Made by a program: the position numbers and the translations under genes. The notes under the pieces are model-generated. The model saw only the letters and a list, made by a program, of their open reading frames with translations. It ran no database searches and was not told the origin of the DNA. A DNA stretch of 64,000 nucleotides. Origin: Bacillota bacterium. GTDB taxonomy: Bacteria; Sysuimicrobiota; Sysuimicrobiia; Sysuimicrobiales; Segetimicrobiaceae. The stretch spans positions 1 through 64,000 of the forward strand of contig JAJPJL010000119.1 in the NCBI GenBank assembly GCA_021324255.1, given 5' to 3'. Below are positions 1-64,000 of this stretch, one piece after another (the first letter of the stretch is position 1; the number at the start of each line of letters is the position of its first letter).

Positions 1-579
1 AACAACGGCGGCGGCAATAATGGCGGTGGTGACAAGGGTGGCGGGAACAACGGCGGCGGCAATAATGGCGGTGGTGACAAGGGTGGCGGGAACAACGGCG
101 GCGGCAACAACGGCGGCGGCAACAACGGCGGCGGCAATAACGGCGGTGGCAACAACGGTGGCGGGAATAACGGCGGCGGCAATAACGGCGGTGGCGGCAA
201 TAACGGGCACGGGGAGCACGGAAACAGCGGCAAGGGAGACGACAACAGCAACGGTCAGGGCGGAGAGAACAACAACGGCGGCGACCACGGCGGCAACAAG
301 GGCGGCGGCAATAGCGGTGGTGGCAACAACGGCGCTGGCAACAAGGGCGGCGGCAATAGCGGTGGTGACAAGGGTGGCGGGAACAACGGCGGCGGCAATA
401 GCGGTGGTGGCAACAACGGTGGTGGCAATAGCGGTAGTGGCAACAAGGGCGGCAACAACAACAACAACAACAACAACAGCAGCAACAACAACGGCGGCGG
501 CAATAGTGGCAAGGGCAACATTGGTGACGGCAACGGCGACGGCGGCAATGGCCACGATCAGGGGAACGGTGGGCACTAG
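1..579 (+). CDS. Gly/Asn-rich low-complexity protein, C-terminal part (5' end outside window)
   Basis: Frame 1 is open from the first base to a TAG at 577-579. It encodes an imperfect tandem repeat of GGGNN units, interrupted by DK, HGEH, NSGKGDD and an eight-residue Asn run near position 460. I chose this frame because differences between repeat units are mostly synonymous here (AAC/AAT, GGC/GGT). In the overlapping frame that reads as Ala/Thr/Val they change the amino acid. Glycine/asparagine repeats of this kind occur in extracellular or cell-surface bacterial proteins, but no domain, signal peptide or anchor is visible in the part seen. The start and any N-terminal domain lie to the left of the window. 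Function unknown. Confidence 0.6.
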   Translation, partial: NNGGGNNGGGDKGGGNNGGGNNGGGDKGGGNNGGGNNGGGNNGGGNNGGGNNGGGNNGGGNNGGGGNNGHGEHGNSGKGDDNSNGQGGENNNGGDHGGNKGGGNSGGGNNGAGNKGGGNSGGDKGGGNNGGGNSGGGNNGGGNSGSGNKGGNNNNNNNNSSNNNGGGNSGKGNIGDGNGDGGNGHDQGNGGH

Positions 580-656
580 GACGCGGTTGCTCGAATCAAG
601 AAGCGCCTGACGCAGACACTACACCATATACGCACACCACTCGCAGCTGAAATCGG

Positions 657-685
657 GAAGCGGCGGTGCACGCCACCGCCGCTTC
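657..685 (+). terminator. Perfect 12-bp hairpin after the Gly/Asn-repeat gene
   Basis: GAAGCGGCGGTG (657-668) pairs with CACCGCCGCTTC (674-685) around a 5-nt loop. Only a weak pyrimidine-rich tail (TCTAT) follows. It sits 78 nt after the repeat-gene stop and before the next promoter, so transcription termination is the likely role. Confidence 0.55.
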
Positions 686-751
686 TCTATCGGTTCGCCG
701 CGTCAACGCCGGCGGTGCGCGCCGCAAACGCCCAAAACGCCCACTGTCGCG

Positions 752-781
752 TTGACACCCGCGTCCATCGAGTGCTATCCT
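752..781 (+). promoter_or_regulatory. Sigma70/SigA-type promoter for the DUF1292 gene
   Basis: TTGACA at 752-757, an 18-nt spacer and TATCCT at 776-781, preceded by TG one base upstream (extended -10). This leaves a leader of about 115 nt before the GTG at 906. Apart from this promoter and the hairpin at 657-685, I see nothing in the 326 bases between 579 and 906. Confidence 0.65.
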
Positions 782-905
782 CTGTTTTGCATTTGTGATC
801 GCGCTGGTTGTGACAGAGACTGAAGATCGAATCGCCGCAGGTGACCGCGCACGATGGGCCGATAGGGACCGGTGGCGGGCATCGAGATGCAAGGAGGTTC
901 GTACG

Positions 906-1229
906 GTGCCTGAGAGCGCGGATGTGATTACCCTCCTTGATGAAGATGGAACGGAGCACGAGTTCAACATCGTGGATGTTCTCGACGTCGATGAACGGCG
1001 ATATGCGATCCTCCAGCCCATGGCGGATGGCGAAGAGTCGGACACCGCGGTCATCTTTCGCATGGAGGACGACGCGCTCGTGACGATCGAGGACGATGCC
1101 GAGTTCGAGCGGGTCCGGCAGGTCTTTGAGGACACGCACGCGGACGAGGAGTCGGCCGACGAAGCGGACGAGGAATTGTCCGAGGACGAGCGCGGATCCA
1201 CCGAAGGTCCGGGCTCCACGTCTCACTAG
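906..1229 (+). CDS. DUF1292 family acidic protein
   Basis: A 107-residue acidic protein of the DUF1292 (YrzB-like) type: VITLLDEDGTEHEFNIVD at the start, then a segment around RRYAILQPM. It has a very acidic Glu/Asp/Ser tail from about residue 80. The frame stays open further upstream (to 795), but the start is placed at GTG 906 because AAGGAGG at 891-897 is correctly spaced for it and the protein then begins where the family begins. These proteins are common in Firmicutes, usually near alaS/yrrK or efp-region genes, and have no known biochemical role. It lies 36 nt before the YqeG gene and probably shares its transcript. Confidence 0.75.
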   Translation: MPESADVITLLDEDGTEHEFNIVDVLDVDERRYAILQPMADGEESDTAVIFRMEDDALVTIEDDAEFERVRQVFEDTHADEESADEADEELSEDERGSTEGPGSTSH

Positions 1230-1265
1230 GACCGGGCGGCCGACTCCGAGGCGGAACGCGCGGCC

Positions 1266-1754
1266 GTGCACCGATGGCTCCGGCCCACGCTACGGACCGA
1301 CAGCATCTATGACATCGATGTCGAGGGGCTCGCGGCGCGCGGCATCCGCGGCGTGATCCTGGATCTCGATAACACGATTGTGCCGTGGGGCGCCCATGAG
1401 GCGCCCCAGATGCTTGTGGCGTGGATTCGCCGGGCGCGTGGCGCCGGACTCGCGCTGTGCATCGTGAGTAACAACGGCGGAGACCGGGTGGCCGCGCTCT
1501 CCGGCGTCCTCGGCGTGCCGGCGCTCACCGGCGCCATGAAGCCGCGTCGCCGCGCGTTGCGCCGGGCGCTCGCGCTCATGGGGACGACGGCCGACACCAC
1601 GGCGCTCATCGGCGATCAGCTGTTTACCGACGTGTTGGGGGGAAACCGGCTGGGTCTGCAGACCATTCTGGTCCGGCCCCAGAGCGCTCAGGAGTACCCG
1701 CTGACCCGCCTGGTGCGGATCGTGGAGCGGATCATGTTGCGCGGTGCGCAGTAG
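1266..1754 (+). CDS. yqeG: YqeG family HAD-IIIA phosphatase
   Basis: A 162-residue HAD-superfamily hydrolase. Motif I is LDLDNTIVPW near residue 35 (nucleophile Asp and general acid Asp), motif II is the Ser of IVSNN, and the C-terminal acidic motif is GDQLFTDVLGGN. Size and motifs match the YqeG/GEP4-like subfamily, whose yeast member dephosphorylates phosphatidylglycerophosphate; the bacterial substrate is uncertain. The start is GTG 1266, with a purine-rich stretch (GAGGCGGA) just upstream. It lies between DUF1292 and the M24 peptidase, a grouping also seen in Firmicutes. Confidence 0.8.
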   Translation: MHRWLRPTLRTDSIYDIDVEGLAARGIRGVILDLDNTIVPWGAHEAPQMLVAWIRRARGAGLALCIVSNNGGDRVAALSGVLGVPALTGAMKPRRRALRRALALMGTTADTTALIGDQLFTDVLGGNRLGLQTILVRPQSAQEYPLTRLVRIVERIMLRGAQ

Positions 1755-1819
1755 CGCGACGCCGAACTCGCGGCGACCCGGATGTGCCGTGCAGCGGCGC
1801 AAGCTCCGAGGAGGGAAGG

Positions 1820-2890
1820 ATGAAGGACCATATCGACCGAGCTCGCCGCTATCTCGGGACATCCGGCGTGGATGCCCTGTTGCTCTCGAAGGACGAAAAC
1901 CGGCGATACGTGACCGGGTTTAGCGGTTCCGCCGGCATCGGCGTGGTGACCCGGGACGCGGCGCTCCTGGTCGTCGACTTTCGCTACTATGAGCAGGCCG
2001 CCGAGCAGGCGCCGGGGTGCGAGATCGTCCGGGGCGCGACGGATCTTCCGGGCGCGCTCGCCGAAGCGGTACGGCCGCGTGAGCTGCGCCGGATCGGCTT
2101 CGAAGCGGAGTCCGTGCCGTACGCGCAGGCGGAGCGCCTGCGCGAGAAGCTGCGGCCGGCGGAGTTGGTGCCGCTTGCGGACGTGGACCGCCTGCGTTGG
2201 GTGAAGGACGAGGAGGAAGTCGCCGCGATCGAGCGGGCGGCCAAGATATCGGATGCCGGATTCGCCCACGTCCTCACCGTGCTGCGCCCCGGGATGACGG
2301 AGCGCGACGCGGCGGTGGAGTTCGAGGCGTTCATGCGCCGCGCGGGAGCGGAAAGGCTTTCGTTCGATCTCGTCTTCGCGAGCGGTCCGCGCTCCGCGCT
2401 CCCGCACGGGCGGGCGACCGGTCGCGTCCTGCAGGCCGGCGACCTAGTGACGGTGGACTTCGGACCCGTATGCGACGGGTATACGTCCGACTGTACGCGC
2501 ACGGTTGTGCTCGGACGCGCCGACGAACGGCAACGCGAGATCTACGCGGTCGTGTTGCGGGCGCAGCGCGGCGCGATCGAAGCCGTGCGTGCGGGGGCGT
2601 CGTCCCGGGCGGTCGACCAGGCCGGCCGTGAGATCATCGCCGCCGCCGGGTACGGTGAGGCGTTCGGGCACGGGCTCGGCCACGGGATCGGGCTCGAGAT
2701 CCACGAAGGGCCGGCGCTGTCGCCACGGATGGACGTGCCCTTGGAAGCCGGCATGGTGCTGACGATCGAACCCGGCGTGTACCTGCCGGGGTGGGGCGGC
2801 GTTCGGATCGAGGACGATGTCGTCGTGACCGCGGACGGCTGTCGTGTACTCACGCACGCGCCTAAGGAGCTCATCGAGCTGCCCGTTTGA
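1820..2890 (+). CDS. M24 family Xaa-Pro aminopeptidase/dipeptidase
   Basis: A 356-residue 'pita-bread' metallopeptidase that removes or cleaves residues before proline in the cytoplasm. The N-terminal creatinase-like domain (about 1-130) is followed by the catalytic domain. Visible dinuclear metal ligands are D213 and D224 (VDFGPVCDGYTSD), the His of GHGLGHGIGLEIHEG, and the Glu residues of TIEPGVYLPG and GVRIEDDVVV. The start is ATG 1820, just after GAGGAGGGA; an open extension to 1784 lacks a better site. It lies upstream of efp, as ypdF/yqhT-like peptidase genes do in Firmicutes. Confidence 0.9.
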   Translation: MKDHIDRARRYLGTSGVDALLLSKDENRRYVTGFSGSAGIGVVTRDAALLVVDFRYYEQAAEQAPGCEIVRGATDLPGALAEAVRPRELRRIGFEAESVPYAQAERLREKLRPAELVPLADVDRLRWVKDEEEVAAIERAAKISDAGFAHVLTVLRPGMTERDAAVEFEAFMRRAGAERLSFDLVFASGPRSALPHGRATGRVLQAGDLVTVDFGPVCDGYTSDCTRTVVLGRADERQREIYAVVLRAQRGAIEAVRAGASSRAVDQAGREIIAAAGYGEAFGHGLGHGIGLEIHEGPALSPRMDVPLEAGMVLTIEPGVYLPGWGGVRIEDDVVVTADGCRVLTHAPKELIELPV

Positions 2891-2951
2891 GCAGGTCCGC
2901 CCGTGGTGAGCGGCGGCGCGCGATCCGCCGCCGTCCGCCGCCGGCCGTTGG

Positions 2952-2981
2952 TTGACAACGGCGTCGGGCGGCCGGTACACT
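2952..2981 (+). promoter_or_regulatory. Sigma70/SigA-type promoter of efp
   Basis: TTGACA (2952-2957), an 18-nt spacer and TACACT (2976-2981). Transcription should start near 2988, only about 12 nt before the efp GTG, so the efp mRNA has a very short leader. Confidence 0.65.
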
Positions 2982-2999
2982 CCCGGTGGGTGATGCGGC

Positions 3000-3560
3000 G
3001 TGATCTCGAGCAATGATTTCCGTCCCGGCGTCCACGTGCTCCTCGACGGCGACCTGTACGCCATCATCGAGTCCCAGCACGTCAAGGTTGGCCGGGGGCC
3101 GGCCTACGTAAAGGCCAAGGTCCGCAACACCAAGACGGGCTCCACGACCGAGCGGACGTTCCGAGCGGGCGAGCGGGTGCCGCTCGTCTATCTGGAAAAG
3201 AAAACGATGCAGTACCTGTACACGACCGGCGACGAGTACATCGTCATGGACAAGACCACGTTCGAGCAAATGCCGCTCCCCCGCGCGTTGTTCGGTGATG
3301 CCGTCCGATTTCTGCGCGAGAACACCGATGTCACGGTGGTCTTTCACGAAGAGAAGCCGATCGGCGCAGAGCTGCCGAACTCCGTCGATCTGCGCATCGT
3401 GGAAACCGCACCGGGGATTCGCGGCGACACGGTGAGCGGTGCGACCAAGCCGGCGACCCTGGAGACCGGGGCCGTCGTGCAAATCCCGCTGTTCGTGGAA
3501 ACGGGCGAAGTCGTTCGCGTCGACACCCGCACGGGGTCCTACATCGAGCGCGTCCGCTGA
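3000..3560 (+). CDS. efp: Elongation factor P
   Basis: A 186-residue EF-P, full length for the family, with KOW-like domain I and two OB domains (the C-terminal signature is around GIRGDTVSGATKPATLETG). It binds between the ribosomal P and E sites and relieves stalling at polyproline stretches. GTG 3000 gives the N-terminus MISSNDFRPG, colinear with B. subtilis EF-P. The loop tip that is post-translationally modified in many bacteria reads VKVGRGPA, so the tip residue is Arg32 rather than Lys (see findings). It is transcribed from its own promoter at 2952-2981. Confidence 0.95.
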   Translation: MISSNDFRPGVHVLLDGDLYAIIESQHVKVGRGPAYVKAKVRNTKTGSTTERTFRAGERVPLVYLEKKTMQYLYTTGDEYIVMDKTTFEQMPLPRALFGDAVRFLRENTDVTVVFHEEKPIGAELPNSVDLRIVETAPGIRGDTVSGATKPATLETGAVVQIPLFVETGEVVRVDTRTGSYIERVR

Positions 3561-3639
3561 GCGCGCCGGGCGCCTTCGCGGCGTGGAGACCGAGCGGTCG
3601 GGCGCCCTCCGGGTGCCTCGCCATGCGCCCGCGCGAGCG

Positions 3640-3648
3640 TGTTATAAT
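3640..3648 (+). promoter_or_regulatory. Extended -10 promoter upstream of rpsO
   Basis: TGTTATAAT gives a perfect TATAAT at 3643-3648 with the extended-10 TG in place. No good -35 box is visible. The following leader of about 75 nt is GC-rich with pairing potential (GGCCGGCCGC against GCGGCC). S15 often binds such a leader to control its own synthesis, but I cannot confirm that structure here. Confidence 0.55.
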
Positions 3649-3732
3649 GAAGCTATCGTGCGGCGGGGACGACCGTAGCTCCGGCGGCGTCCCGGCCGGC
3701 CGCCACGAAGCGGCCGCGAGGAGGTGGACCAC

Positions 3733-4005
3733 GTGAGTACCGAAGGAGCGCAACCGGCGCAGCGTGTGGCAGGCGAATTTCGGAGGCATCCCACCGACAC
3801 CGGATCCCCCGAAGTCCAAATCGCCAGATTGACCGACCGGATTTCGCATCTGAGCGAACATCTCAAGGTGCATAAGAAAGACTTTCATTCCCGCCGCGGT
3901 CTGCTGCAGATGGTGGGGCAGCGCCGGCGTCTGTTGACGTACCTGAGCCGGCACGACACGGCGCGCTACCGGGCGCTCGTGGAACGGCTCGGCCTCCGTC
4001 GATAA
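3733..4005 (+). CDS. rpsO: 30S ribosomal protein S15
   Basis: A 90-residue S15 with the family core [35 protein letters not shown] and LLTYLSRHD. It binds 16S rRNA helices h20-h22 early in 30S assembly. GAGGAGGT at 3718-3725 places the start at GTG 3733 rather than the in-frame GTG at 3724. It lies 150 nt before pnp, the classical rpsO-pnp pairing. Confidence 0.97.
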
Positions 4006-4155
4006 TCGCGCAGCCCGCGGATGCGGCCGGCGTCGCCAGCGTGTCCGGCTGTGCGCGCCGCGGCTGGTTCGCGCAGGCGCATTGTGCCCGGCCCCGGGAG
4101 TGCCTGGAGCGCCGAGCCATGAGTATTGCCGGTGGATGAGGAGGACGGAACGCGA

Positions 4156-6393
4156 ATGAGCGCAGAGCCGCGAGTGGGACGGGTCGAGGTCGAGGTCGCC
4201 GGACGGCCGCTATCGATCGAGACGGGGGAACTTGCCAAACAGGCCAGCGGCGCGGTCGTCGTCCGCAGCGGGGACAGCATGGTCTTGGTCACGGGGACGA
4301 TGTCAACGAGCCCGCGCGAAGGGATCGACTTCTTTCCGCTGACCTGCGACTACGAAGAAAAGATGTTCGCCGCCGGGAAGATCCCCGGCGGTTTCTTCAA
4401 ACGCGAGGGGCGGCCCGGCGAGCGCGCCGTCTTGACGTCCCGGCTGATCGACCGGCCGCTCCGGCCGCTGTTTCCCAAGGGGTTCCGCAACGACGTGCAG
4501 GTGATCGCGACGGTGCTCAGCACCGATCAGGAGAACGCGACCGACGTGCTCGCCGTGACCGGCGCGGGGGCGGCGCTCGCGATCTCGCCGATCCCCTGGG
4601 ACGGTCCGGTCGCGGCGGTGCGGATCGGGCTCGTCGACGGCCGGCTCATCGTTAACCCGTCGCAGCAGCTCATTGACCAGAAGGCCACGGCCCTGGACCT
4701 CGTGGTGGCTGGGACCCGCGATGCGATCACGATGGTCGAGGCCGGGGCGCGAGAGGTCCGCGAAGAGGTGCTGCTCGAGGCGTTGGATCTGGCGCACGCC
4801 GAGATCCGACGCATCACGGAGGCCATCGCCGAGCTGGTCCGGCAGGCCGGCCGTCCCAAGATCACACCGGTGCTCGCGGTGCCGCCGGCGGAGCTCACCG
4901 CGGCGGTGCGGGAGGCGGCCGGACCCCGCCTGGCGACCGCGTTGCGCACCCCCGACAAGCTGGCGAGGGAGAGCGCGCTCGCGGACGTCGCGAGCGCGGT
5001 CCAGGACGAGCTCACCGAACGGTTCCCGGGCCAGGCCCGGGCCATCGGCGACTGCGTCGATTCACTGACGAAGACCGAGGTCCGGCGCATGATCCTCGAC
5101 GACGGGGTCCGGACCGACGGACGGAGTCCGACGCAGATCCGGCCGCTCAGCGCCCGCGTCGGGCTCCTGCCGCGGGTGCACGGTTCGGGGCTGTTCGTCC
5201 GAGGCCAAACGCAGGTCCTGACGACGTGTACGCTCGGCACCGGCGAGGACGAGCAGATCATCGATGATCTCAGCCTGCGCGACCGGAAGCGGTACCTCCA
5301 CCACTACGATTTCCCTCCCTACAGCGTCGGCGAGACGCGGCCGCTGCGCTCGCCGGGGCGGCGCGACATCGGCCACGGCGCGCTTGCCGAGCGCGCGCTC
5401 GAGCCGATGATTCCACCCGAGGAGACGTTCCCGTACACGCTCCGGCTCGTGTCGCTGGTCCTCGAGAGCAACGGGTCCACGTCGATGGCGTCGGTGTGCG
5501 GGAGCACGCTGGCGCTCATGGACGCGGGGGTGCCCATCGCGAAGCCGGTCGGCGGGATCGCCATGGGGCTGATCACCGGCGGCGACGGGGACGGCCGCGC
5601 GGCGGTCCTCACCGACATCCAGGGGATCGAAGATGCGATGGGGGACATGGATTTCAAGGTGGCCGGGACGCGGGACGGCGTCACGGCCCTGCAGATGGAC
5701 ATCAAGATCAAGGGGCTCTCGCGGGCGCTCTTCGAGCGGGCCCTGGCCCAGGCGCGCGACGCGCGCATGACGATCATCGACCTGATCGAGCGCACGATCC
5801 CGGCGCCGCGTCCCCAGATGTCTCCCTATGCGCCGCGGATCTACACGATCTACATCAACCCCGACCGCATCCGCGAGGTCATCGGTCCGGGCGGCAAGAT
5901 CATCAACAAGATCACCGCGGAGACGGGCGTCAAGATCGACATCGAACAAGACGGCCGCGTGCTGATCGCCTCCGCGAATGCCGAGGCCGCCGCGCAGGCG
6001 CAGCGCATGATCGAAGACATCGTCAAGGAGGCCAAGCCGGGCGAAGTGTACAAGGGCAAAGTCACCCGGCTGATGAACTTTGGAGCGTTCGTGGAAATTT
6101 TCCCCGGCAAAGAGGGGCTCGTCCACATCTCGGAGCTGTCCAATCATCGGGTCGGCCGGGTGGAGGACGTGGTCAAGGTCGGGGACGAGATCGAGGTGAG
6201 GGTCAAGGAGATCGACAACCTGGGGCGTGTCAACCTGACGCGGCGCGGGTTGATCCCCGACGGCGAGCCTGCCCCTGGGGGCGAGGCGGCGCCGCCGGCG
6301 GACGCGCCCACGGGGACGGCGCGGCCGGGGCGGTACGACCGCGGTCCGCGAGGCGAGCGCGGCCACCGGCCGCATCGAAAGCCGCGATCGTAA
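4156..6393 (+). CDS. pnp: Polyribonucleotide nucleotidyltransferase (PNPase)
   Basis: A 745-residue phosphorolytic 3'-5' exoribonuclease. Two RNase PH domains flank an all-helical linker, followed by a KH domain ([12 protein letters not shown]) and an S1 domain ([20 protein letters not shown]). The second PH domain carries the catalytic [10 protein letters not shown]. The C-terminus ends in a Gly/Pro/Arg-rich tail. The start is ATG 4156, with AGGAGG at 4139-4144; an open TTG extension to 4126 would overlap this Shine-Dalgarno. It lies downstream of rpsO and ends at an intrinsic terminator (6420-6443). Confidence 0.97.
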
Positions 6394-6419
6394 CACGGGC
6401 GCCGGCTCTTGCGTGAGAG

Positions 6420-6443
6420 AAGCCTCCGCGAGGGGGCTTTTCG
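6420..6443 (+). terminator. Intrinsic terminator after pnp
   Basis: AAGCCTCC (6420-6427), GCGA tetraloop, GGGGGCTT (6432-6439; one G-U pair), then TTCGATT. It separates rpsO-pnp from the M16 peptidase gene. Confidence 0.7.
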
Positions 6444-6513
6444 ATTATCGCGCGGACGCGGGTGGCGGCGAGCCGGCTCGACGGGCGACGATCCCGGAGG
6501 TACACGGCCAGCG

Positions 6514-7809
6514 ATGGCAGTTGATCAGGCGACGTATCGGCGGACGGTGCTACCAAGCGGGCTGGTTGTGCTGACCGAGCCCATGGACAACGTGCGCACC
6601 GCCTCGCTCGGCGTCTGGTTCGACGTCGGCTCGCGCTACGAGGATCTCCCGCACCTCGGCATGTGCCATTTCATCGAGCACGCCTTGTTCAAGGGGACGC
6701 GTTCCCGGTCGGCCCTCGCGATCGCGCAGGCGATGGACGCGATCGGCGGGCACCTGAATGCGTTCACGGACAAGGAGCATACCTGCTACTACGTGCGCGT
6801 GCTGAGCGACCACCTGGACGAGGCGATGGCGGTCCTCTCCGATATGCTGCTGGACCCCGCGTGGGATCCGGACGCGCTCGAACGGGAGCGGCAGGTGATC
6901 CTGGAAGAGATCCGCATGTACGAGGACGCGCCCGACGACCTCGTGCACGACGTGTTCGCCGCGTCGCTGTGGCCGGATCATCCGCTGGGTCGGCCGGTCG
7001 CGGGCGTGCGGGAGACGGTGCAGGCCATCGGCCGGACCGAATTGATGCGGTTCATGGACGTCCACTCCCGGCCGGACGCGGCCATCGTCGCCGCGGCGGG
7101 GCGCCTCGAACACGACGCGGTCGTGGCGCTCGTGGAACGCTGGTTTGGCGGGTGGACGGGGCATCGGGCGCCGGTGGACCTGTCCGCGCCGCGCCCCCGC
7201 ACCGGCATCGCGCTCCGGCACAAGGACATCGAGCAGGTGCACCTGTGCGTCGGCGTGCCGGGCTACCCGGAAGCCCACGACGACCGGTACGCCCTCGCCG
7301 TGCTGGATACGGTGCTCGGCGGCGGGATGAGCGGGCGTTTGTTCCACGAAATCCGCGAGGAGCGGGGGCTCGCCTACGCCGTGTCCACCTATCACGCCGC
7401 GTACCGGGACGTGGGGGCGTTCGTCGTGTATTGTGGGACGAGCCCCGCGGCCGCGTGCCAGGTCGTGCGGCTGGTCCTCCACAACCTGGCCTGGGCCCGG
7501 GACGGCATCACGGCCGAAGTCCTCGCGCGGGCGAAGGAGTCGTTGAAGGGCAGCCTCATGCTCGATCTCGAGACGCCCGGCAGCCGGATGAGCAAGCTCG
7601 CCAGGTCGGAGCAGTACTTCGGGCGGCAGTTCACGCTGGATGAGATCGTCGCCGAGGTCGAGGCGGTGAGCGCGGACGACGTGCATCGCGTCGCGGCCGA
7701 GTTGTTCGTGCCGGGGCGCGCGTCGCTCGCCGCGATCGGCCCGTTTGAAGACCACGCGGGTCTGGCCGACGCACTGCGGGCGGAGGTGGAGCGTCATGAG
7801 CGTGCATAG
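6514..7809 (+). CDS. M16 family zinc peptidase (YmxG/MlpA-like)
   Basis: A 431-residue insulinase-type peptidase. The inverted zinc motif is H52-F-I-E55-H56 (HFIEHALFKGT), with a downstream Glu-containing helix (EEIRMYEDAPDDLVHD). The C-terminal half has the usual GGGMSGRLFHEIREERGLAY. This is the single-domain-pair form that follows pnp in many Firmicutes (ymxG); its natural substrate is not known. ATG 6514 has GGAGG at 6496-6500; the longer open frame from 6409 would run through the pnp terminator. Its 3' end overlaps dapB by 14 nt, suggesting translational coupling. Confidence 0.9.
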   Translation: MAVDQATYRRTVLPSGLVVLTEPMDNVRTASLGVWFDVGSRYEDLPHLGMCHFIEHALFKGTRSRSALAIAQAMDAIGGHLNAFTDKEHTCYYVRVLSDHLDEAMAVLSDMLLDPAWDPDALERERQVILEEIRMYEDAPDDLVHDVFAASLWPDHPLGRPVAGVRETVQAIGRTELMRFMDVHSRPDAAIVAAAGRLEHDAVVALVERWFGGWTGHRAPVDLSAPRPRTGIALRHKDIEQVHLCVGVPGYPEAHDDRYALAVLDTVLGGGMSGRLFHEIREERGLAYAVSTYHAAYRDVGAFVVYCGTSPAAACQVVRLVLHNLAWARDGITAEVLARAKESLKGSLMLDLETPGSRMSKLARSEQYFGRQFTLDEIVAEVEAVSADDVHRVAAELFVPGRASLAAIGPFEDHAGLADALRAEVERHERA

Positions 7810-8602
7810 GGTCGCGGTGGCAGGAGCCGCCGGCCGCATGGGGCGGGCGGCGATCCGGGCGATCGCGCGCCGCGACGACATGCTGCTGGTCGGGGCGCTC
7901 GGCCGAGCGGCGTCCGTCGGCCAGGACGCCGGCGTCGTCGCCGGCGCGGGCACGCTGGGCGTGCCGATCGTAGCCGATCTCGCGGAACTGTTTCTCGAGG
8001 GACGGCCGACCGTGCTCGTCGACCTGAGCCGTGGAGAACCCGCGGTGGAGCATGCCGAAGCGGCGCTCGATCACCGCGTGCCGGCGGTGATCGGCGCGAC
8101 GGGCCTGCCCGCGGCGGGGGTGGAACGGCTGCGCGAGCGGTGCCGCGCCGAGCGTGTGGGCGTGCTCCTCGCGCCGAATTTTGCCCTGGGCGCGGTCCTG
8201 ATGATGGAGTTTGCCCGGCAGGCCGCCCGGTTCTTCCCGCACGTGGAGATCACCGAGCTGCACCATGATCGCAAGCGGGACGCGCCGTCCGGCACGGCGG
8301 CGCGGACGGCGCACCTCATCGCGGCCGCCCGCGCGGAGACGCCCCCGCCGGCGGTGACCGAGACGGAGCTCGTGGCCGGCGTCCGGGGCGGCCTGGTGGC
8401 GGGCGTCCGCGTGCACAGCGTGCGGCTCCCGGGCCTCATGGCGCATCAAGAGGTGCTCTTTGGGGGGCCAGGGGAGACGCTCCGGCTGCGCCACGATTCG
8501 TTGAGCGAGGAGTCGTTTATGCCCGGCCTGATGCTTGCGATCGAGCGCGTGGGGACGGTGTCGGACCTCGTGGAAGGCCTGGAGCGCGTGCTGGAGCTGT
8601 AG
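7796..8602 (+). CDS. dapB: 4-hydroxy-tetrahydrodipicolinate reductase
   Basis: A 268-residue NAD(P)H-dependent reductase for the second step after DapA in lysine/diaminopimelate synthesis. The Rossmann motif is GAAGRMGRAA at the N-terminus. The family signature ELHHDRKRDAPSGTA carries the catalytic His pair and Lys. The start is ATG 7796, inside the end of the M16 gene, with CGGAGGTGG just upstream. It is followed at 14 nt by asd and then dapA, so the three form one diaminopimelate operon. Confidence 0.95.
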   Translation: MSVHRVAVAGAAGRMGRAAIRAIARRDDMLLVGALGRAASVGQDAGVVAGAGTLGVPIVADLAELFLEGRPTVLVDLSRGEPAVEHAEAALDHRVPAVIGATGLPAAGVERLRERCRAERVGVLLAPNFALGAVLMMEFARQAARFFPHVEITELHHDRKRDAPSGTAARTAHLIAAARAETPPPAVTETELVAGVRGGLVAGVRVHSVRLPGLMAHQEVLFGGPGETLRLRHDSLSEESFMPGLMLAIERVGTVSDLVEGLERVLEL

Positions 8603-8616
8603 AGGGGGGGTGCATC

Positions 8617-9642
8617 ATGAGCGGGTACACGGTTGCGGTCGTGGGCGCGACGGGCGCGGTCGGGCGCGAAGCGCTGGAGATCCTCGCGGCGCGCCGGTTT
8701 CCCGTGGCGCGGCTCCGCGCCTTGGCGTCGCCGCGGTCCGCCGGGCTGCGCATCGGTGAGCTGACCGTCGCCCCGGTTGCGGCGGACGCGTTCGATGACG
8801 TGGACATCGCGATCTTCGACACGCCGGATGACGTCGCGGAGGCCTGGGTGCCGGTCGCGGCCGAGCGCGGGGCGCTCGTGATCGACAATTCGGCGGCGTT
8901 CCGCATGGCGCCGGACGTGCCCCTGGTCATCCCCGAGGTCAACCCGGCGGCCCTGCGGCGGGCACCGCGGCGGATCATCGCCAACCCGAACTGCACGACG
9001 GCCACGATCGCCGTGCCGCTGGCGCCCCTGCATCGGGCCGCGGGCCTGCGCCGTCTCATCGCGTGCTCGTACCAGTCGGTCTCGGGCGCGGGACAGGCGG
9101 GCGTCTCCCAACTGTGGTCGGAGGTGCGGGACGCGGCGGCATCCGCGGCGCCGCCCGCCGCGCCGGGCGGCGCCGCGTTCCGGCACGCGATCGCGATGAA
9201 CGTGATCCCCGCGGTGGGGTCGTTCCGCGGCGCGCACACGAGCGAGGAGGTCAAGCTGGGGGCGGAGCTGCGCAAGATGCTGGACGCGCCGGACGTCGCC
9301 GTGGGCGTCACCTGCGTCCGGGTCCCCACGCTCCGGGCGCACGGCGTCGCGGTGCACGCGGAGTTTTCCCGGCCGATCGCCCCAGAGGAGGCGCGAGCGA
9401 TCCTGGCGTCCGCGCCCGGGGTCGAGGTGATGGACGATCCCGCCGCCGGCCGCTACCCGACGGCGCTCGCCGCCTCCGGCCGGGACCCGTGCGTGGTCGG
9501 CCGGATTCGCACGGACGGCGCCGGCGCGCTCGCGTTCTTCGCCGCGGCGGACAACCTGCGCAAGGGGGCCGCGCTCAACGCGGTGCAGATCGCGGAGGCG
9601 GTCGTGCGGGACGGCTTCTTGTCCGAGATCCGGGCGGGATGA
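8617..9642 (+). CDS. asd: Aspartate-semialdehyde dehydrogenase
   Basis: A 341-residue NADP-dependent enzyme that reduces aspartyl phosphate to aspartate semialdehyde, the branch point to lysine/diaminopimelate and to threonine/methionine. It has the N-terminal GATGAVGREAL, catalytic C126 in NPNCTT, and substrate-binding segments SYQSVSGAGQAG, HTSEEVKLGAE and RVPTLRAHG. The start is ATG 8617 behind a G-rich Shine-Dalgarno (AGGGGGG). It lies between dapB and dapA. Confidence 0.96.
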   Translation: MSGYTVAVVGATGAVGREALEILAARRFPVARLRALASPRSAGLRIGELTVAPVAADAFDDVDIAIFDTPDDVAEAWVPVAAERGALVIDNSAAFRMAPDVPLVIPEVNPAALRRAPRRIIANPNCTTATIAVPLAPLHRAAGLRRLIACSYQSVSGAGQAGVSQLWSEVRDAAASAAPPAAPGGAAFRHAIAMNVIPAVGSFRGAHTSEEVKLGAELRKMLDAPDVAVGVTCVRVPTLRAHGVAVHAEFSRPIAPEEARAILASAPGVEVMDDPAAGRYPTALAASGRDPCVVGRIRTDGAGALAFFAAADNLRKGAALNAVQIAEAVVRDGFLSEIRAG

Positions 9643-9743
9643 CGAATCCGCGCCGCGGGTGCAGGAGCCGGCGCCGGGAGTCCTGAACGTCTTGGTACAC
9701 ACGCGCCAAGACGACGTGAGGCGAGCCGGGGGAGGTGACGGGG

Positions 9744-10637
9744 ATGGTCGAGTTCGGACGGGTGATCACCGCCATGGTCACGCCCATGGATGCCAACCGT
9801 GCGGTGGATTACGACAAGGCGGCGGCGCTCGCAAAGCGGCTCGTCGACTCGGGATCCGACGGGCTCGTCGTCTGCGGTACGACCGGCGAGTCGCCGACCC
9901 TGAGCGACGAGGAAAAGGTGCGTCTCTTCCGGACCGTCCGGGACGCGGTGGGCGCGCGGGCCGCCGTGATCGCGGGCACCGGCACCTACGACACCGCGCA
10001 CAGCATCCACCTGACGCGCGAGGCCGAGCGCGCCGGATGCGACGGCGTCCTGCTCGTTAACCCGTACTACAACAAACCGTCTCAAGAGGGACTCTACCAG
10101 CACTTCAAGGCCGTCGCGGACAGCACGCGGCTTCCGGTGATGCTCTACAACATCCAGGGCCGGACGGCGGTGAACTGCGAACCCGCCACCGTGGCGCGCC
10201 TCGCCCAGGTGCGGAACATCGTCGCGATCAAGGAGGCCAGCGGCAACCTCGATCAGATGTCGCAGATTCGCAGGCTCACGCCCCCGGAGTTCAAGCTCTA
10301 CAGCGGGGACGACAGCCTGACGCTGCCGCTGCTCGCGGTCGGCGGAGCCGGCGTCGTGAGCGTCGCCGCGCACGTCGCCGCCCGGGAGATCGGCGAGATG
10401 ATCGATGCCTTTCTGGCGGGTAGCGTCCGCCGGGCCACGGAGTTGCACCTGCGGTTGCTGCCGTTGTTCAAGGTGTTGTTCATCACATCGAACCCGACGC
10501 CGGTCAAGGCCGCCTTGCAGTTGACCGGATTCGACGCGGGCGGGCTGCGCCTGCCGCTCGTCGAGGCGACCGCGGCGGAGCGGGAGCAGATCGCGGCGGT
10601 GCTCACGCAGCTCGCGCTGGCGCCGGTGGCAGCCTGA
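9744..10637 (+). CDS. dapA: 4-hydroxy-tetrahydrodipicolinate synthase
   Basis: A 297-residue class I aldolase (TIM barrel) that condenses pyruvate with aspartate semialdehyde. The Schiff-base lysine is K163 (VAIKEASGN), the catalytic tyrosine Y135, and the Thr pair is in [10 protein letters not shown]. The tyrosine motif reads YNIQGRT, where most family members have Pro in place of Gln. ATG 9744 is preferred over GTG 9735 because GGGGAGG (about 9729-9735) overlaps that GTG and is well spaced for the ATG. It is the last gene of dapB-asd-dapA and runs directly into the uracil-DNA glycosylase frame. Confidence 0.95.
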
Positions 10638-11233
10638 GCGGCGGTCGATCCCGCACCGGCGACCGGCTCGAGGCCCTGCACGCGCGCATCCGGCGCTGCC
10701 GGCGGTGCCCGTTGTGGCGCACCCGCACGCGAGGCGTCCCCGGTGAAGGGAACCCGTCGGCATCGATCGTCCTCATCGGCGAGGGGCCGGGACGGCAGGA
10801 AGACGAGACGGGCCGGCCGTTTGTCGGCCGGGCCGGGCGGCTGCTGGACGAGCTGCTGGCGCACGCCGGGCTGCGGCGGGCCGACGTCTACATCACGAAC
10901 GTGATCAAGGATCGGGCGGCGACCGCGACCACCCCGCGGCGCGATCGGCCGCCCGCGCCGGCGGAAGTGGCGGCGTGCCTGCCGTGGTTGCGCGCGCAGC
11001 TTGCCCTGATTCGCCCCAGGATCGTCGTCACCCTCGGCCGTCACTCGCTCGAGGTGATGCTCCCCGGTGCGCGCATTGCGGGCGTCCACGGACGTCCCCA
11101 GCACCGCGGAGCCCTCACGATTCTGCCCTTGTACCACCCGTCCTATGCGCTCCGCAACCCGGGGGCGCGTCCCGTCTTGTTCCGGGACGCGGCGGCGTTG
11201 CGGGGGCTCGTGGACGAGCGGCCGCGCGGGTGA
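10634..11233 (+). CDS. Uracil-DNA glycosylase, family 4 (Fe-S type)
   Basis: A roughly 199-residue family 4 uracil-DNA glycosylase. Motif A is [21 protein letters not shown] and motif B is [10 protein letters not shown]. It removes uracil from deaminated DNA. The first two Fe-S cysteines (CRRCPL) lie upstream of the only ATG/GTG/TTG start (TTG 10712), so the true start must be earlier. CTG 10634 overlaps the dapA TGA (CTGA), has GGTGG just upstream and puts the first cysteine at residue 22, close to its usual place; CTG 10676 is the alternative. The third cysteine position reads VIKDRA instead of VVKCR (see findings). The stop overlaps the RNase J start (TGATG). Confidence 0.85.
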
Positions 11234-12999
11234 TGGCATCCGATCGGGCGGCTCAGCCGGGACCGCCCGCATCCGCGGGGACCCGCGCCGCGCCGCGGCG
11301 GCGCAGCCGCCGGCACCGGGGCCGCACCTCCCCGCGCCCTGCTCCGCCGAGGCGGACCGGCCCTGGCCTCGAGATCATCCCGCTCGGCGGCCTCGGCGAG
11401 ATCGGCAAAAACAGCACGGTGCTTCGCGTGGGCGCCGACATGCTCGTCGTGGATGCCGGGCTGGCGTTTCCGGACGAGGAGATGCTCGGGATCGACCTCG
11501 TGATCCCCGACTACCGGTTCCTGGCCTCCGGGGGCACGCTCCACGGGATCGTGCTTACGCACGGTCACGAGGACCACGTCGGCAGCCTGCCGTACCTGCT
11601 GCAGACGCGGCCCGCGCCCGTGTACGGCACGCCGCTGACGCTCGGGCTCGCGCGCCGGCGGGTGGAGGAGATGCCGCAGGCCCCCAAGATGACCGGGGTT
11701 GCGGTCCAGCCACGGCAGCCCGTGCAGGTCGGGCCCTTTGAGATCGAGCTCGTCCACGTGAACCACAACATTCCTCAGTCGTGCGCGGTCGTCGTGCGCA
11801 CCCCCACCGGCGTGGTCGTCTGCACCGGGGATTTCAAGTTCGATCCGACGTCGATCGACGGGCAACCGGCCGACTTTTCCCGGCTCGCGGAGATCGGCGA
11901 GGCCGGCGTGACGGTGCTGCTGATGGATTCCACCAATGTCGAGCGCCCCGGCTACGCGCCGTCCGAACGCACCGTCGGCGGCGCGCTCGACGAGGTGTTT
12001 GCCCGAGCGCGGGGCCGGGTTCTCGTGACGACGTTCGCCAGCAACCTGCACCGCATTCAGCAGGTCCTGGAGACCGCCGCCCGCCACGGCCGCAAGGTCG
12101 CCATCGCCGGCCGGAGCATGGTCGACACGGTCGCCATTGCCACCGAGCTCCAGGCCCTCAAGGTGCCCCGGTCCACCCTGGTGCCGCTCGAGCAGGTGCG
12201 GCATCTGCCCGACCGGCACGCGACGATCCTCACCACGGGCAGCCAGGGTGAACCCCTGTCCGCCCTGAGCCGGATGGCCACCGGCCAGCACCGGACGGTG
12301 AGCATCAAGGCCGGCGACACGGTGATCTTCTCGGCATCGCCGATCCCCGGCAACGAGGGCATGGTGGCGCGGACCATCAACCATCTGTACCGCCAGGGCG
12401 CGGAGGTGATCCACGGCGCGGGGGTGCACGCGTCCGGACACGCCTGCCAGGAAGAGCTCAAGCTGATGCTCACGCTGCTCCGGCCGCGCTTTTTCCTGCC
12501 CGTGCACGGCGAGTACCGCCATCTCGTCTTGAACCGGCGTTTGGCGAGCAGCGTCGGCGTGCCGGAGGAGCGCAGCCTGCTGGCGGAGAATGGGCACATC
12601 GTCGCGGTGGGTGACGGTCGCATCACCCGCGCGGGCGCCGTCGACGCGGGAGAAGTGCTCGTGGACGGCCTGGGCGGCGTCGGGGCGATCGTCCTGCGCG
12701 ACCGCCGCCAGCTCGCGCGTGACGGCATGCTGATCGCCCTCGTGGCGCTGGACCGGCAGTCGGGCGAGCTGTTGATGGAGCCCGACATTGTGTCGCGCGG
12801 CTTCGTGTACATGCGCGAGTCCGGCGAGTTGATCGACGAGTCCAAGCGGCGCATCAAAGACGCGGTCGCCCGGTCCCGGCAACGCGGCACGCCCGATTGG
12901 ACCGCGGTGCGGACGGCCATCCGGGAGGCCCTCGCGAAGTATTTGTTTGAGCAGACCCGGCGTCAACCCATGATTCTGCCGATGCTGGTCGAAGTATAG
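11233..12999 (+). CDS. rnj: Ribonuclease J
   Basis: A 588-residue metallo-beta-lactamase/beta-CASP RNase with 5'-3' exonuclease and endonuclease activity in mRNA decay and rRNA maturation. The zinc motif is H110-G-H-E-D-H115, followed by HNIPQSCAV and CTGDFKFD, with the beta-CASP HASGHACQEELK and HGEYRHL segments. An Arg/Pro-rich N-terminal extension of about 45 residues precedes the conserved start (LEIIPLGGLGEIGKN). ATG 11233 overlaps the glycosylase stop. As in Bacillus (rnjB after dapA), it sits between the dap genes and ftsK/spoIIIE. Confidence 0.95.
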   Translation: MASDRAAQPGPPASAGTRAAPRRRSRRHRGRTSPRPAPPRRTGPGLEIIPLGGLGEIGKNSTVLRVGADMLVVDAGLAFPDEEMLGIDLVIPDYRFLASGGTLHGIVLTHGHEDHVGSLPYLLQTRPAPVYGTPLTLGLARRRVEEMPQAPKMTGVAVQPRQPVQVGPFEIELVHVNHNIPQSCAVVVRTPTGVVVCTGDFKFDPTSIDGQPADFSRLAEIGEAGVTVLLMDSTNVERPGYAPSERTVGGALDEVFARARGRVLVTTFASNLHRIQQVLETAARHGRKVAIAGRSMVDTVAIATELQALKVPRSTLVPLEQVRHLPDRHATILTTGSQGEPLSALSRMATGQHRTVSIKAGDTVIFSASPIPGNEGMVARTINHLYRQGAEVIHGAGVHASGHACQEELKLMLTLLRPRFFLPVHGEYRHLVLNRRLASSVGVPEERSLLAENGHIVAVGDGRITRAGAVDAGEVLVDGLGGVGAIVLRDRRQLARDGMLIALVALDRQSGELLMEPDIVSRGFVYMRESGELIDESKRRIKDAVARSRQRGTPDWTAVRTAIREALAKYLFEQTRRQPMILPMLVEV

Positions 13000-13094
13000 A
13001 CGTATAATCGAAGCAGGCGTCGCAGCGGATCGTTTCATCGGAGCAGGAGACGGACTCACGATGACGGCATCGCATCGTACCAGCGGAGCATCGA

Positions 13095-15611
13095 ATGGCC
13101 AGGCGCAGGGCGTCCCGCGGTAGAGGCGCGCAGACCGTCGGGGCCGCGCTGATTGCGCTGGCCGTCCTCAGCGCGGTCAGCCTGGTCCCTCACCAGACCG
13201 CCGCGGCGCCGCGCTGGATCGTGGCCCGTCTCGGACAAGGCTTTGGCGCCGGCGTCGTCTGCGTCCCCGTCTTTCTCGGGCTGCTCGGCCTCGTCTTCTT
13301 CGTGCGCCGGCGCCTGCGCCTCAGCGCGCGGCTCACCGGGGTGCTGCTCGGCTACATCGTGGCGCTGATCGCGCTTCACCTGCGATACCCCGCCGGCGAG
13401 GAGTGGACGGCGGCCGTTGGCCGCAAGGGGGGCGGCTACGTCGGCGCCGCGCTCGAGGTCCTCCTCCGGCGAGCGCTCGGAGAGCCCGGGCTGTGGACCG
13501 CTACGCTGCTGGGCGCCGGGCTGGCCCTCATGCTGATCTCCGGCACCTCGTTTACCGACGTGTTCCGCGCGCTGTGGCAGGTCCTGGCGGCGCTGCGCGC
13601 GTGGGTCGTCGCGGGATTCCGCGCGCTCGGGACGGCGGCGGCCGCGCTGAGCCTGGCGGCCCTCCGCCGGGCGGGCCCAGCGTGCCGCCGGGCGATCCAG
13701 GCCGGCGGCCAAGCCGCGGGGACGGCGCTGGCGCATGCCGCCGAACGCGCGCGGGCCGCGCTGCCGGGCCACCGGGTCCGCGCGGGCTCGCCCGCGCTCG
13801 ACCCGCTGCTCGCCTCCGCCGGCGGCGCGCCGGTCTCGGTGCACGATCGCTTCGATGCGGAGACGCCGGCGGCGGCGCGCCGGCTCGCACCGTACGCGGA
13901 CGATGTGGCCGACGGCGAGATGGACCGGCCGGACGATGCCGGCGCCGCCGGGCCTGCTTCCGCGGACGTCATAGGCGAGGCATCGACCGGCCGGGCGGAG
14001 GATGGCGCGCCCGGCGGCGACGCGGAGGAAGCCCAACCGACCGTCGCCGCGGCGCCGATCCCGAGCCGTGGCGCGACCGGGCCGGGGCTGTCCGGTGGAT
14101 CCCGGCGGCGGCGGACGGCGGTTGCCCAAGAGGCGTTGCCGTTCCCGGAACCTCCGCCGCGCGCGTATACGCTGCCCGACCTGTCGCTTCTCGATGCCTT
14201 TCAGTCCGGCAAAGGCCGGACCGGCAAGGTGGACCCGGAGGAGGTCGCGCGACACCTCGAGCGGACGCTCGCGAGCTTTGGCGTCGAGGCGCGCGTGGTG
14301 CGCTGGGAGACCGGTCCCGTCGTCACGCGGTACGAGTTGCAGCCGGCGCCGGGGGTGAAGGTGCAGCGGATCACGAGCCTGCAGAACGACATCGCCCTGG
14401 CCCTGGCCGCGAGCAGCGTCCGCCTCGAGGCGCCGATCCCGGGCAAGTCGGCGATCGGCGTGGAACTGCCGAACGAGCGGGCGAGCCTGGTCCACCTGCG
14501 CGAGGTGCTGGCGAGCGACGAGTTTCGCGCGCAACGGTCCCCGCTGGCGGTGGCCATCGGCAAAGGCACCGCGGGCGCGCCCGTGGTGACGGACCTCGTC
14601 ACGATGCCGCACCTTTTGATTGCCGGGGCCACCGGCGCCGGCAAGAGCGTCATGCTGAACAGCATGATCGCGAGCATCCTGTTTCGGTCGACGCCGGAGC
14701 AGGCACGGTTCCTGATGATCGACCCGAAGCGCGTGGAGCTCACAAACTACAACGGCATTCCCCACCTCCTGAGCCCGGTGGTGACCGGCCCGCGTGAGGC
14801 GGCGGCGAAGCTGCGTTGGGCCATCCAGGAGATGGAGAGCCGGTATGAGATGTTTGCGGGCGACGGCGTGCGCAATATCCAGTCGTTCAACGCGCAGCAC
14901 CCGGATCGCCCGCTCGCCTTCATCCTCATCATCATCGATGAGCTCGCGGACTTGATGATGGTGGCGCCGGCGGACTTCGAAGAGATCATCTGCCGGCTCG
15001 CGCAGATGACCCGCGCCACCGGCATCCACCTGCTCGTGGCCACGCAGCGGCCGTCGGTGGACGTGATCACCGGCCTCATCAAGGCCAACATCCCGTCGCG
15101 CATCGCGTTTGCGGTGAGCTCCCTCGTGGACAGCCGGACCATCCTCGATCATCCGGGCGCGGAGAAGTTGCTGGGCAAAGGCGACATGCTGTTTGCGCCG
15201 ATCGGCGCGGCGCGTCCCCTCCGGGTGCAGGGCGCGTTTATCAGCGACGCCGAGACCGAGCGTCTCGTGAGCTTCTGGCGGGCGCAGGGCGAACCGGCGT
15301 ACGTGGAATCGCTCGTGCAGGCGGCGGAGTCCACGGGATCCGACGAGTCGCCGGGCGACGATGCGCTGCTGGTCGACGCCGCGCGGCTCGTGGTCCGCTC
15401 GGGGTACGGATCGGTGTCGTTGCTGCAGCGGAAGATGCGCATCGGATATGTGCGGGCGGCGCGGCTGGTCGACCAGTTGGAAGAACGGGGGATCGTCGGG
15501 CCGTCCCAGGGGAGCAGCCCCCGCGACGTGCTCGTGGGCGTGGACGACTTGGAGCGGGTGCTGCGGGAGGGGGTCGCGCGGCCCGGGGCGGCCGAGGGGG
15601 ACGAGCGCTGA
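13095..15611 (+). CDS. ftsK: FtsK/SpoIIIE family DNA translocase
   Basis: An 838-residue septal DNA pump. The N-terminal membrane domain (about residues 15-180) has several hydrophobic helices and is followed by an Ala/Pro/Gly-rich linker. Next come the alpha domain (about 370-450), the RecA-like beta motor with Walker A GATGAGKS (K517) and Walker B FILIIIDELADLMM, and a C-terminal winged-helix gamma domain around YGSVSLLQRKMRIGYVRAARLV that reads KOPS/SRS-type sequences. The family translocates DNA to clear the closing septum; in sporulating relatives SpoIIIE packs the forespore. A TATAAT at 13003-13008 could be its -10, but no -35 is evident. Confidence 0.95.
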   Translation: MARRRASRGRGAQTVGAALIALAVLSAVSLVPHQTAAAPRWIVARLGQGFGAGVVCVPVFLGLLGLVFFVRRRLRLSARLTGVLLGYIVALIALHLRYPAGEEWTAAVGRKGGGYVGAALEVLLRRALGEPGLWTATLLGAGLALMLISGTSFTDVFRALWQVLAALRAWVVAGFRALGTAAAALSLAALRRAGPACRRAIQAGGQAAGTALAHAAERARAALPGHRVRAGSPALDPLLASAGGAPVSVHDRFDAETPAAARRLAPYADDVADGEMDRPDDAGAAGPASADVIGEASTGRAEDGAPGGDAEEAQPTVAAAPIPSRGATGPGLSGGSRRRRTAVAQEALPFPEPPPRAYTLPDLSLLDAFQSGKGRTGKVDPEEVARHLERTLASFGVEARVVRWETGPVVTRYELQPAPGVKVQRITSLQNDIALALAASSVRLEAPIPGKSAIGVELPNERASLVHLREVLASDEFRAQRSPLAVAIGKGTAGAPVVTDLVTMPHLLIAGATGAGKSVMLNSMIASILFRSTPEQARFLMIDPKRVELTNYNGIPHLLSPVVTGPREAAAKLRWAIQEMESRYEMFAGDGVRNIQSFNAQHPDRPLAFILIIIDELADLMMVAPADFEEIICRLAQMTRATGIHLLVATQRPSVDVITGLIKANIPSRIAFAVSSLVDSRTILDHPGAEKLLGKGDMLFAPIGAARPLRVQGAFISDAETERLVSFWRAQGEPAYVESLVQAAESTGSDESPGDDALLVDAARLVVRSGYGSVSLLQRKMRIGYVRAARLVDQLEERGIVGPSQGSSPRDVLVGVDDLERVLREGVARPGAAEGDER

Positions 15612-15721
15612 CCGTGCGGGCCGTGTGAGCGCTTCGCACGGCCGATACGGCCGCCCGGACGCAGCCGGATACGTGCCCGCGGCCGCAGGAAACTCATTTC
15701 GAGCCCAAGAACACGCCTGGC

Positions 15722-16786
15722 GTGATGGATATGCTCGGGGTCGGCGAGAGGCTGCGGAGTGCCAGGGTCGCCCGCGGCTTGTCGCTCGACGACATCGAAG
15801 CGGGGACCCGGATCCGCCGCCGGTATCTGGAAGCCCTCGAGGAGGAGGCGTTCGACCGGCTCCCCGGCCCGACGTACGTCCGGGGCTTCCTCCGCGGCTA
15901 CGCGGCGTACCTCGATCTGCCCGCGGACGAGATCGCGCTGATGTGTCCGGTCGTGCCTACCGCCAGCGTGACGGTGCGCGCGTCGCCGTCCGACGTCAGG
16001 ATCACCCCGGTGACACGGCGGTCCCCGCTGCGCACGTTTGCCATCGGCGCGTCGCTCGTCCTCGTCTGCGGCGTGATCGTGGTCGCGTATATCTTTCTGA
16101 CTCAGGTCCGTCAATTCGTGGAGACCCGGGAGCCGGTGCAGGGCGAGGCGCCGGCCGGATCGCACGCTGCGCCGCAGAACCCGGTCGTCTCCCGGCCCGG
16201 CACGGGCCCCGCGGTCGGGAGCGCCGTGCCCGCTCCGGGGAGCGCGCCGGGTCCGGGCATCGCGTCGTCCGCGCCGGGGTCCCCGTCCGCCGCCGGCGGG
16301 ACGCCCGGGAGTGGGGCGGGCGGCGCGGCGCGCCGGGCAACCGGCGGGGCCGCGTCAACGCCCGCGGCCTCGACGCCGCCGGCGTCACGGCAGCCTGCAT
16401 CTCCGGGGAGCGCGCCGGCTGCGCCGCCGGTGCCGGCGGCGCAGCCGGCGACCGAGGCCTCGCCGCCCGGGACCGCGGAAGCGTCCGCCCCGGCAAACGC
16501 CGGGCAGCAGGGGGCCGTGCCCCAGGGTGGCGCGGTAGCGGGTCCGGTCACCGTGGCCGCAATCGCCACGGATCGGTCCTGGGTGCGGGCGGTCGCCGAT
16601 GGGATCACCGTGTTCGAGGGATTTCTCAGCGCGGGAGACCAGCAGGTCTGGCAGGCGAAGCGACAGTTGAGCGTGCGCATCGGCAACGCGAGCGCGGTCG
16701 CCTTGACGGTCAACGGCCGGCCGGTGGGGCGGCTCGGAAATCCCGGCGACGTGGTGGACGAAACCTACACCGGGACGGCCCCGTGA
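15722..16786 (+). CDS. RodZ-like helix-turn-helix membrane protein
   Basis: A 354-residue protein. An N-terminal HTH_25 domain of the RodZ/YmfM type (LGVGERLRSARVARGLSLDD ... RRRYLEALEEEAFDRLPG) is followed by one membrane helix (IGASLVLVCGVIVVAYIFL, about residues 103-122). A long Pro/Ala/Gly/Ser-rich linker leads to a C-terminal DUF4115 domain (RIGNASAVALTVNGRPVG). RodZ links MreB to the wall-synthesis machinery; ymfM occupies the same place before pgsA-cinA-recA in B. subtilis. The start is uncertain among GTG 15722, ATG 15725 and ATG 15731, with no strong Shine-Dalgarno. The end overlaps cinA (GTGA). Confidence 0.85.
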   Translation: MMDMLGVGERLRSARVARGLSLDDIEAGTRIRRRYLEALEEEAFDRLPGPTYVRGFLRGYAAYLDLPADEIALMCPVVPTASVTVRASPSDVRITPVTRRSPLRTFAIGASLVLVCGVIVVAYIFLTQVRQFVETREPVQGEAPAGSHAAPQNPVVSRPGTGPAVGSAVPAPGSAPGPGIASSAPGSPSAAGGTPGSGAGGAARRATGGAASTPAASTPPASRQPASPGSAPAAPPVPAAQPATEASPPGTAEASAPANAGQQGAVPQGGAVAGPVTVAAIATDRSWVRAVADGITVFEGFLSAGDQQVWQAKRQLSVRIGNASAVALTVNGRPVGRLGNPGDVVDETYTGTAP

Positions 16787-18030
16787 CGAAGGCGGAGATC
16801 GTCTCGGTCGGCACCGAGCACCTGCTCGGTCAGATCGTCGACACCAACGCGCAGTATATCTGCACGCTGCTCGCGACGCTCGGCATCGCCGTCTACTACC
16901 GCTCCACCGTCGGCGACAACGTGGCGCGCGTGCAGGAGGTGTTTGCCAACGCGCTCGGCCGCGTCGACCTCGTCGTCTCGACGGGCGGATTGGGCCCCAC
17001 GGACGACGACCTGACGGTCGCCGCGGTCGCGGAACTGCTCGGCCTCCCGCTGGAACGGCACGAGGAAGCGTGGGCGCACGTCCAGGACTTCTTCCGCCGG
17101 CGCAACCGCCCGCTCACGGGACAGCAGGTCAAGCAGGCGATGCTGCCGCGGGGCGCCCGCATGGTGCCAAACACCCGCGGCAGCGCCCCGGGCGTGATCG
17201 TCGAACACGAGGGCAAGACGCTGGTGTTTACGCCCGGCGTGCCCCGCGAGATGAAGGGCATGCTGGAGGATCATGTCGTGCCGTATCTCCGGGAGCGCGG
17301 GCTCGCGGGCGGCGAGGTCATCCGGTCGCGCATCGCGCGCATCGTGGGCCTCGGGGAATCCCTGGTGGAAGAGCGGCTCCGCGATCTCATGCGCGCGAGC
17401 ACCAACCCCACGATCGCGCCCTACGCGCACACCGGGGAGTGCCACGTCCGGATTACCGCCCGGGGGACCGAGGCGCTCGTGGAACCGCTGCTCGACGGCG
17501 CGGAGCGGGCGATCCGGGAGCGCCTCGGCAATGCGATCTACGCGGTCGGCGACGCGCCGCTCGACGAGGTGGTCGCGCGACTGCTGGCGGACCGCCGCGT
17601 GACGCTCGCCGTGGCGGAGTCGTGTACGGGCGGTCTCGTGGCCCACCGGCTCACGCGCACGCCCGGCGCGTCCAGTTACCTCGACGGCGGGGTGATCACG
17701 TACAGCAACGCGGCGAAGACGCGGTGGCTCGGCGTACCCGGGTCCCTGGTGGAGCGCAACGGCGCCGTGAGCGCGGAGGTCGCGCGCGCGATGGCCGAGG
17801 GCGTGCGGGCCGGCGCAGGGACCGACCTCGCGATCGCGGTCACCGGCGTCGCGGGGCCGACGGGGGGGACGGAGGCGAAGCCGGTGGGGTTGGTGTTTCT
17901 GGCGCTCGCGCACGCCGAGGGGACCGACGTGCGCGAGTTTCGCTTCGGGACGGAGCCCGGGCGGACGGGCATCCAGTATCTCGCCAGCCAGTCCGCGCTC
18001 GACATGATCCGGCTGCACTTGCTCCGCTGA
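16783..18030 (+). CDS. cinA: CinA family protein (nicotinamide-nucleotide amidohydrolase/competence-damage inducible)
   Basis: A 415-residue two-domain protein. The N-terminal MoaB/MogA-like COG1058 domain (EIVSVGTEHLLGQIVDTN; STGGLGPTDDDLT) has ADP-ribose pyrophosphatase activity in studied homologues. The C-terminal CinA/PncC domain (LAVAESCTGGLVAHRLT, about residue 275 on) deamidates nicotinamide mononucleotide in NAD recycling. GTG 16783 overlaps the RodZ-like stop and gives MTKAEIVSVG, colinear with the family; the much longer open frame upstream is not coding. As in Firmicutes, it precedes recA, here with thpR between them. Confidence 0.93.
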   Translation: MTKAEIVSVGTEHLLGQIVDTNAQYICTLLATLGIAVYYRSTVGDNVARVQEVFANALGRVDLVVSTGGLGPTDDDLTVAAVAELLGLPLERHEEAWAHVQDFFRRRNRPLTGQQVKQAMLPRGARMVPNTRGSAPGVIVEHEGKTLVFTPGVPREMKGMLEDHVVPYLRERGLAGGEVIRSRIARIVGLGESLVEERLRDLMRASTNPTIAPYAHTGECHVRITARGTEALVEPLLDGAERAIRERLGNAIYAVGDAPLDEVVARLLADRRVTLAVAESCTGGLVAHRLTRTPGASSYLDGGVITYSNAAKTRWLGVPGSLVERNGAVSAEVARAMAEGVRAGAGTDLAIAVTGVAGPTGGTEAKPVGLVFLALAHAEGTDVREFRFGTEPGRTGIQYLASQSALDMIRLHLLR

Positions 18031-18124
18031 CGGCGCGCGGACGGCATCCTCCGCGCAGCCTCCCTCGGGTCCGGGGCCCGGCCGCGCCTGCGGCGGTCGC
18101 TCCGCGCCGCGGCGGCGCGAACGC

Positions 18125-18757
18125 ATGGAGTCCTCCAGCTCGAACATCGATGCTCGCCGCGCCGGGCCCAGGCGGCGCATCTTTCTTGCGGTGCCCCTGG
18201 CCCGCGGCCTCCAGGAGGACGTAGTCTCCGCGATTCAAGAGGCCGTGGGCGGGCATGATGCGCTGCGTTGGGTGCGCGCCGACATGCTCCACGTCACGCT
18301 GCGATTTTTGGGCGGCATCACCGCCGCCGAGCTCAACCGCGCCATCAGGGCCGCGCAGGCCGCCGCGGATCCGTTCGATCCGTTTGCCGTGACCTTCGCG
18401 GGAGGCGGCGCGTTCCCGTCCTTGCGGACCCCCCGCGTCGTTTGGGCCGGCGTCGTCGACGGCGCCGGTGCGTTGCGCGCGCTCGCCGGGGCGCTTGACG
18501 CGGCGCTGGCGAAGCAGCGCTTCCCCCGTGAGCCGCAGCGGTTTCACCCACACGTGACGGTCGCCCGCGTGCGCGCGGGCGGGCCGCCGCCCGATCTGCG
18601 GCCCTATGCCGGACGCCTGATGGGAGCCGAGGCTCCGGTCATCGGCACGCAGCGCGTGGACGCGATCGTCGTGATGGAGAGCATCTTGCACCCGTCGGGA
18701 GCAAGATACGAGGAAGTCTACCGGGCCGCGTTCGGCGGCGGGGCGTCGCACGGTTGA
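18125..18757 (+). CDS. thpR: RNA 2',3'-cyclic phosphodiesterase (2H phosphoesterase)
   Basis: A 210-residue 2H-superfamily protein with two catalytic HxTx motifs: HVTLRFLGG near residue 57 and HVTVARV near residue 142. Family members (ThpR/LigT) hydrolyse 2',3'-cyclic phosphate ends of RNA and can ligate tRNA halves in vitro. ATG 18125 has no clear Shine-Dalgarno, and the conserved part begins about 19 residues in (RRIFLAVPL), so a later start cannot be excluded. It lies between cinA and recA, a common position for thpR in high-GC Terrabacteria. Confidence 0.88.
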   Translation: MESSSSNIDARRAGPRRRIFLAVPLARGLQEDVVSAIQEAVGGHDALRWVRADMLHVTLRFLGGITAAELNRAIRAAQAAADPFDPFAVTFAGGGAFPSLRTPRVVWAGVVDGAGALRALAGALDAALAKQRFPREPQRFHPHVTVARVRAGGPPPDLRPYAGRLMGAEAPVIGTQRVDAIVVMESILHPSGARYEEVYRAAFGGGASHG

Positions 18758-18879
18758 CGTCGGGGCCGCGAGCAGGTCAACGTTCCCGCATCACGAAGCC
18801 CTCCGGGAAGCGTCACGCCAATGCGACGGAGTATCGCGCTGACTTCGATGCAGTTGAGCCGTGGAATCCACGCGGTCGC

Positions 18880-18908
18880 TTGACAAACGAACATATGTTT
18901 GGTACAGT
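18880..18908 (+). promoter_or_regulatory. recA promoter with embedded LexA-type SOS box
   Basis: TTGACA (18880-18885), a 17-nt spacer and TACAGT (18903-18908) form a near-consensus SigA promoter. Inside the spacer, CGAACATATGTTTG (18888-18901) matches 13 of 14 positions of the B. subtilis-type SOS consensus CGAACRNRYGTTYC. A bound LexA would block this promoter, so recA should be DNA-damage inducible. Confidence 0.85.
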
Positions 18909-18961
18909 GGCCGCAACTTAACCGCACAAAACCGCCTCATCTTACCGGGAGGAAATGCAGC

Positions 18962-20074
18962 ATGAACGAGCGGCAGCGCGCCCTGGATCTCGCCCTGACC
19001 CAGATTGAGAAGCAGTTCGGCAAGGGTTCGATCATGAAGCTCGGCGAGCATCAGGCCAAGCTCACCGCGGAGGTCATTTCCACCGGCGCGCTGGCCATTG
19101 ACGCCGCCCTCGGTGTGGGAGGGGTGCCGCGCGGCCGCGTGGTCGAGATCTACGGCCCGGAGTCGTCCGGCAAGACGACGCTCGGCTATCACGTGATCGC
19201 CGAAGCACAGCGCGACGGCGGCGTCGCCGCCTTCATCGACGCGGAGCACGCGCTCAACCCGGAGTACGCGCGGACCGTGGGCGTGGATATCGACAGTCTC
19301 CTTATCTCGCAACCCGACTCCGGGGAGCAGGCGCTCGAGATCGCAGAGATGCTCGTCCGCTCCGGCGCGATCGACGTCGTTGTCGTCGACTCCGTCGCGG
19401 CGCTCGTGCCCCGCGCCGAACTGGAGGGCGAGATGGGCGATGCCCACGTCGGGTTGCAGGCCCGGCTCATGTCCCAAGCGCTCCGCAAGCTCGTCGGCGC
19501 GATCAGCAAGTCGCGCACGACCGTCATCTTTATCAACCAACTCCGGGAAAAAGTCGGCGTCATGTACGGGAACCCGGAAGTCACGACGGGCGGCCGGGCG
19601 CTCAAGTTCTATGCGTCGGTGCGGATCGAGATCCGGCGCATCGAGTCGATCAAGTCCGGCGATCAGGTGCTTGGCCAGCGCGTACGGGTCAAGGTGGTGA
19701 AGAACAAGCTCGCGGCGCCGTTCCGCGAAGCGGAAGTCGACATCATCTTTCCGCGCGGCATCAGCCGGGCGGGCAGCTTGCTCGATGTCGCCACGGCGCA
19801 GGGCATCGTCACGCGAACGGGGACCTGGTTTGCCTACAAAGACATGAAACTGGGGCAGGGCCGCGACAACGCGCGGGAGTTCCTGGAGTCCAATCCCGAG
19901 TTGGCGGCGGAGATCGCCACGCGGGCGCGGGAGAAACTGGGTCTGACGCGCGGCGGGCCGGCGACTCATGGCCCCGCGGCCGACATCTCGACCAACGGCG
20001 ATGCGAAGCCGGTGGTCCGCGACGGTCATGCGCCCTCGGCGGCCAAGGGGGTTCCCGTTCGGGCGCAGCGCTGA
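18962..20074 (+). CDS. recA: Recombinase RecA
   Basis: A 370-residue RecA: Walker [11 protein letters not shown] (K71), Walker [13 protein letters not shown], and loop regions including [20 protein letters not shown]. It forms filaments on single-stranded DNA, drives strand exchange and triggers LexA self-cleavage. The start is ATG 18962 with GGGAGG at 18947-18952. The C-terminal tail after about residue 330 is variable, with few of the acidic residues found in E. coli. The promoter carries an SOS box (18888-18901). recX follows after about 100 nt. Confidence 0.98.
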
Positions 20075-20179
20075 TGAGCGGCGCCTCGCTCGGGGCCGCG
20101 CGATCAGCCCGCGCCCACACGCAGCGTATCCCCGGAATCTGGGACTCGGGTCCGCCTCGGTGGTGAGAGGCCGGTCCTC

Positions 20180-20812
20180 GTGAGCATCCGATCGGGTGAC
20201 GCCTCGTCCGGCCGCTCGGCGCGGTTGCATCGGCGGCCAGGGGTGCCGGCGCGCACCAGCGGTACCCCCGCAAGCGATGGCGTCCCCGCCGGTGCACGTG
20301 AGCGGCCCGCGCGGGAGCGCCCGCTGGAGGGGGCCCGGGAGACGGCGCTCCGGCTGTTGGCCGTGCGGTCCCGGAGCACGTTCGAGCTCACCCTCCAACT
20401 GCGCCGGCGCGGGGTGCCGGACGCGCACATCCGCACCGTTGTTGCGGACCTCACCAGCCGCGGCTACCTCGACGATCGGGCGTTTGCCAGCGGATGGGTC
20501 GCCGCCCGCGCGGGGACGCGCGCCTATGGTGTGGCGCGGTTGCGGCGTGAGCTCCACGAAAAAGGCGTCGCGATGCCGCTCATCGAGCAGGCAATCCGGG
20601 AGGCGTACGGCGAAGAAGACTATTCCGTGACCGAGGAACGCTACGCGCGGGCTCTGATCGAACGGCGCCTTCCCGCGTATCGCCACCTGCCGGCCGGGGT
20701 TCGCACACGCCGGCTGGCGGGACTCCTCGATCGGCGCGGCTTCTCGTCCGCCACGATTGCCCGCGTTCTCGGTGCGGCGCATCGGACCGCGGCGGACGCA
20801 CCCGATGGCTAA
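20180..20812 (+). CDS. recX: Regulatory protein RecX
   Basis: A 210-residue RecX with a basic, Pro/Arg-rich N-terminal extension of about 50 residues and then tandem three-helix repeats (ETALRLLAVRSRSTFELTLQL; GYLDDRAFASGWV; YGVARLRRELHEKGV). RecX binds in the RecA filament groove and tunes RecA activity. The start is GTG 20180; the family-conserved part starts later, so an internal start is possible but none has a better site. Its stop codon overlaps the helicase-nuclease start by 8 nt, coupling the two. Confidence 0.9.
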   Translation: MSIRSGDASSGRSARLHRRPGVPARTSGTPASDGVPAGARERPARERPLEGARETALRLLAVRSRSTFELTLQLRRRGVPDAHIRTVVADLTSRGYLDDRAFASGWVAARAGTRAYGVARLRRELHEKGVAMPLIEQAIREAYGEEDYSVTEERYARALIERRLPAYRHLPAGVRTRRLAGLLDRRGFSSATIARVLGAAHRTAADAPDG

Positions 20813-23800
20813 TCGCCGCGAGTCCCGCGCGGGTGGGGATCAGCTCGACCTCGATCTGGTCGGCCCGCGCACGGCGCCCGCGCCGGTCACCGCGCCCGAC
20901 GCGTCCCCGGCGGAGGACGAGCCCGCGGGTGCCCTCGAAGCGATCCTCCTCAGGCAGGCGTCGGCCGCCGACGCGGTGCTGGAGGGGCTCACCGCCGAGC
21001 AGCGCGATGCCGTGACGCACACGGACGGCCCGCTGTTGATCGTGGCCGGCGCCGGTACGGGCAAGACCACCGTGATCACCCGCCGCATCGGCTACTTGAT
21101 CGCGACCCGTCGGGTGCGGCCGGAACAGGTGCTCGCGCTGACCTTTACCGATCGGGCCGCGGCCGAAATGGAAGAGCGGGTGGACCGCCTCGTCCCGTAC
21201 GGGTTCACGCAGGCGTGGATCAGCACGTTCCACGCGTTCGGCGACCGCGTGCTGCGGGATCACGCGCTGCATCTCGGCCTGCCCCCGGATTTCCGGGTGC
21301 TCAGCCGCGCGGAGCAGGTCATTTTCATCCGGGAGCGGCTCTTCGAGTTTCCGCTGGACCACTTCCGTCCGCTGGCGGATCCGGCCCGCTACGTGGATGC
21401 CCTGGTGTCGCTCATCAGCCGGGCGAAGGACGAGGACATATCCGCCGCGGAGTACACGGCCTACGCGGACCGCCTCGCGGCCGACGCGGCCGCGCGGCCG
21501 GACGATCCGGTGCTGGCGGAGCAGGCTCGGCAGCAACGCGAGTTGGCCGCCGCGTATCGTACTTACCAGGAGCTGCTCGCCAAGGAGGGCCGCCTCGATT
21601 TCGGCGACCTGATCGTCCTGACGTTGCGCCTGCTCCGCGAGCATCCGGACGTCTTGCACGGCTACCAGGAACAGTTTCACCAGATCCTCGTCGACGAATT
21701 CCAGGACACGAACTACGCGCAGTTCGAGTTGGTCAAGCTCCTCGCCGGCGCGCGCCGCAACCTCACCGCCGTCGCGGACGATGATCAGGCGATCTACCGG
21801 TTTCGCGGCGCCTCCTACAGCAACATCACGTTTTTCACGGACACCTACGCCGACGCGCGGACGGTCGTCCTCACCCGGAACTATCGGTCGACGCAGTTCA
21901 TCCTGGACGCCGCCTACCGCCTCGTTCGCCACAATGATCCTGACCGGCTCGAGGTGCGCGCGGGCCTGGACAAACGCCTGGAAGCGGTCGCCGGGCCGGG
22001 CGTGTTGCCGCGTCATGTGCACTACGAATCCCTCGGCGCCGAGGCCGACGGGGTCGCGGAGCGCATCGCCGACCGCGTCGGGGCCGGCGCGTGGCAGTAT
22101 CGCGACGTCGCGATCCTCGTGCGCGCCAACCGGGACGCCGACCCGTTCCTCCGCGCCCTCAACATGCGCGGGATCCCGTTTCAGTTCTCCGGCACCCGCG
22201 GCCTCTACGACCGCGAAGAAATCCGGTTGCTCACCTCGTTCCTGCGCGTCCTCGCCCACCCGGACGACAGCGTGTCGCTCTACCACTTGAGCGCGTCGCC
22301 GCTCTACGACGTTCCGGCGGCGGACCTGGCCGCGTGCCTGAGCTACGCGAGCCGCCGGAGGCGGTCGTTGCACCACGTGTACCGCTACCTCGCCCGGATC
22401 GAGGATCTCGAGGTCTCGACAGAGGGCCGCGAGGTCGCCGCCCGCCTCATCGACGACCTGGAGGAGATGGCGCGCCTGGCGCCCCGCTTCCCGACGGGCC
22501 GGGTGCTCTACGAGTACGTGATCAACCGCACGGGGTTCGTGCGCCGGCTCGCGTCGTCCGGGCGCCCCGAAGACGAGCACAAGGTCGCCAACATCGCCAA
22601 GTTCTTCGATCTGGTGGCGCGGTTCGGCGACGTGGCCCCTCTGGACCGGGTGCCGGCATTCATCGGCTACCTCGACCTGCTCATCGACGCGGGCGACGAT
22701 CCGCCGACCGCGGAGATGGACGGCGACGCCGACGCGGTCCGGGTCCTCACGGTGCACAAGGCCAAGGGGCTCGAGTTTCCCGTGGTCTTCCTCGTGAGCC
22801 TGGTCACCGACAAATTCCCCTCGCGCGCCCGGCGAGATCCCCTGCCGTTGCCGGACGCGCTGATGAAGGACATGTTGCCGAGCGGTGACTTTCACGTCCA
22901 GGAAGAGCGGCGCCTGTGCTACGTCGGCATGACCCGCGCCAAGCGGGAGCTGTACCTGACGAGCGCCACGGACTACGGCGGCGTGCGGCCGCGCAAGGTC
23001 AGCCGGTTTGTGCTGGAGGCGCTCGACGTGCCGCGCGCGGCCCCGGAAGCCGTGCGCGCCTCGCCCGTGCAGGCGGTGGAGCGGCACGCGCCGGCCGCCG
23101 AACCGGCGCCGCTCACGTTGATCCCGCTCGGCGACGACGCGGTGCTGCAGCTGTCGTTCCGGCAGATCGACGATTACCTGACCTGCCCGTACAAGTACCG
23201 GTACATCCACGTGCTGCGCGTGCCGGTGCTCCGCGATCACCGCGTGGCCTACGGTGCGGCCCTGCACGAGGCCGTGCAGGAATACAATCGGCGGCGCGCG
23301 CGGCATCAGCCCGTGACGGCCGAGGACCTGATCGCGCATTTCGAGCGCGCGTGGGTCAACGAGGGGTTTTTGAGCCGGGAGCACGAGGACCAGCGCATGG
23401 AAGCCGGCCGCGGCGCGCTGCGGCGCTTCTACGAGCACCAGCAGGCCGGGGGCACGGTGCCCACGTTCGTGGAGCGGGAGTTCCGCTTCTCGGTGCAGGG
23501 TACCCTGCTTCGCGGCCGCTGGGACCGCGTCGACGTGCGGGGCGGCGAGGTCGTGATCATCGATTTCAAGAGCACCGATGTGCGCACGCAGCAGGACGCG
23601 GACCGCCGCGCCAAGGACAGCGAGCAGCTCTCGATCTACGCGCTTGCCTACGAGGCCGTGTTCGGGCGGCTGCCCGACCGCGTGGAGTTGCACTTCCTGG
23701 GGCGCGACGTGGTGGTCGGCCAAGCCCGCAAGACGCCGGCGGACATCGCCGCCGTGCGTGCGATGATCCTGGAGGCGGCCAGCGGGATACGCGCACAACG

Positions 23801-23885
23801 GTTCATCGCCACCCCCGATCCGTACCGGGCGTGTCCGTACTGCGCGTTCAACCAGGTGTGCCCGTTCACCGCGGCGCCCGAATGA
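20805..23885 (+). CDS. UvrD/PcrA-type helicase fused to a RecB-like Fe-S nuclease
   Basis: A 1026-residue SF1A helicase-nuclease. Helicase motifs: Walker A AGAGTGKTT (K87), motif II LVDEFQDTNYAQF, QAIYRFRGA, LTRNYRSTQFIL, and VLTVHKAKGLEFPVVF. From about residue 780 comes a PD-(D/E)XK nuclease (GAALHEAVQEY; GEVVIIDFKST; EQLSIYALAY) with an upstream cysteine (LTCPYKYRY) and a C-terminal CPYCAFNQVCPF, a four-cysteine set like the AddB/Cas4 iron-sulfur staple. The domain order resembles AddA or bacterial UvrD-Cas4-like exonucleases and suggests double-strand-end processing. ATG 20805 overlaps recX; the stop overlaps the next gene (ATGA). Confidence 0.9.
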   Translation: MANRRESRAGGDQLDLDLVGPRTAPAPVTAPDASPAEDEPAGALEAILLRQASAADAVLEGLTAEQRDAVTHTDGPLLIVAGAGTGKTTVITRRIGYLIATRRVRPEQVLALTFTDRAAAEMEERVDRLVPYGFTQAWISTFHAFGDRVLRDHALHLGLPPDFRVLSRAEQVIFIRERLFEFPLDHFRPLADPARYVDALVSLISRAKDEDISAAEYTAYADRLAADAAARPDDPVLAEQARQQRELAAAYRTYQELLAKEGRLDFGDLIVLTLRLLREHPDVLHGYQEQFHQILVDEFQDTNYAQFELVKLLAGARRNLTAVADDDQAIYRFRGASYSNITFFTDTYADARTVVLTRNYRSTQFILDAAYRLVRHNDPDRLEVRAGLDKRLEAVAGPGVLPRHVHYESLGAEADGVAERIADRVGAGAWQYRDVAILVRANRDADPFLRALNMRGIPFQFSGTRGLYDREEIRLLTSFLRVLAHPDDSVSLYHLSASPLYDVPAADLAACLSYASRRRRSLHHVYRYLARIEDLEVSTEGREVAARLIDDLEEMARLAPRFPTGRVLYEYVINRTGFVRRLASSGRPEDEHKVANIAKFFDLVARFGDVAPLDRVPAFIGYLDLLIDAGDDPPTAEMDGDADAVRVLTVHKAKGLEFPVVFLVSLVTDKFPSRARRDPLPLPDALMKDMLPSGDFHVQEERRLCYVGMTRAKRELYLTSATDYGGVRPRKVSRFVLEALDVPRAAPEAVRASPVQAVERHAPAAEPAPLTLIPLGDDAVLQLSFRQIDDYLTCPYKYRYIHVLRVPVLRDHRVAYGAALHEAVQEYNRRRARHQPVTAEDLIAHFERAWVNEGFLSREHEDQRMEAGRGALRRFYEHQQAGGTVPTFVEREFRFSVQGTLLRGRWDRVDVRGGEVVIIDFKSTDVRTQQDADRRAKDSEQLSIYALAYEAVFGRLPDRVELHFLGRDVVVGQARKTPADIAAVRAMILEAASGIRAQRFIATPDPYRACPYCAFNQVCPFTAAPE

Positions 23886-25072
23886 GCGTCCGCCTGCTGC
23901 ACACGTCCGACGTGCACCTCGGGGCGACCTTCAAGATGCTGGGAGAGCGCGGCGGCGACCAACGGCGCCAGCTGCAACGCACGCTGGCGAACGTGGTCGG
24001 CCTCGCGATTCAGGAGCGCGTCGACGCCGTGCTGGTCGCTGGTGACCTGTTCGACTCCGTGGCCGCGGCCCGGCTCATGGCGCCGTTCGCCCGGGAGCAG
24101 CTCGGGCGCCTCGGGGAGGCGGGCATCCCCGTGTGCGCCATCGCCGGCAACCACGATCCGCTCGGGGCGGGGAGCGCCGGGATCTGGCAGCGGCTCGCCG
24201 GCGAGTGCCCGCATCTGACCGTCTTCGGGGCGGCGCCGCAGGCGCGGATATTTCCCGACCGGGACCTGACGGTGATCGGCCGGTCCGTCCAGGACCGGCT
24301 GTCCTCTGAGAGTCCGCTCGCCGCGTTTCTCGCCGGCGGCGCCGCGGTCGCGGACGGGACCCACACCGCGGGCCTCGCGCGGGTGCCGGCCGGAGCGCGG
24401 CCGACACGTCACGTCGTGGGGGTGTTCCACGGCAGCGTGCAGCGGCCGGATTTCGAGACCAAGTTCGGCCTGATCACCCCGGAGGAGATCGGCGCAAGCG
24501 GCGTGGACTACCTCGCCTTGGGCGACTGGCACTCGGCGCAAAACGTCTCCGCCGGCCGGGTCGCGGCCTGGTACAGCGGGGCGCCCGAGATGATCGGTCT
24601 GGATGAGCCGGACTCCGGCAACGTGTGCCTCGTCACTGTGCGAGGGCCGGGCGACGTCGATGTGGCCCCGCGACGCGTCGGCCGGCGACGGGCGGCGTCC
24701 ATCACGATCGATCTCGCGACGGCCGGCGGTCCCGACGCGGTCGCGCGCCTGGTCGGCGACCGCGCCGACCGGGACCTCGCGCTGGTGGTGACGCTCACCG
24801 GGCTCGTCGGGTTGGCGGACCGCGTGCTGGTGGACGAGCTGCGCGACGATCTTGCCTCGGAGTTTTTCCGGTTGGAGATCCGCGACGCCTCGCATCTGCG
24901 CCCGGAGGCCGTCGATCCCACGCAGTACCAGGCGAACACGGTGCTCGGCCGCTTCGTGCGGCAGATGCACGAGCTCCTCGCCGCCCGCGACGGCGAGGAG
25001 CGGGCCATCGCCTCGGACGCGCTGGCGTACGGCGTGGCCCTGCTCGAGGGCCGGACGGAGATCCTCGGGTGA
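23882..25072 (+). CDS. SbcD/YhaO-like DNA repair metallophosphoesterase
   Basis: A 396-residue Mre11-type calcineurin-like phosphoesterase. Metal-ligand motifs: HTSDVHLG at the N-terminus, AGDLFDS, AGNHDPLG, VFHGSVQ and LGDWHSAQ. It pairs with the ATPase encoded next; by analogy with SbcCD/Rad50-Mre11 or B. subtilis YhaO-YhaN, the complex trims DNA ends or hairpins. The start is ATG 23882 (ATGA overlap with the helicase). The longer upstream frame is a shadow. The stop overlaps the ATPase start (GTGA). Confidence 0.88.
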   Translation: MSVRLLHTSDVHLGATFKMLGERGGDQRRQLQRTLANVVGLAIQERVDAVLVAGDLFDSVAAARLMAPFAREQLGRLGEAGIPVCAIAGNHDPLGAGSAGIWQRLAGECPHLTVFGAAPQARIFPDRDLTVIGRSVQDRLSSESPLAAFLAGGAAVADGTHTAGLARVPAGARPTRHVVGVFHGSVQRPDFETKFGLITPEEIGASGVDYLALGDWHSAQNVSAGRVAAWYSGAPEMIGLDEPDSGNVCLVTVRGPGDVDVAPRRVGRRRAASITIDLATAGGPDAVARLVGDRADRDLALVVTLTGLVGLADRVLVDELRDDLASEFFRLEIRDASHLRPEAVDPTQYQANTVLGRFVRQMHELLAARDGEERAIASDALAYGVALLEGRTEILG

Positions 25073-27210
25073 TTATCCGGCGCATGCGGGTCCGCCGGTT
25101 CCGCCGGCTCGCGGACGAGACCCTGGAGTTCGGGCCCGGCCTCAACGTCGTTCGCGGCCGGAACGACGCCGGCAAGTCGACGCTGCACCTGGCGTTTTCG
25201 GCGGCGCTCTACCCGATTCGGCCGTCCGAAGCCCGTTCGTTGAGCCCGTGGGGGCGCGACGATGGTCCCGGCGAGATCACGCTGGAGTTCGAAGCCGGGG
25301 GCCGCCGCTACACGCTCCACAAGGACTTTGCCTCCCGGAAGGTGTGCCTCACGGACGGGCGGCGGCCCGTGGACAACGCGAAAGAGGTGGAGCGGCAGAT
25401 CGGCGCATGGCTCGGCTTCCCGACGCTCGCGTTGTTCCGCGCCACCGCGCACATCGGACAGTGGGAGCTGGCGCAGGTACAAAAGGAAAAGGACGCCATC
25501 GGCACTCGCCTGTCGGCGATCATGACGGGCGGCGACGAGGACGCGGCGCGTGTGCTCCGGCTCCTGGACGAGCGCATTCGCAAGATGGAACTCGGGCTCC
25601 GCCGGCCCTCCGGGGCGCCCGGACCGCTCAAGCGCGACGAGGAGCGTCTGCGATACCTGACCGCGGAGGCGCAGCGGCTGGCGTCGGAGGTCGCCGCGAT
25701 CGAGCAGGCCGCGGCGGACCGGACGAAGATCGCGGAGCGGGTCGCGCAGCTCGAGCAGCAGGTCCAGGAGGACGCGGCGCTCGTGCAGGCCAACCGCGAG
25801 CTGCTGGAGCTGGATCGCCGGGTGGAGGCGCAGCGCCGGCGGGTCACGGAGTTACGCGAGCTGACGGAGCGGATCGACGCCGCGGCGCGGGATCTCGAGG
25901 CCGCGAGCCGGGACCCGGCGCTCGAGCTGCCGGACGTCGCGCCGGACGCCCTCGAGACCGTGCGGACGGCCGCCCTGCGCGCGGAGCTGCTGCGCCGCGA
26001 GGTCGCGGCAGCGTCGGCGGAGGCGATCCGTCCGGCCCCGGCTCAGGCGACCACCCGCGGGACCCGCGCCGCATGGGTGCCGGCGGGACTCGCGGCGGCC
26101 GCGGGTCTCGCGAGCGCGGCGCTCCTCGTCGATCGCCATACCGGCCTCGGGTTGGGGGTGATGCTCGCGGCGGTCCTCCTGGGCGCGCTCGCGATCGCGA
26201 TGCGGAGCCGCGCCCGGGCCGCGGCGGTCCAGGCCGAGCTGGCCACGGCCCGGCGCGCCGAAGAAGCCGAGCGCGTCGAGGCCCGGCGCCGAGACGCCGC
26301 ACAGGCCGAAGACGCGCTGCGACGGCACCTCCAGGCGCTCGGGGCCGGCTCCGTGGAGGACGTGGCGGAGCGGCAGCAGCGCCTGACGGCGGCGCGCCGC
26401 CGGCGGGAGACGGCCCGGGCGGTACTCGAGTCGCTCGTGGGCGCGCGTACCCGCGCGGCGATCGCCGACGAGTACCAGCGGGCCGTGCTGGACCTCGCCG
26501 CGGCCGAGGCAAGGCGGGACAGTCCGGACCTGGCGCTGCGGCGGCTCGACGCGGCCTCGTTTCAGCGCCTCGCCGGCGAGGCGGAGCGCCGGCGACAGGA
26601 GCTCGAGCGGCGGCGGGCCGCGCTGCACACGCTCGATGGTCGGCTCTCCGGAAGGTCGCCTCATGAGGAGCTCGCCAGGGTCGAAGAAGAGCTCGCGGAC
26701 GTGCGCGCCCGGTATGCCCGCGCGGAGCGGCAGGTGCGGGTGCTCACCCTGACCCGCGACGTGCTCGCCGAAGCCCGCGGTCAGACGATCGTGCCGGGCC
26801 GGGCGATGCTGGAGGAGCGGGCCAGCGAGTATGTGCGGCGGCTGTCAGGCGGCGCCTATACCAGGATCTCCGTGGACGAGCAGACTCTCGCCCCGCGGGT
26901 GTGGGTGGGCCCGCCCAAAGAGTGGGCCGATGTATCGGCCAAGGAGATCGGAAGCGGCGGCGTCGACCAGTGCTATCTTGCGCTGCGCCTGGGTCTCGTG
27001 GAGTTGCTGTGCGAGGGACAGTGTCCGCCGCTGTTTCTCGACGATCCGCTGCTCGCCTATGACGAGGACCGTCAGGCCGCGGCGATGGACTTCCTCACCG
27101 ATTTGGCGCGGCGCCACCAGATCTTCCTCTTCACGTGCCGCACCGCCTACGACGCCCGCGCGGACCACCTCACGGTGCTGGACCAGCCCGCGGCGGTCCC
27201 GGCGCCGTAA
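25069..27210 (+). CDS. SbcC/YhaN-like SMC-type ATPase with central hydrophobic segments
   Basis: A 713-residue Rad50/SMC-like ATPase. N-terminal Walker A RGRNDAGKST (K36), long coiled coil (about 180-310 and 390-560), C-terminal ABC signature EIGSGGVDQCYLALRLGL, and Walker B PLFLDDPLLAYDED. Between the coils, around residues 340-380, are two hydrophobic stretches (VPAGLAAAAGLASAALLV and LGVMLAAVLLGALAIAM) instead of a zinc hook. That layout matches B. subtilis YhaN rather than SbcC and suggests membrane association. GTG 25069 overlaps the phosphoesterase stop. It converges on the SCO gene, with a hairpin between. Confidence 0.87.
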   Translation: MIIRRMRVRRFRRLADETLEFGPGLNVVRGRNDAGKSTLHLAFSAALYPIRPSEARSLSPWGRDDGPGEITLEFEAGGRRYTLHKDFASRKVCLTDGRRPVDNAKEVERQIGAWLGFPTLALFRATAHIGQWELAQVQKEKDAIGTRLSAIMTGGDEDAARVLRLLDERIRKMELGLRRPSGAPGPLKRDEERLRYLTAEAQRLASEVAAIEQAAADRTKIAERVAQLEQQVQEDAALVQANRELLELDRRVEAQRRRVTELRELTERIDAAARDLEAASRDPALELPDVAPDALETVRTAALRAELLRREVAAASAEAIRPAPAQATTRGTRAAWVPAGLAAAAGLASAALLVDRHTGLGLGVMLAAVLLGALAIAMRSRARAAAVQAELATARRAEEAERVEARRRDAAQAEDALRRHLQALGAGSVEDVAERQQRLTAARRRRETARAVLESLVGARTRAAIADEYQRAVLDLAAAEARRDSPDLALRRLDAASFQRLAGEAERRRQELERRRAALHTLDGRLSGRSPHEELARVEEELADVRARYARAERQVRVLTLTRDVLAEARGQTIVPGRAMLEERASEYVRRLSGGAYTRISVDEQTLAPRVWVGPPKEWADVSAKEIGSGGVDQCYLALRLGLVELLCEGQCPPLFLDDPLLAYDEDRQAAAMDFLTDLARRHQIFLFTCRTAYDARADHLTVLDQPAAVPAP

Positions 27211-27233
27211 GGCGCTACGGGCGCGCCAGCGCC
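27211..27233. terminator. Hairpin between convergent YhaN-like and SCO genes
   Basis: GGCGCT (27211-27216) pairs with AGCGCC (27228-27233) in the few bases between two converging genes. No T-run follows on either strand, so terminator strength is uncertain. Confidence 0.35.
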
Positions 27234-27946
27234 CGGATGTCGGCCACGAGGTCCTTGGGGTCGAGGTTCGACGGGAGAAAGACCACGATCTGGCCCCGGG
27301 GGTCGATCACGTAGACGATGGCCGTGTGCCCGACCTGGTCGGGGATGGGCGCCGCGGCGCTCGCCGCCTCCGGGTTGACCTCTTTGGCATCGCTGCCGAC
27401 GTAGTAGTGCGCCCAGACGGGGCGGAGCTGCGCGAACGAGCCCCGGAGATAGGCCAGCTCACCCGCGAGGTGGTGGCCCGCGAGGAACGATCGCACGGCC
27501 CCCGGCGTATCGCCGTTCGGGTCGACGCTGACGGCCACAAATGCGGTGCGGGCGGCGGTGGCTGGGTCGAGCGCCTGGTAGGCTTTGTGGAGGTCGTCCG
27601 CGATCAGCGGACACACGTCCGGGCAGTGCGCGTACAGGAAGGTCAGGACGACGACCTTCCCGCGAAGGGCCGCCAGCGACACCGGGCGGCCGTCCTGGTT
27701 GGGCAGCGTGAAATCGTAGGCCACGACCGGCGGATTCATCACCGCGCCGGCGAGCGCCGGCCCGGACAACCGGGCTCGGACTGCCGCCGCGGTGGCGGCC
27801 GTCGCGGCCGCGACGACCACGGCAAGCGCCATGTAAAGCCAGCGCGACCGTCCGGGACGCCCGCCGGATGGGGCGGCCGGCGCCGGGCCCTGGGGCACGT
27901 CCCGGGTTCCGCCCGTAGTAACCTGATCTCGTGTCGATCCCGACAT
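27215..27946 (-). CDS. SCO1/SenC family copper chaperone, membrane anchored
   Basis: A 243-residue thioredoxin-fold protein. An N-terminal membrane anchor (WLYMALAVVVAAATAATAAAV, residues about 36-56) precedes the copper site C108-PDV-C112 and a downstream His (VGHTAIVYVID, about residue 207), the three ligands of SCO proteins. SCO delivers copper to the CuA site of cytochrome c oxidase on the outer face of the membrane. ATG 27946 is chosen because GGAGGGG sits 8 nt upstream; an in-frame GTG at 27967 lies before that site. No oxidase genes are nearby. Confidence 0.9.
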   Translation of the reverse strand: MSGSTRDQVTTGGTRDVPQGPAPAAPSGGRPGRSRWLYMALAVVVAAATAATAAAVRARLSGPALAGAVMNPPVVAYDFTLPNQDGRPVSLAALRGKVVVLTFLYAHCPDVCPLIADDLHKAYQALDPATAARTAFVAVSVDPNGDTPGAVRSFLAGHHLAGELAYLRGSFAQLRPVWAHYYVGSDAKEVNPEAASAAAPIPDQVGHTAIVYVIDPRGQIVVFLPSNLDPKDLVADIRALARP

Positions 27947-28151
27947 CCGTACACCCCTCCGGCTCACGCTAGCAACCGCCGCTGCGCCGTGTCAAGGCAA
28001 GCACCGCCGCATCGCCGGACATCTTAAGATACGCCGGAACACGCCGCGCAGATCTCCGGTGCCGGCAGGTCACGGCGTGCTCGGACGCTCGGGATGCCCA
28101 CCTGAGGGCGGGTGAAATTTTAGGCTATTAATAAGGTACGGGACCCGTTCC

Positions 28152-28181
28152 TTGACCCCCATCGCGCACGCACGTTAAAAT
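28152..28181 (+). promoter_or_regulatory. SigA-type promoter for rny
   Basis: TTGACC (28152-28157), an 18-nt spacer and TAAAAT (28176-28181), in a locally AT-richer stretch. The transcript would carry a leader of about 110 nt with a 7-bp hairpin (28233-28250: CGGCCCG, GGAC loop, CGGGCCG). Nothing else is evident in the 355 bases between the SCO start and the rny start. Confidence 0.6.
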
Positions 28182-28301
28182 GTAGTGAAAATTAGTCTAC
28201 CTAGCTCACCAATTGCACGCATTCTAGTATAGCGGCCCGGGACCGGGCCGGGACGGAGGCAGACGAGGACGCAGGCATAGCACGGCATCGCCAAAGAGGG
28301 G

Positions 28302-29861
28302 GTGACCACCACGAGCGCCTTGACGTATGTGCTCGCGGGCGTAGTGGCGTTGGCGGCCTTCCTCCTTGGGTACTTTCTGCGTAAGTTCGCCGGCGAGGCG
28401 AAGATCGGGACGGCTGAAGCAGCTGCCCGGCGAATCCTGGAAGAAGCGAAAGCCGAGGCGCACAGAGAGGCGGAGGCACGCAAGCGAGAAGCACTCCTGG
28501 AGGCCAAGGATGAGGCGTTTCGCATCAAGCGGGACGCCGAACGCGAGATTCGGGAGCAGCGGGGTGAGGTACAGCGGCTGGAACGGCGGCTGGTTCAGCG
28601 TGAAGAGAACCTAGAGCGCAAGCTCGAGACGCTCGAAAAACGTGATCAGACCCTCGCGCATCGTTAGCAGGAGGTAGCCAAGGCCAGGGACGCGGCGCAG
28701 GAATTGTACCAGGCAGCCCGCGCAGAGTTGGAACGGATCAGCAATCTGACGGAAGAGCAGGCCAGGCAGGAACTCCTCCAACGGGTCGAAACCGAGGCGC
28801 GGCATGACGCGCTGCAGGCGGCCCGCAAGGTCGAAGCGGAAGTGCGCGAAGATGCGGAACGGCGGGCGCGCGAGATCCTCGCCCTCGCCATCCAGCGTTG
28901 CGCGGCGGATCATACGGCCGACGTGACCGTTTCGGTCATCCCGCTGCCGAACGACGAGATGAAGGGCCGGATCATCGGGCGCGAGGGGCGCAACATTCGC
29001 TCCCTCGAGAGCCTCACCGGGGTCGATTTCATCATCGACGATACCCCCGAGTCCGTCACCCTGTCCTCGTTCGATCCCGTCCGGCGCGAGGTCGCCAAGA
29101 TGGCCCTCGAGAAGTTGCTCACGGACGGCCGCATCCACCCGGCCCGTATCGAGGAGATGGTCGAAAAGGCCCAGCGGGATCTCGACGCGCGGATCCGCGA
29201 CGCGGGCGAGCGGGCGGCGTTCGAGGCGGGAGTCCACGGGCTGCATCCGGAGGAGCTCAAACTGCTCGGCCGCCTCAACTTCCGGTTCAGCTACGGCCAG
29301 AACCTGCTGCAGCACTCCATCGAGGTGGCGCTCCTCGCCGGGTTGATGGCGACCCAGCTCGATGCGGACGCGGAGATTGCCCGGCGCGCCGGGCTGCTGC
29401 ACGATATCGGGAAGGCGCTGACGCACGAGGTCGAGGGGACGCACAGCGCCATCGGCATGGATCTGGCGCGCCGGTACCACGAGCCGCCCCAGGTGCTCAA
29501 CGCGATCGCGTACCATCACGGCGACGCCGCCGCGGAGTGCGTGGAGGCGATCTTGGTCGCGGCCGCCGACGCCATCTCGGCCTCGCGGCCCGGCGCGCGC
29601 AAGGAAACAGTGGAAATGTACGTCAAGCGGCTTGAAAACCTGGAGCGCATCGCGACGTCGTTCACCGGCGTCGAACGGGCGTACGCGATCCAGGCGGGCC
29701 GGGAGATTCGCGTCCTGGTCAAGCCGCAGGAGATCGACGACCCGAGCGCGGCCATCATGGCGCGGGAGATGGCGAAGAAGATCGAGAACGAGCTGGAGTA
29801 TCCCGGTCAGATCAAGGTGACCGTGCTTCGCGAGACGCGGGCGATCGAGTACGCGAAGTAG
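28302..29861 (+). CDS. rny: Ribonuclease Y, interrupted by an in-frame amber codon at 28665-28667
   Basis: Two pieces in the same frame make up a full RNase Y. 28302-28667 encodes a membrane anchor ([20 protein letters not shown]) and a coiled coil ending ...TLAHR-stop. After the TAG the frame continues with [15 protein letters not shown] and then coiled coil, KH domain ([21 protein letters not shown]) and HD domain ([17 protein letters not shown]) to a TAG at 29859-29861. Counting the amber codon as sense gives 519 residues, essentially the B. subtilis length (520), so nothing is deleted. The amber aligns with a Gln, as if CAG had become TAG. The start is GTG 28302 (AGAGGGGG upstream). RNase Y starts mRNA decay by endonucleolytic cuts at the membrane. 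The first plausible restart is TTG 28704. Confidence 0.9.
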
Positions 29862-29934
29862 GGCGAGCGCGAGCGGGTGGGGGACGGGCGGCCGGCCCGT
29901 CCCCCCGCGTGTCCTCCGGGGGGAGCGTGGAGCG

Positions 29935-30723
29935 GTGCGGATACTGTTCATCGGCGACGTGGTCGGCAAGCCGGGGCGGCGCGCCGTCGCGGCGCTCCTG
30001 CCGGGCCTGCGCCGGGACCTGCGCGTCGATTTTGTCATCGCCAACGGCGAGAATTCCGCCGGCGGGTTCGGCATTACCCGGGAGACGTTCGAGGAGCTCG
30101 TGCGGGCGGGCGTGGACGTGGTCACGGGCGGCAACCACACGTGGCAGACGCGGGAGAGCGCGGTCCTGCTGGACAGCGACCCCCGGCTGCTCCGGCCGGC
30201 GAACTATCCGCCCGGGACGCCGGGGCGCGGTGCGGGGGTGTTTCGTCCCGCCGGCGGGGGCACCGCGGCCGTCGGGGTTCTCAACCTCGAGGGCCGCGTG
30301 TTCATGCAGCCGCTATTGTCCCCGTTCGAGGTGGGCCGCGAGGAAGCGCGGCGCCTGCGGGACGAGACCGCGGTCGTCATCGTGGACTTTCACGCCGAGG
30401 CCACGTCGGAGAAGGCGGCCCTCGGATGGTACCTGGACGGCCGTGTGACCGCCGTGATCGGTACCCACACGCACGTGCAGACCGCCGACGAGCGGATGCT
30501 GGAGACGGGGACCGCGTTCATCACGGACGCGGGCATGACGGGGCCGCGGGATTCCATCATCGGGATGGGCCGCGGGGACGTGCTGCGCCGGTTCTTGACC
30601 TTGCTGCCGTCCCGGTTCGACGTCGCGCCCGGGCCGACGCAGTTCTGCGGCGTGGTGGTGGAGGCTGATCCCGGCACCGGACAGGCCCGGGGCATCGACC
30701 GCGTCATGCGCGTGCTCGCCTAG
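29935..30723 (+). CDS. ymdB: YmdB family metallophosphoesterase (TIGR00282)
   Basis: A 262-residue phosphoesterase with the YmdB metal-binding motifs GDVVGKPGRRAV, ANGENSAGGFG, TGGNHTWQ, DFHAEATSEK and GTHTHVQTAD. B. subtilis YmdB hydrolyses 2',3'-cAMP and affects biofilm and motility gene expression. The start is GTG 29935, giving MRILFIGDVVG as in the family. It lies 73 nt after rny and before spoVS, the same order as Bacillus rny-ymdB-spoVS. Confidence 0.93.
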   Translation: MRILFIGDVVGKPGRRAVAALLPGLRRDLRVDFVIANGENSAGGFGITRETFEELVRAGVDVVTGGNHTWQTRESAVLLDSDPRLLRPANYPPGTPGRGAGVFRPAGGGTAAVGVLNLEGRVFMQPLLSPFEVGREEARRLRDETAVVIVDFHAEATSEKAALGWYLDGRVTAVIGTHTHVQTADERMLETGTAFITDAGMTGPRDSIIGMGRGDVLRRFLTLLPSRFDVAPGPTQFCGVVVEADPGTGQARGIDRVMRVLA

Positions 30724-30869
30724 GCCGTCTCGACCGATAGCGCGGTCTCATTCGGACGACCGAGGGTGCAGGATTCTGCGGCGCCCCCTCGAATGGGAGC
30801 AGTCCGCCTGAGGCATCGCGGCCGAAACCGCCAAAAGATGGACGACGCCGCCGAGGAGGCATCGTGTCA

Positions 30870-31139
30870 ATGGACGTGCTCAAGGTAGCCGCCAAGTCGA
30901 ACCCGACCGCCGTGGCCGGGGCCCTGGCCGGCGTCGTCCGCGAGAAGGGCACGGCGGAGTTGCAGGCGATCGGCGCGGCCGCGATCAACCAAGCGGTGAA
31001 GGCCATCGCGATCGCGCGGGGTTACGTCGCGCCGGCCGGCATGGACCTCGTGTGCGTCCCCGCGTTCGCGGACGTTCAGATCGACGGCGAGGACCGTACC
31101 GCCATCAAGCTCATCGTTTCCCCCCGCGTGCCCCGCTAG
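30870..31139 (+). CDS. spoVS: Stage V sporulation protein S
   Basis: An 89-residue SpoVS, an Alba-like small protein strongly conserved in spore formers and in some non-sporulating thermophiles: MDVLKVAAKSNPTAVAGALA ... QAVKAIAIARGYVAPAGMDL ... FADVQIDGEDRTAIKLIV. ATG 30870 is preferred over GTG 30864 because it is better spaced from GAGGAGG (30853-30859) and matches the family N-terminus. SpoVS affects septation and spore coat assembly in B. subtilis and may bind nucleic acid. Its presence alone does not prove sporulation. Confidence 0.95.
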   Translation: MDVLKVAAKSNPTAVAGALAGVVREKGTAELQAIGAAAINQAVKAIAIARGYVAPAGMDLVCVPAFADVQIDGEDRTAIKLIVSPRVPR

Positions 31140-31148
31140 GAGCAGGCA

Positions 31149-31997
31149 CTGCGCATCGATCTCCACGTTCACAGCACGGCATCGGACGGGCTGCTGGCCC
31201 CGGCGCGCGTGGTCGAAGAGGCGGGGGTCCGCGGCGTGGCCACGCTCGCGCTCACGGATCACGACACGACCGACGGCGTCGCCGATGCGGTCGAGGCGGG
31301 GCACCGGTGCGGCGTCGACGTCCTCCCCGGCGTCGAGATCAACACCGACGTCGGGCCGCATGAGGTGCACGTGCTCGGCTATTTCGTGGACCACGGGCGC
31401 GCATCGTTCCAGGCGTTCTTGCGCGAGATGCGCGACGGGCGGGTGGCCCGGGCCCACGCGATGGTCCGCCGCCTCCGGGAGCTCGGCGCCCCGGTGGCGT
31501 GGGAGCGTGTGCAGGCGATCGCCGCCGGCGCCGCGGTCGGCCGCCCGCACGTCGCCCGCGCGCTGGTCGAGGCGGGTCGCGTCGCGACGGTGCAGGAGGC
31601 GTTTGAGCGGTACCTGGGGCGCAGCGGCCCGGCCTACGCGCCCCGGCCGAAGCTCACGCCGGAGGACGCCGTGACACGGATCCTGGACGCGGGAGGCGTG
31701 CCGGTGCTCGCGCATCCGGGGTGGCCGCAAAGCGGTCCCATTATCGACCGCGTGCCGCAACTCGTAGCCCACGGGTTGGCCGGGATCGAAGTGTACTACC
31801 CCGACCACAGCGAGGCGATGGTGGCGCGCTATCTCGATGTGGCGCGCCGGTACGGGCTTGTTGCGACGGGCGGCACGGATTACCATGGTGGGGGAATGGC
31901 GACGCGGGTCCCCATCGGGAGCGTGCCGGTGCCGCCCGAAACGGTGACCGAGCTCCGCGCCCGCTGGGAGGCGCTCCGGCAACGGCATCCCCATTAG
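31149..31997 (+). CDS. PHP domain phosphoesterase (YciV/RNase AM-like), probable CTG start
   Basis: A 282-residue PHP-domain protein. Metal-binding motifs: DLHVHSTASDG at the N-terminus, LTDHDTTDG, GVEINTD, VLAHPGWP and GGTDYHG. The family includes 3',5'-nucleoside bisphosphate phosphatases and 5'-3' exonucleases acting on short RNA. The essential HxH motif lies before the first ATG/GTG/TTG. Between the in-frame spoVS stop (31137-31139) and that motif the codons are GAG CAG GCA CTG CGC ATC GAT CTC CAC, so CTG 31149, with TAGGAG 6 nt upstream, is the only reasonable start. It follows spoVS at 9 nt. Confidence 0.85.
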   Translation: MRIDLHVHSTASDGLLAPARVVEEAGVRGVATLALTDHDTTDGVADAVEAGHRCGVDVLPGVEINTDVGPHEVHVLGYFVDHGRASFQAFLREMRDGRVARAHAMVRRLRELGAPVAWERVQAIAAGAAVGRPHVARALVEAGRVATVQEAFERYLGRSGPAYAPRPKLTPEDAVTRILDAGGVPVLAHPGWPQSGPIIDRVPQLVAHGLAGIEVYYPDHSEAMVARYLDVARRYGLVATGGTDYHGGGMATRVPIGSVPVPPETVTELRARWEALRQRHPH

Positions 31998-32036
31998 CCG
32001 CGTCCCGGGCGTGACACGGCGCGGAGGGACGTCCCC

Positions 32037-32226
32037 GCGAGGGCCTCGACCGCTCGCGCGGCTCGGCCGCCTCCGGTCGACGCCCGTGTGTGTTGCGCAT
32101 GTTCTATTGCGCGGCGAACAAAGCGGCTACCCGAAAGTTGGTCGGCGTCGGTCGCGTTCTGGTTCACGCCCTGGGCCCGGGAGCGAAGGGCAGGTCCGGC
32201 CGGCCCGAACCCCTGACGGAAGTTCG
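32037..32226 (+). repeat. Intergenic repeat, copy A (possible structured RNA)
   Basis: This stretch is matched by 44212-44412. A 104-nt core starting at GCGCGGCGAACAA (near 32110) aligns without gaps at about 86% identity (15 differences by my count). The strictly kept part includes CCCGGGAGCGAAGGGC, flanked by arms that can pair (GGGCC with GGTCC here, GGACC with GGTCC in copy B). It lies about 80-270 nt upstream of the zinc-ribbon/selA/selB cluster, in the same orientation. It does not match any riboswitch consensus I know. It fills most of the 307-base gap between the PHP gene and 32305. Confidence 0.6.
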
Positions 32227-32304
32227 GCAGTGACGCGCAGGCTGGTGTAATTTGTAGGGTAGACGCGTTGACCGAGATGGATGTGTCCGACCCGGAGGCT
32301 CAGC

Positions 32305-32526
32305 ATGCGGTGTCCGAAGTGCGGAATCGAAAACCCCGAGGGCAAGATTCTGTGCCGCGCCTGCGGCGCGCGGCTGCGCGCCCCGGCGCGGGCCGCCCGG
32401 GCGCTCCCGGTGCGGGAGACCGATCAGGAACTCCGGCAGCGGGTCTCGTATGACCTCACGCGCGTCGTCTGGGTCATCGCCGCGGTGATCGTGGTGGGCG
32501 CCGGTCTCGGCCTCTTGCTGAAGTAG
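32305..32526 (+). CDS. Small zinc-ribbon protein with C-terminal membrane helix
   Basis: A 73-residue protein. MRCPKCGIENPEGKILCRACG is a typical double-CxxC zinc ribbon. A charged middle (ETDQELRQRV) precedes a C-terminal hydrophobic helix (VVWVIAAVIVVGAGLGLLL), giving a tail-anchored layout. The start is ATG 32305 with CGGAGG just upstream. It lies 20 nt before selA, apparently in the same transcript; no link between such proteins and selenocysteine synthesis is known to me. Function unknown. Confidence 0.8.
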   Translation: MRCPKCGIENPEGKILCRACGARLRAPARAARALPVRETDQELRQRVSYDLTRVVWVIAAVIVVGAGLGLLLK

Positions 32527-32546
32527 CGCTTCCCGCGATTCCCGCG

Positions 32547-33998
32547 ATGCCCGGCGATCCCGAGCGCCCGTCCTTCCGCCGGATCCCTTCCGTGGAGCGG
32601 CTGCTGCAGGGCCTCGATGCCTCGGGGGCGGCGGCGCAGCATCCGCGCCGCCTCGTCGTGGCCTGCGTCCGGGACGCGGTGGAGCGCGCCCGGCGGCGCC
32701 TCGCGGGCGGGTGCGCGCCGGCGGAAGCGGTCGGCGTCGATGCGCTGCTGGCGGACGCGCGAGCGCTGCTCGAGGAGCGCTCCGCACCCAGCCTCGACCG
32801 GGCGGTGAACGCGACGGGAATCGTGATCCATACCAACCTCGGCCGGGCGCCGCTGTGCCGGGACGCGCGGCAGGCGGTCGCCGCCGCGTCCGGGTACGCC
32901 GTGCTGGAGATCGACCGCGCCACGGGCGCCCGGGGATCGCGGCAGGCCCATGTCACCGAGTTGCTGCGCGAGCTTACCGGCGCCGAGGCGGCGTTTGTGG
33001 TCAACAACAACGCCGCCGCGGTGCTGCTCGCCCTGGCCGCGCTGGCCCCGGGCAGAGACGCGCTCGTGTCACGCGGCGAGCTCGTCGAGATCGGCGGGAG
33101 CTTTCGCATGCCGGACGTGATGGCGGCGAGCGGGTGCCGGCTCGTCGAGGTGGGCACGACCAACAAGACGTATCTCGGCGACTACGAGGCGGCGCTCACG
33201 CCTTCGACCGCCCTCCTCGTCAAGGTGCACCGCAGCAATTTCTCGATGCGCGGCTTCGTCCGCGAGGTGCCTCCGCGGGACCTCGCCGCGGTCGGGCGGC
33301 GCGCCGGGGTGCCGGTCTTGTTTGACATGGGCAGCGGCGCACTCGTGGAGCTCGGGGCGCGGGTGCGGTGCGCGTCCGGCCAGGCGGATCTGTCCGCCGC
33401 CCCGACGCTGCAGGCGGCCGTGGCCGCGGGCGCGGACATCGTGACGGCGAGCGGCGACAAGCTCCTCGGCGGGCCGCAGGCCGGCCTGCTGTTGGGACGC
33501 GCGAGCGCGATCGCGAAGGTCCGCGCGCATCCGCTCGCGCGCGCCGTCCGCATCGACAAGCTCGGGCTCGCCGCGCTGGAGGCGACGCTCCGGGTCTACC
33601 GCGATCCTGACCGCGCGTGGGGCGAGATCCCGGTGCTCGAGATGCTGAGCCGCTCCGCCGGGGCGCTGGAGCGCGCCGCGGGGTCGCTCCTGGAGCGTCT
33701 CCACGGGGCGATCCACGGCGCAGCCGCCCTGGACCTGTACCCGACGGTGACGGAAGCGGGGGGTGGAGCGCTGCCCGGGATCGAGCTGGCGTCGTGGGCC
33801 GTGTCGGTGCGGCCGCATCACGGATCCGTGGACGCCTGGGAGCGCCGGCTGCGCCGCCACCGGCCGCCGGTGTTTGCGCGCATCGCGGACGGCCGGCTGC
33901 TGCTCGACCTGCGGACCCTCGGCCCGGAGGATGAGCCCGTGGTCGCCGAGGCCCTCGGGGCGGCGGCGCGCGACCTCGCCGGCACCGCATCCGGGTAA
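32547..33998 (+). CDS. selA: L-seryl-tRNA(Sec) selenium transferase
   Basis: A 483-residue PLP enzyme that converts Ser-tRNA(Sec) to Sec-tRNA(Sec) with selenophosphate. The N-terminal domain begins RRIPSVERLLQ. The core has NATGIVIHTNLGRAPL and AFVVNNNAAAVLLAL. The PLP lysine is K305 in ASGDKLLGGPQAG. Full length for bacterial SelA. The ATG 32547 start has no strong Shine-Dalgarno and may be coupled to the small gene ending 20 nt before. It is followed at 14 nt by selB; tRNA-Sec lies at 37448. Confidence 0.96.
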   Translation: MPGDPERPSFRRIPSVERLLQGLDASGAAAQHPRRLVVACVRDAVERARRRLAGGCAPAEAVGVDALLADARALLEERSAPSLDRAVNATGIVIHTNLGRAPLCRDARQAVAAASGYAVLEIDRATGARGSRQAHVTELLRELTGAEAAFVVNNNAAAVLLALAALAPGRDALVSRGELVEIGGSFRMPDVMAASGCRLVEVGTTNKTYLGDYEAALTPSTALLVKVHRSNFSMRGFVREVPPRDLAAVGRRAGVPVLFDMGSGALVELGARVRCASGQADLSAAPTLQAAVAAGADIVTASGDKLLGGPQAGLLLGRASAIAKVRAHPLARAVRIDKLGLAALEATLRVYRDPDRAWGEIPVLEMLSRSAGALERAAGSLLERLHGAIHGAAALDLYPTVTEAGGGALPGIELASWAVSVRPHHGSVDAWERRLRRHRPPVFARIADGRLLLDLRTLGPEDEPVVAEALGAAARDLAGTASG

Positions 33999-34012
33999 GG
34001 GCCGCCCCGGCG

Positions 34013-35953
34013 ATGCCCGCGCGCCAGCACGCACCCGCCCGCTCCCCCGTGACGCGCTACGCCGTCGTGGGAACGGCCGGCCACATCGATCACGGCAAGA
34101 GCGCGCTCGTGCGCGCCCTGACCGGGACCGACCCGGACCGGCTCGCGGAGGAGCAGCGCCGGGGCATGACGATCGACCTCGGGTTTGCCCACTTCGACCT
34201 GCCGGACGGCGTGCGGGTCGGGATCGTCGACGTGCCCGGGCACGAACGCCTCATCCGTACGATGCTCGCCGGCGCCACGGGCATCGATCTCGTGCTGCTG
34301 GTCGTGGCCGCGGACGAGGGCATCATGCCACAGACGCGTGAGCACCTCGACATCCTGCGGTTCCTGCGGGTGCCCCGCGGCGTCGTCGCGGTCACGAAGA
34401 TGGACCTGGTGGCGGACCCGGAGTGGCTGGCCCTCGTCAAGGATGAGATCGGGGGCCTGGTCCGCGGGACATTCCTGGAGCAGGCGCCGGTGGTGGAGGT
34501 CTCGTCCCGGACGGGCGCCGGGCTGCCGGCGCTGACCGCCGCGATCGCCGACGGGCTTGCCGCAGCCCGCCGGGCCAACGCGGACGCGCCGGCGCGCCTC
34601 CCGGTGGATCGGAGCTTTACGATGGCGGGCTTCGGGACCGTCGTCACAGGGACGCTGTGGTCGGGGCAGGTCCGTACGGGCGACGTGCTGGCGCTGCTGC
34701 CCTCGGGCCGGGAGGTGCGGGTGCGGCAGGTGCAGAGCCACGGCGAGGTCGTGACGGAAGCCGTAGCCGGCCAACGCGCCGCGCTGAACCTCGTGGGCGT
34801 CGGCAAGGACGAGGTCACCCGCGGCGACGTGCTGGCCGCGCCCGGCGCGTACCATCCGTCCGCGGCCGTCGACGTGCGGCTCCGGCTCCTCCCCGATGTC
34901 CCGCCGCTCCGGCACCATGAGCGGGTTCGGCTGTATCTCGGCGCCGACGAGGTGATCGGCCGCGTGCGGCTCCTCGATCGCGACGCGCTGCCGCCGGGCG
35001 GCGAGGCGGCCGCGCAACTCCGGCTCGAGCGGAGCACCGTGGCCGCTCGCGGCGACCCGTTCGTCATCCGCCGGTACTCGCCGATGGCGACCGTGGGCGG
35101 CGGCGAGATCATCGCGGTGGATGCGCCCCTGCGGCGCCGGGGCGCGGCCGCGGCGGCGGCGCTCGTCTCCGCGGCATCCGCCGGCATGGACGTCCGGATG
35201 CGCGAGGCGCTCGGGCGCGCCGGCCGCGGGGGAGCCACCCTGGACGAGCTTGCGCGATCGCTCAACATCACCGTGCCGCGCGCCGCCGAGCTCGTGGAGA
35301 CCCTGCGAGGCGCCGGCGGCGTCTATGGGATCCGCGGGCGGTTCTTCTCCGCGGAGACGGTGGAGCTGCTCCGGCGCGCGATCGTCGCGGCCCTCACGGC
35401 CCATCACGCCGCCGTCCCGTGGCGCGCCGGGATGCCCCGCGAGGAACTCAAGCGTCGCGCGTTCCCAAGCGGTGACGACCGCCTGTACGGCGTCGCGCTG
35501 GACGGGCTCGCGGAGTCCGGCGCGGTCACGGCAGGCCCGGCGTTCGTCCGCCTCACCACGTTTGCGCCGGCCCGGAGCCCCGAGGAGGCGGCCGCCGCGG
35601 ACGCGATCGCCGCCGCCTACCGGCACGGGCGATTTGCCCCGCCGGCCCGCGAGGAGGTGCTCGCGCGCGCGGCGGACCGGGGCGCCGCGGACCGGATGTT
35701 TCAGGCGCTCATCGACGACGGGACGCTCGTCGAGGCGGGCGGGATCGTGTTTCATCGTGACGCGGTCGCGGAGATCGAGGCGCGGGCGGTGGCGCATCTC
35801 GAGCGGCACGGCGAGCTCACCGTGGCGGCGTTGCGCGATCTGCTCGGCAGCAGTCGCAAGTACGTGCTCGCGGCGCTCGAGTGGCTCGACGCGCGCCGCG
35901 TCACGCGGCGGACGGGCGACAAGCGCGTGCTCGTCAAACCGGCGGCGGAGTGA
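34013..35953 (+). CDS. selB: Selenocysteine-specific translation elongation factor SelB
   Basis: A 646-residue GTPase that brings Sec-tRNA(Sec) to UGA codons marked by a SECIS hairpin. EF-Tu-like domains have GTAGHIDHGKSALVRAL (G1), DVPGHERLIRTML (G3) and VTKMDLV (G4). Winged-helix repeats at the C-terminus (for example HLERHGELTVAALRDLLGSSRKYVLAALEWLD) bind the mRNA hairpin. Length is normal. The start is ATG 34013, 14 nt after selA. selA, selB and tRNA-Sec show that the organism makes selenoproteins; selD and a selenoprotein are not in this window. Confidence 0.95.
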   Translation: MPARQHAPARSPVTRYAVVGTAGHIDHGKSALVRALTGTDPDRLAEEQRRGMTIDLGFAHFDLPDGVRVGIVDVPGHERLIRTMLAGATGIDLVLLVVAADEGIMPQTREHLDILRFLRVPRGVVAVTKMDLVADPEWLALVKDEIGGLVRGTFLEQAPVVEVSSRTGAGLPALTAAIADGLAAARRANADAPARLPVDRSFTMAGFGTVVTGTLWSGQVRTGDVLALLPSGREVRVRQVQSHGEVVTEAVAGQRAALNLVGVGKDEVTRGDVLAAPGAYHPSAAVDVRLRLLPDVPPLRHHERVRLYLGADEVIGRVRLLDRDALPPGGEAAAQLRLERSTVAARGDPFVIRRYSPMATVGGGEIIAVDAPLRRRGAAAAAALVSAASAGMDVRMREALGRAGRGGATLDELARSLNITVPRAAELVETLRGAGGVYGIRGRFFSAETVELLRRAIVAALTAHHAAVPWRAGMPREELKRRAFPSGDDRLYGVALDGLAESGAVTAGPAFVRLTTFAPARSPEEAAAADAIAAAYRHGRFAPPAREEVLARAADRGAADRMFQALIDDGTLVEAGGIVFHRDAVAEIEARAVAHLERHGELTVAALRDLLGSSRKYVLAALEWLDARRVTRRTGDKRVLVKPAAE

Positions 35954-36084
35954 GGTCCGGAGCGCAGGCGGCGCGCCGAGCCCCGGCGAAGCTACACTCC
36001 CGGGGCCTCCCGCCGACACCGGCGCCTGCCGGCGACCGGGCGGGGCGCCGCGCCGAACGACGGCCCTCAGAATGGAGCGACCGC

Positions 36085-36639
36085 ATGGCCAAGACGCGCG
36101 CCGGCTCGGCCGGCACCGAGGTCAGCCTGCACCGATGGAGCACGCTCGCCGCCGACGTGCTGCTCGAGCACCGCGTCCACATGATCGGCTACGTCCCCGA
36201 CGAGGTGAGCGGCCACCTGCTCCGGCGGCTCGAGGCCGAGCCTGCGTGCACGGTCGTGTGCTGCACGCGTGAGGAGGAAGCCGTCGCCACCGTGGCCGGC
36301 GCGTACCTTGGCGGCACACGCGGCGCCGTCGTGCTCCAGACGAGCGGGATCGGGAACTCGATGAACGCGCTGGGGTCGTTCGTCGTCCCGTATCAGATTC
36401 CGATGCTGCTCATCGTGAGCGAGCGAGGGGGCCTCGGCGAGTTCAATCCCGCCCAGGTGCCGCTCGGGCATGCCGTGCCCCGGGTGCTCGACGCGCTCGG
36501 CGTCCAGACGTTCTCGGTCACGTCGGAGGCCGAGATGTCGCCGGTCCTCTCGGGGGCCGCGGAGCTGGCGTTCGCGACGATGATGCCCGTGGCCGTCGTG
36601 CTCACGACGCGTCTGACCGGGGGCAAGACGCTCCGATGA
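36085..36639 (+). CDS. comD: Sulfopyruvate decarboxylase-like enzyme, alpha subunit
   Basis: A 184-residue thiamine-diphosphate enzyme subunit holding the pyrimidine-binding domain: GYVPDEVSGHLLRRL, the catalytic Glu in CCTREEEAVATVAGAYLGG, and LQTSGIGNSMNALGS. This matches ComD, whose two-subunit enzyme decarboxylates sulfopyruvate to sulfoacetaldehyde in coenzyme M synthesis; phosphonopyruvate decarboxylases are close relatives. The start is ATG 36085 (AATGGAGCG upstream). It overlaps the beta gene by 4 nt (ATGA). No other coenzyme M or phosphonate genes are nearby, so the substrate is open. Confidence 0.8.
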   Translation: MAKTRAGSAGTEVSLHRWSTLAADVLLEHRVHMIGYVPDEVSGHLLRRLEAEPACTVVCCTREEEAVATVAGAYLGGTRGAVVLQTSGIGNSMNALGSFVVPYQIPMLLIVSERGGLGEFNPAQVPLGHAVPRVLDALGVQTFSVTSEAEMSPVLSGAAELAFATMMPVAVVLTTRLTGGKTLR

Positions 36640-37202
36640 ACCGGCTCGACGCGATCCGGCGCATCGTCCCGTTGCTCGGCGACGCCGCCGTGGTCTCGAA
36701 CCTCGGGCGGAACACGTACGATCTGTACGAGGCGGCGGACCGGCCGGAAAACTTCTACATGTGGGGCGCGATGGGGTCGACGTCGTCCGTCGGCCTCGGG
36801 ATCGCGATGGCGCAGCCGGGGCGGCGCGTCGTCGTGCTCGACGGCGACGGGTCGATGCTGATGAGCCTCGGCTGCCTCGCCACGGTCGCGGCGTATCGGC
36901 CGGCGAACCTCACGCTTGTCGTGCTCGACAACGAGACCTACGAGACGACCGGCGGGCAGGCCACGCACTCGGGGCGCTGCGCCGACCTGGAGGCGATCGC
37001 CCGCGGCGCCGGGCTGGCGCACACCGCGACCGTCGCGACGGTGGACGAGTTTGCCGCCGCCCTCGGGCGTGCGCTCCGGGACCCCGGACCGTGGTTCATC
37101 CTGGCCAAGGTCGAGCAGGCCACCTCGTTCGCCCGCGTCCCCCGGCGCCCGATCTACATCAAGGACCGCTTTATGGCCGCGTTGGGCACCGTCACGGGCT
37201 AG
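36636..37202 (+). CDS. comE: Sulfopyruvate decarboxylase-like enzyme, beta subunit
   Basis: A 188-residue partner holding the diphosphate-binding domain of the ThDP enzyme: YMWGAMGSTSSVGLGIA, then the ThDP motif GDGSMLMSLGCLATV ... VVLDNETYETTGGQATHS. The last stretch is typical of sulfopyruvate/phosphonopyruvate decarboxylases. The start is ATG 36636, overlapping the alpha stop. It lies between selB and tRNA-Sec; the co-location may be accidental. Substrate assignment rests on family resemblance only. Confidence 0.8.
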   Translation: MNRLDAIRRIVPLLGDAAVVSNLGRNTYDLYEAADRPENFYMWGAMGSTSSVGLGIAMAQPGRRVVVLDGDGSMLMSLGCLATVAAYRPANLTLVVLDNETYETTGGQATHSGRCADLEAIARGAGLAHTATVATVDEFAAALGRALRDPGPWFILAKVEQATSFARVPRRPIYIKDRFMAALGTVTG

Positions 37203-37447
37203 CGCCAAGCAGGTGGGACGCGTCGAGGCTCGATGGTCGGCGACGCGGTGACGGCACGCACCCCATACGCTCGAACGCCTTCCCCACCAGTCCCAGGCCG
37301 GTCACAGTCGAGTAGGCGCGTCCCGGCGGCGCGCGGCCGCGCCGCCCGTGGTCACAGCGCCGTTGCACGAGCGGCGCGGGTGTGCGAACGCGGCCGGCCC
37401 CGGCTTGGCCTTGCCGGCGGCTCGATGCCGTGTAGTAGGATACCAAC

Positions 37448-37542
37448 GGAGGGGCATGGGTCCTGGTGGGTCTCACGGTCTTCAAAACCGTCGGCGGGCC
37501 CTTTGGGCTCGCGGTGGGTTCGATTCCCACACCCCTCCGCCA
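37448..37542 (+). tRNA. selC: tRNA-Sec (anticodon TCA)
   Basis: A 95-nt selenocysteine tRNA with an encoded CCA (37540-37542). The acceptor GGAGGGG pairs with CCCCTCC. The D arm is extended (GGGTCC/GGGTCT, 6 bp with wobbles). The anticodon stem is ACGGT/ACCGT with loop CTTCAAA, anticodon TCA at 37482-37484. A long variable arm follows, then the T arm GTGGG-TTCGATT-CCCAC. The possible eighth acceptor pair is C-A. TAGGAT at 37436-37441 could be its -10, but the -35 is not convincing. It lies downstream of selA-selB. Confidence 0.95.
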
Positions 37543-37551
37543 CGCTGGCTC

Positions 37552-38277
37552 TCAGGGCAATCCTGAGACGCCGTGACGGACGCGCGATGATTCTGCGACG
37601 GAAGCCGCCCTGCGAACACGCCGTCCGTCGATCTGCATAAGAACTACCATCACGATGATAATTGCGGTGCGGAGCCCCGCGACCGGCAATCTGGCTGGCC
37701 TCGGTAGTGCGTCGAGCGGGAGTAGGACAACGACCGCCATGATGCCGCCGTAAACGGCAACGCGGACACGGGCGCGCACGTCGCGTGGTGCCGCGTTGAG
37801 TGCCGCGATGCTCAGGATGGCGACCAAGGCGGTGGCACAGCCCCAAAACCATAACGGCACCGGACCATGTCTCGTCCAGACTCCATAGACTGCGACGAAC
37901 CCGATGCACACCGATGTCCACGTGAGGGCCTGCTCCGGTACTGATTCGGCAGGCCGCGCCGGTCCTCCATGACGTCGCGCCTGTCGCACGAAGAGGAGGG
38001 CGACTACGGCGATAGCCGCAATCCAGGCAAACAACACCCACAACGGCAAAGTCGTGCCACGCGGCGCGAAGAGCGGTGCGAGGAATATTCCGAGCGTCAA
38101 GGCAACCAGTAGCGTCAGCTTCACGTAGCGGTTAGATGATCGCTTCCGAAGCCAGGACAACGAACGCTCAGGGTGGGGTGGGGTGGCAGAGTGTTGAAGG
38201 TCGGCCCAGCTCGGGGCGGTGTGCGCGGGTTGCGCGGCGTCGCCGGCAAGATCGCCGCTCCCCATGGCTCGCCACAT
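37552..38277 (-). CDS. Hypothetical multi-pass membrane protein
   Basis: A 241-residue protein. A cytoplasmic-looking N-terminal 50 residues is followed by about six hydrophobic helices in pairs (for example LTLLVALTLGIFLAPLF, WVLFAWIAAIAVVALLFV, VCIGFVAVYGVW, FWGCATALVAILSIAAL, AVYGGIMAVVVLLPL, TAIIIVMVVLMQI). No family recognised. GC content and codon use are less extreme than in the housekeeping genes. It starts the low-GC stretch directly after tRNA-Sec, on the opposite strand. ATG 38277 and ATG 38265 are both possible starts. Confidence 0.6.
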   Translation of the reverse strand: MWRAMGSGDLAGDAAQPAHTAPSWADLQHSATPPHPERSLSWLRKRSSNRYVKLTLLVALTLGIFLAPLFAPRGTTLPLWVLFAWIAAIAVVALLFVRQARRHGGPARPAESVPEQALTWTSVCIGFVAVYGVWTRHGPVPLWFWGCATALVAILSIAALNAAPRDVRARVRVAVYGGIMAVVVLLPLDALPRPARLPVAGLRTAIIIVMVVLMQIDGRRVRRAASVAESSRVRHGVSGLP

Positions 38278-38594
38278 AGCCGCTCAAGTTCTGTGGTCCT
38301 GTTGCTGCTCCTCCTGTGGACAGGGACAATACCGTAAACGTCGGCCTGTTCCGATCATGCTCGCGCGGGCCTTCTCGGAACCTTGCGACGCCGGCTCCTG
38401 TGGGGCAAGGTGCACTTCCCTATGGGGGCAGCCATTTTCAATTCAAGCAGTTCCGTCCATTGTCTTTGAGGGCGGTTCCCTTTTACGGCTGATCGGCCAC
38501 ACGCGAAGGACTCCCGCCCGGAGGCGGATTCAGTAGGGCCAACAGGTCGCCGACAGTTTCCCCCAGCCACCTCCAAGGCTGGTGCTCCAGAATA
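38278..38594. other. Low-GC gap upstream of the protease; no firm gene
   Basis: No supported gene lies in the roughly 420 bases between the membrane protein and the protease start at 38698. A short perfect stem (CCAGCC/GGCTGG, about 38565-38584) lies just before the SOS-box-like site. A minus-strand frame without an ATG (GTG 38662 to TAA 38483, 59 codons) reads as plausible protein, but it has no Shine-Dalgarno and no recognised family. It may be a remnant. Confidence 0.3.
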
Positions 38595-38608
38595 CGAACA
38601 TACGTTTC
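38595..38608. promoter_or_regulatory. SOS-box-like LexA operator upstream of the protease gene
   Basis: CGAACATACGTTTC matches every position of the B. subtilis-type SOS consensus CGAACRNRYGTTYC and shares its first half with the recA operator. It lies about 90 nt before the protease ATG. No clear -35/-10 pair surrounds it, so regulation is inferred only from the match. Confidence 0.5.
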
Positions 38609-38697
38609 GTAATGGACATCTGAGCCCCTTTCCCTGTCAGAAAGAGGCTTCGGTTTGGGCACGAAGTTGACGGGGTTTGTCAGGAGGGGGAGGGTCC

Positions 38698-40083
38698 ATG
38701 CCGCGCCTCTTCAGGTTTGCGCTGGCTGTAGTGCTCTACGCGGCCGTCACGGCGCCGGCGCACGGCCAATCAACAATGGTCGCCGAGGCGGCTCCAGCCA
38801 CCTCACGTCCAGCGCCGGCTCCGCTGTCCGTCCAGCAGATTTTCGAACAGAGCGCCCCCGCGGTTGTCCTGATTGCGCAATATGACGCGAACGACAAGAT
38901 GACATCCTTGGGGAGCGGGTTCGCAGTGTCTCCCAATGGCGTGATCGTCACGAATAACCACGTGATCACACCTGACCCCGGGGCTGTCCGGATCGCTGTG
39001 AAGGTACCGAACGGCCGCGTCTTTACGAACGTGCGTATTATCTACACGGACGCTCGCCGCGACATCGCCATTCTATCGGTCAACGCGACCGGGCTCCCTA
39101 GGCTCAAGATCGGGGACTCAGATGCTGTCCAAGTCGGCGATGAGGTCGTAGCGATCGGGAATCCAGAGGGCCTCGAACTTACCATCACATCAGGCATTAT
39201 CGAAGGGATTCGACTCGATCCCGGGACCGGTACCCGGTTCATCCAGCACCAGGCGCCGATCTCGCACGGGTCGAGCGGTGGCCCCTTGCTCAACATGCGA
39301 GGCGAGGTGATTGGGATCAATGCGTTCATGCTGAAGGACGCGCAGAATATCAACGGGGCTGTCCCTATCAACTATGCGAAGCCGTATTTCCATGACACAG
39401 CTACCACGACCTGGGAGGAATACGCGCGTGTTGCGCCTACGCCCGCCGCTAGCCGGCCTACTCCAGCAGTCCCACCGCTCCCGGGACGTCCTGCGCCTTC
39501 GGGGCGCATCGAACCCGGTGTGTATTTCGAAGGTGCCGCAGACTACCGGCAGGCTGATGACTCCTTCAGGCTCGGGTTTGCCGCCAGCCTCTACGACACG
39601 GTCTCAATGTTCGCGGCCGCTGCGAAAGACTCCGGCGACCTTAGTGGGGGGACCAGTGCTGCCCTGTTCTATTGTCTCGCGGGCCACGCGAGCAAGCTTG
39701 GCCAACTTTCGGGATGGGTGGCCACAACCGCTCAGGCAGCCGCGAACGACCAATACCCTGTGGTTTTGATTGTCGCCCAATACTGCGCAGCGCCATTTCA
39801 GAACGTTCTCACGTTCTGGGAATCGGGGACCGAGTACCTTGCGGGTAATCTCAACTTCCAACTCGGGTTCGCTGCTGGCATGGCAGATACGGCGTCACTG
39901 CTTGCGATGATTGGTCAGAACACGGGTACACTCTCTAGTCAGGGGACAACTGAGCTCTTTACGTGCCTTGACAGTCATGGCGATAAACTCGGGGAGTTCG
40001 CGTCCTGGGTTAATACCGTCCTCGCCGGCGCCTCTCCCGACGATTCCGCGGCGGAGGTAATCGCTCAAACCTGCATGCCATAA
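38698..40083 (+). CDS. Secreted trypsin-like serine protease with duplicated C-terminal module
   Basis: A 461-residue protein with an N-terminal signal peptide (RLFRFALAVVLYAAVTAPAHG). The chymotrypsin/HtrA-type protease domain (about 50-230) has the triad H88 (TNNHVIT), D122 (RRDIAIL) and S193 (HGSSGGPLL). There is no PDZ domain. A Pro-rich linker leads to two copies of a module of about 75 residues (about 288-365 and 386-461) sharing LGFAA, YDT/ADT-S, LF-CL, KLG and S-WV-T, each with two conserved cysteines. The modules faintly resemble Rap1a/Tai-type immunity folds (uncertain). AGGAGGGGG precedes ATG 38698. It lies in the low-GC region. Confidence 0.8.
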   Translation: MPRLFRFALAVVLYAAVTAPAHGQSTMVAEAAPATSRPAPAPLSVQQIFEQSAPAVVLIAQYDANDKMTSLGSGFAVSPNGVIVTNNHVITPDPGAVRIAVKVPNGRVFTNVRIIYTDARRDIAILSVNATGLPRLKIGDSDAVQVGDEVVAIGNPEGLELTITSGIIEGIRLDPGTGTRFIQHQAPISHGSSGGPLLNMRGEVIGINAFMLKDAQNINGAVPINYAKPYFHDTATTTWEEYARVAPTPAASRPTPAVPPLPGRPAPSGRIEPGVYFEGAADYRQADDSFRLGFAASLYDTVSMFAAAAKDSGDLSGGTSAALFYCLAGHASKLGQLSGWVATTAQAAANDQYPVVLIVAQYCAAPFQNVLTFWESGTEYLAGNLNFQLGFAAGMADTASLLAMIGQNTGTLSSQGTTELFTCLDSHGDKLGEFASWVNTVLAGASPDDSAAEVIAQTCMP

Positions 40084-40410
40084 GTGGCGTGACCGCGCCA
40101 CGAGCGTACGTCTATCCGCTCCGGTTTGCCATGCGCTCAGAGATGGCGTTCCCGCAGCGACCTGCCAAAGCAGCTCCCCGAGCATCGCGTAGATGATTGC
40201 ACCGGGACATCTGGTACGCCAAGGTGGATAAGCCAAAGGCGTTTGTGGCGCATCCGCGCGGATATTGCGGCCTGAGCCGCATCCGCACGCTTGGTAATCT
40301 TCGGTGAAACTGGCGTGGTCCGCTCGGCGCCACCGTGCGGCGGCGACGGAGATTCGCATTCTCGCGCTTGATCCTATAGAACTCAGCGCGCCGGGGTAAA
40401 AACAACGGTA
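40084..40410. other. Gap after the protease; no gene seen
   Basis: A 6-bp hairpin directly follows the protease stop (GTGGCG 40084-40089 with CGCCAC 40096-40101; no T-run). The rest of the 343 bases up to the next start shows no supported ORF, promoter or repeat. Confidence 0.4.
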
Positions 40411-40426
40411 AAGGAGGGATGCGATC

Positions 40427-40684
40427 ATGATGAGAGTCGCACTATGGATCGTCCTCGGCATGTCGGCAATCGTCACCGCGCTGATGCCCCTGAGCTTCTT
40501 GCCCGCCCCTGCGCAGGCTCAAGTCAACCTCAACATCCATTGGGGCCCTCAAACGTGGAGCCGGTACTGCCGCAGCGATGGATACGGCCACTGGTGGGGA
40601 CGCGACAGCCGGTATAACCGTGCGTGCTGGGACAACCGGCGCTATGATCCGCACTACCGCCCGGACCGGTACCACCGCTGGTAG
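40427..40684 (+). CDS. Small secreted Trp/Tyr/Arg/His-rich protein
   Basis: An 85-residue protein with a signal peptide (ALWIVLGMSAIVTALMPLSF, cleavage probably after AQA near residue 31). The mature part of about 54 residues is rich in Trp, Tyr, Arg, His and Asp (WGPQTWSRYC, GHWWGRDSRY, CWDNRRYDPHYRPDRYHRW) with two cysteines. A strong AAGGAGG (40411-40417) precedes ATG 40427; ATG 40430 is a second possible start. Composition suggests a cell-envelope or extracellular protein. No family recognised with confidence. Confidence 0.7.
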   Translation: MMRVALWIVLGMSAIVTALMPLSFLPAPAQAQVNLNIHWGPQTWSRYCRSDGYGHWWGRDSRYNRACWDNRRYDPHYRPDRYHRW

Positions 40685-40696
40685 CGTAACGGAGCG

Positions 40697-40732
40697 GCGG
40701 GGGGGGCGGGGCCTGTGGGGACCGCCCCCCGC
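40697..40732. terminator. Bidirectional terminator-like hairpin before mscS
   Basis: GCGGGGGG (40697-40704) pairs with CCCCCCGC (40725-40732) between the small secreted gene (+) and the MscS gene (-), whose stop codon abuts the right arm. It lacks a clear T-run. It also marks the end of the low-GC stretch. Confidence 0.5.
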
Positions 40733-41856
40733 TATGCGCGGTCCCCGGCGCGCGCCGGGCCGTTCGAGACCGGCGCGGCGGTTGCCGCCGTGTCCGGGCG
40801 AGCGCCCCGGCCCATGACGTACACGGTCTGCGTCGGATAGGCAAACTCGATGCCTTCCTCTGCGAAGCGCCGGTGGATGTCCAAGTTTATCGCGTGCTGG
40901 ATGTCCATGAACAGGCGGTAGTCCGGGCTGGTCACGTAATAGACGATCTCGAACCGCAGCGCAAAATCACCGTACGTCTTGAAGTGGGCGCGGGCGAAGC
41001 GGGCCTGGGGTTGCCGCGCGATGATCTCCTCGAGCATCGTGGGGACGCGCGCCAGCGTCTCGGACGGGGTATCGTACGTGACGCCGAGCGAAAACGCGAC
41101 GCGCCGTTCGTACATGCGCTTGTAATTGTGGATCTGATTTTTCAGTAACTCCGCGTTCGAGAACACGATCTCCTCGCCGGACACGCTGCGAATCCGGGTG
41201 GTCTTGAGGCCGATGTGTTCAACCGTGCCCTGATGCTGGTTGACGACGATGAGGTCGCCGAGGAGGAACGGCTTGTCAAGGACGATGGCGAACGCCGCGA
41301 AGAGATCGCCAAGCACGCTCTGAGCCGCGAGGCCGACGGCGATGCCGCCGATGCCGAGGCCGGCCACCAGCGCGGTGACCCGCACCCCGACATTGTCGAG
41401 TGCCAGCAAGACGACCACCGCGAACAACGTCACCTTTGCAATGACCCCGAGGGCGCTCACCGTGGTCACGCCGACCGCGTCCAGCGTTGTTCGGCGCGTG
41501 ATGTGTCTCGCGATCACGAACGAGATGACCTCGCTGCCCCAGACGCCGACTTGCAGCAAGATCACAATCGTCGCCGCCGCGGCGACGGCGTGCGCCGCGC
41601 GGTCCGGCAACGGCAGCATGAACATTGCGCCGTCGACGGCGACTGCGGCGATGAACAGGGTCCAGGTGCGCCGCAGGAGCAGCGCCAGGAGTTCGGCGGC
41701 TCCCCCCGGCCGGCGCGTCCCGTACGCGCCGGCGCGCCCGGCGAGGATGGTTCGGGCTGCGCTCAGGACCAGCGCGACCAGCACCATCGTCGCGATCGCC
41801 AGAAGCCACTCGCGCAGGGTATTGCGCGCGAACGCGGCGTTCAGCAGATCCCCCAT
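40732..41856 (-). CDS. MscS family mechanosensitive channel
   Basis: A 374-residue channel of the small-conductance family. Three or four N-terminal helices precede the pore-lining helix (VTALVAGLGIGGIAVGLAAQ) and the beta domain (DKPFLLGDLIVV, GTVEHIGLKTTRIRSVSGEEIVFSN, NQIHNYKRM), then the alpha/beta C-terminal cage. It opens under membrane tension to release solutes on osmotic downshock. ATG 41856 has CGGAGGTG immediately upstream; the open frame continues to 41886 without a better start. It is divergent from hutP. Confidence 0.93.
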   Translation of the reverse strand: MGDLLNAAFARNTLREWLLAIATMVLVALVLSAARTILAGRAGAYGTRRPGGAAELLALLLRRTWTLFIAAVAVDGAMFMLPLPDRAAHAVAAAATIVILLQVGVWGSEVISFVIARHITRRTTLDAVGVTTVSALGVIAKVTLFAVVVLLALDNVGVRVTALVAGLGIGGIAVGLAAQSVLGDLFAAFAIVLDKPFLLGDLIVVNQHQGTVEHIGLKTTRIRSVSGEEIVFSNAELLKNQIHNYKRMYERRVAFSLGVTYDTPSETLARVPTMLEEIIARQPQARFARAHFKTYGDFALRFEIVYYVTSPDYRLFMDIQHAINLDIHRRFAEEGIEFAYPTQTVYVMGRGARPDTAATAAPVSNGPARAGDRA

Positions 41857-41927
41857 GCGGCACCTCCGCCCCGTCTCCGTTGTCACGATTTTCCCCCGCG
41901 ACGCTCGATACGCTGCGATGGCGGCGC

Positions 41928-41951
41928 GACGAGCTCGTCCGGTGATATCAT
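41928..41951 (+). promoter_or_regulatory. Candidate hutP promoter with palindrome
   Basis: A perfect palindrome GACGAGCTCGTC (41928-41939) is followed by TGATATCAT, an extended -10 (TATCAT at 41946-41951). No good -35 is present, and the palindrome occupies that position, as an activator or repressor site might. It lies about 80 nt before the hutP ATG. Confidence 0.35.
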
Positions 41952-42032
41952 CGGGGCAGAGCGGCGCAAGAGCAGGGCCGCCGTAGGGAGCACGGGACCC
42001 TCGTGCCGGATCCCCAAAGGAGCCACGATTCC

Positions 42033-42485
42033 ATGCCCAACGTCACGGCGGTGCCGGCGCGCACCGACACGCTCGGCCGCGTCGCGCTCCTGGCCGTCCT
42101 GGCCGACAATCCGCAGGCGGTCGTCGCCGGGGCGCCGGCCTATCGCGTCGTGCTCGGTCAGGTCGGCACGATGGACGTGCAAAAGATCATCGCCGCGGTC
42201 GAGACGGCCGCGCGGCGGGAGCGGCTGATCGGCGCGGAGTACGCGGAGGAGCACGCCCTCTACCACGCGACGCTCGAAGCGCTGCACGGCATCGGGCGCG
42301 GCCAGATCGCGCTGGGGACGCTGCTCCGCACCGTCGGGCTGCGGTTCTCCCTGGTCAAGGGACCCCGGGGACCCGGCGACCGGACGACGTGGATCGCGGT
42401 GGCGCTGTACGGGACGATCGGGCAGCCGGTGAAGGGCATGGAGCACGAGGTGGCCGGGTTGGGGATCGTGCACGCGTCGGCGTAA
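42033..42485 (+). CDS. hutP: HutP, RNA-binding antiterminator of histidine utilisation
   Basis: A 150-residue HutP, colinear with B. subtilis HutP over its length: [74 protein letters not shown]. HutP, with L-histidine and Mg2+, binds NAG-rich RNA and disrupts a terminator in front of the hut genes. ATG 42033 has AAAGGAG about 10 nt upstream; the frame is open from 42003. It is followed by a terminator hairpin and hutH, the same layout as B. subtilis hutPH. Confidence 0.93.
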
Positions 42486-42553
42486 CGGCAAGGCAGGAGA
42501 ACGCGAGGACGCGATCTAAAGCACCGCCAGGCTCAGAGCGAGAAGACGGGAGA

Positions 42554-42583
42554 GGGCCGCGTCGGGATGACGTGGCCCTTTTT
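42554..42583 (+). terminator. Terminator between hutP and hutH (likely HutP-regulated)
   Basis: GGGCCGCGTC (42554-42563), loop GGGAT, GACGTGGCCC (42569-42578; one G-U pair), then TTTTT (42579-42583): a textbook intrinsic terminator just before hutH. The upstream leader (about 42518-42553) carries several NAG triplets (AAG, CAG, CAG, GAG, AAG, GAG), the type of sequence HutP recognises. With histidine present, HutP binding would allow readthrough into hutH. Confidence 0.8.
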
Positions 42584-42601
42584 GCATGCGGAGGCGCCGG
42601 C

Positions 42602-44128
42602 ATGGTGGAGATCGACGGTCACAGTCTGACGCTGGAGCAGGTGGAAGCCGTGGCGCTCGGCGCACCGGCCGCGCTGGCGCCTGCGGCCCGGCGCGCGGTG
42701 GAATGCTCGCGGGCCGTGGTGAGCTCGATCCTCGAGACCGGGCGGCCCGTGTACGGCGTCTCCACCGGGGTCGGCGAGCTGCGCACGGTGACGATCCCCG
42801 CGGATCAGGTCGAGCGCCTGCAACGAAACATCCTGCGCTCGCACGCCGCCGGCGTCGGCATCCCGTTGCCGGATGCCGCGGTGCGCGCGATGATGCTGCT
42901 GCGGGCCAACGCGCTTGCCGGCGGATGCTCCGGCGTGCGGCCCGCCGTCATCGAGACGTTGTTACGGATGCTGGCCACGGGCGTGCACCCGGTCATCCCG
43001 GAACAGGGGTCGCTCGGCGCGAGCGGAGATCTGGCGCCGCTCGCGCACCTGGCGCTCGTCCTGATCGGCGAGGGGGAAGCGATGGTCGGCGGCACGCGGC
43101 TCCCGGGGCGTGAGGCGATGAGGAGGGCCGGCATCGAGCCCCTGGTGCCGGAGGCCAAGGAAGGCATGGCGCTCATCAACGGCACGCAGTTCATGAGCGC
43201 GCTCGGCACGCTGTTCGTGCTCGACGCCGAGCGCCTGGCGGGCCTCGCCGACATCGCGGGCGGGCTATCGCTCGAGGCGCTCCGGGGCACGGATGACGCG
43301 TTTGCCGAGCGCCTGCAAAGCGCGCGTCCTCATCCCGGCCAGATCGAGAGCGCGCGGCATCTTCGCGCATTGCTGCAGGGCAGCTCGCGGATCGTACGGC
43401 GCGATTACCAGCGCGTGCAGGACGCGTACTCCCTTCGGTGCATGCCCCAGGTCCACGGGGCCGTGCGGCAGGCCCTGGCGCATCTGAGGGCCGTGCTCGC
43501 GATCGAGGTCAACAGCGCCACCGACAACCCGCTGGTCTTTGCCGAGGACGGCGCCGTGGTCTCCGGCGGCAACTTTCACGGAGAGCCGCTGGCGCTCGCC
43601 CTGGATTACGCCACCGCGGCCGTCGCGGAGCTGGCCAGCATCAGCGAGCGTCGGATCGAACGCCTCGTGAATCCCTATCTGTCCGGTCTCCCCGCGTTTC
43701 TGACGCCGGACGGCGGCGTGCGTTCCGGGTACATGCTGGCCCAGTACACCGCGGCGGCGCTCGTTTCGGAGAACAAGGTGCTGTCCCATCCGGCCAGCGT
43801 GGACAGCATCCCCACATCGGCAAACCAGGAGGACCACGTCAGCATGGGGGCGCACGCGGCGAGGAAGGCGCTCCAGGTGCTGCGCAACAGCCAGCAGGTG
43901 CTCGCGATCGAGCTCGTGGCGGCATGCCAGGCGGTCGATTTCGGCACGGGCGATCTTGGCGTCGGGACGAGCGCCGCCCACCGCACGGTGCGGGCGCGCG
44001 TGCCGCGTCTCGAGGACGATCGCGTTCTCAGCCGCGACTTTGCGGCGGCGCTGGAGCTGGTCCGCGGCGGTGCGGTGTTGCAAGCGGCGGCGGACGCCGT
44101 TCGCGCCGCGCCGGCACGCACGCCGTGA
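42602..44128 (+). CDS. hutH: Histidine ammonia-lyase
   Basis: A 508-residue lyase that converts L-histidine to urocanate and ammonia, the first step of histidine breakdown. The autocatalytic MIO prosthetic group comes from A140-S141-G142 in [14 protein letters not shown]. Other family segments are [38 protein letters not shown] and [19 protein letters not shown] 42602 lies after the regulated terminator with GGAGG at 42590-42594; the longer frame from 42389 is not coding. No hutU, hutI or hutG follow in this window, so the rest of the pathway must lie elsewhere. Confidence 0.96.
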
Positions 44129-44211
44129 CATGGGGAGGGTTGACGAGCCGAGGCAGCCCTGCCGGACTTGCCTGACGCGGGGTCGGTCTCGGCCCTGAGG
44201 AATCTCATCCG

Positions 44212-44412
44212 GCGAGGGTCCCACCGCGCCTGCGCCGTAGACCGCCTCCGGTCGGCGCCCGCGGTGCATCCGTGAGTGTCGCGCGTTTCGCGTGCGCGGC
44301 GAACAACGCGGTTTCCCGAAATTTGGTGGGCGCCGGTCGCAGTCTGGCTCACGCCGTGGACCCGGGAGCGAAGGGCGGGTCCGGCCGATGCGAACCCGAG
44401 CCGGAGTCCGGC
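44212..44412 (+). repeat. Intergenic repeat, copy B (possible structured RNA)
   Basis: Partner of the repeat at 32037-32226. The 104-nt core begins GCGCGGCGAACAA (near 44296) and aligns without gaps at about 86% identity. GGACCCG and CGGGTCC flank the invariant GGAGCGAAGGG, giving a stable stem; copy A keeps pairing with a G-U. It lies 70-270 nt upstream of the ABC transporter permease, in the same orientation as the genes. It accounts for most of the 356-base gap after hutH. Confidence 0.6.
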
Positions 44413-44484
44413 CATGGCGCCCGAGGAGTCCCCGGACGCAGTCCCGAACGAGTGGCGGGGGTGTCGCGGGAGGCGCGTGCGCGC

Positions 44485-45501
44485 GTGACGGTGGAACATG
44501 CGGCTTCGGCCGTTGCGGAGGCCGGCGTCGCACCCCGGCGCGGGTGGGGCGGCCGCGTCATGGGGTCGTACGAAGCGGCGATCTACGCCGCGCTGCTACT
44601 CGTGGTCGCGGCGGTGTCGATCGCGACGCCGCGCTTTCTCTCGCCGGACAACCTCTTTGAGGTGGCGCGCAACTTCTCGTTCATCGCCGCGGCGGGCGTG
44701 GGCGAGGCGATCGTCATCATCGCGGGCGGCGGCGGCATCGACCTGTCGGTCGGGTCCGTGATGGGACTCGGCGGCGTGGTCGCGACCAAGTTGCTCGGCA
44801 TGAACCTGGGACTGCTCCCGGCCGTCGGGCTCGGGGTCGCCGCGGGCTGGGCATGCGGCGCCGTCAACGGCCTCCTGGTGACCAAGGCGAAGATGACGCC
44901 GCTCATTCCCACGCTCGGCATGCTGTCGATCGCGCACGGGCTCGCCCTGGTCATCACCCAAGGATATCCGCTGTCGTCGCTCGGCCCCGCCGGCCCGGCC
45001 TTCATCGCGCTCGGCGCGGGGTACGTCGGTCCCGTGCCGAACCCGGTCGTGTACATGGCGCTGGTGGTGGGCGCAGGCTGGGCGGTGCTCACGCACACGC
45101 CGTTTGGCTACGATCTCTACGCGGTCGGCGGGAACGACGAGGCCAGCCACCTGAGCGGCATCCACGTCACGCGGGTGCGCCTCGCGGCGTACATGATCAG
45201 CGGCGCGCTCGCCGCCCTCACCGGGATTCTGCTGGCGGCGCGGCTGTCGGTCGGGGACGCGACCACCGGGCAGGGCGAGGAGCTCAACGTCATCGCCGCG
45301 GCCGTGATCGGCGGGGTGAGCCTGCTCGGCGGGCAGGGGTCCGTGCTCGGACTGTTTGCCGGCGCCGCGCTGATCGGGGTGCTGTTGAACGCGATGGTGC
45401 TCACGGGCGTGCCGGCGTTCTGGCAGGAAGTCGTGATCGGCAGCACCATCATCGTGGCGGTGCTCCTCGATCGGTTGCGGATCCGGTTGGCCCGCGACTG
45501 A
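44485..45501 (+). CDS. Ribose-type ABC transporter permease
   Basis: A 338-residue BPD_transp_2 (RbsC/XylH-like) permease with about eight to ten membrane helices, the conserved loop IIAGGGGIDLSVGSVMGLGG, and the coupling region AAAVIGGVSLLGGQGSVLGLFAGA near the end. GTG 44485 has GGGAGG about 11 nt upstream; the frame is open to 44272 but that stretch is repeat copy B. Together with the binding protein and ATPase that follow it forms a complete importer, probably for a sugar or similar small polar compound; the substrate is not predictable. Confidence 0.9.
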   Translation: MTVEHAASAVAEAGVAPRRGWGGRVMGSYEAAIYAALLLVVAAVSIATPRFLSPDNLFEVARNFSFIAAAGVGEAIVIIAGGGGIDLSVGSVMGLGGVVATKLLGMNLGLLPAVGLGVAAGWACGAVNGLLVTKAKMTPLIPTLGMLSIAHGLALVITQGYPLSSLGPAGPAFIALGAGYVGPVPNPVVYMALVVGAGWAVLTHTPFGYDLYAVGGNDEASHLSGIHVTRVRLAAYMISGALAALTGILLAARLSVGDATTGQGEELNVIAAAVIGGVSLLGGQGSVLGLFAGAALIGVLLNAMVLTGVPAFWQEVVIGSTIIVAVLLDRLRIRLARD

Positions 45502-45576
45502 TCGCTGGAACGCGATCGGCCGGGCCCGCGTAGGGAGGACTGAGCACCCATACGGCAGGAGAGGGAGGGGATCGGT

Positions 45577-46551
45577 ATGCGCGTGTGGCGCGTTCTTGCG
45601 TCCGTCGCCCTGACAGTCGCTCTCGCCAGCCCCTTGCTCGGTGTACCCGCGGCCCATGGCGCCAAGGCGCTGGTGTTCGCGGTCGTGCCGAAGGCGATCA
45701 ACAACCCGTTCTACAACGATGTCCGCCGGGGCTGCGAGGCCGAGGCCAAGAAGCTCGGCGTGACCTGCGACTTCACGGGGCCGACCGTGACGGAGATCCA
45801 GCCTCAGACGCAGGTGCTGGAGAGCCTCATCCAGCGGCACGTTGACGGGATGGCGATTGCACCGGTGGACGGGAAGGCGGCCGTGCCGATCATCGACCAA
45901 GCGATGAGCGCGGGGATCGCGGTCGTGACGTTCGACTCGGACGCCGCGCCGGGGTCGAAGCGGCTCGCGTTCATCGGCACCGACAACTACGCCGGCGGGG
46001 TGGCGCTCGGCAAACAGTTCGCCAAGGCGCTGCCCGGCGGCGGGAAGTACGCCATCATCACGGGCGGCCTCGGCGCGGAGAACCTGAACGAGCGCATCAA
46101 AGGCGTCCGCGACGGGCTCAAGGCGGCGGGCGTCGCGAGCAAGTTCACCGAGGTGTCCGGCTCGCCGTTCCCCTGCAACGACGACGTGAACCGATCGGTC
46201 CAGCTCATCGAGCAAAACCTCACCGCGCATCCCGACCTGAGCGGCATCGTCGCTGTCGGCGGCTGGCCGCTGTTCGCTCCGGAGGCGTACAAGCAGGCCC
46301 TCAAGCCGAAGGCGGCGGCGATGGCGTCCGGCAAGTTCGTGGTGGTATCGTTCGACACGCTGCAGCAGGAGCTGCAGCTGCTCCACGACGGATACGTGAG
46401 CGCCTTGGTCGGCCAGCGCCCGTATGAGATGGGCGTCGACAGCATCGAGGCGCTCTACACCTACGTGACCAAGAAGACGAAGCCGCAGGATCCGTGGCAC
46501 ACGGGTCTCGACGTCGTGACGAAGGCGAACGTGGGTCAGTTCCTCAAGTGA
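45577..46551 (+). CDS. Periplasmic-binding protein of the ribose-type ABC transporter
   Basis: A 324-residue Peripla_BP_4 (RbsB-like) protein with a signal peptide (VLASVALTVALASPLLGVPAA, cleavage near residue 28). The two-lobe core includes FAVVPKAINNPFYNDVRRGC, the ligand-site Asp in VVTFDSDAAPGSK and AFIGTDNYAGGVALG. No lipobox cysteine is evident at the signal peptide end. ATG 45577 follows GGAGAGGGAGGGG. It lies between the permease and ATPase genes of the same importer. Confidence 0.92.
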   Translation: MRVWRVLASVALTVALASPLLGVPAAHGAKALVFAVVPKAINNPFYNDVRRGCEAEAKKLGVTCDFTGPTVTEIQPQTQVLESLIQRHVDGMAIAPVDGKAAVPIIDQAMSAGIAVVTFDSDAAPGSKRLAFIGTDNYAGGVALGKQFAKALPGGGKYAIITGGLGAENLNERIKGVRDGLKAAGVASKFTEVSGSPFPCNDDVNRSVQLIEQNLTAHPDLSGIVAVGGWPLFAPEAYKQALKPKAAAMASGKFVVVSFDTLQQELQLLHDGYVSALVGQRPYEMGVDSIEALYTYVTKKTKPQDPWHTGLDVVTKANVGQFLK

Positions 46552-46614
46552 GCGGGTAACCGGCGCAGGCTGGGGCGGCCCGGAGCCGCCCCGGCCCTCC
46601 GCGGAGCGCAGGCG

Positions 46615-47415
46615 ATGACGGCGGCGGTCGTCGAGATGCGGGCCATCGAGAAGCACTTCGGGGCGGTCCACGCGCTCCGCGGGGTCGATCTGGATCTCTT
46701 GCCGGGCGAAGTCCTCGGGCTCGTCGGCGACAACGCCGCCGGCAAGTCGACGCTGATGAAGGTACTGTCCGGCGCGATCCCGCCCGACGGCGGGCAGATC
46801 CTGTTTCGCGGGGCGCCGGTACGGTTTGCGTCGCCGGCCGAGGCCCGGGCGCGCGGGATCGAGATGGTGTACCAGGACTTCGCCCTGTGCAACAATCTCG
46901 ACATCGCGCAGAACATCTTCCTCGGGCGGTGGCCGGTGCGCGGGGGCGTCCTCGTCGACCGCCGGGCCATGCAACGCGCCGCGGAAGCGATGCTCGAGCG
47001 GCTGCGCATCGACGTGCCTTCGGTGACGGTGCAGGTCCGGCACCTTTCCGGCGGTCGCCGGCAGAGCGTGGCCATCGCCCGGGCGCTGTCCTTCAACCCC
47101 GCGGTCCTCATCCTGGACGAGCCGACGGCCAACCTCTCTCCGGGTGCCACGCACGAGGTGCTCAGCCTGGTGGCGGACCTCAAGCAGCACGGCGTGGGCG
47201 TGATCCTGATCAGCCACCGGCTGCAGGAGGTGTTCGCGATCGGCGACCGCGTCGCCGTGCTCAAGCAGGGCCGCCACGTCGCCACGCGGCGCGTGCGCGA
47301 CGCCACGGAGGACGAGATCCTGGAGCTCATCGTCACGGGCGGCCGCGCCGCCGCGACGAATCCGGCGCGTCGCCCGGATGCCGGCGGCGGCCCGGAGAGC
47401 CCGGTCGGAGACTGA
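46615..47415 (+). CDS. ATP-binding protein of the ribose-type ABC transporter (single domain)
   Basis: A 266-residue ATPase. Walker A is GDNAAGKSTLMKVL, the Q-loop is MVYQDFALC, the signature HLSGGRRQSVAIARAL, and Walker B AVLILDEPTANLSPG. Unlike RbsA/XylG, which carry two fused nucleotide-binding domains, this is a single domain, as in FrcA-like systems, so it should act as a homodimer. ATG 46615 has GGAGCGCAGG upstream. It is last in permease-binding protein-ATPase order, ending at a hairpin shared with the convergent ZIP gene. Confidence 0.9.
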   Translation: MTAAVVEMRAIEKHFGAVHALRGVDLDLLPGEVLGLVGDNAAGKSTLMKVLSGAIPPDGGQILFRGAPVRFASPAEARARGIEMVYQDFALCNNLDIAQNIFLGRWPVRGGVLVDRRAMQRAAEAMLERLRIDVPSVTVQVRHLSGGRRQSVAIARALSFNPAVLILDEPTANLSPGATHEVLSLVADLKQHGVGVILISHRLQEVFAIGDRVAVLKQGRHVATRRVRDATEDEILELIVTGGRAAATNPARRPDAGGGPESPVGD

Positions 47416-47438
47416 TAGGGGCGCGCTGTCAGGCTCCG
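47406..47438. terminator. Hairpin between convergent ABC ATPase and ZIP genes
   Basis: CGGAG-a-CTGATAG (47406-47418) pairs with CTGTCAG-g-CTCCG (47426-47438), 12 pairs with one mismatch and one G-U, spanning the end of both converging genes. No T-run is present. A bidirectional terminator is likely. Confidence 0.5.
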
Positions 47439-48214
47439 CCGATCGTCAGGAGCAGGTCCGTGCCGTAGGCGAAGAGGAATCCGATCACGAGCCCCCACGC
47501 GGCGCCCACCGGCGCGCGGAAGCGGCGGCCGACGGCGAACATCTCCCCCACGATGTAGAACAGCGCGCCGGCCGCGAGCGCGAGGAAGAGGACGAACGCC
47601 AGCGGCGAGGTCGCGCGGTAGCCGATGAGCGTCCCGATGAACGTCGGCCCCCCGCCGATCAATCCGGCGAGGCCGAGGAACGGCCACGAGGTCGGCTCGC
47701 CCGCCGCCGCGAGCGGCGACGCCACGGCAAATCCCTCCGTCACGTTGTGGAGTCCAAACCCGATGATGAGGATGACCGCGAACCCGATGGCTCCCGTGGC
47801 CGCGGCCTGCCCGATGGCCAGTCCCTCCGAAAAATTGTGCAGTCCCAACCCGGTGGCGATCATGAGCGTGAGGGCGTGCCCCGGCCGCGGAGCCGCGGAC
47901 GTGCGCCGGAGCATCCGAGCGTGGAACGTCACCAACCCGACGACGCCGACGACCAAGCCGACGGCGAGCATGGCCACGAGCGACAGAAACGCCCCCCAGT
48001 GACCGGACCGCAGGCCCGCACGCATCGCGGTGTCGATCGGCTCCTGCGCCTTCGAGAGCACGTCCCAGATGAGGAAGAGCAGGATCCCCAGGGCGAAGGC
48101 GTTGAGGACGTTTTGGAACGCGTGCGGCCGGCGGCCGAGCCCGGCGAGGGGCAGCCCGAGGTAAATCGTGAACCCGGCCACAGCCCCGAGCGCGGTCGTC
48201 TGCCAGATCGTCAT
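47429..48214 (-). CDS. ZIP family metal transporter
   Basis: A 261-residue membrane protein with about eight helices. The ZIP metal-site motifs are in helices 4 and 5: GLGLHNFSEGLAIG and GFGLHNVTEGFAVA, each with His, Asn and Glu ligands. A His/Arg-containing loop (FHARMLRRTSAAPRPGH) separates helices 3 and 4. ZIP proteins import divalent metals, mainly zinc or iron; the closest pattern is the bacterial ZupT/GufA type. ATG 48214 has GGAGGGGGAGG just upstream. It is the only gene in its unit. Confidence 0.9.
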   Translation of the reverse strand: MTIWQTTALGAVAGFTIYLGLPLAGLGRRPHAFQNVLNAFALGILLFLIWDVLSKAQEPIDTAMRAGLRSGHWGAFLSLVAMLAVGLVVGVVGLVTFHARMLRRTSAAPRPGHALTLMIATGLGLHNFSEGLAIGQAAATGAIGFAVILIIGFGLHNVTEGFAVASPLAAAGEPTSWPFLGLAGLIGGGPTFIGTLIGYRATSPLAFVLFLALAAGALFYIVGEMFAVGRRFRAPVGAAWGLVIGFLFAYGTDLLLTIGGA

Positions 48215-48487
48215 GAGGCGCCTCCCCCTCCTTCGGCGCGAACGCAGGATGGCTGCGAACGCCGTCCTATTGTAGCGTGCGGGGAGCGACGGGGAGCGTC
48301 AAGCGGAGAGCGTGGCCTCCGCGTAGAGGGCTTGCGGCGCAAGGGCCCGGCGTGTTGGTAAGGATCTGGCGTACGTAAAACGATGGCCGTCGCAGCCGGC
48401 CGGCCGCCCGCGCCTCTCTTGGACCGCGAGGCGGGGCGGCCGGCGGGAGCGCGCGGAACGTTGGGGCTCGGGGTCGTCAGAAGTTGC

Positions 48488-48673
48488 CTACTGGGCGGCC
48501 AGGAAATCCGGCCCGGTCAGCAGGTGTTTCTCCCGCGCGACGCGCCAGACGGCCGGCGTCAGGAAAAAGGCGATGATGTACGCCACCGTGCCGTAGCACA
48601 GGATGTAAAATGCGGGCGCCCCGCGCGTGTACGCCCAGCCCGCGGCGCCGAGGAACGTGAACGATGAGCCCGG
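48488..48673 (-). pseudogene. Remnant of a sodium:solute symporter
   Basis: About 60 codons read SSFTFLGAAGWAYTRGAPAF, YGTVAYIIAFFLTPAVWRV, and KHLLTGPDFLAAQ before a stop. This is a recognisable stretch of the second and third helices of SSS-family (SLC5-like) permeases. Both the N-terminus and the remaining several hundred residues are missing. It lies directly after the MFS gene on the same strand. The following 273 bases up to the ZIP gene show nothing further. Confidence 0.65.
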
Positions 48674-48680
48674 CGCGACG

Positions 48681-50273
48681 TCAGGCGGCGGGCACGTCGT
48701 CCACTTGGGCGCGGCCCCGGCGCAGGAAGACCACGAGCGGCAGGCAGAGGAAGAACACCACACCGATCACGCCAAAGGCGTACTCGAACGCCACGACCGA
48801 CGCCTGCTGGCCGATCAAGGCATTCAATGCCGCGAGCGCTTGCATGTGGGCGGTGGCGGGGTCATGTCCCCGCGCAACGAACGCGGCTTCGTACGTCTGC
48901 CACCACTGCCGGAACGACGGGTTGTAGAGGGACGCGTACCGGACGAGATTCGCGCTGGCGGTCGCGATCTTGTGGTCGAGCAGCGTGATCACGATCGCGG
49001 TCCCCAGGCTGCCGCCGAGCTGGAACATCAACGTGAACATGCTCGAAGCGCTCTGCATCTTCCGGCGCGGGATCGTGGAGAGCGCGGTCGTCGACATGGG
49101 GACGAACATGAGGGCGAACCCGAACCCCTGCAGGATGAGCGGCAGGAGCAGCTGCACCGGCCCGCTGTCCGTGGTGAAATGCGCCATCATCAGGCCCGAG
49201 GCGCCGGCGAGGAGCAGCCCGCACGGCAACATGATGTAGACGCCGAGCCGGTTGTACAGCAGCCCGGCGACCGGCATCATCAGCACCATGACCAGCGAGC
49301 GCGGCATCAACGTCAAGCCGGCCCGCGTGGCATCGTACCCGAGGAGATTTTGGAGGAACAGCGGCAACAGGATCAGGCCGCCGAACAGCGTCATCCCGAT
49401 CACGCCGCCGATCAACGAGCCCGAGGCAAACGAGACGTTGCCGAAGACGCGCAGGTCGACCGCCGGTTCCTCGGCGCGCAACTCCCAGATCATGAACGCC
49501 GCGAGGGCGACGACGACGATGACGGCGAGGGTGGAGATGAACGGGCTCCCGAACCACCCGTCCGTCTCGCCCTGTTCGAGCAGCACCTGCAGCGACGCCA
49601 GGCCCACCGCCATCAGCCCGATCCCGATGCCGTCGATCCGCCGCCATCCCTGCGCCCGCATGTACGGCGGGTCTTCGATGAACAGCGAGGCGAGAAACAG
49701 CCCGAGGACGCCGATCGGGAGATTCACGAAAAAGATCCAGGGCCACGAGTAATTGTCCGTCAGCCAGCCTCCGAGCGTCGGCCCGATCGCCGGTCCCAGC
49801 AGGATGATCATGCCGAAGATGCCCATGGCCTGACCCTGCTCCTCGGGCGGAAACGACTCGCGCATGATCGCCTGCGCCGTGGGCGAGAGCACGCCGCCTC
49901 CGAGGCCCTGGATCACCCGGAACGCGATCAGCTGCCCCAGGGTGCGGGCCAGGCCGCACAGCAGGGACGCGGCGGTGAAGATCGCGACGGCCAGCATGTA
50001 CATGCGTTTGCGCCCCAGCACGGATCCGAGCCATGCCGTGAGCGGCATGACGATGACCAGCGCAATGAGGTATGAGGTGCTGACCCAGGTCACCTGTTGC
50101 GTCGTGACGCCGTAGGAGGCTTGAATGTGGGCCAGCGCGACATTCACGACGCTGGAGTCGATGGCGCCCATGACGGCCCCGGCGATCACGGAGACCGCCA
50201 CGAGCCATTTGCTGGGGCGTGCCGCGCCGGCGCGCCCCGTGCCGCCTAGGGCGGAAGTTGCATCCACAGCCAT
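48681..50273 (-). CDS. DHA2 family (EmrB/QacA-type) MFS multidrug transporter
   Basis: A 530-residue, 14-helix drug:H+ antiporter: VMGAIDSSVVNVALAHIQ in helix 1, motif A WLGSVLGRKRMY, motif C region FRVIQGLGGGVLSPTAQAIM, and GILGPAIGP-type LLGPAIGPTLGGWL. The C-terminus is basic. ATG 50273 has AAGGAG upstream. There is no EmrA-type membrane-fusion partner beside it. A perfect tandem 15-bp repeat lies about 35-65 nt upstream and may be its operator. Confidence 0.93.
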   Translation of the reverse strand: MAVDATSALGGTGRAGAARPSKWLVAVSVIAGAVMGAIDSSVVNVALAHIQASYGVTTQQVTWVSTSYLIALVIVMPLTAWLGSVLGRKRMYMLAVAIFTAASLLCGLARTLGQLIAFRVIQGLGGGVLSPTAQAIMRESFPPEEQGQAMGIFGMIILLGPAIGPTLGGWLTDNYSWPWIFFVNLPIGVLGLFLASLFIEDPPYMRAQGWRRIDGIGIGLMAVGLASLQVLLEQGETDGWFGSPFISTLAVIVVVALAAFMIWELRAEEPAVDLRVFGNVSFASGSLIGGVIGMTLFGGLILLPLFLQNLLGYDATRAGLTLMPRSLVMVLMMPVAGLLYNRLGVYIMLPCGLLLAGASGLMMAHFTTDSGPVQLLLPLILQGFGFALMFVPMSTTALSTIPRRKMQSASSMFTLMFQLGGSLGTAIVITLLDHKIATASANLVRYASLYNPSFRQWWQTYEAAFVARGHDPATAHMQALAALNALIGQQASVVAFEYAFGVIGVVFFLCLPLVVFLRRGRAQVDDVPAA

Positions 50274-50306
50274 GCAGTGACTAGTCTCCTTGCCAGACTC
50301 TACCTA

Positions 50307-50336
50307 ATGTCGTGCATCATTATGTCGTGCATCATT
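50307..50336. repeat. Perfect tandem 15-bp repeat upstream of the MFS pump
   Basis: Two adjacent exact copies of ATGTCGTGCATCATT (50307-50321 and 50322-50336) lie 34 nt upstream of the MFS start on the minus strand, where a repressor would act. The surrounding DNA is less GC-rich than its neighbours. No regulator gene is adjacent. Confidence 0.55.
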
Positions 50337-50650
50337 GCCGAACTCCGGCAAGGGTTCGAACCATATGTCGAACCCGACCCCGCCACGGACGGCACGCTGA
50401 CCCATCGGCGCGGCTGGGTGCCGCGACTGCCCCGCCCGTGGACGCCGCGCCGCGCGGCCCCCCTCGGGCGCGGACGTCGCCCGTCGAGGCGCTGCCCGGA
50501 GGCCCTGGGACGCGGTGCGGGGGGTGAAGCCGGAGGCCGGACCCATCTCATCGGTTAACGACGGAAGGGCGCCCCCGACTCCCGGACACGGGTGGACGCG
50601 GTCACCCCCTGTGGAGAGCCCGGCGCGCAGGGCGGATGGCGTCGGGGTGG
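50337..50650. other. Gap between MFS pump and thyX; no gene seen
   Basis: About 310 GC-rich bases. Open frames on both strands are of low quality and resemble no protein family. No convincing promoter, hairpin with T-run or repeat was found. Confidence 0.4.
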
Positions 50651-51574
50651 CTATTCCGGCCAGGGCGGGTCGATGCCGAGGTCGCGGAGCTTGCGCCACG
50701 CCTCGGCGCGCTCCCGGTTGCGTCTCAGCTTGCCGTCCCGCGTGGCCAACCACCCGAACTCCTCCGCCAGGCGCCGCGCGCCGTCGCGGTCCCCCCCGGA
50801 CAGGCGCCTGATGACCTGGATCTCGAGCGCGCTCAGGGTGAGGCTGTTGAGGTGGTAGTCCTTGAACGCCTGCCACGCGATCGGGCACCACCGGCGTACG
50901 ATCTCGTTGCCGATGACGGTGGCGTAGGCCCGGATCTCGGCTTGCGCGTGCTCGTCCATCCTCAAGCCGAGGAAGTGGAGGAGGTTGTACAGATCGATCT
51001 TCCAGTAGGCTTCCGTGTACGTGGACAGCGGGAGATCCTTGCGGGCCTGTTCCCGCGCGATGCCGGCCGCGAGGCGCTCCTCGTAGACATTCCGGGCAAG
51101 CGCCTGGAGCTCGGCCTCACGCTCGGTGAAGCGGCCGCCAACCTCCGCGGGGAGGACACCGGCGCTGCCCTGCCTGTTTCGCGAAGACTGCAGCCGCCAT
51201 GCGCCGGGATCCGTGCGTGCCGCCTGATCGATGGCGATCGAATAGCGCGTCGAATACTCGTTCGTCGAGGCCGTCCGGTGCCGTATCCACTGGCGCCACG
51301 TGTCCATGGGGACGCGGACGTGCAGCTTGATCTCGCACATCTCGAACGGCGTCGTGTGGCGGTGGCGCATCAGGTAGCGGATGAGGCCCGTGTCCTCGTG
51401 GACCGCCTTCGTCCCCGCGCCGTATGAGACCCGCGCCGCCTGGACGATCGCCTGGTCCGAGCCGAGGTAGTCGACGACGCGGACGAAGCCGTCGTCGAGC
51501 ACGCGCCACGTGTGCCCGAGCACCCGTTCGAGTTCGGGCGCCTTGATCCGGTCCAGCGCGGATTGGTCGTCCAT
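50651..51574 (-). CDS. thyX: Flavin-dependent thymidylate synthase
   Basis: A 307-residue ThyX that methylates dUMP to dTMP with FAD and methylenetetrahydrofolate. The signature RHRTASTNEYSTRYS (RHRx7S type) is intact, preceded by HRHTTPFEMCEIKLHVRVP and followed by YTEAYWKIDLYNLLHFLGLR. Somewhat longer than typical (220-250) through its N- and C-terminal parts. ATG 51574 gives MDDQSALDRIKAPELERVLG; the frame is open further upstream, without a good site. ThyX organisms usually lack ThyA. Divergent from the aminotransferase. Confidence 0.95.
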   Translation of the reverse strand: MDDQSALDRIKAPELERVLGHTWRVLDDGFVRVVDYLGSDQAIVQAARVSYGAGTKAVHEDTGLIRYLMRHRHTTPFEMCEIKLHVRVPMDTWRQWIRHRTASTNEYSTRYSIAIDQAARTDPGAWRLQSSRNRQGSAGVLPAEVGGRFTEREAELQALARNVYEERLAAGIAREQARKDLPLSTYTEAYWKIDLYNLLHFLGLRMDEHAQAEIRAYATVIGNEIVRRWCPIAWQAFKDYHLNSLTLSALEIQVIRRLSGGDRDGARRLAEEFGWLATRDGKLRRNRERAEAWRKLRDLGIDPPWPE

Positions 51575-51753
51575 GCCCGCATAGTTCGACGCGATCGGCC
51601 AAAACTTTTGCGTGCAGGAACGGCGCCTCGTGCTGCACGAAGTGCCGTACCGTTCCTCGGAGGGGGGACGGGCCCCGGCAGAATTACGGGCCGTCTCAAC
51701 GGTGTCCCCGGATCTCCACACCGGGAAACCAGCTTCCCCGGGAGGGCAGACCC

Positions 51754-53160
51754 ATGCAGGAGGCCACGAAGCAGGGCACGGCGGCGGCCGCCACCGCGCT
51801 CACACCGGCCGAGCGCGAGGCGCTGGAGCATGTGTGGATCCACACGGCGCGATGGCTGGACCTCGCCGAGCGGGACCATCTCCGCGTCATCGTTCGCGGC
51901 GACGGGTGCCGGCTGATCGACGCCCGGGGACGCGTGTACCTGGACGGCCTATCCGGGCTCTACGTGGTGAACGCGGGGCATGGCCGGCGGGAGATCGGCG
52001 AGGCGATGGCGCGACAGGCGCAGGAGATCGCGTACGTGTCCTCCGCGAGCTACACGAGCCTGCCGGCGGTGCAGCTCGGCGACGTGCTCGCCGGCCTGAC
52101 CCCCGGGGATCTGAACCGGTTCCTGTTCTGCTCCGGCGGCTCGGAAGCGATCGAGAGCGCCATGAAAATCGCGAAACAGGTGCAGGTCATGCGCGGGTTC
52201 CCCAAGCGCTACAAGGTGATCGCCCGGCGGGGCGGGTACCACGGCGCGACCTTCGGCGCGATGAGCATCACCTCGTCCCGCAACGAGACCTACTTCGGCC
52301 CGTTCATGCACGGCGTCAGCTTCGTGCCGTCCCCGGACCGGTACCGCAACGCGTTCGGCATCGACGGCGAGGCCGGCGACCTCATGTGCGCCGAAGCGGT
52401 GGATCAGGAGATCCGCGCGCAGGGGCCGGAATACGTCGCGGCCGTGATCGGCGAGCCGATCTCGGCGTCGAACAATTCGCACGTGCCCTCGCCGCGGTAC
52501 TGGCAGCGCCTGCGCGAGATCTGTGATCGCCACGGCGTCCTGTTGATCATGGACGAGGTCATCAACGGGTTCGGTCGGACCGGGCGCATGTTCGCCACGG
52601 AGCACTTCGGCGTCGTTCCGGACCTGATGACGATGGCCAAGGGGCTGTCGTCCGGCTACGCGCCGATCGGCGCCGTCGCCGTCCGCGACGCGATCTATGA
52701 GGAGTTCAAGCGGCAGGACGTTGGGCTCGCGCACCTGCTCACGTTCGGCGGCCAGGCCGTCGCCTGCGCGGCCGCGCTCAAGAATCTCGAGATCCTCCGG
52801 GCCGAGGATCTGCCCCGCCGGGCCGCGGAGCAGGGGCGCTACTTGCTCGGCGCCCTCGAGCCGCTGCGCTCGCACCCCACGGTCGGGGACATCCGCGGCA
52901 CGGGGCTGTTGTGCGCGGTGGAGCTCGTCAAGGACAAGCAGACCAAGGAGCCGTTCGGCTGGGGTCCGGCGGCCGGGGCGCACCCGTTCAGCCGCCGCGT
53001 CGTGGAGGCCATGGCGGAGCGGGGCCTGCTCACGCGCTGCTTCATGTCCATCCAGTGCGTCCCGCCCCTCGTCGTGACGCGAGACGAGCTGGATCGCATG
53101 GTGGCGGTCATCGACGAGAGCCTGACCGTCGCGGAGCGCGAATTCGGTTTCGCGGCGTAG
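51754..53160 (+). CDS. Class III pyridoxal-phosphate aminotransferase
   Basis: A 468-residue fold-type I aminotransferase of the omega-amino acid/putrescine group. The PLP lysine is K296 (TMAKGLSSGYAPIGA). Other segments are RVYLDGLSGLYVVNAGHGR, FCSGGSEAIESAMKIAK, RGGYHGATFGAM and LLIMDEVINGFGRTG. These enzymes move an amino group from a terminal amine (for example beta-alanine or taurine) to pyruvate or 2-oxoglutarate; the exact substrate cannot be read from sequence. ATG 51754 has GGGAGG about 10 nt upstream. No neighbouring gene clarifies the pathway. Confidence 0.9.
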   Translation: MQEATKQGTAAAATALTPAEREALEHVWIHTARWLDLAERDHLRVIVRGDGCRLIDARGRVYLDGLSGLYVVNAGHGRREIGEAMARQAQEIAYVSSASYTSLPAVQLGDVLAGLTPGDLNRFLFCSGGSEAIESAMKIAKQVQVMRGFPKRYKVIARRGGYHGATFGAMSITSSRNETYFGPFMHGVSFVPSPDRYRNAFGIDGEAGDLMCAEAVDQEIRAQGPEYVAAVIGEPISASNNSHVPSPRYWQRLREICDRHGVLLIMDEVINGFGRTGRMFATEHFGVVPDLMTMAKGLSSGYAPIGAVAVRDAIYEEFKRQDVGLAHLLTFGGQAVACAAALKNLEILRAEDLPRRAAEQGRYLLGALEPLRSHPTVGDIRGTGLLCAVELVKDKQTKEPFGWGPAAGAHPFSRRVVEAMAERGLLTRCFMSIQCVPPLVVTRDELDRMVAVIDESLTVAEREFGFAA

Positions 53161-53238
53161 CGCGCCGCCGGCGGTCCCCGGGATATACGCACACGAACAC
53201 GGCACGCGCCTGCGGTCCGGGAGGCGTCCGGGTCGCGC

Positions 53239-54666
<1,428 letters not shown>

Positions 54667-54902
54667 CGCGGTGCCCTCCGAGGGATGGGAATCGTCGCTA
54701 AGGAGTTCGTGGCGGCGGGTGTGCGGCCCTCGCGGGCACGGGTCCGCGCCGCGTCCAGGCCTCGCGCCGACGCTCCCCGGGTTCCATTGCACGGCGGCGG
54801 GGAGGGGCGGACCGGCCGCGGATGGAACACGACACGCGTGCGTGAACCGTCGTCGGAGCGCCCGGTTCCCGGCCGGCCGCACGACAGCCAGGAGGCGACG
54901 CC

Positions 54903-56120
54903 GTGACGCCGGCCCGTTCGGGCCCGCTGGCCGGCGTCCGCGTGATCGATGCGTCCCGCGTGCTCGCCGGGCCGTTCTGCACCATGCTGCTCGGCGACCT
55001 CGGCGCGGACGTGATCAAGATCGAGCGCCCGCGCACCGGCGATGAGACGCGCGGGTGGGGACCGCCGTTCGTCGAAGCCGGCGGCGGCGCGGCGCGCGAA
55101 TCGACGTACTACTTGTCCATCAACCGCAACAAGCGCAGCCTGACCCTGGATCTGGGGACGGCGGCGGGCCGCGAGATCCTGCACCGGCTCGTCGCGACCG
55201 CGGACGTCTTCGTCGAGAACTTTCGGCCGGGCACCCAGACCGCGCTGGGCGCCGACTACGAGACGCTGGGGCGGCTGAACCCGCGCCTCGTGTTCTGCTC
55301 CATCTCCGGCTTCGGTCCCGTGGGACCGGACCGCGAGCGTCCCGGATACGACCTCTTGATGCAGGGATTCACGGGGCTCATGTCCATTACCGGGGAGGCG
55401 GACCGGGAGCCGGTGCGCGCCGGCGTCGCCGTGATCGACCTCGCGACGGGCACGACCGCGACCGCGGCGATCGTCGCGGCGCTGTACGCCCGCGGCGCGT
55501 CGGGGCCGGGTCAGCGGGTCGACCTGTCGCTCATGGCGACCGGCATGTCATGGATGACGTACGCCGCGCAAAGCTACTTCGCCACGGGACGGCAGCCGCG
55601 TCCGTCCGGCTCCGGGCATCCCAACCTCGTCCCCTACCAGGCGTTCCAAGACAGCGAGCGGCGCTGGTTCCTCGTGGCCGTCGGCAACGATGAGCAGTGG
55701 CGCCGGTGTTGTGCGGCGCTCGGCCTCGATTGGGCGTCCGACGACCGGTTTCACACCAACGCAGGCCGCGTCGCGCACCGCGCCGACCTGGTCGCGATGC
55801 TCGCGCGGACGTTCGCCGGCGACCGCGCGGAGGCGTGGGTGGAGCGCCTCACGGCGGCGGGCGTCCCCGCGGGTGCGGTGCACACGCTGGCCGAGGCCTT
55901 CGCGCACCCGCAGGTCGTCGCCGCGGGCATCGTGGAACGGGTGGACCACCCCGTCCTGGGCCCGTTGCCCGCGCTCCGGTCGGCATTTCGATTCTCCGAG
56001 ACGCCGCCGGACCGCGCGCAGGCGCCGCCGATGCTGGGGCAGCATACCGACGAGATCCTCGCCGTGCTCGGGTACGGGCGCGGTGCGATCGCCCGCTTGC
56101 GCGCGGACGGCGTGGTGTGA
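54903..56120 (+). CDS. CaiB/BaiF (family III) CoA-transferase
   Basis: A 405-residue family III CoA-transferase. N-terminal [17 protein letters not shown] and [19 protein letters not shown], the [13 protein letters not shown] segment, catalytic D150 in [10 protein letters not shown], and [16 protein letters not shown]. It transfers CoA between carboxylic acids; substrates range from formyl/oxalyl to carnitine and aromatic acids, and cannot be predicted here. The start is GTG 54903. It overlaps the ECF S-component gene by 4 nt (GTGA). Confidence 0.9.
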
Positions 56121-56674
56121 CGGCGGCCGCCGCGACGCCACGGCTCGTCGCCTGCGCGATGCTGGCTGCCGCCGCGCTGGTGCTCATGGCGTCGATTCAG
56201 GTGCCGCTGCTGCCGTACGCGCCGTACCTGACATACGACCCGAGCGACGCCGTGTGTCTCCTGGCCGGCGTGCTGTATGGGCCCGGCGCCGGCATCGTCG
56301 TGGTCTTGCTCAAGGACGCGTTGTTCCTGCTGCTCCGGGCTCACGGCCCGATCGGACCCGCCGCGGACTTCCTTGCCGCGGCCACGTTCGTCGCGGTCAC
56401 CGCGTGGGGATACCGGCGCGCGACCGGCTCGTTCGCCCGCCGGCTGGCCTACGCCGCCGTGCTCGGGGCCGCGGCGCGCGTCCTCATCATGATCCCGGCG
56501 AACTTCGTCCTCCTCGGCCTGCAGTTCGGCATGCCGCCGGCGCGCGTCGCGGGGCTCCTGGTGTCCGCCATCGTCCCGTTCAACGCCGCGAAGGCGCTGG
56601 CCAACGCCCTCCTGGCGCTCCTCGTCACGGAGCCCGTGATCCGCGCGGTGGGTGTCCGCTCCGCTGCGCGATGA
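56117..56674 (+). CDS. ECF transporter S component (riboflavin RibU-like)
   Basis: A 185-residue integral membrane protein with about six helices: ACAMLAAAALVLMASIQVPL, then YDPSDAVCLLAGVLYGPGAGIVVVLLKDALFLLL, a layout typical of RibU-type S components. It would bind a vitamin and pair with an EcfT/EcfA module encoded elsewhere. GTG 56117 overlaps the CoA-transferase stop. The exact vitamin is inferred from resemblance to RibU and is uncertain. Confidence 0.75.
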   Translation: MTAAAATPRLVACAMLAAAALVLMASIQVPLLPYAPYLTYDPSDAVCLLAGVLYGPGAGIVVVLLKDALFLLLRAHGPIGPAADFLAAATFVAVTAWGYRRATGSFARRLAYAAVLGAAARVLIMIPANFVLLGLQFGMPPARVAGLLVSAIVPFNAAKALANALLALLVTEPVIRAVGVRSAAR

Positions 56675-56706
56675 GCGCCCGTTGTCCGCAGCGCGGGAGC
56701 GAGGAC

Positions 56707-57111
56707 CTACACGCCCATGGCGGCGATGCGCTCGGGCTCGATGCGAATCGTCACGCGGTTCTCCGGACGGTCGCCCCGGGGGTAGGGGTAGGGTCTCCCG
56801 GCGTAGCGCTGCGACAACCGGTCGATGTCGCGCGCTCCGTTCTTCGCGTCGAGCGCCACCACTTTCCCCTGAATCTGCACGTATCGATAGGGGTCGTCGC
56901 GGTCCACGATGGCGAGCGCTACCTCGGGGTGCCGCTCGACGTTGCGGAGTTTTGCGCGACCCCTGGACGTGTTGATCACGATATAACCGCCATCGTAGAG
57001 GAACCAGACAGGCGTGGCCTGCGGCCGATTCGACCGCGACCGCGTCGCCAGCACGGCAAAGTTGGGCTTCTCGAGAAACCGCCGCACAGCCTCCGTCATC
57101 GGGGCGGGCAC
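56707..57111 (-). CDS. PPOX-class (pyridoxamine 5'-phosphate oxidase-like) flavin/F420-binding protein
   Basis: A 134-residue split-barrel protein: FLEKPNFAVLATRSRSNRPQATPVWFLYDGG and VINTSRGRAKLRNVERHPEVALAI, then IQGKVVALDA. This matches the small PPOX family whose members bind FMN or F420 and reduce or oxidise small molecules; the TSRGRAKLRN segment resembles the F420-dependent group. ATG 57111 gives MPAPMTEAVRRFLEK. It is divergent from the MerR operon. Confidence 0.85.
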   Translation of the reverse strand: MPAPMTEAVRRFLEKPNFAVLATRSRSNRPQATPVWFLYDGGYIVINTSRGRAKLRNVERHPEVALAIVDRDDPYRYVQIQGKVVALDAKNGARDIDRLSQRYAGRPYPYPRGDRPENRVTIRIEPERIAAMGV

Positions 57112-57280
57112 GATGGGTCACCTCCTCGAAATCCATTGGGGGATTGCGCCGCATGTCGCCGGAGCCGGTGCCATGCGTTCGCCTCGCCGTTCTCCCAGCC
57201 GCCGCACGAGTCCTTCCGCGAGAGCGGCGTCACGGCCTTCACGAAACGTTCATGGGATCGTTACCATACGTGCGCGGAAT

Positions 57281-57314
57281 AACCTTGACACGCACGTAAG
57301 GTTCTTCCTACAAT
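57281..57314 (+). promoter_or_regulatory. MerR-type promoter-operator of the RND efflux operon
   Basis: TTGACA (57285-57290), an 18-nt spacer and TACAAT (57309-57314). An inverted repeat AACCTT (57281-57286), 11 nt, AAGGTT (57298-57303) overlaps the -35 and spacer, the arrangement MerR-family activators use to twist an over-long spacer. It drives merR itself and the downstream pump genes. Confidence 0.7.
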
Positions 57315-57419
57315 CAGGCGGGCTTGTAGGGTAACGGACGTGCCGGGGCCGCCCGGGCGCGTGTGCGCGCGGGTCGCAGGGGCGGCGGGGGTGGTCGAAT
57401 CCGCGAGCGACGCGTCACG

Positions 57420-57881
57420 ATGGGGACCTTCTTCCAGATCGGCGAGGTGTGCCGGCTCAGCGGCCTTACGCCCCGGGCCCTTCATTATTACGATGCGATC
57501 GGGCTGCTGGTGCCGACGGAACGCCTCGCCGGCGGCCACCGGCTCTACACGGCGCAGGACCTGGCCCGGATCGAGCACATCAAGGATCTGAAGCGGCTCC
57601 TCGGGTTGTCCCTCCGCGAAATCAAGCGCATCCTGGACGCGGATCACGCGCGCGTCCGCCATCTCACGGGCGCGAAGCGGGTCGCGGACCCGGCGCGCCG
57701 GCATCGCGCCGCCGAGAACGCGCTCGAGATTACCGAGGCGCAGCTGGCATCAGTGCGTGACAAGATGCACCAGCTCGGACGGCTGCAGCGGCAGCTGGAG
57801 CGCCAGGCGCGCGAGCTACGCCGCCTGTGTCAGGAAAACGGCGTCGGCGGGGACGCGGCGAGGGTAGGGGGCGGCGAGTGA
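57420..57881 (+). CDS. MerR family transcriptional regulator
   Basis: A 153-residue regulator. Winged-helix N-terminus FFQIGEVCRLSGLTPRALHYYDAIGLLVPTERLAGGHRLYTAQDL, then the dimer coiled coil (about 85-140) rich in Arg, Gln and Leu. No cysteine cluster or large effector domain follows, so it resembles drug- or stress-responsive short MerR proteins rather than metal sensors. The start is ATG 57420. It overlaps the membrane-fusion gene (GTGA) and likely activates its own operon from the promoter at 57281-57314. Confidence 0.9.
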   Translation: MGTFFQIGEVCRLSGLTPRALHYYDAIGLLVPTERLAGGHRLYTAQDLARIEHIKDLKRLLGLSLREIKRILDADHARVRHLTGAKRVADPARRHRAAENALEITEAQLASVRDKMHQLGRLQRQLERQARELRRLCQENGVGGDAARVGGGE

Positions 57882-59272
57882 GAGCATCGGCAAAGCCTTG
57901 GGGGTGGGTCGCGCTGGTGTGCGCCGCCCTGGTGGCGGGGTTGCTCGTCGGCCGTGCGACGCCGCCGGCCGGCTCGGGATCGAGCCAGGCCGCGCCGCGC
58001 GGAACGGTGAACGGCGGCCGCAACCGCGTGGCGCCCGCGGTCGGGGTGGGGCACCCGGCGTACCAAAACCTCCCCATCACGCTGAGCCTGACGGCGAGCA
58101 TCGCGTCGCTCCGTGAGGCCGTGGTGCTGCCGAAGACGTCAGGCTATCTGCAGACGGTGACGGTCCGGGCCGGCGACACCGTGACCGCCGGCCAGGTGGT
58201 GGCCGTGGTCGACCACGACCAGCTGCTGGCGCAGGTGAACCAGGCGCAGGCCACGCTCGGCGCCGCGCAGGCGGCCGTGCAGACATCGCAGGCCCAGCTC
58301 GCATCGGCGCAGGCCCAGGAGACCAACGCGGTCGCGGCCCTCCGGAGCGCGCAGGCCAACCTCGTCAACGCCAAGGCCGGCCTCGCAAAGGCGCAGGCCG
58401 CGCTCGTCGACGCGAAGGCGACCTACAATCGAACCGCGGCGCTCGTCCAACAGGGCGCCGAGGCGCAGCAGAACCTCGACGACGCGAAGTCGGCCCTGGA
58501 TTCCGACCAGGCGGCCGTCGATCAGGCGGCGGCGCAGGTGCGCGCGTCGGAGGCGGCGGTCGTCCAGGCCCAGGCGCAGATCGCCGCGCAGCAGCAACAG
58601 GTGGCGGCCGCCCAATCGCAGGTTCACACCAACCAGGCTCAGGCGGCGAGCCAGGCCGCCGCGCTGCAGAACGCGCAGCTCGGCTTGCAGTACGCGACGA
58701 TCGTCGCGCCGTTTGGCGGCGTGGTGGTCAGCCGGAGCCTCGATCCGGGCGCGTACGTGACGCCCGGCACGTCCACGCCGATCGTGACGATCGCGGATCT
58801 CGACAACCTCGACGTCGTGGTCAACGTGAGCGAGACGCAGCTCGCGATGGTGCACCGGGGGGACAGGGTGCAGGTGACCGTGGACGCGTATCCCGGCCGG
58901 ACGTTCACCGGCGTCCTGAGCCGCATCGCCGGCGGGGTGGACCCGCAGACGCGCACCGTGCAGGTGGAGATCGACCTTGCGAATCCCGGGCACCTGCTGC
59001 GGCCCGGGATGTACGCGACCGCCACGATCGCCGCCGGCAGCCAGCGCGCGCTCGTGGTCCCGCTGAGCGCCGTAGAGACGGTCGGCACCCAGAGCTATGT
59101 GTGGGTCGTGGTGAACGGCAAGACGACGGCGCGGCAGGTGAGCGTCGGCCGCGAGACCGGCACGCTGGTGGAAATCACGAAGGGGCTCAGCCCCTCGGAC
59201 CTCGTGGTGTTCCGCGGGTCCGACTTGGTCCGCGAGGGACAGCCCGTGAAGTCGTCGCCGGTCGGGCTCTGA
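57878..59272 (+). CDS. RND efflux membrane-fusion (HlyD/AcrA-type) subunit
   Basis: A 464-residue adaptor. An N-terminal membrane anchor (WGWVALVCAALVAGLLVG) precedes a split lipoyl domain (VLPKTSGYLQTVTVRAGDTV ... IVAPFGGVVVSRSLDPG) around a long Ala/Gln-rich alpha-hairpin (about 130-280), then beta-barrel and membrane-proximal domains (TVDAYPGRTFTG; PLSAVETVGTQSYVWVV). The alpha-hairpin is longer than in AcrA. GTG 57878 overlaps the merR stop; the frame extends to 57827 but without a better start. It is followed at 17 nt by the RND pump. Confidence 0.9.
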   Translation: MRASAKPWGWVALVCAALVAGLLVGRATPPAGSGSSQAAPRGTVNGGRNRVAPAVGVGHPAYQNLPITLSLTASIASLREAVVLPKTSGYLQTVTVRAGDTVTAGQVVAVVDHDQLLAQVNQAQATLGAAQAAVQTSQAQLASAQAQETNAVAALRSAQANLVNAKAGLAKAQAALVDAKATYNRTAALVQQGAEAQQNLDDAKSALDSDQAAVDQAAAQVRASEAAVVQAQAQIAAQQQQVAAAQSQVHTNQAQAASQAAALQNAQLGLQYATIVAPFGGVVVSRSLDPGAYVTPGTSTPIVTIADLDNLDVVVNVSETQLAMVHRGDRVQVTVDAYPGRTFTGVLSRIAGGVDPQTRTVQVEIDLANPGHLLRPGMYATATIAAGSQRALVVPLSAVETVGTQSYVWVVVNGKTTARQVSVGRETGTLVEITKGLSPSDLVVFRGSDLVREGQPVKSSPVGL

Positions 59273-59289
59273 GGACCTAGGAGCCGGCC

Positions 59290-62200
59290 GTGTTCCTCAC
59301 CCGCGCCGCCGTCCGCAACCCGGTCATGGTGCTGATGGCGTGCATCGCCGTCGTCGTGCTGAGCCAGATCGGGCTGCAGCGGCTTCCGCGCGACCTGTTC
59401 CCGCAGATCACCATTCCGGTCGTCTCCGTCCAGACCACCTACAACGGCGCGAGCCCCGAGACCATGGAGCGGACGGTGACCTACCCGCTGGAGCAGGCCG
59501 TCACGCGGGTCGCGGGCGTCACGCAAATCCTCTCCACGACGCGGCAGGGATTCAGCAACATCCAAATCTGGTTCGGCTGGGGCTCGAACCTCGACGTGGC
59601 CGAGATCGAGGTCATCCAGAACGTCCAGCGCGCGCTGCGCAACCTGCCCACGGGCGTGTCGCAGCCGTTCGTGCTCAAGTTCGACATCTCCAACATCCCG
59701 GTCGTCCAGGTCGTGGTCGGCGGCGGGGGCTTGGATGCCCGCCAGCTCTACGATCTCGCCTACAACACCATCGAGCCGCAGCTGGAGCGGATCCCGGGCG
59801 TCTCGCAGGCGTTCGTGAACGGCGGCCTGGTGCGGCAGATCAACGTCAACGTCGACCCGAACAAGCTGCAGGCGACCGGGCAGACGCTGCAGGGCGTGAT
59901 CGCGGCGATCAACACGTACAACCAGCTGATCCCTGCCGGCAACATCCAGAACCCGCAGATCAACTACCAGCTCAACGTGCCGACCCTGCTGCAGAACGTG
60001 CAGCAAATTCAGCACGTGGTCGTCGCCGCCAACAACGGCGTCCCGGTGCACGTGGGGGACATCGCCCAGGTCCAGGACGCCGCCGCGACCCAGACCCAGA
60101 TCGTGCGGGTGAACGGCAAGCCGGGCGTGCTGCTCTTCGTGGCGCGCCAGCCGGGCGCGAACACCATCCAGGTCGTCAACGCGGTGCGCGCCGCGCTCCC
60201 GCACCTCACCGGGATTCCGAAGGGCGTGAACCTCACGCTGTCGTTCGACCAGTCCCAGTACATCCGCGCCGCGATCGCGACCCTCGCGCATGAGGCCGTG
60301 ATCGGGGCGATCCTGACGTTTCTCGTGGTGCTGGTCTTTTTGCGGAGCCTCTGGAGCGTCCTGATCGTCAGCGTCGGGATCCCGCTGTCGGTCTCGGCGG
60401 CGCTGCTGCTCCTGTACTTCTCGGGCCAGACGCTCAACATCTTCACGCTCGGCGGGTTGACGCTCGCGATCGGGCGTCTCGTGGACGACGCCATCGTCGT
60501 GCGGGAAAACATCACGCGCCATCTTGCCGTCCCGGGGACGCCCGTGCTGCAGGCGGTGCTGAACGCGACGCAGGAGGTGGGCCTGCCCGTGCTGGCCTCC
60601 ACGTCGACCACCATCGCCGTCTTCTTCCCGGTCGTGTTCCTGAGCGGCATCGCGCAGCGCCTGTTTGTGCCGATGGCGCTGACGGTGATTTTTGCGCTCG
60701 TGGCCTCCTACGTGGTGTCGATGACCATCGACCCGCTCCTGAGCCTGCGGTTACTGCGCTCCACGACCGGCGACGAGGCGACGGGGGAGGGGCTCTTGCC
60801 ACGGCTGGCCCGCTGGAGCGAGCGCATGATGAACGGCATCGACGAGCAGTATCAGCGGACGCTCCGGTGGACGCTCGACCGCCGCGCCCTCGTGCTCGGC
60901 GCGATCGCCATGGTCTTCGTCGGGTCGGTGCTCATGGCGCGTGGCATCGGCACGGAGTTCTTCCCCGCCACGGACGAGAGCCAGTTTTCGATCCAGGTCC
61001 AGGCGCCGCAGGGGACCGCCGTCGCGGCCACCTCGGCGATCGTCGAGCAGATCGCGGGCGTGGTCCGCAAGACGATCCCGGCGAACGTGATCACCGCCCT
61101 GTATACGAACACCGGCGTGCCGGCGAGCGGCGGCGGCTTTGGGTCGAACGCCGGTCAGAACTACGCGACGATCAGCGTGCGCCTCGTCTCGCCCACGCAC
61201 CGGCCGAAGTCGTCGGACGACTATGCCAACGATGTCCGGCGCGCGATCACCGGGCGGTTCCCCGGGGTGCTCACGTTCATCCAGACGGGCGGCCTGGAGC
61301 ACGCGGTGGTGAACTTCGGCTCGCAGGCGCCCATCGACATTCAGCTGCTCGGGTACGATCCCGCGGCCGGCCAGCAGCTCGCCCAGGAGGTGGCCGCGAT
61401 GGTGGCCGCCACCCCCGGAGCGACGGACGTCCAGATCACGCCGCGGGGGCAGACCCCGGCGTTCAACGTCAACGTCGACAAGGAAAAGGCCGCGGAGCTC
61501 GGCCTGAACCCGACCACGGTCGCCAACGCCATCAACACGGCCATCGCCGGGAACGTCGCGACCGCGAGCCAGTTCATCGACCCCGTCACGGGCAACGAGT
61601 ACAACCTCGTCGTGCAGCTCCAGCAGGCGTACCGGTCCGAGCCGGAAGACCTCGGCGCGGTCCCGCTCAACGTGCTCGCGGATCCGGGGGCCGCGAACTC
61701 CCCGCCGCAGCCCATGGTGCCGATCCACCTCAGGGACGTGGCGCGGATCACGTTGGGGAGCTCGCCGCTGCAGATCAACCGCAAGAACGAGCAGCGGGTG
61801 ATCGACGTCACCGCGAACGTCGTCGACCGCCCGCTGGGGGCGGTGTCCCAGGACATCCAGGCGCAGCTCGACCGCCTGCCGTTTCCGGCCGGCTTCAGCT
61901 ACCACATGGCCGGGCAGACCGAGGCGCAGTCGGGGGCGTTTGCGAGCCTGGGATTCGCCATGGTCATGGCCTTGATGCTCGTGTACATGATCATGGCATC
62001 GCAGTTCCAGTCGCTCGTCGACCCGTTTGTCATCATGTTCACCGTGCCGCTCGGCTTCATCGGCGTCATCTGGATGCTGCTGCTGACCCACACCACGCTC
62101 TCGATCATCTCGTTCATGGGCGTGATCATGATGATCGGCATCGTCGTCAGTAACGGCATCCTGCTCGTCGACTACGCGAACAAGCAGCAGGCGGCCGGGC

Positions 62201-62457
62201 TGTCCGCCCACGACGCGATCATCCGCGCCGGCCGGATCCGGCTCCGCCCCATTCTCATGACGGCGATCGCCACGGTGTGCGGCATGGTCCCGATGGCCCT
62301 GGGCCTCGGCGAGGGCGCGGAGACCAACATGCCGCTGGCGCGCGCCGTGATCGGCGGACTCACGGTGTCGACCGCGCTCACCCTGCTGGTGATCCCCTTG
62401 ATGTACGTCCTGTTCGAGGAGCGTTTCCCGCGCCGGCGCCGGACCGCCGCGCCGTGA
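59290..62457 (+). CDS. RND family multidrug efflux pump
   Basis: A 1055-residue AcrB-like transporter with 12 helices and two large external loops. The proton-relay acidic pair D399-D400 is in helix 4 (GRLVDDAIVV). The position of the helix 10 lysine of AcrB reads GIVVSNGILLVDYAN, as in many non-AcrB RND pumps. The start is GTG 59290 (GGAG upstream). It forms an operon with merR and the fusion protein. No TolC-type outer-membrane factor is present, so the architecture of the envelope (one or two membranes) remains open. The stop overlaps the ABC ATPase start. Confidence 0.93.
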   Translation: MFLTRAAVRNPVMVLMACIAVVVLSQIGLQRLPRDLFPQITIPVVSVQTTYNGASPETMERTVTYPLEQAVTRVAGVTQILSTTRQGFSNIQIWFGWGSNLDVAEIEVIQNVQRALRNLPTGVSQPFVLKFDISNIPVVQVVVGGGGLDARQLYDLAYNTIEPQLERIPGVSQAFVNGGLVRQINVNVDPNKLQATGQTLQGVIAAINTYNQLIPAGNIQNPQINYQLNVPTLLQNVQQIQHVVVAANNGVPVHVGDIAQVQDAAATQTQIVRVNGKPGVLLFVARQPGANTIQVVNAVRAALPHLTGIPKGVNLTLSFDQSQYIRAAIATLAHEAVIGAILTFLVVLVFLRSLWSVLIVSVGIPLSVSAALLLLYFSGQTLNIFTLGGLTLAIGRLVDDAIVVRENITRHLAVPGTPVLQAVLNATQEVGLPVLASTSTTIAVFFPVVFLSGIAQRLFVPMALTVIFALVASYVVSMTIDPLLSLRLLRSTTGDEATGEGLLPRLARWSERMMNGIDEQYQRTLRWTLDRRALVLGAIAMVFVGSVLMARGIGTEFFPATDESQFSIQVQAPQGTAVAATSAIVEQIAGVVRKTIPANVITALYTNTGVPASGGGFGSNAGQNYATISVRLVSPTHRPKSSDDYANDVRRAITGRFPGVLTFIQTGGLEHAVVNFGSQAPIDIQLLGYDPAAGQQLAQEVAAMVAATPGATDVQITPRGQTPAFNVNVDKEKAAELGLNPTTVANAINTAIAGNVATASQFIDPVTGNEYNLVVQLQQAYRSEPEDLGAVPLNVLADPGAANSPPQPMVPIHLRDVARITLGSSPLQINRKNEQRVIDVTANVVDRPLGAVSQDIQAQLDRLPFPAGFSYHMAGQTEAQSGAFASLGFAMVMALMLVYMIMASQFQSLVDPFVIMFTVPLGFIGVIWMLLLTHTTLSIISFMGVIMMIGIVVSNGILLVDYANKQQAAGLSAHDAIIRAGRIRLRPILMTAIATVCGMVPMALGLGEGAETNMPLARAVIGGLTVSTALTLLVIPLMYVLFEERFPRRRRTAAP

Positions 62458-63272
62458 CCGCCGCCGTCCCCGCTTCGCCTCCACGCGGCGCGGAGCTCGT
62501 GATCGAAGGGCTCAGCGTGGCCATCACGCGTCCGTCCGGCAACGTGCCCGTGCTCGAGGACGTGCGGCTCCACGTGCCCTCCGCGCAGACCGCCGCGCTC
62601 GTCGGCGCGAGCGGCGCCGGCAAATCGATGACCGCATACGCGGTGCTCCGGCTGTTTCCGGTCGACGCCCGCATCACGGCCGGCCGCATCCTCTTGGACG
62701 GGCAGGATCTCGTGCCCATGCCGGAGCGGGAGCTCGCGAAGATCCGCGGCCGGCGCGTGGCCATGATCTTTCAGGAGCCGGGGTCGGCGCTGGATCCGGT
62801 CATGTCCATCGGCGACCAAGTCATGGAGGGCATCGTCGCGCACCTTGGACGCCGCGGGGCGCGGGAGCGCGCGGCCGACGCCCTCGCCCGCGTCGGGCTC
62901 GACCGCGACCTGCTGCGACGGTATCCGCACGAGCTGTCCGGCGGCCAGCGTCAGCGTGTGCTGATCGCCGCCGCGATCGCCCCGGGGCCGTCGCTGCTGA
63001 TCGCCGACGAACCCACCGCGGCCCTGGACGTGACGGTGCAGGCGCAGATTCTGGATTTGCTCGGCCGGCTGCAGCGCGACCTGGGGATGTCACTCCTGCT
63101 CATCACGCACGACCTCGGCATCGTCGCGCAGATGGCGGACCTGGTCCACGTGATGCGGGGCGGCCGCATCGTGGAGTCGGCGGACACTCGCCGCCTGTTC
63201 GCGGCCCCTCAACATCCGTATACGCGGTCGCTTGTCGAGGGGGCGCAGCGCCTCGGGTTCTGGCCGGCGTAG
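62454..63272 (+). CDS. OppD/DppD-like peptide ABC transporter ATPase, orphan
   Basis: A 272-residue ATPase. Walker A GASGAGKSMTAYAVLRL, Q-loop MIFQEPGSALDPV, signature ELSGGQRQRVLIAAAI, Walker B LLIADEPTAALDVTVQAQIL, and H-loop LLITHDLGIVAQ. The segment ALDPVMSIGDQ is typical of the OppD/DppD branch, but the C-terminal Cys-rich Fe-S tail of full OppD is absent. GTG 62454 overlaps the RND pump stop (GTGA), coupling it to the efflux operon. No permease or binding protein is adjacent. Confidence 0.88.
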   Translation: MTAAVPASPPRGAELVIEGLSVAITRPSGNVPVLEDVRLHVPSAQTAALVGASGAGKSMTAYAVLRLFPVDARITAGRILLDGQDLVPMPERELAKIRGRRVAMIFQEPGSALDPVMSIGDQVMEGIVAHLGRRGARERAADALARVGLDRDLLRRYPHELSGGQRQRVLIAAAIAPGPSLLIADEPTAALDVTVQAQILDLLGRLQRDLGMSLLLITHDLGIVAQMADLVHVMRGGRIVESADTRRLFAAPQHPYTRSLVEGAQRLGFWPA

Positions 63273-63364
63273 GAATACGGCGGACGCGCGCCGCGTTACG
63301 CCGGTCGGTGTGGGCCGCTCGCGCGGGGAGGGGCGAGCGAGAACGCGGCGGGGAGGCAATCGCG

Positions 63365-63574
63365 ATGGCGGATGTGCGGATCGTTCCGACGGATAACGGC
63401 CCGTATCAGGTCACGGGACCCGTGGAGCTGGTCGACGCGACGGGCAAGGCGTGGGAAACGAAGGAAACCGTGTGGCTGTGCCGGTGCGGGCACTCGGCCC
63501 GCAAGCCGTTCTGTGACGGCAGCCACAAGCGGGTCCAGTTCGAAGCGGTCCAGCGGGCGCCGGTGTCCGTCTGA
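63365..63574 (+). CDS. CDGSH iron-sulfur domain protein
   Basis: A 69-residue protein. The [2Fe-2S] motif is WLCRCGHSARKPFCDGSHKR (Cys, Cys, Cys, His ligands), preceded by a beta-rich part (IVPTDNGPYQVTGPVELVD). Small CDGSH proteins carry redox-active, acid-labile clusters; cellular role mostly unknown. ATG 63365 has GGGAGG upstream. A single-gene unit ending at a strong hairpin. Confidence 0.92.
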   Translation: MADVRIVPTDNGPYQVTGPVELVDATGKAWETKETVWLCRCGHSARKPFCDGSHKRVQFEAVQRAPVSV

Positions 63575-63603
63575 GCCGCACGAGAGATGGCGCCCCGGCC
63601 GGG

Positions 63604-63636
63604 GAGGCCGGAGGCCGGGTACGGGCCTCCGGCCTC
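63604..63636. terminator. Perfect 13-bp hairpin between CDGSH gene and glycosyltransferase
   Basis: GAGGCCGGAGGCC (63604-63616), 7-nt loop, GGCCTCCGGCCTC (63624-63636), between converging genes and reaching the minus-strand stop codon. No T-run, but the stem is strong; a bidirectional terminator is likely. Confidence 0.55.
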
Positions 63637-64000
63637 ATCTGTGATGGCGCGCGGATGCGCCTGCGGCCGCTGCGCAACGGTCGCGCCCGGCGGGTAGTGC
63701 GCCTCGCGGCCGCACGAGCACGCGCCGAAAGCCGTCCTGCGCGGCGACAACCGGAAACAGCGCCCGGGCGCAGGCCGCGACCCGCGGCAGCCGATCGAAC
63801 GTGCCGCGCCAGATCACGACCGCGCGCACGTTCGGGCGTTCGAGCGCCGATTCCACGGAGGCTTCGGTGAGGTTCCCCGATGCCACGCGCACCAGCGACG
63901 TGTCGATGACGGCGGCGGGCACGAGACGGCCCGCCAGAAACGGGACCAGCGGATCGTCCGTGACCACCGCCTCCGCGGGCGGTACGCTCGCGGCCACGGT
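63635..64000 (-). CDS. Membrane glycosyltransferase (GT39/ArnT-like), C-terminal part
   Basis: About 121 residues are visible, open to the right edge. VPPAEAVVTDDPLVPFLAGRLVPAAVIDTSLVRVASGNLT matches the soluble C-terminal portion of dolichyl/undecaprenyl-phosphate-mannose or arabinose transferases, after their many membrane helices. These enzymes move sugars from lipid carriers outside the membrane. The conserved start and membrane part lie outside the window, so assignment rests on this tail. Confidence 0.6.
   Translation of the reverse strand, partial: TVAASVPPAEAVVTDDPLVPFLAGRLVPAAVIDTSLVRVASGNLTEASVESALERPNVRAVVIWRGTFDRLPRVAACARALFPVVAAQDGFRRVLVRPRGALPAGRDRCAAAAGASARHHR

Follow-up and report, generated by a model that had tools for sequence, protein, structure and literature searches.

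A MITE-like repeat family with inverted ends and CTAG boundaries, often at stop codons, in two related soil bacteria

Two intergenic sites in a 64,000-nucleotide stretch of bacterial DNA (the window) share a conserved sequence, and this raises the question of what kind of element is kept at both. The initial annotation proposed a non-coding RNA or a mobile repeat, with a short coding element as an alternative. The reading preferred here, held at a probability of roughly 0.93, is that the two sites are old copies of a non-coding, non-autonomous, MITE-like transposable element. The combination of inverted-repeat ends, CTAG boundaries and empty sites, together with the lack of an intact reading frame or fold, argues for such an element rather than for a riboswitch or a peptide gene.

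A dispersed repeat family

A repeat search of the window recovered 113 ungapped nucleotides at 84% identity common to the two sites, which confirms the duplication first noticed, and the true extents of both copies are larger than was then recognized (Table 1). BLAST of a 190-bp query against the second site showed 76% identity from end to end (E = 4e-33). Further copies, which the initial annotation had proposed to look for in this genome and its relatives, are numerous. The genome yields 27 matches with a window copy as query and 36 with a hand-made consensus, and a profile built from the core sequence picks up 35 here (G000) and 44 in a congener, the sister genome G001. The window sites are thus members of an interspersed repeat family and not simply a pair. 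The best-kept copies, which lie at unrelated loci, match the consensus at 91-97% identity.

Table 1. Copies of the repeat and other features located in the window
Feature	Position	Strand	Remarks
Copy 1	32036..32238 (approx.)	+	5'-truncated, long-form subfamily; between a PHP-domain ORF and the zinc-ribbon/selA/selB cluster
Copy 1, conserved core	32108..32220	+	stretch seen in the initial annotation
Copy 2	44125..44424 (approx.)	+	full long form, ~300 bp; left end at the stop codon of an aromatic amino acid lyase gene; right end CGAG, a decayed form of the CTAG present in the sister genome
Copy 2, conserved core	44293..44405	+	stretch seen in the initial annotation
Solo right-end inverted-repeat fragment, same family (GTGCATCATTGCCGAACTCCGGCAAGGGTTCGA)	50305..50362 (approx.)	-	94% over 36 nt (50327-50362)
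selA	32547..33998		
selB	34013..35953		
tRNA-Sec gene	37448..37538	+	RF01852, 74 bits
Direct repeats	2..596		15-nt spacing; 18 offset copies of a 214-nt reference

The hosts of the family are two related soil bacteria with about 35-45 copies each. The third congener (G002) gave zero matches to the core profile, and no convincing copy was found among 41 other genomes of the phylum (G002 included), one of which had a single marginal match. The nearest named records with a neighboring selA are two metagenome bins, 'Bacillota bacterium Centralia_MAG_233' and 'Terrabacteria group bacterium ANGP1'; the first is apparently G001 itself, the match coordinates being identical. Judging from the ANGP1 and CSP1-3 names, we take the lineage to be CSP1-3/Sysuimicrobiota. 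That phylum has been described (PMC11604079), and the repeat family is now documented in this poorly studied, mostly uncultured lineage. The titles and abstracts of the literature on MITEs with CTAG and stop codons revealed nothing similar, and the family appears to be undescribed, though its kind is well known.

The complete young form is about 217 bp long and lies inside CTAG or YTAG at both ends, with the best-preserved copies starting in CTAGTGC and finishing in GCNCTAG. Its terminal inverted repeats are imperfect (TGC...GGCCGGCCGG / CCGGCCGGC...GCA, with element ends TGCRTCATYGCCGAACTCCGGCAAGGG / TGC.GC.TCTTTGATGTTTGACGAGGG), the arms being only about 60-66% identical, and the young element forms a full-length fold-back hairpin (z = -6.4). 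Larger sub-forms carry extra internal segments and measure about 262 bp or, in the long form, about 280-300 bp, the left end of the long form lying 280-310 nt from the right end. The short forms (73-141 bp) are internal deletions with little left beyond the two ends. Copies also differ in an internal block of 23 nt, which the two window copies and some others retain and the rest lack. A diverged long-form subfamily, found at 1388-1655 of locus L012 and 1382-1655 of locus L022 (G000:C116, C103), has an extra left segment (GGTCTCGGCCCTCATGA...GCCGCCTCCGG) and many further copies in G001.

Empty sites and placement at CTAG

The flanks of young copies were joined and then searched against the sister genome. 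The sister is uninterrupted at the young insertions C27, C101 and C71, and at C101 and C71 it keeps a single CTAG at the position of the element. A single CTAG in the sister, where this genome has CTAG-element-CTAG, points to duplication of a CTAG target. The left flanks of C25 and C127 match up to an intact CTAG, past which the sister diverges. The sister site corresponding to C27 is altered; the copy at C27 has TTAG at both ends, a pair that tentatively favors duplication of 4 bp over duplication of 2 bp (TA).

Both window copies also occupy sites where the sister has no element. At the copy 1 locus, the spacer ahead of the selA cluster is shorter by about 176 bp in the sister. At the copy 2 locus, the flanks align up to 44134 and resume at 44424, a CTAG marking the right boundary, and the place of the element is taken by 1.9 kb that include an additional gene. 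This gene (L215, G001:C119, approximately 1569-3221 on the minus strand, about 550 aa) has the aromatic amino acid lyase gene on one side and the ABC permease gene on the other, and looks like a thiamine-diphosphate decarboxylase.

Counted strictly, 31 of 60 copies (15/28 in G000 and 16/32 in G001) have the TAG stop of a neighboring gene inside their terminal CTAG, and there are further near misses. Where the empty site keeps its CTAG, the stop codon was there before the insertion. The GC-rich genome contains few CTAGs: sampled stretches amounting to 299 kb have 65, of which 18 are stop codons, 22 intergenic and 25 coding, with ORFs predicted by a simple codon-score caller rather than a full gene finder. 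Measured against this background, stop placement of the first 24 copies is enriched over all CTAGs (p = 0.0004); the comparison with non-coding CTAGs gives p = 0.07 for the same number and p = 0.01 for 36 copies, after G001 copies were added. Because the enrichment over non-coding CTAGs is only moderate, a preference for CTAG combined with selection against coding insertions may suffice, and the simplest interpretation has a transposase specific for CTAG, with insertions within genes being selected against. The adjoining stop lies at the left end in 20 cases and at the right end in 13, so that the element is nearly free to face either way relative to its neighbor gene.

A transposase supplied in trans, presumably of the DDE type, would recognize both ends and insert the element at CTAG, presumably duplicating the 4-bp target rather than a 2-bp one (TA). 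Since CTAG often overlaps a TAG stop, such a duplication would leave the stop of the gene intact, and the insertion would therefore do little harm. The family would then illustrate neatly how the targeting of a rare tetranucleotide can render insertions nearly harmless.

Hairpin, RNA and peptide readings

A mobile palindrome that ends at stop codons could also have had its transcript co-opted as a 3'-UTR hairpin, acting as a stabilizer or terminator in the manner of ERIC or REP. This is unlikely, even though young copies as RNA would form a very stable full-length hairpin and the ends of the element do lie at stop codons. Some arm positions have changed on both sides between subfamilies with pairing kept, but such paired changes are also expected if one transposase binds both ends: both must suit the same protein, which produces the same two-sided pattern as covariation. 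The fold is lost in old copies, and the 20 to 13 use of the two ends is only a mild bias in orientation. Folding of full-length copies favors the + strand by about 10-28 kcal/mol, but this asymmetry is mostly reproduced by dinucleotide shuffles, and the extra stability of the one strand is thus mostly base composition (z -1.0 to -1.7). Arm mismatches in the consensus are G-U rather than A-C by 8 to 3, too few to conclude from. It is quite improbable that the palindrome selects CTAG stops beyond what the availability of CTAG explains and equips the genes tagged in this way with hairpin 3' UTRs; if true, palindrome insertions would reshape mRNA ends in two species.

The proposal that the two sites encode a structured RNA, a riboswitch or sRNA controlling the selA/selB and ABC-importer operons in cis or in trans, is very improbable. 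Both copies are upstream of operons and their core is conserved, and their shared orientation to the downstream genes had been noted. However, the orientation of the family relative to its neighbors is mixed, so the agreement of two copies is uninformative and best seen as coincidence. The neighbors themselves are unrelated, and the element often adjoins gene 3' ends. There is no Rfam match at gathering or permissive thresholds, the only hit being tRNA-Sec elsewhere in the window, and the folding energy of the window copies is not better than that of shuffled sequence (z 0.0 to 1.4). The initial annotation had suggested a test for covariation; the core consensus fold is weak (-11.6 kcal/mol) with a covariation term of -0.19, and a conserved fold with compensatory changes was not found in window-type copies. 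The arms thought to pair around GGAGCGAAGGG form a stem that is disrupted in most copies, and half of this stem falls within the 23-nt block that many copies lack. In addition, the element is absent from G002 and from nearly all of the host family. Of the original pair of possibilities, the mobile repeat is therefore upheld by the copies, inverted ends, CTAG flanks and empty sites, and the RNA falls for want of an Rfam match and a fold, which removes one false riboswitch candidate.

A short element encoding Arg/Gly/Ser-rich peptides can be dismissed with near certainty: one or more frames are open in the two window copies alike, but 1-nt and 23-nt indels separate the copies, stop codons interrupt most frames, and peptides of this composition arise from a random frame in GC-rich DNA.

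Known small elements and candidate mobilizers

Bacterial MITEs, including RUP of pneumococcus and Correia/NEMIS, have been reviewed along with ERIC (PMC2229807). The MITE-like element described here resembles them in being short, non-coding, multi-copy, dispersed and mostly intergenic, with terminal inverted repeats (albeit imperfect), target-site duplication and empty orthologous sites. It differs in being GC-rich and about 217-300 bp long, with a CTAG target at stop codons. RUP has a partner in IS630-Spn1, whereas no partner transposase was found for the present element; small palindromic mobile sequences (RUP, Correia and ERIC) are mostly without a proven mobilizer (PMC2229807), as is the case here. 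The ERIC or IRU (RU-1) sequences of enterobacteria are likewise imperfect palindromes of 100-200+ bp with no known transposase, and often reside within transcribed non-coding regions (PMC2229807). ERIC is set apart by length and target, being 127 bp long, whereas the element here spans 217-300 bp, is bounded by CTAG and sits at TAG stops. The target duplication of ERIC is TA, and by its length and CTAG bounds the present family does not match ERIC. To our knowledge, the ends and sequence of the element are unrelated to those of any named family.

The search for a mobilizer covered five transposase families, chosen as DDE transposases with compatible targets. Models of the IS701, IS5 and IS1380 types detected no PF13546, PF01609, PF13340 or PF13701 transposase in G000 or G001. 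IS630-type genes are present but lack the ends of this element. No transposase lies next to any of the solo ends inspected, and an autonomous IS with these ends was not found in G000 or G001, both draft assemblies of a kind that may omit IS elements. The partner transposase may be extinct, or absent from the draft assemblies. IS5 elements target YTAR and IS630 elements target TA, often within CTAG. The IS701, IS5 and IS630 families have compatible targets or duplications, but no member with matching ends was seen in G000 or G001. Because IS701 elements duplicate exactly four base pairs (PMC2266710), IS701 stays a plausible mobilizer class. An IS110 transposase gene was also considered as a candidate and rejected. 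At locus L126 (G000:C101:6325-6380), an element copy has its left end fused directly to an IS110-family ORF (1501-2728; PF01548/PF02371); the ORF is apparently truncated at its N terminus, and the fusion was taken as a rearrangement.

A few other features of the window deserve mention. The solo end listed in Table 1 carries a partial local duplication (ATGTCGTGCATCATT ATGTCGTGCATCATT). The selA and selB genes lie close upstream of the tRNA-Sec gene, the three making up a compact selenocysteine cluster. The direct repeats at the start of the window are probably a repetitive coding region.
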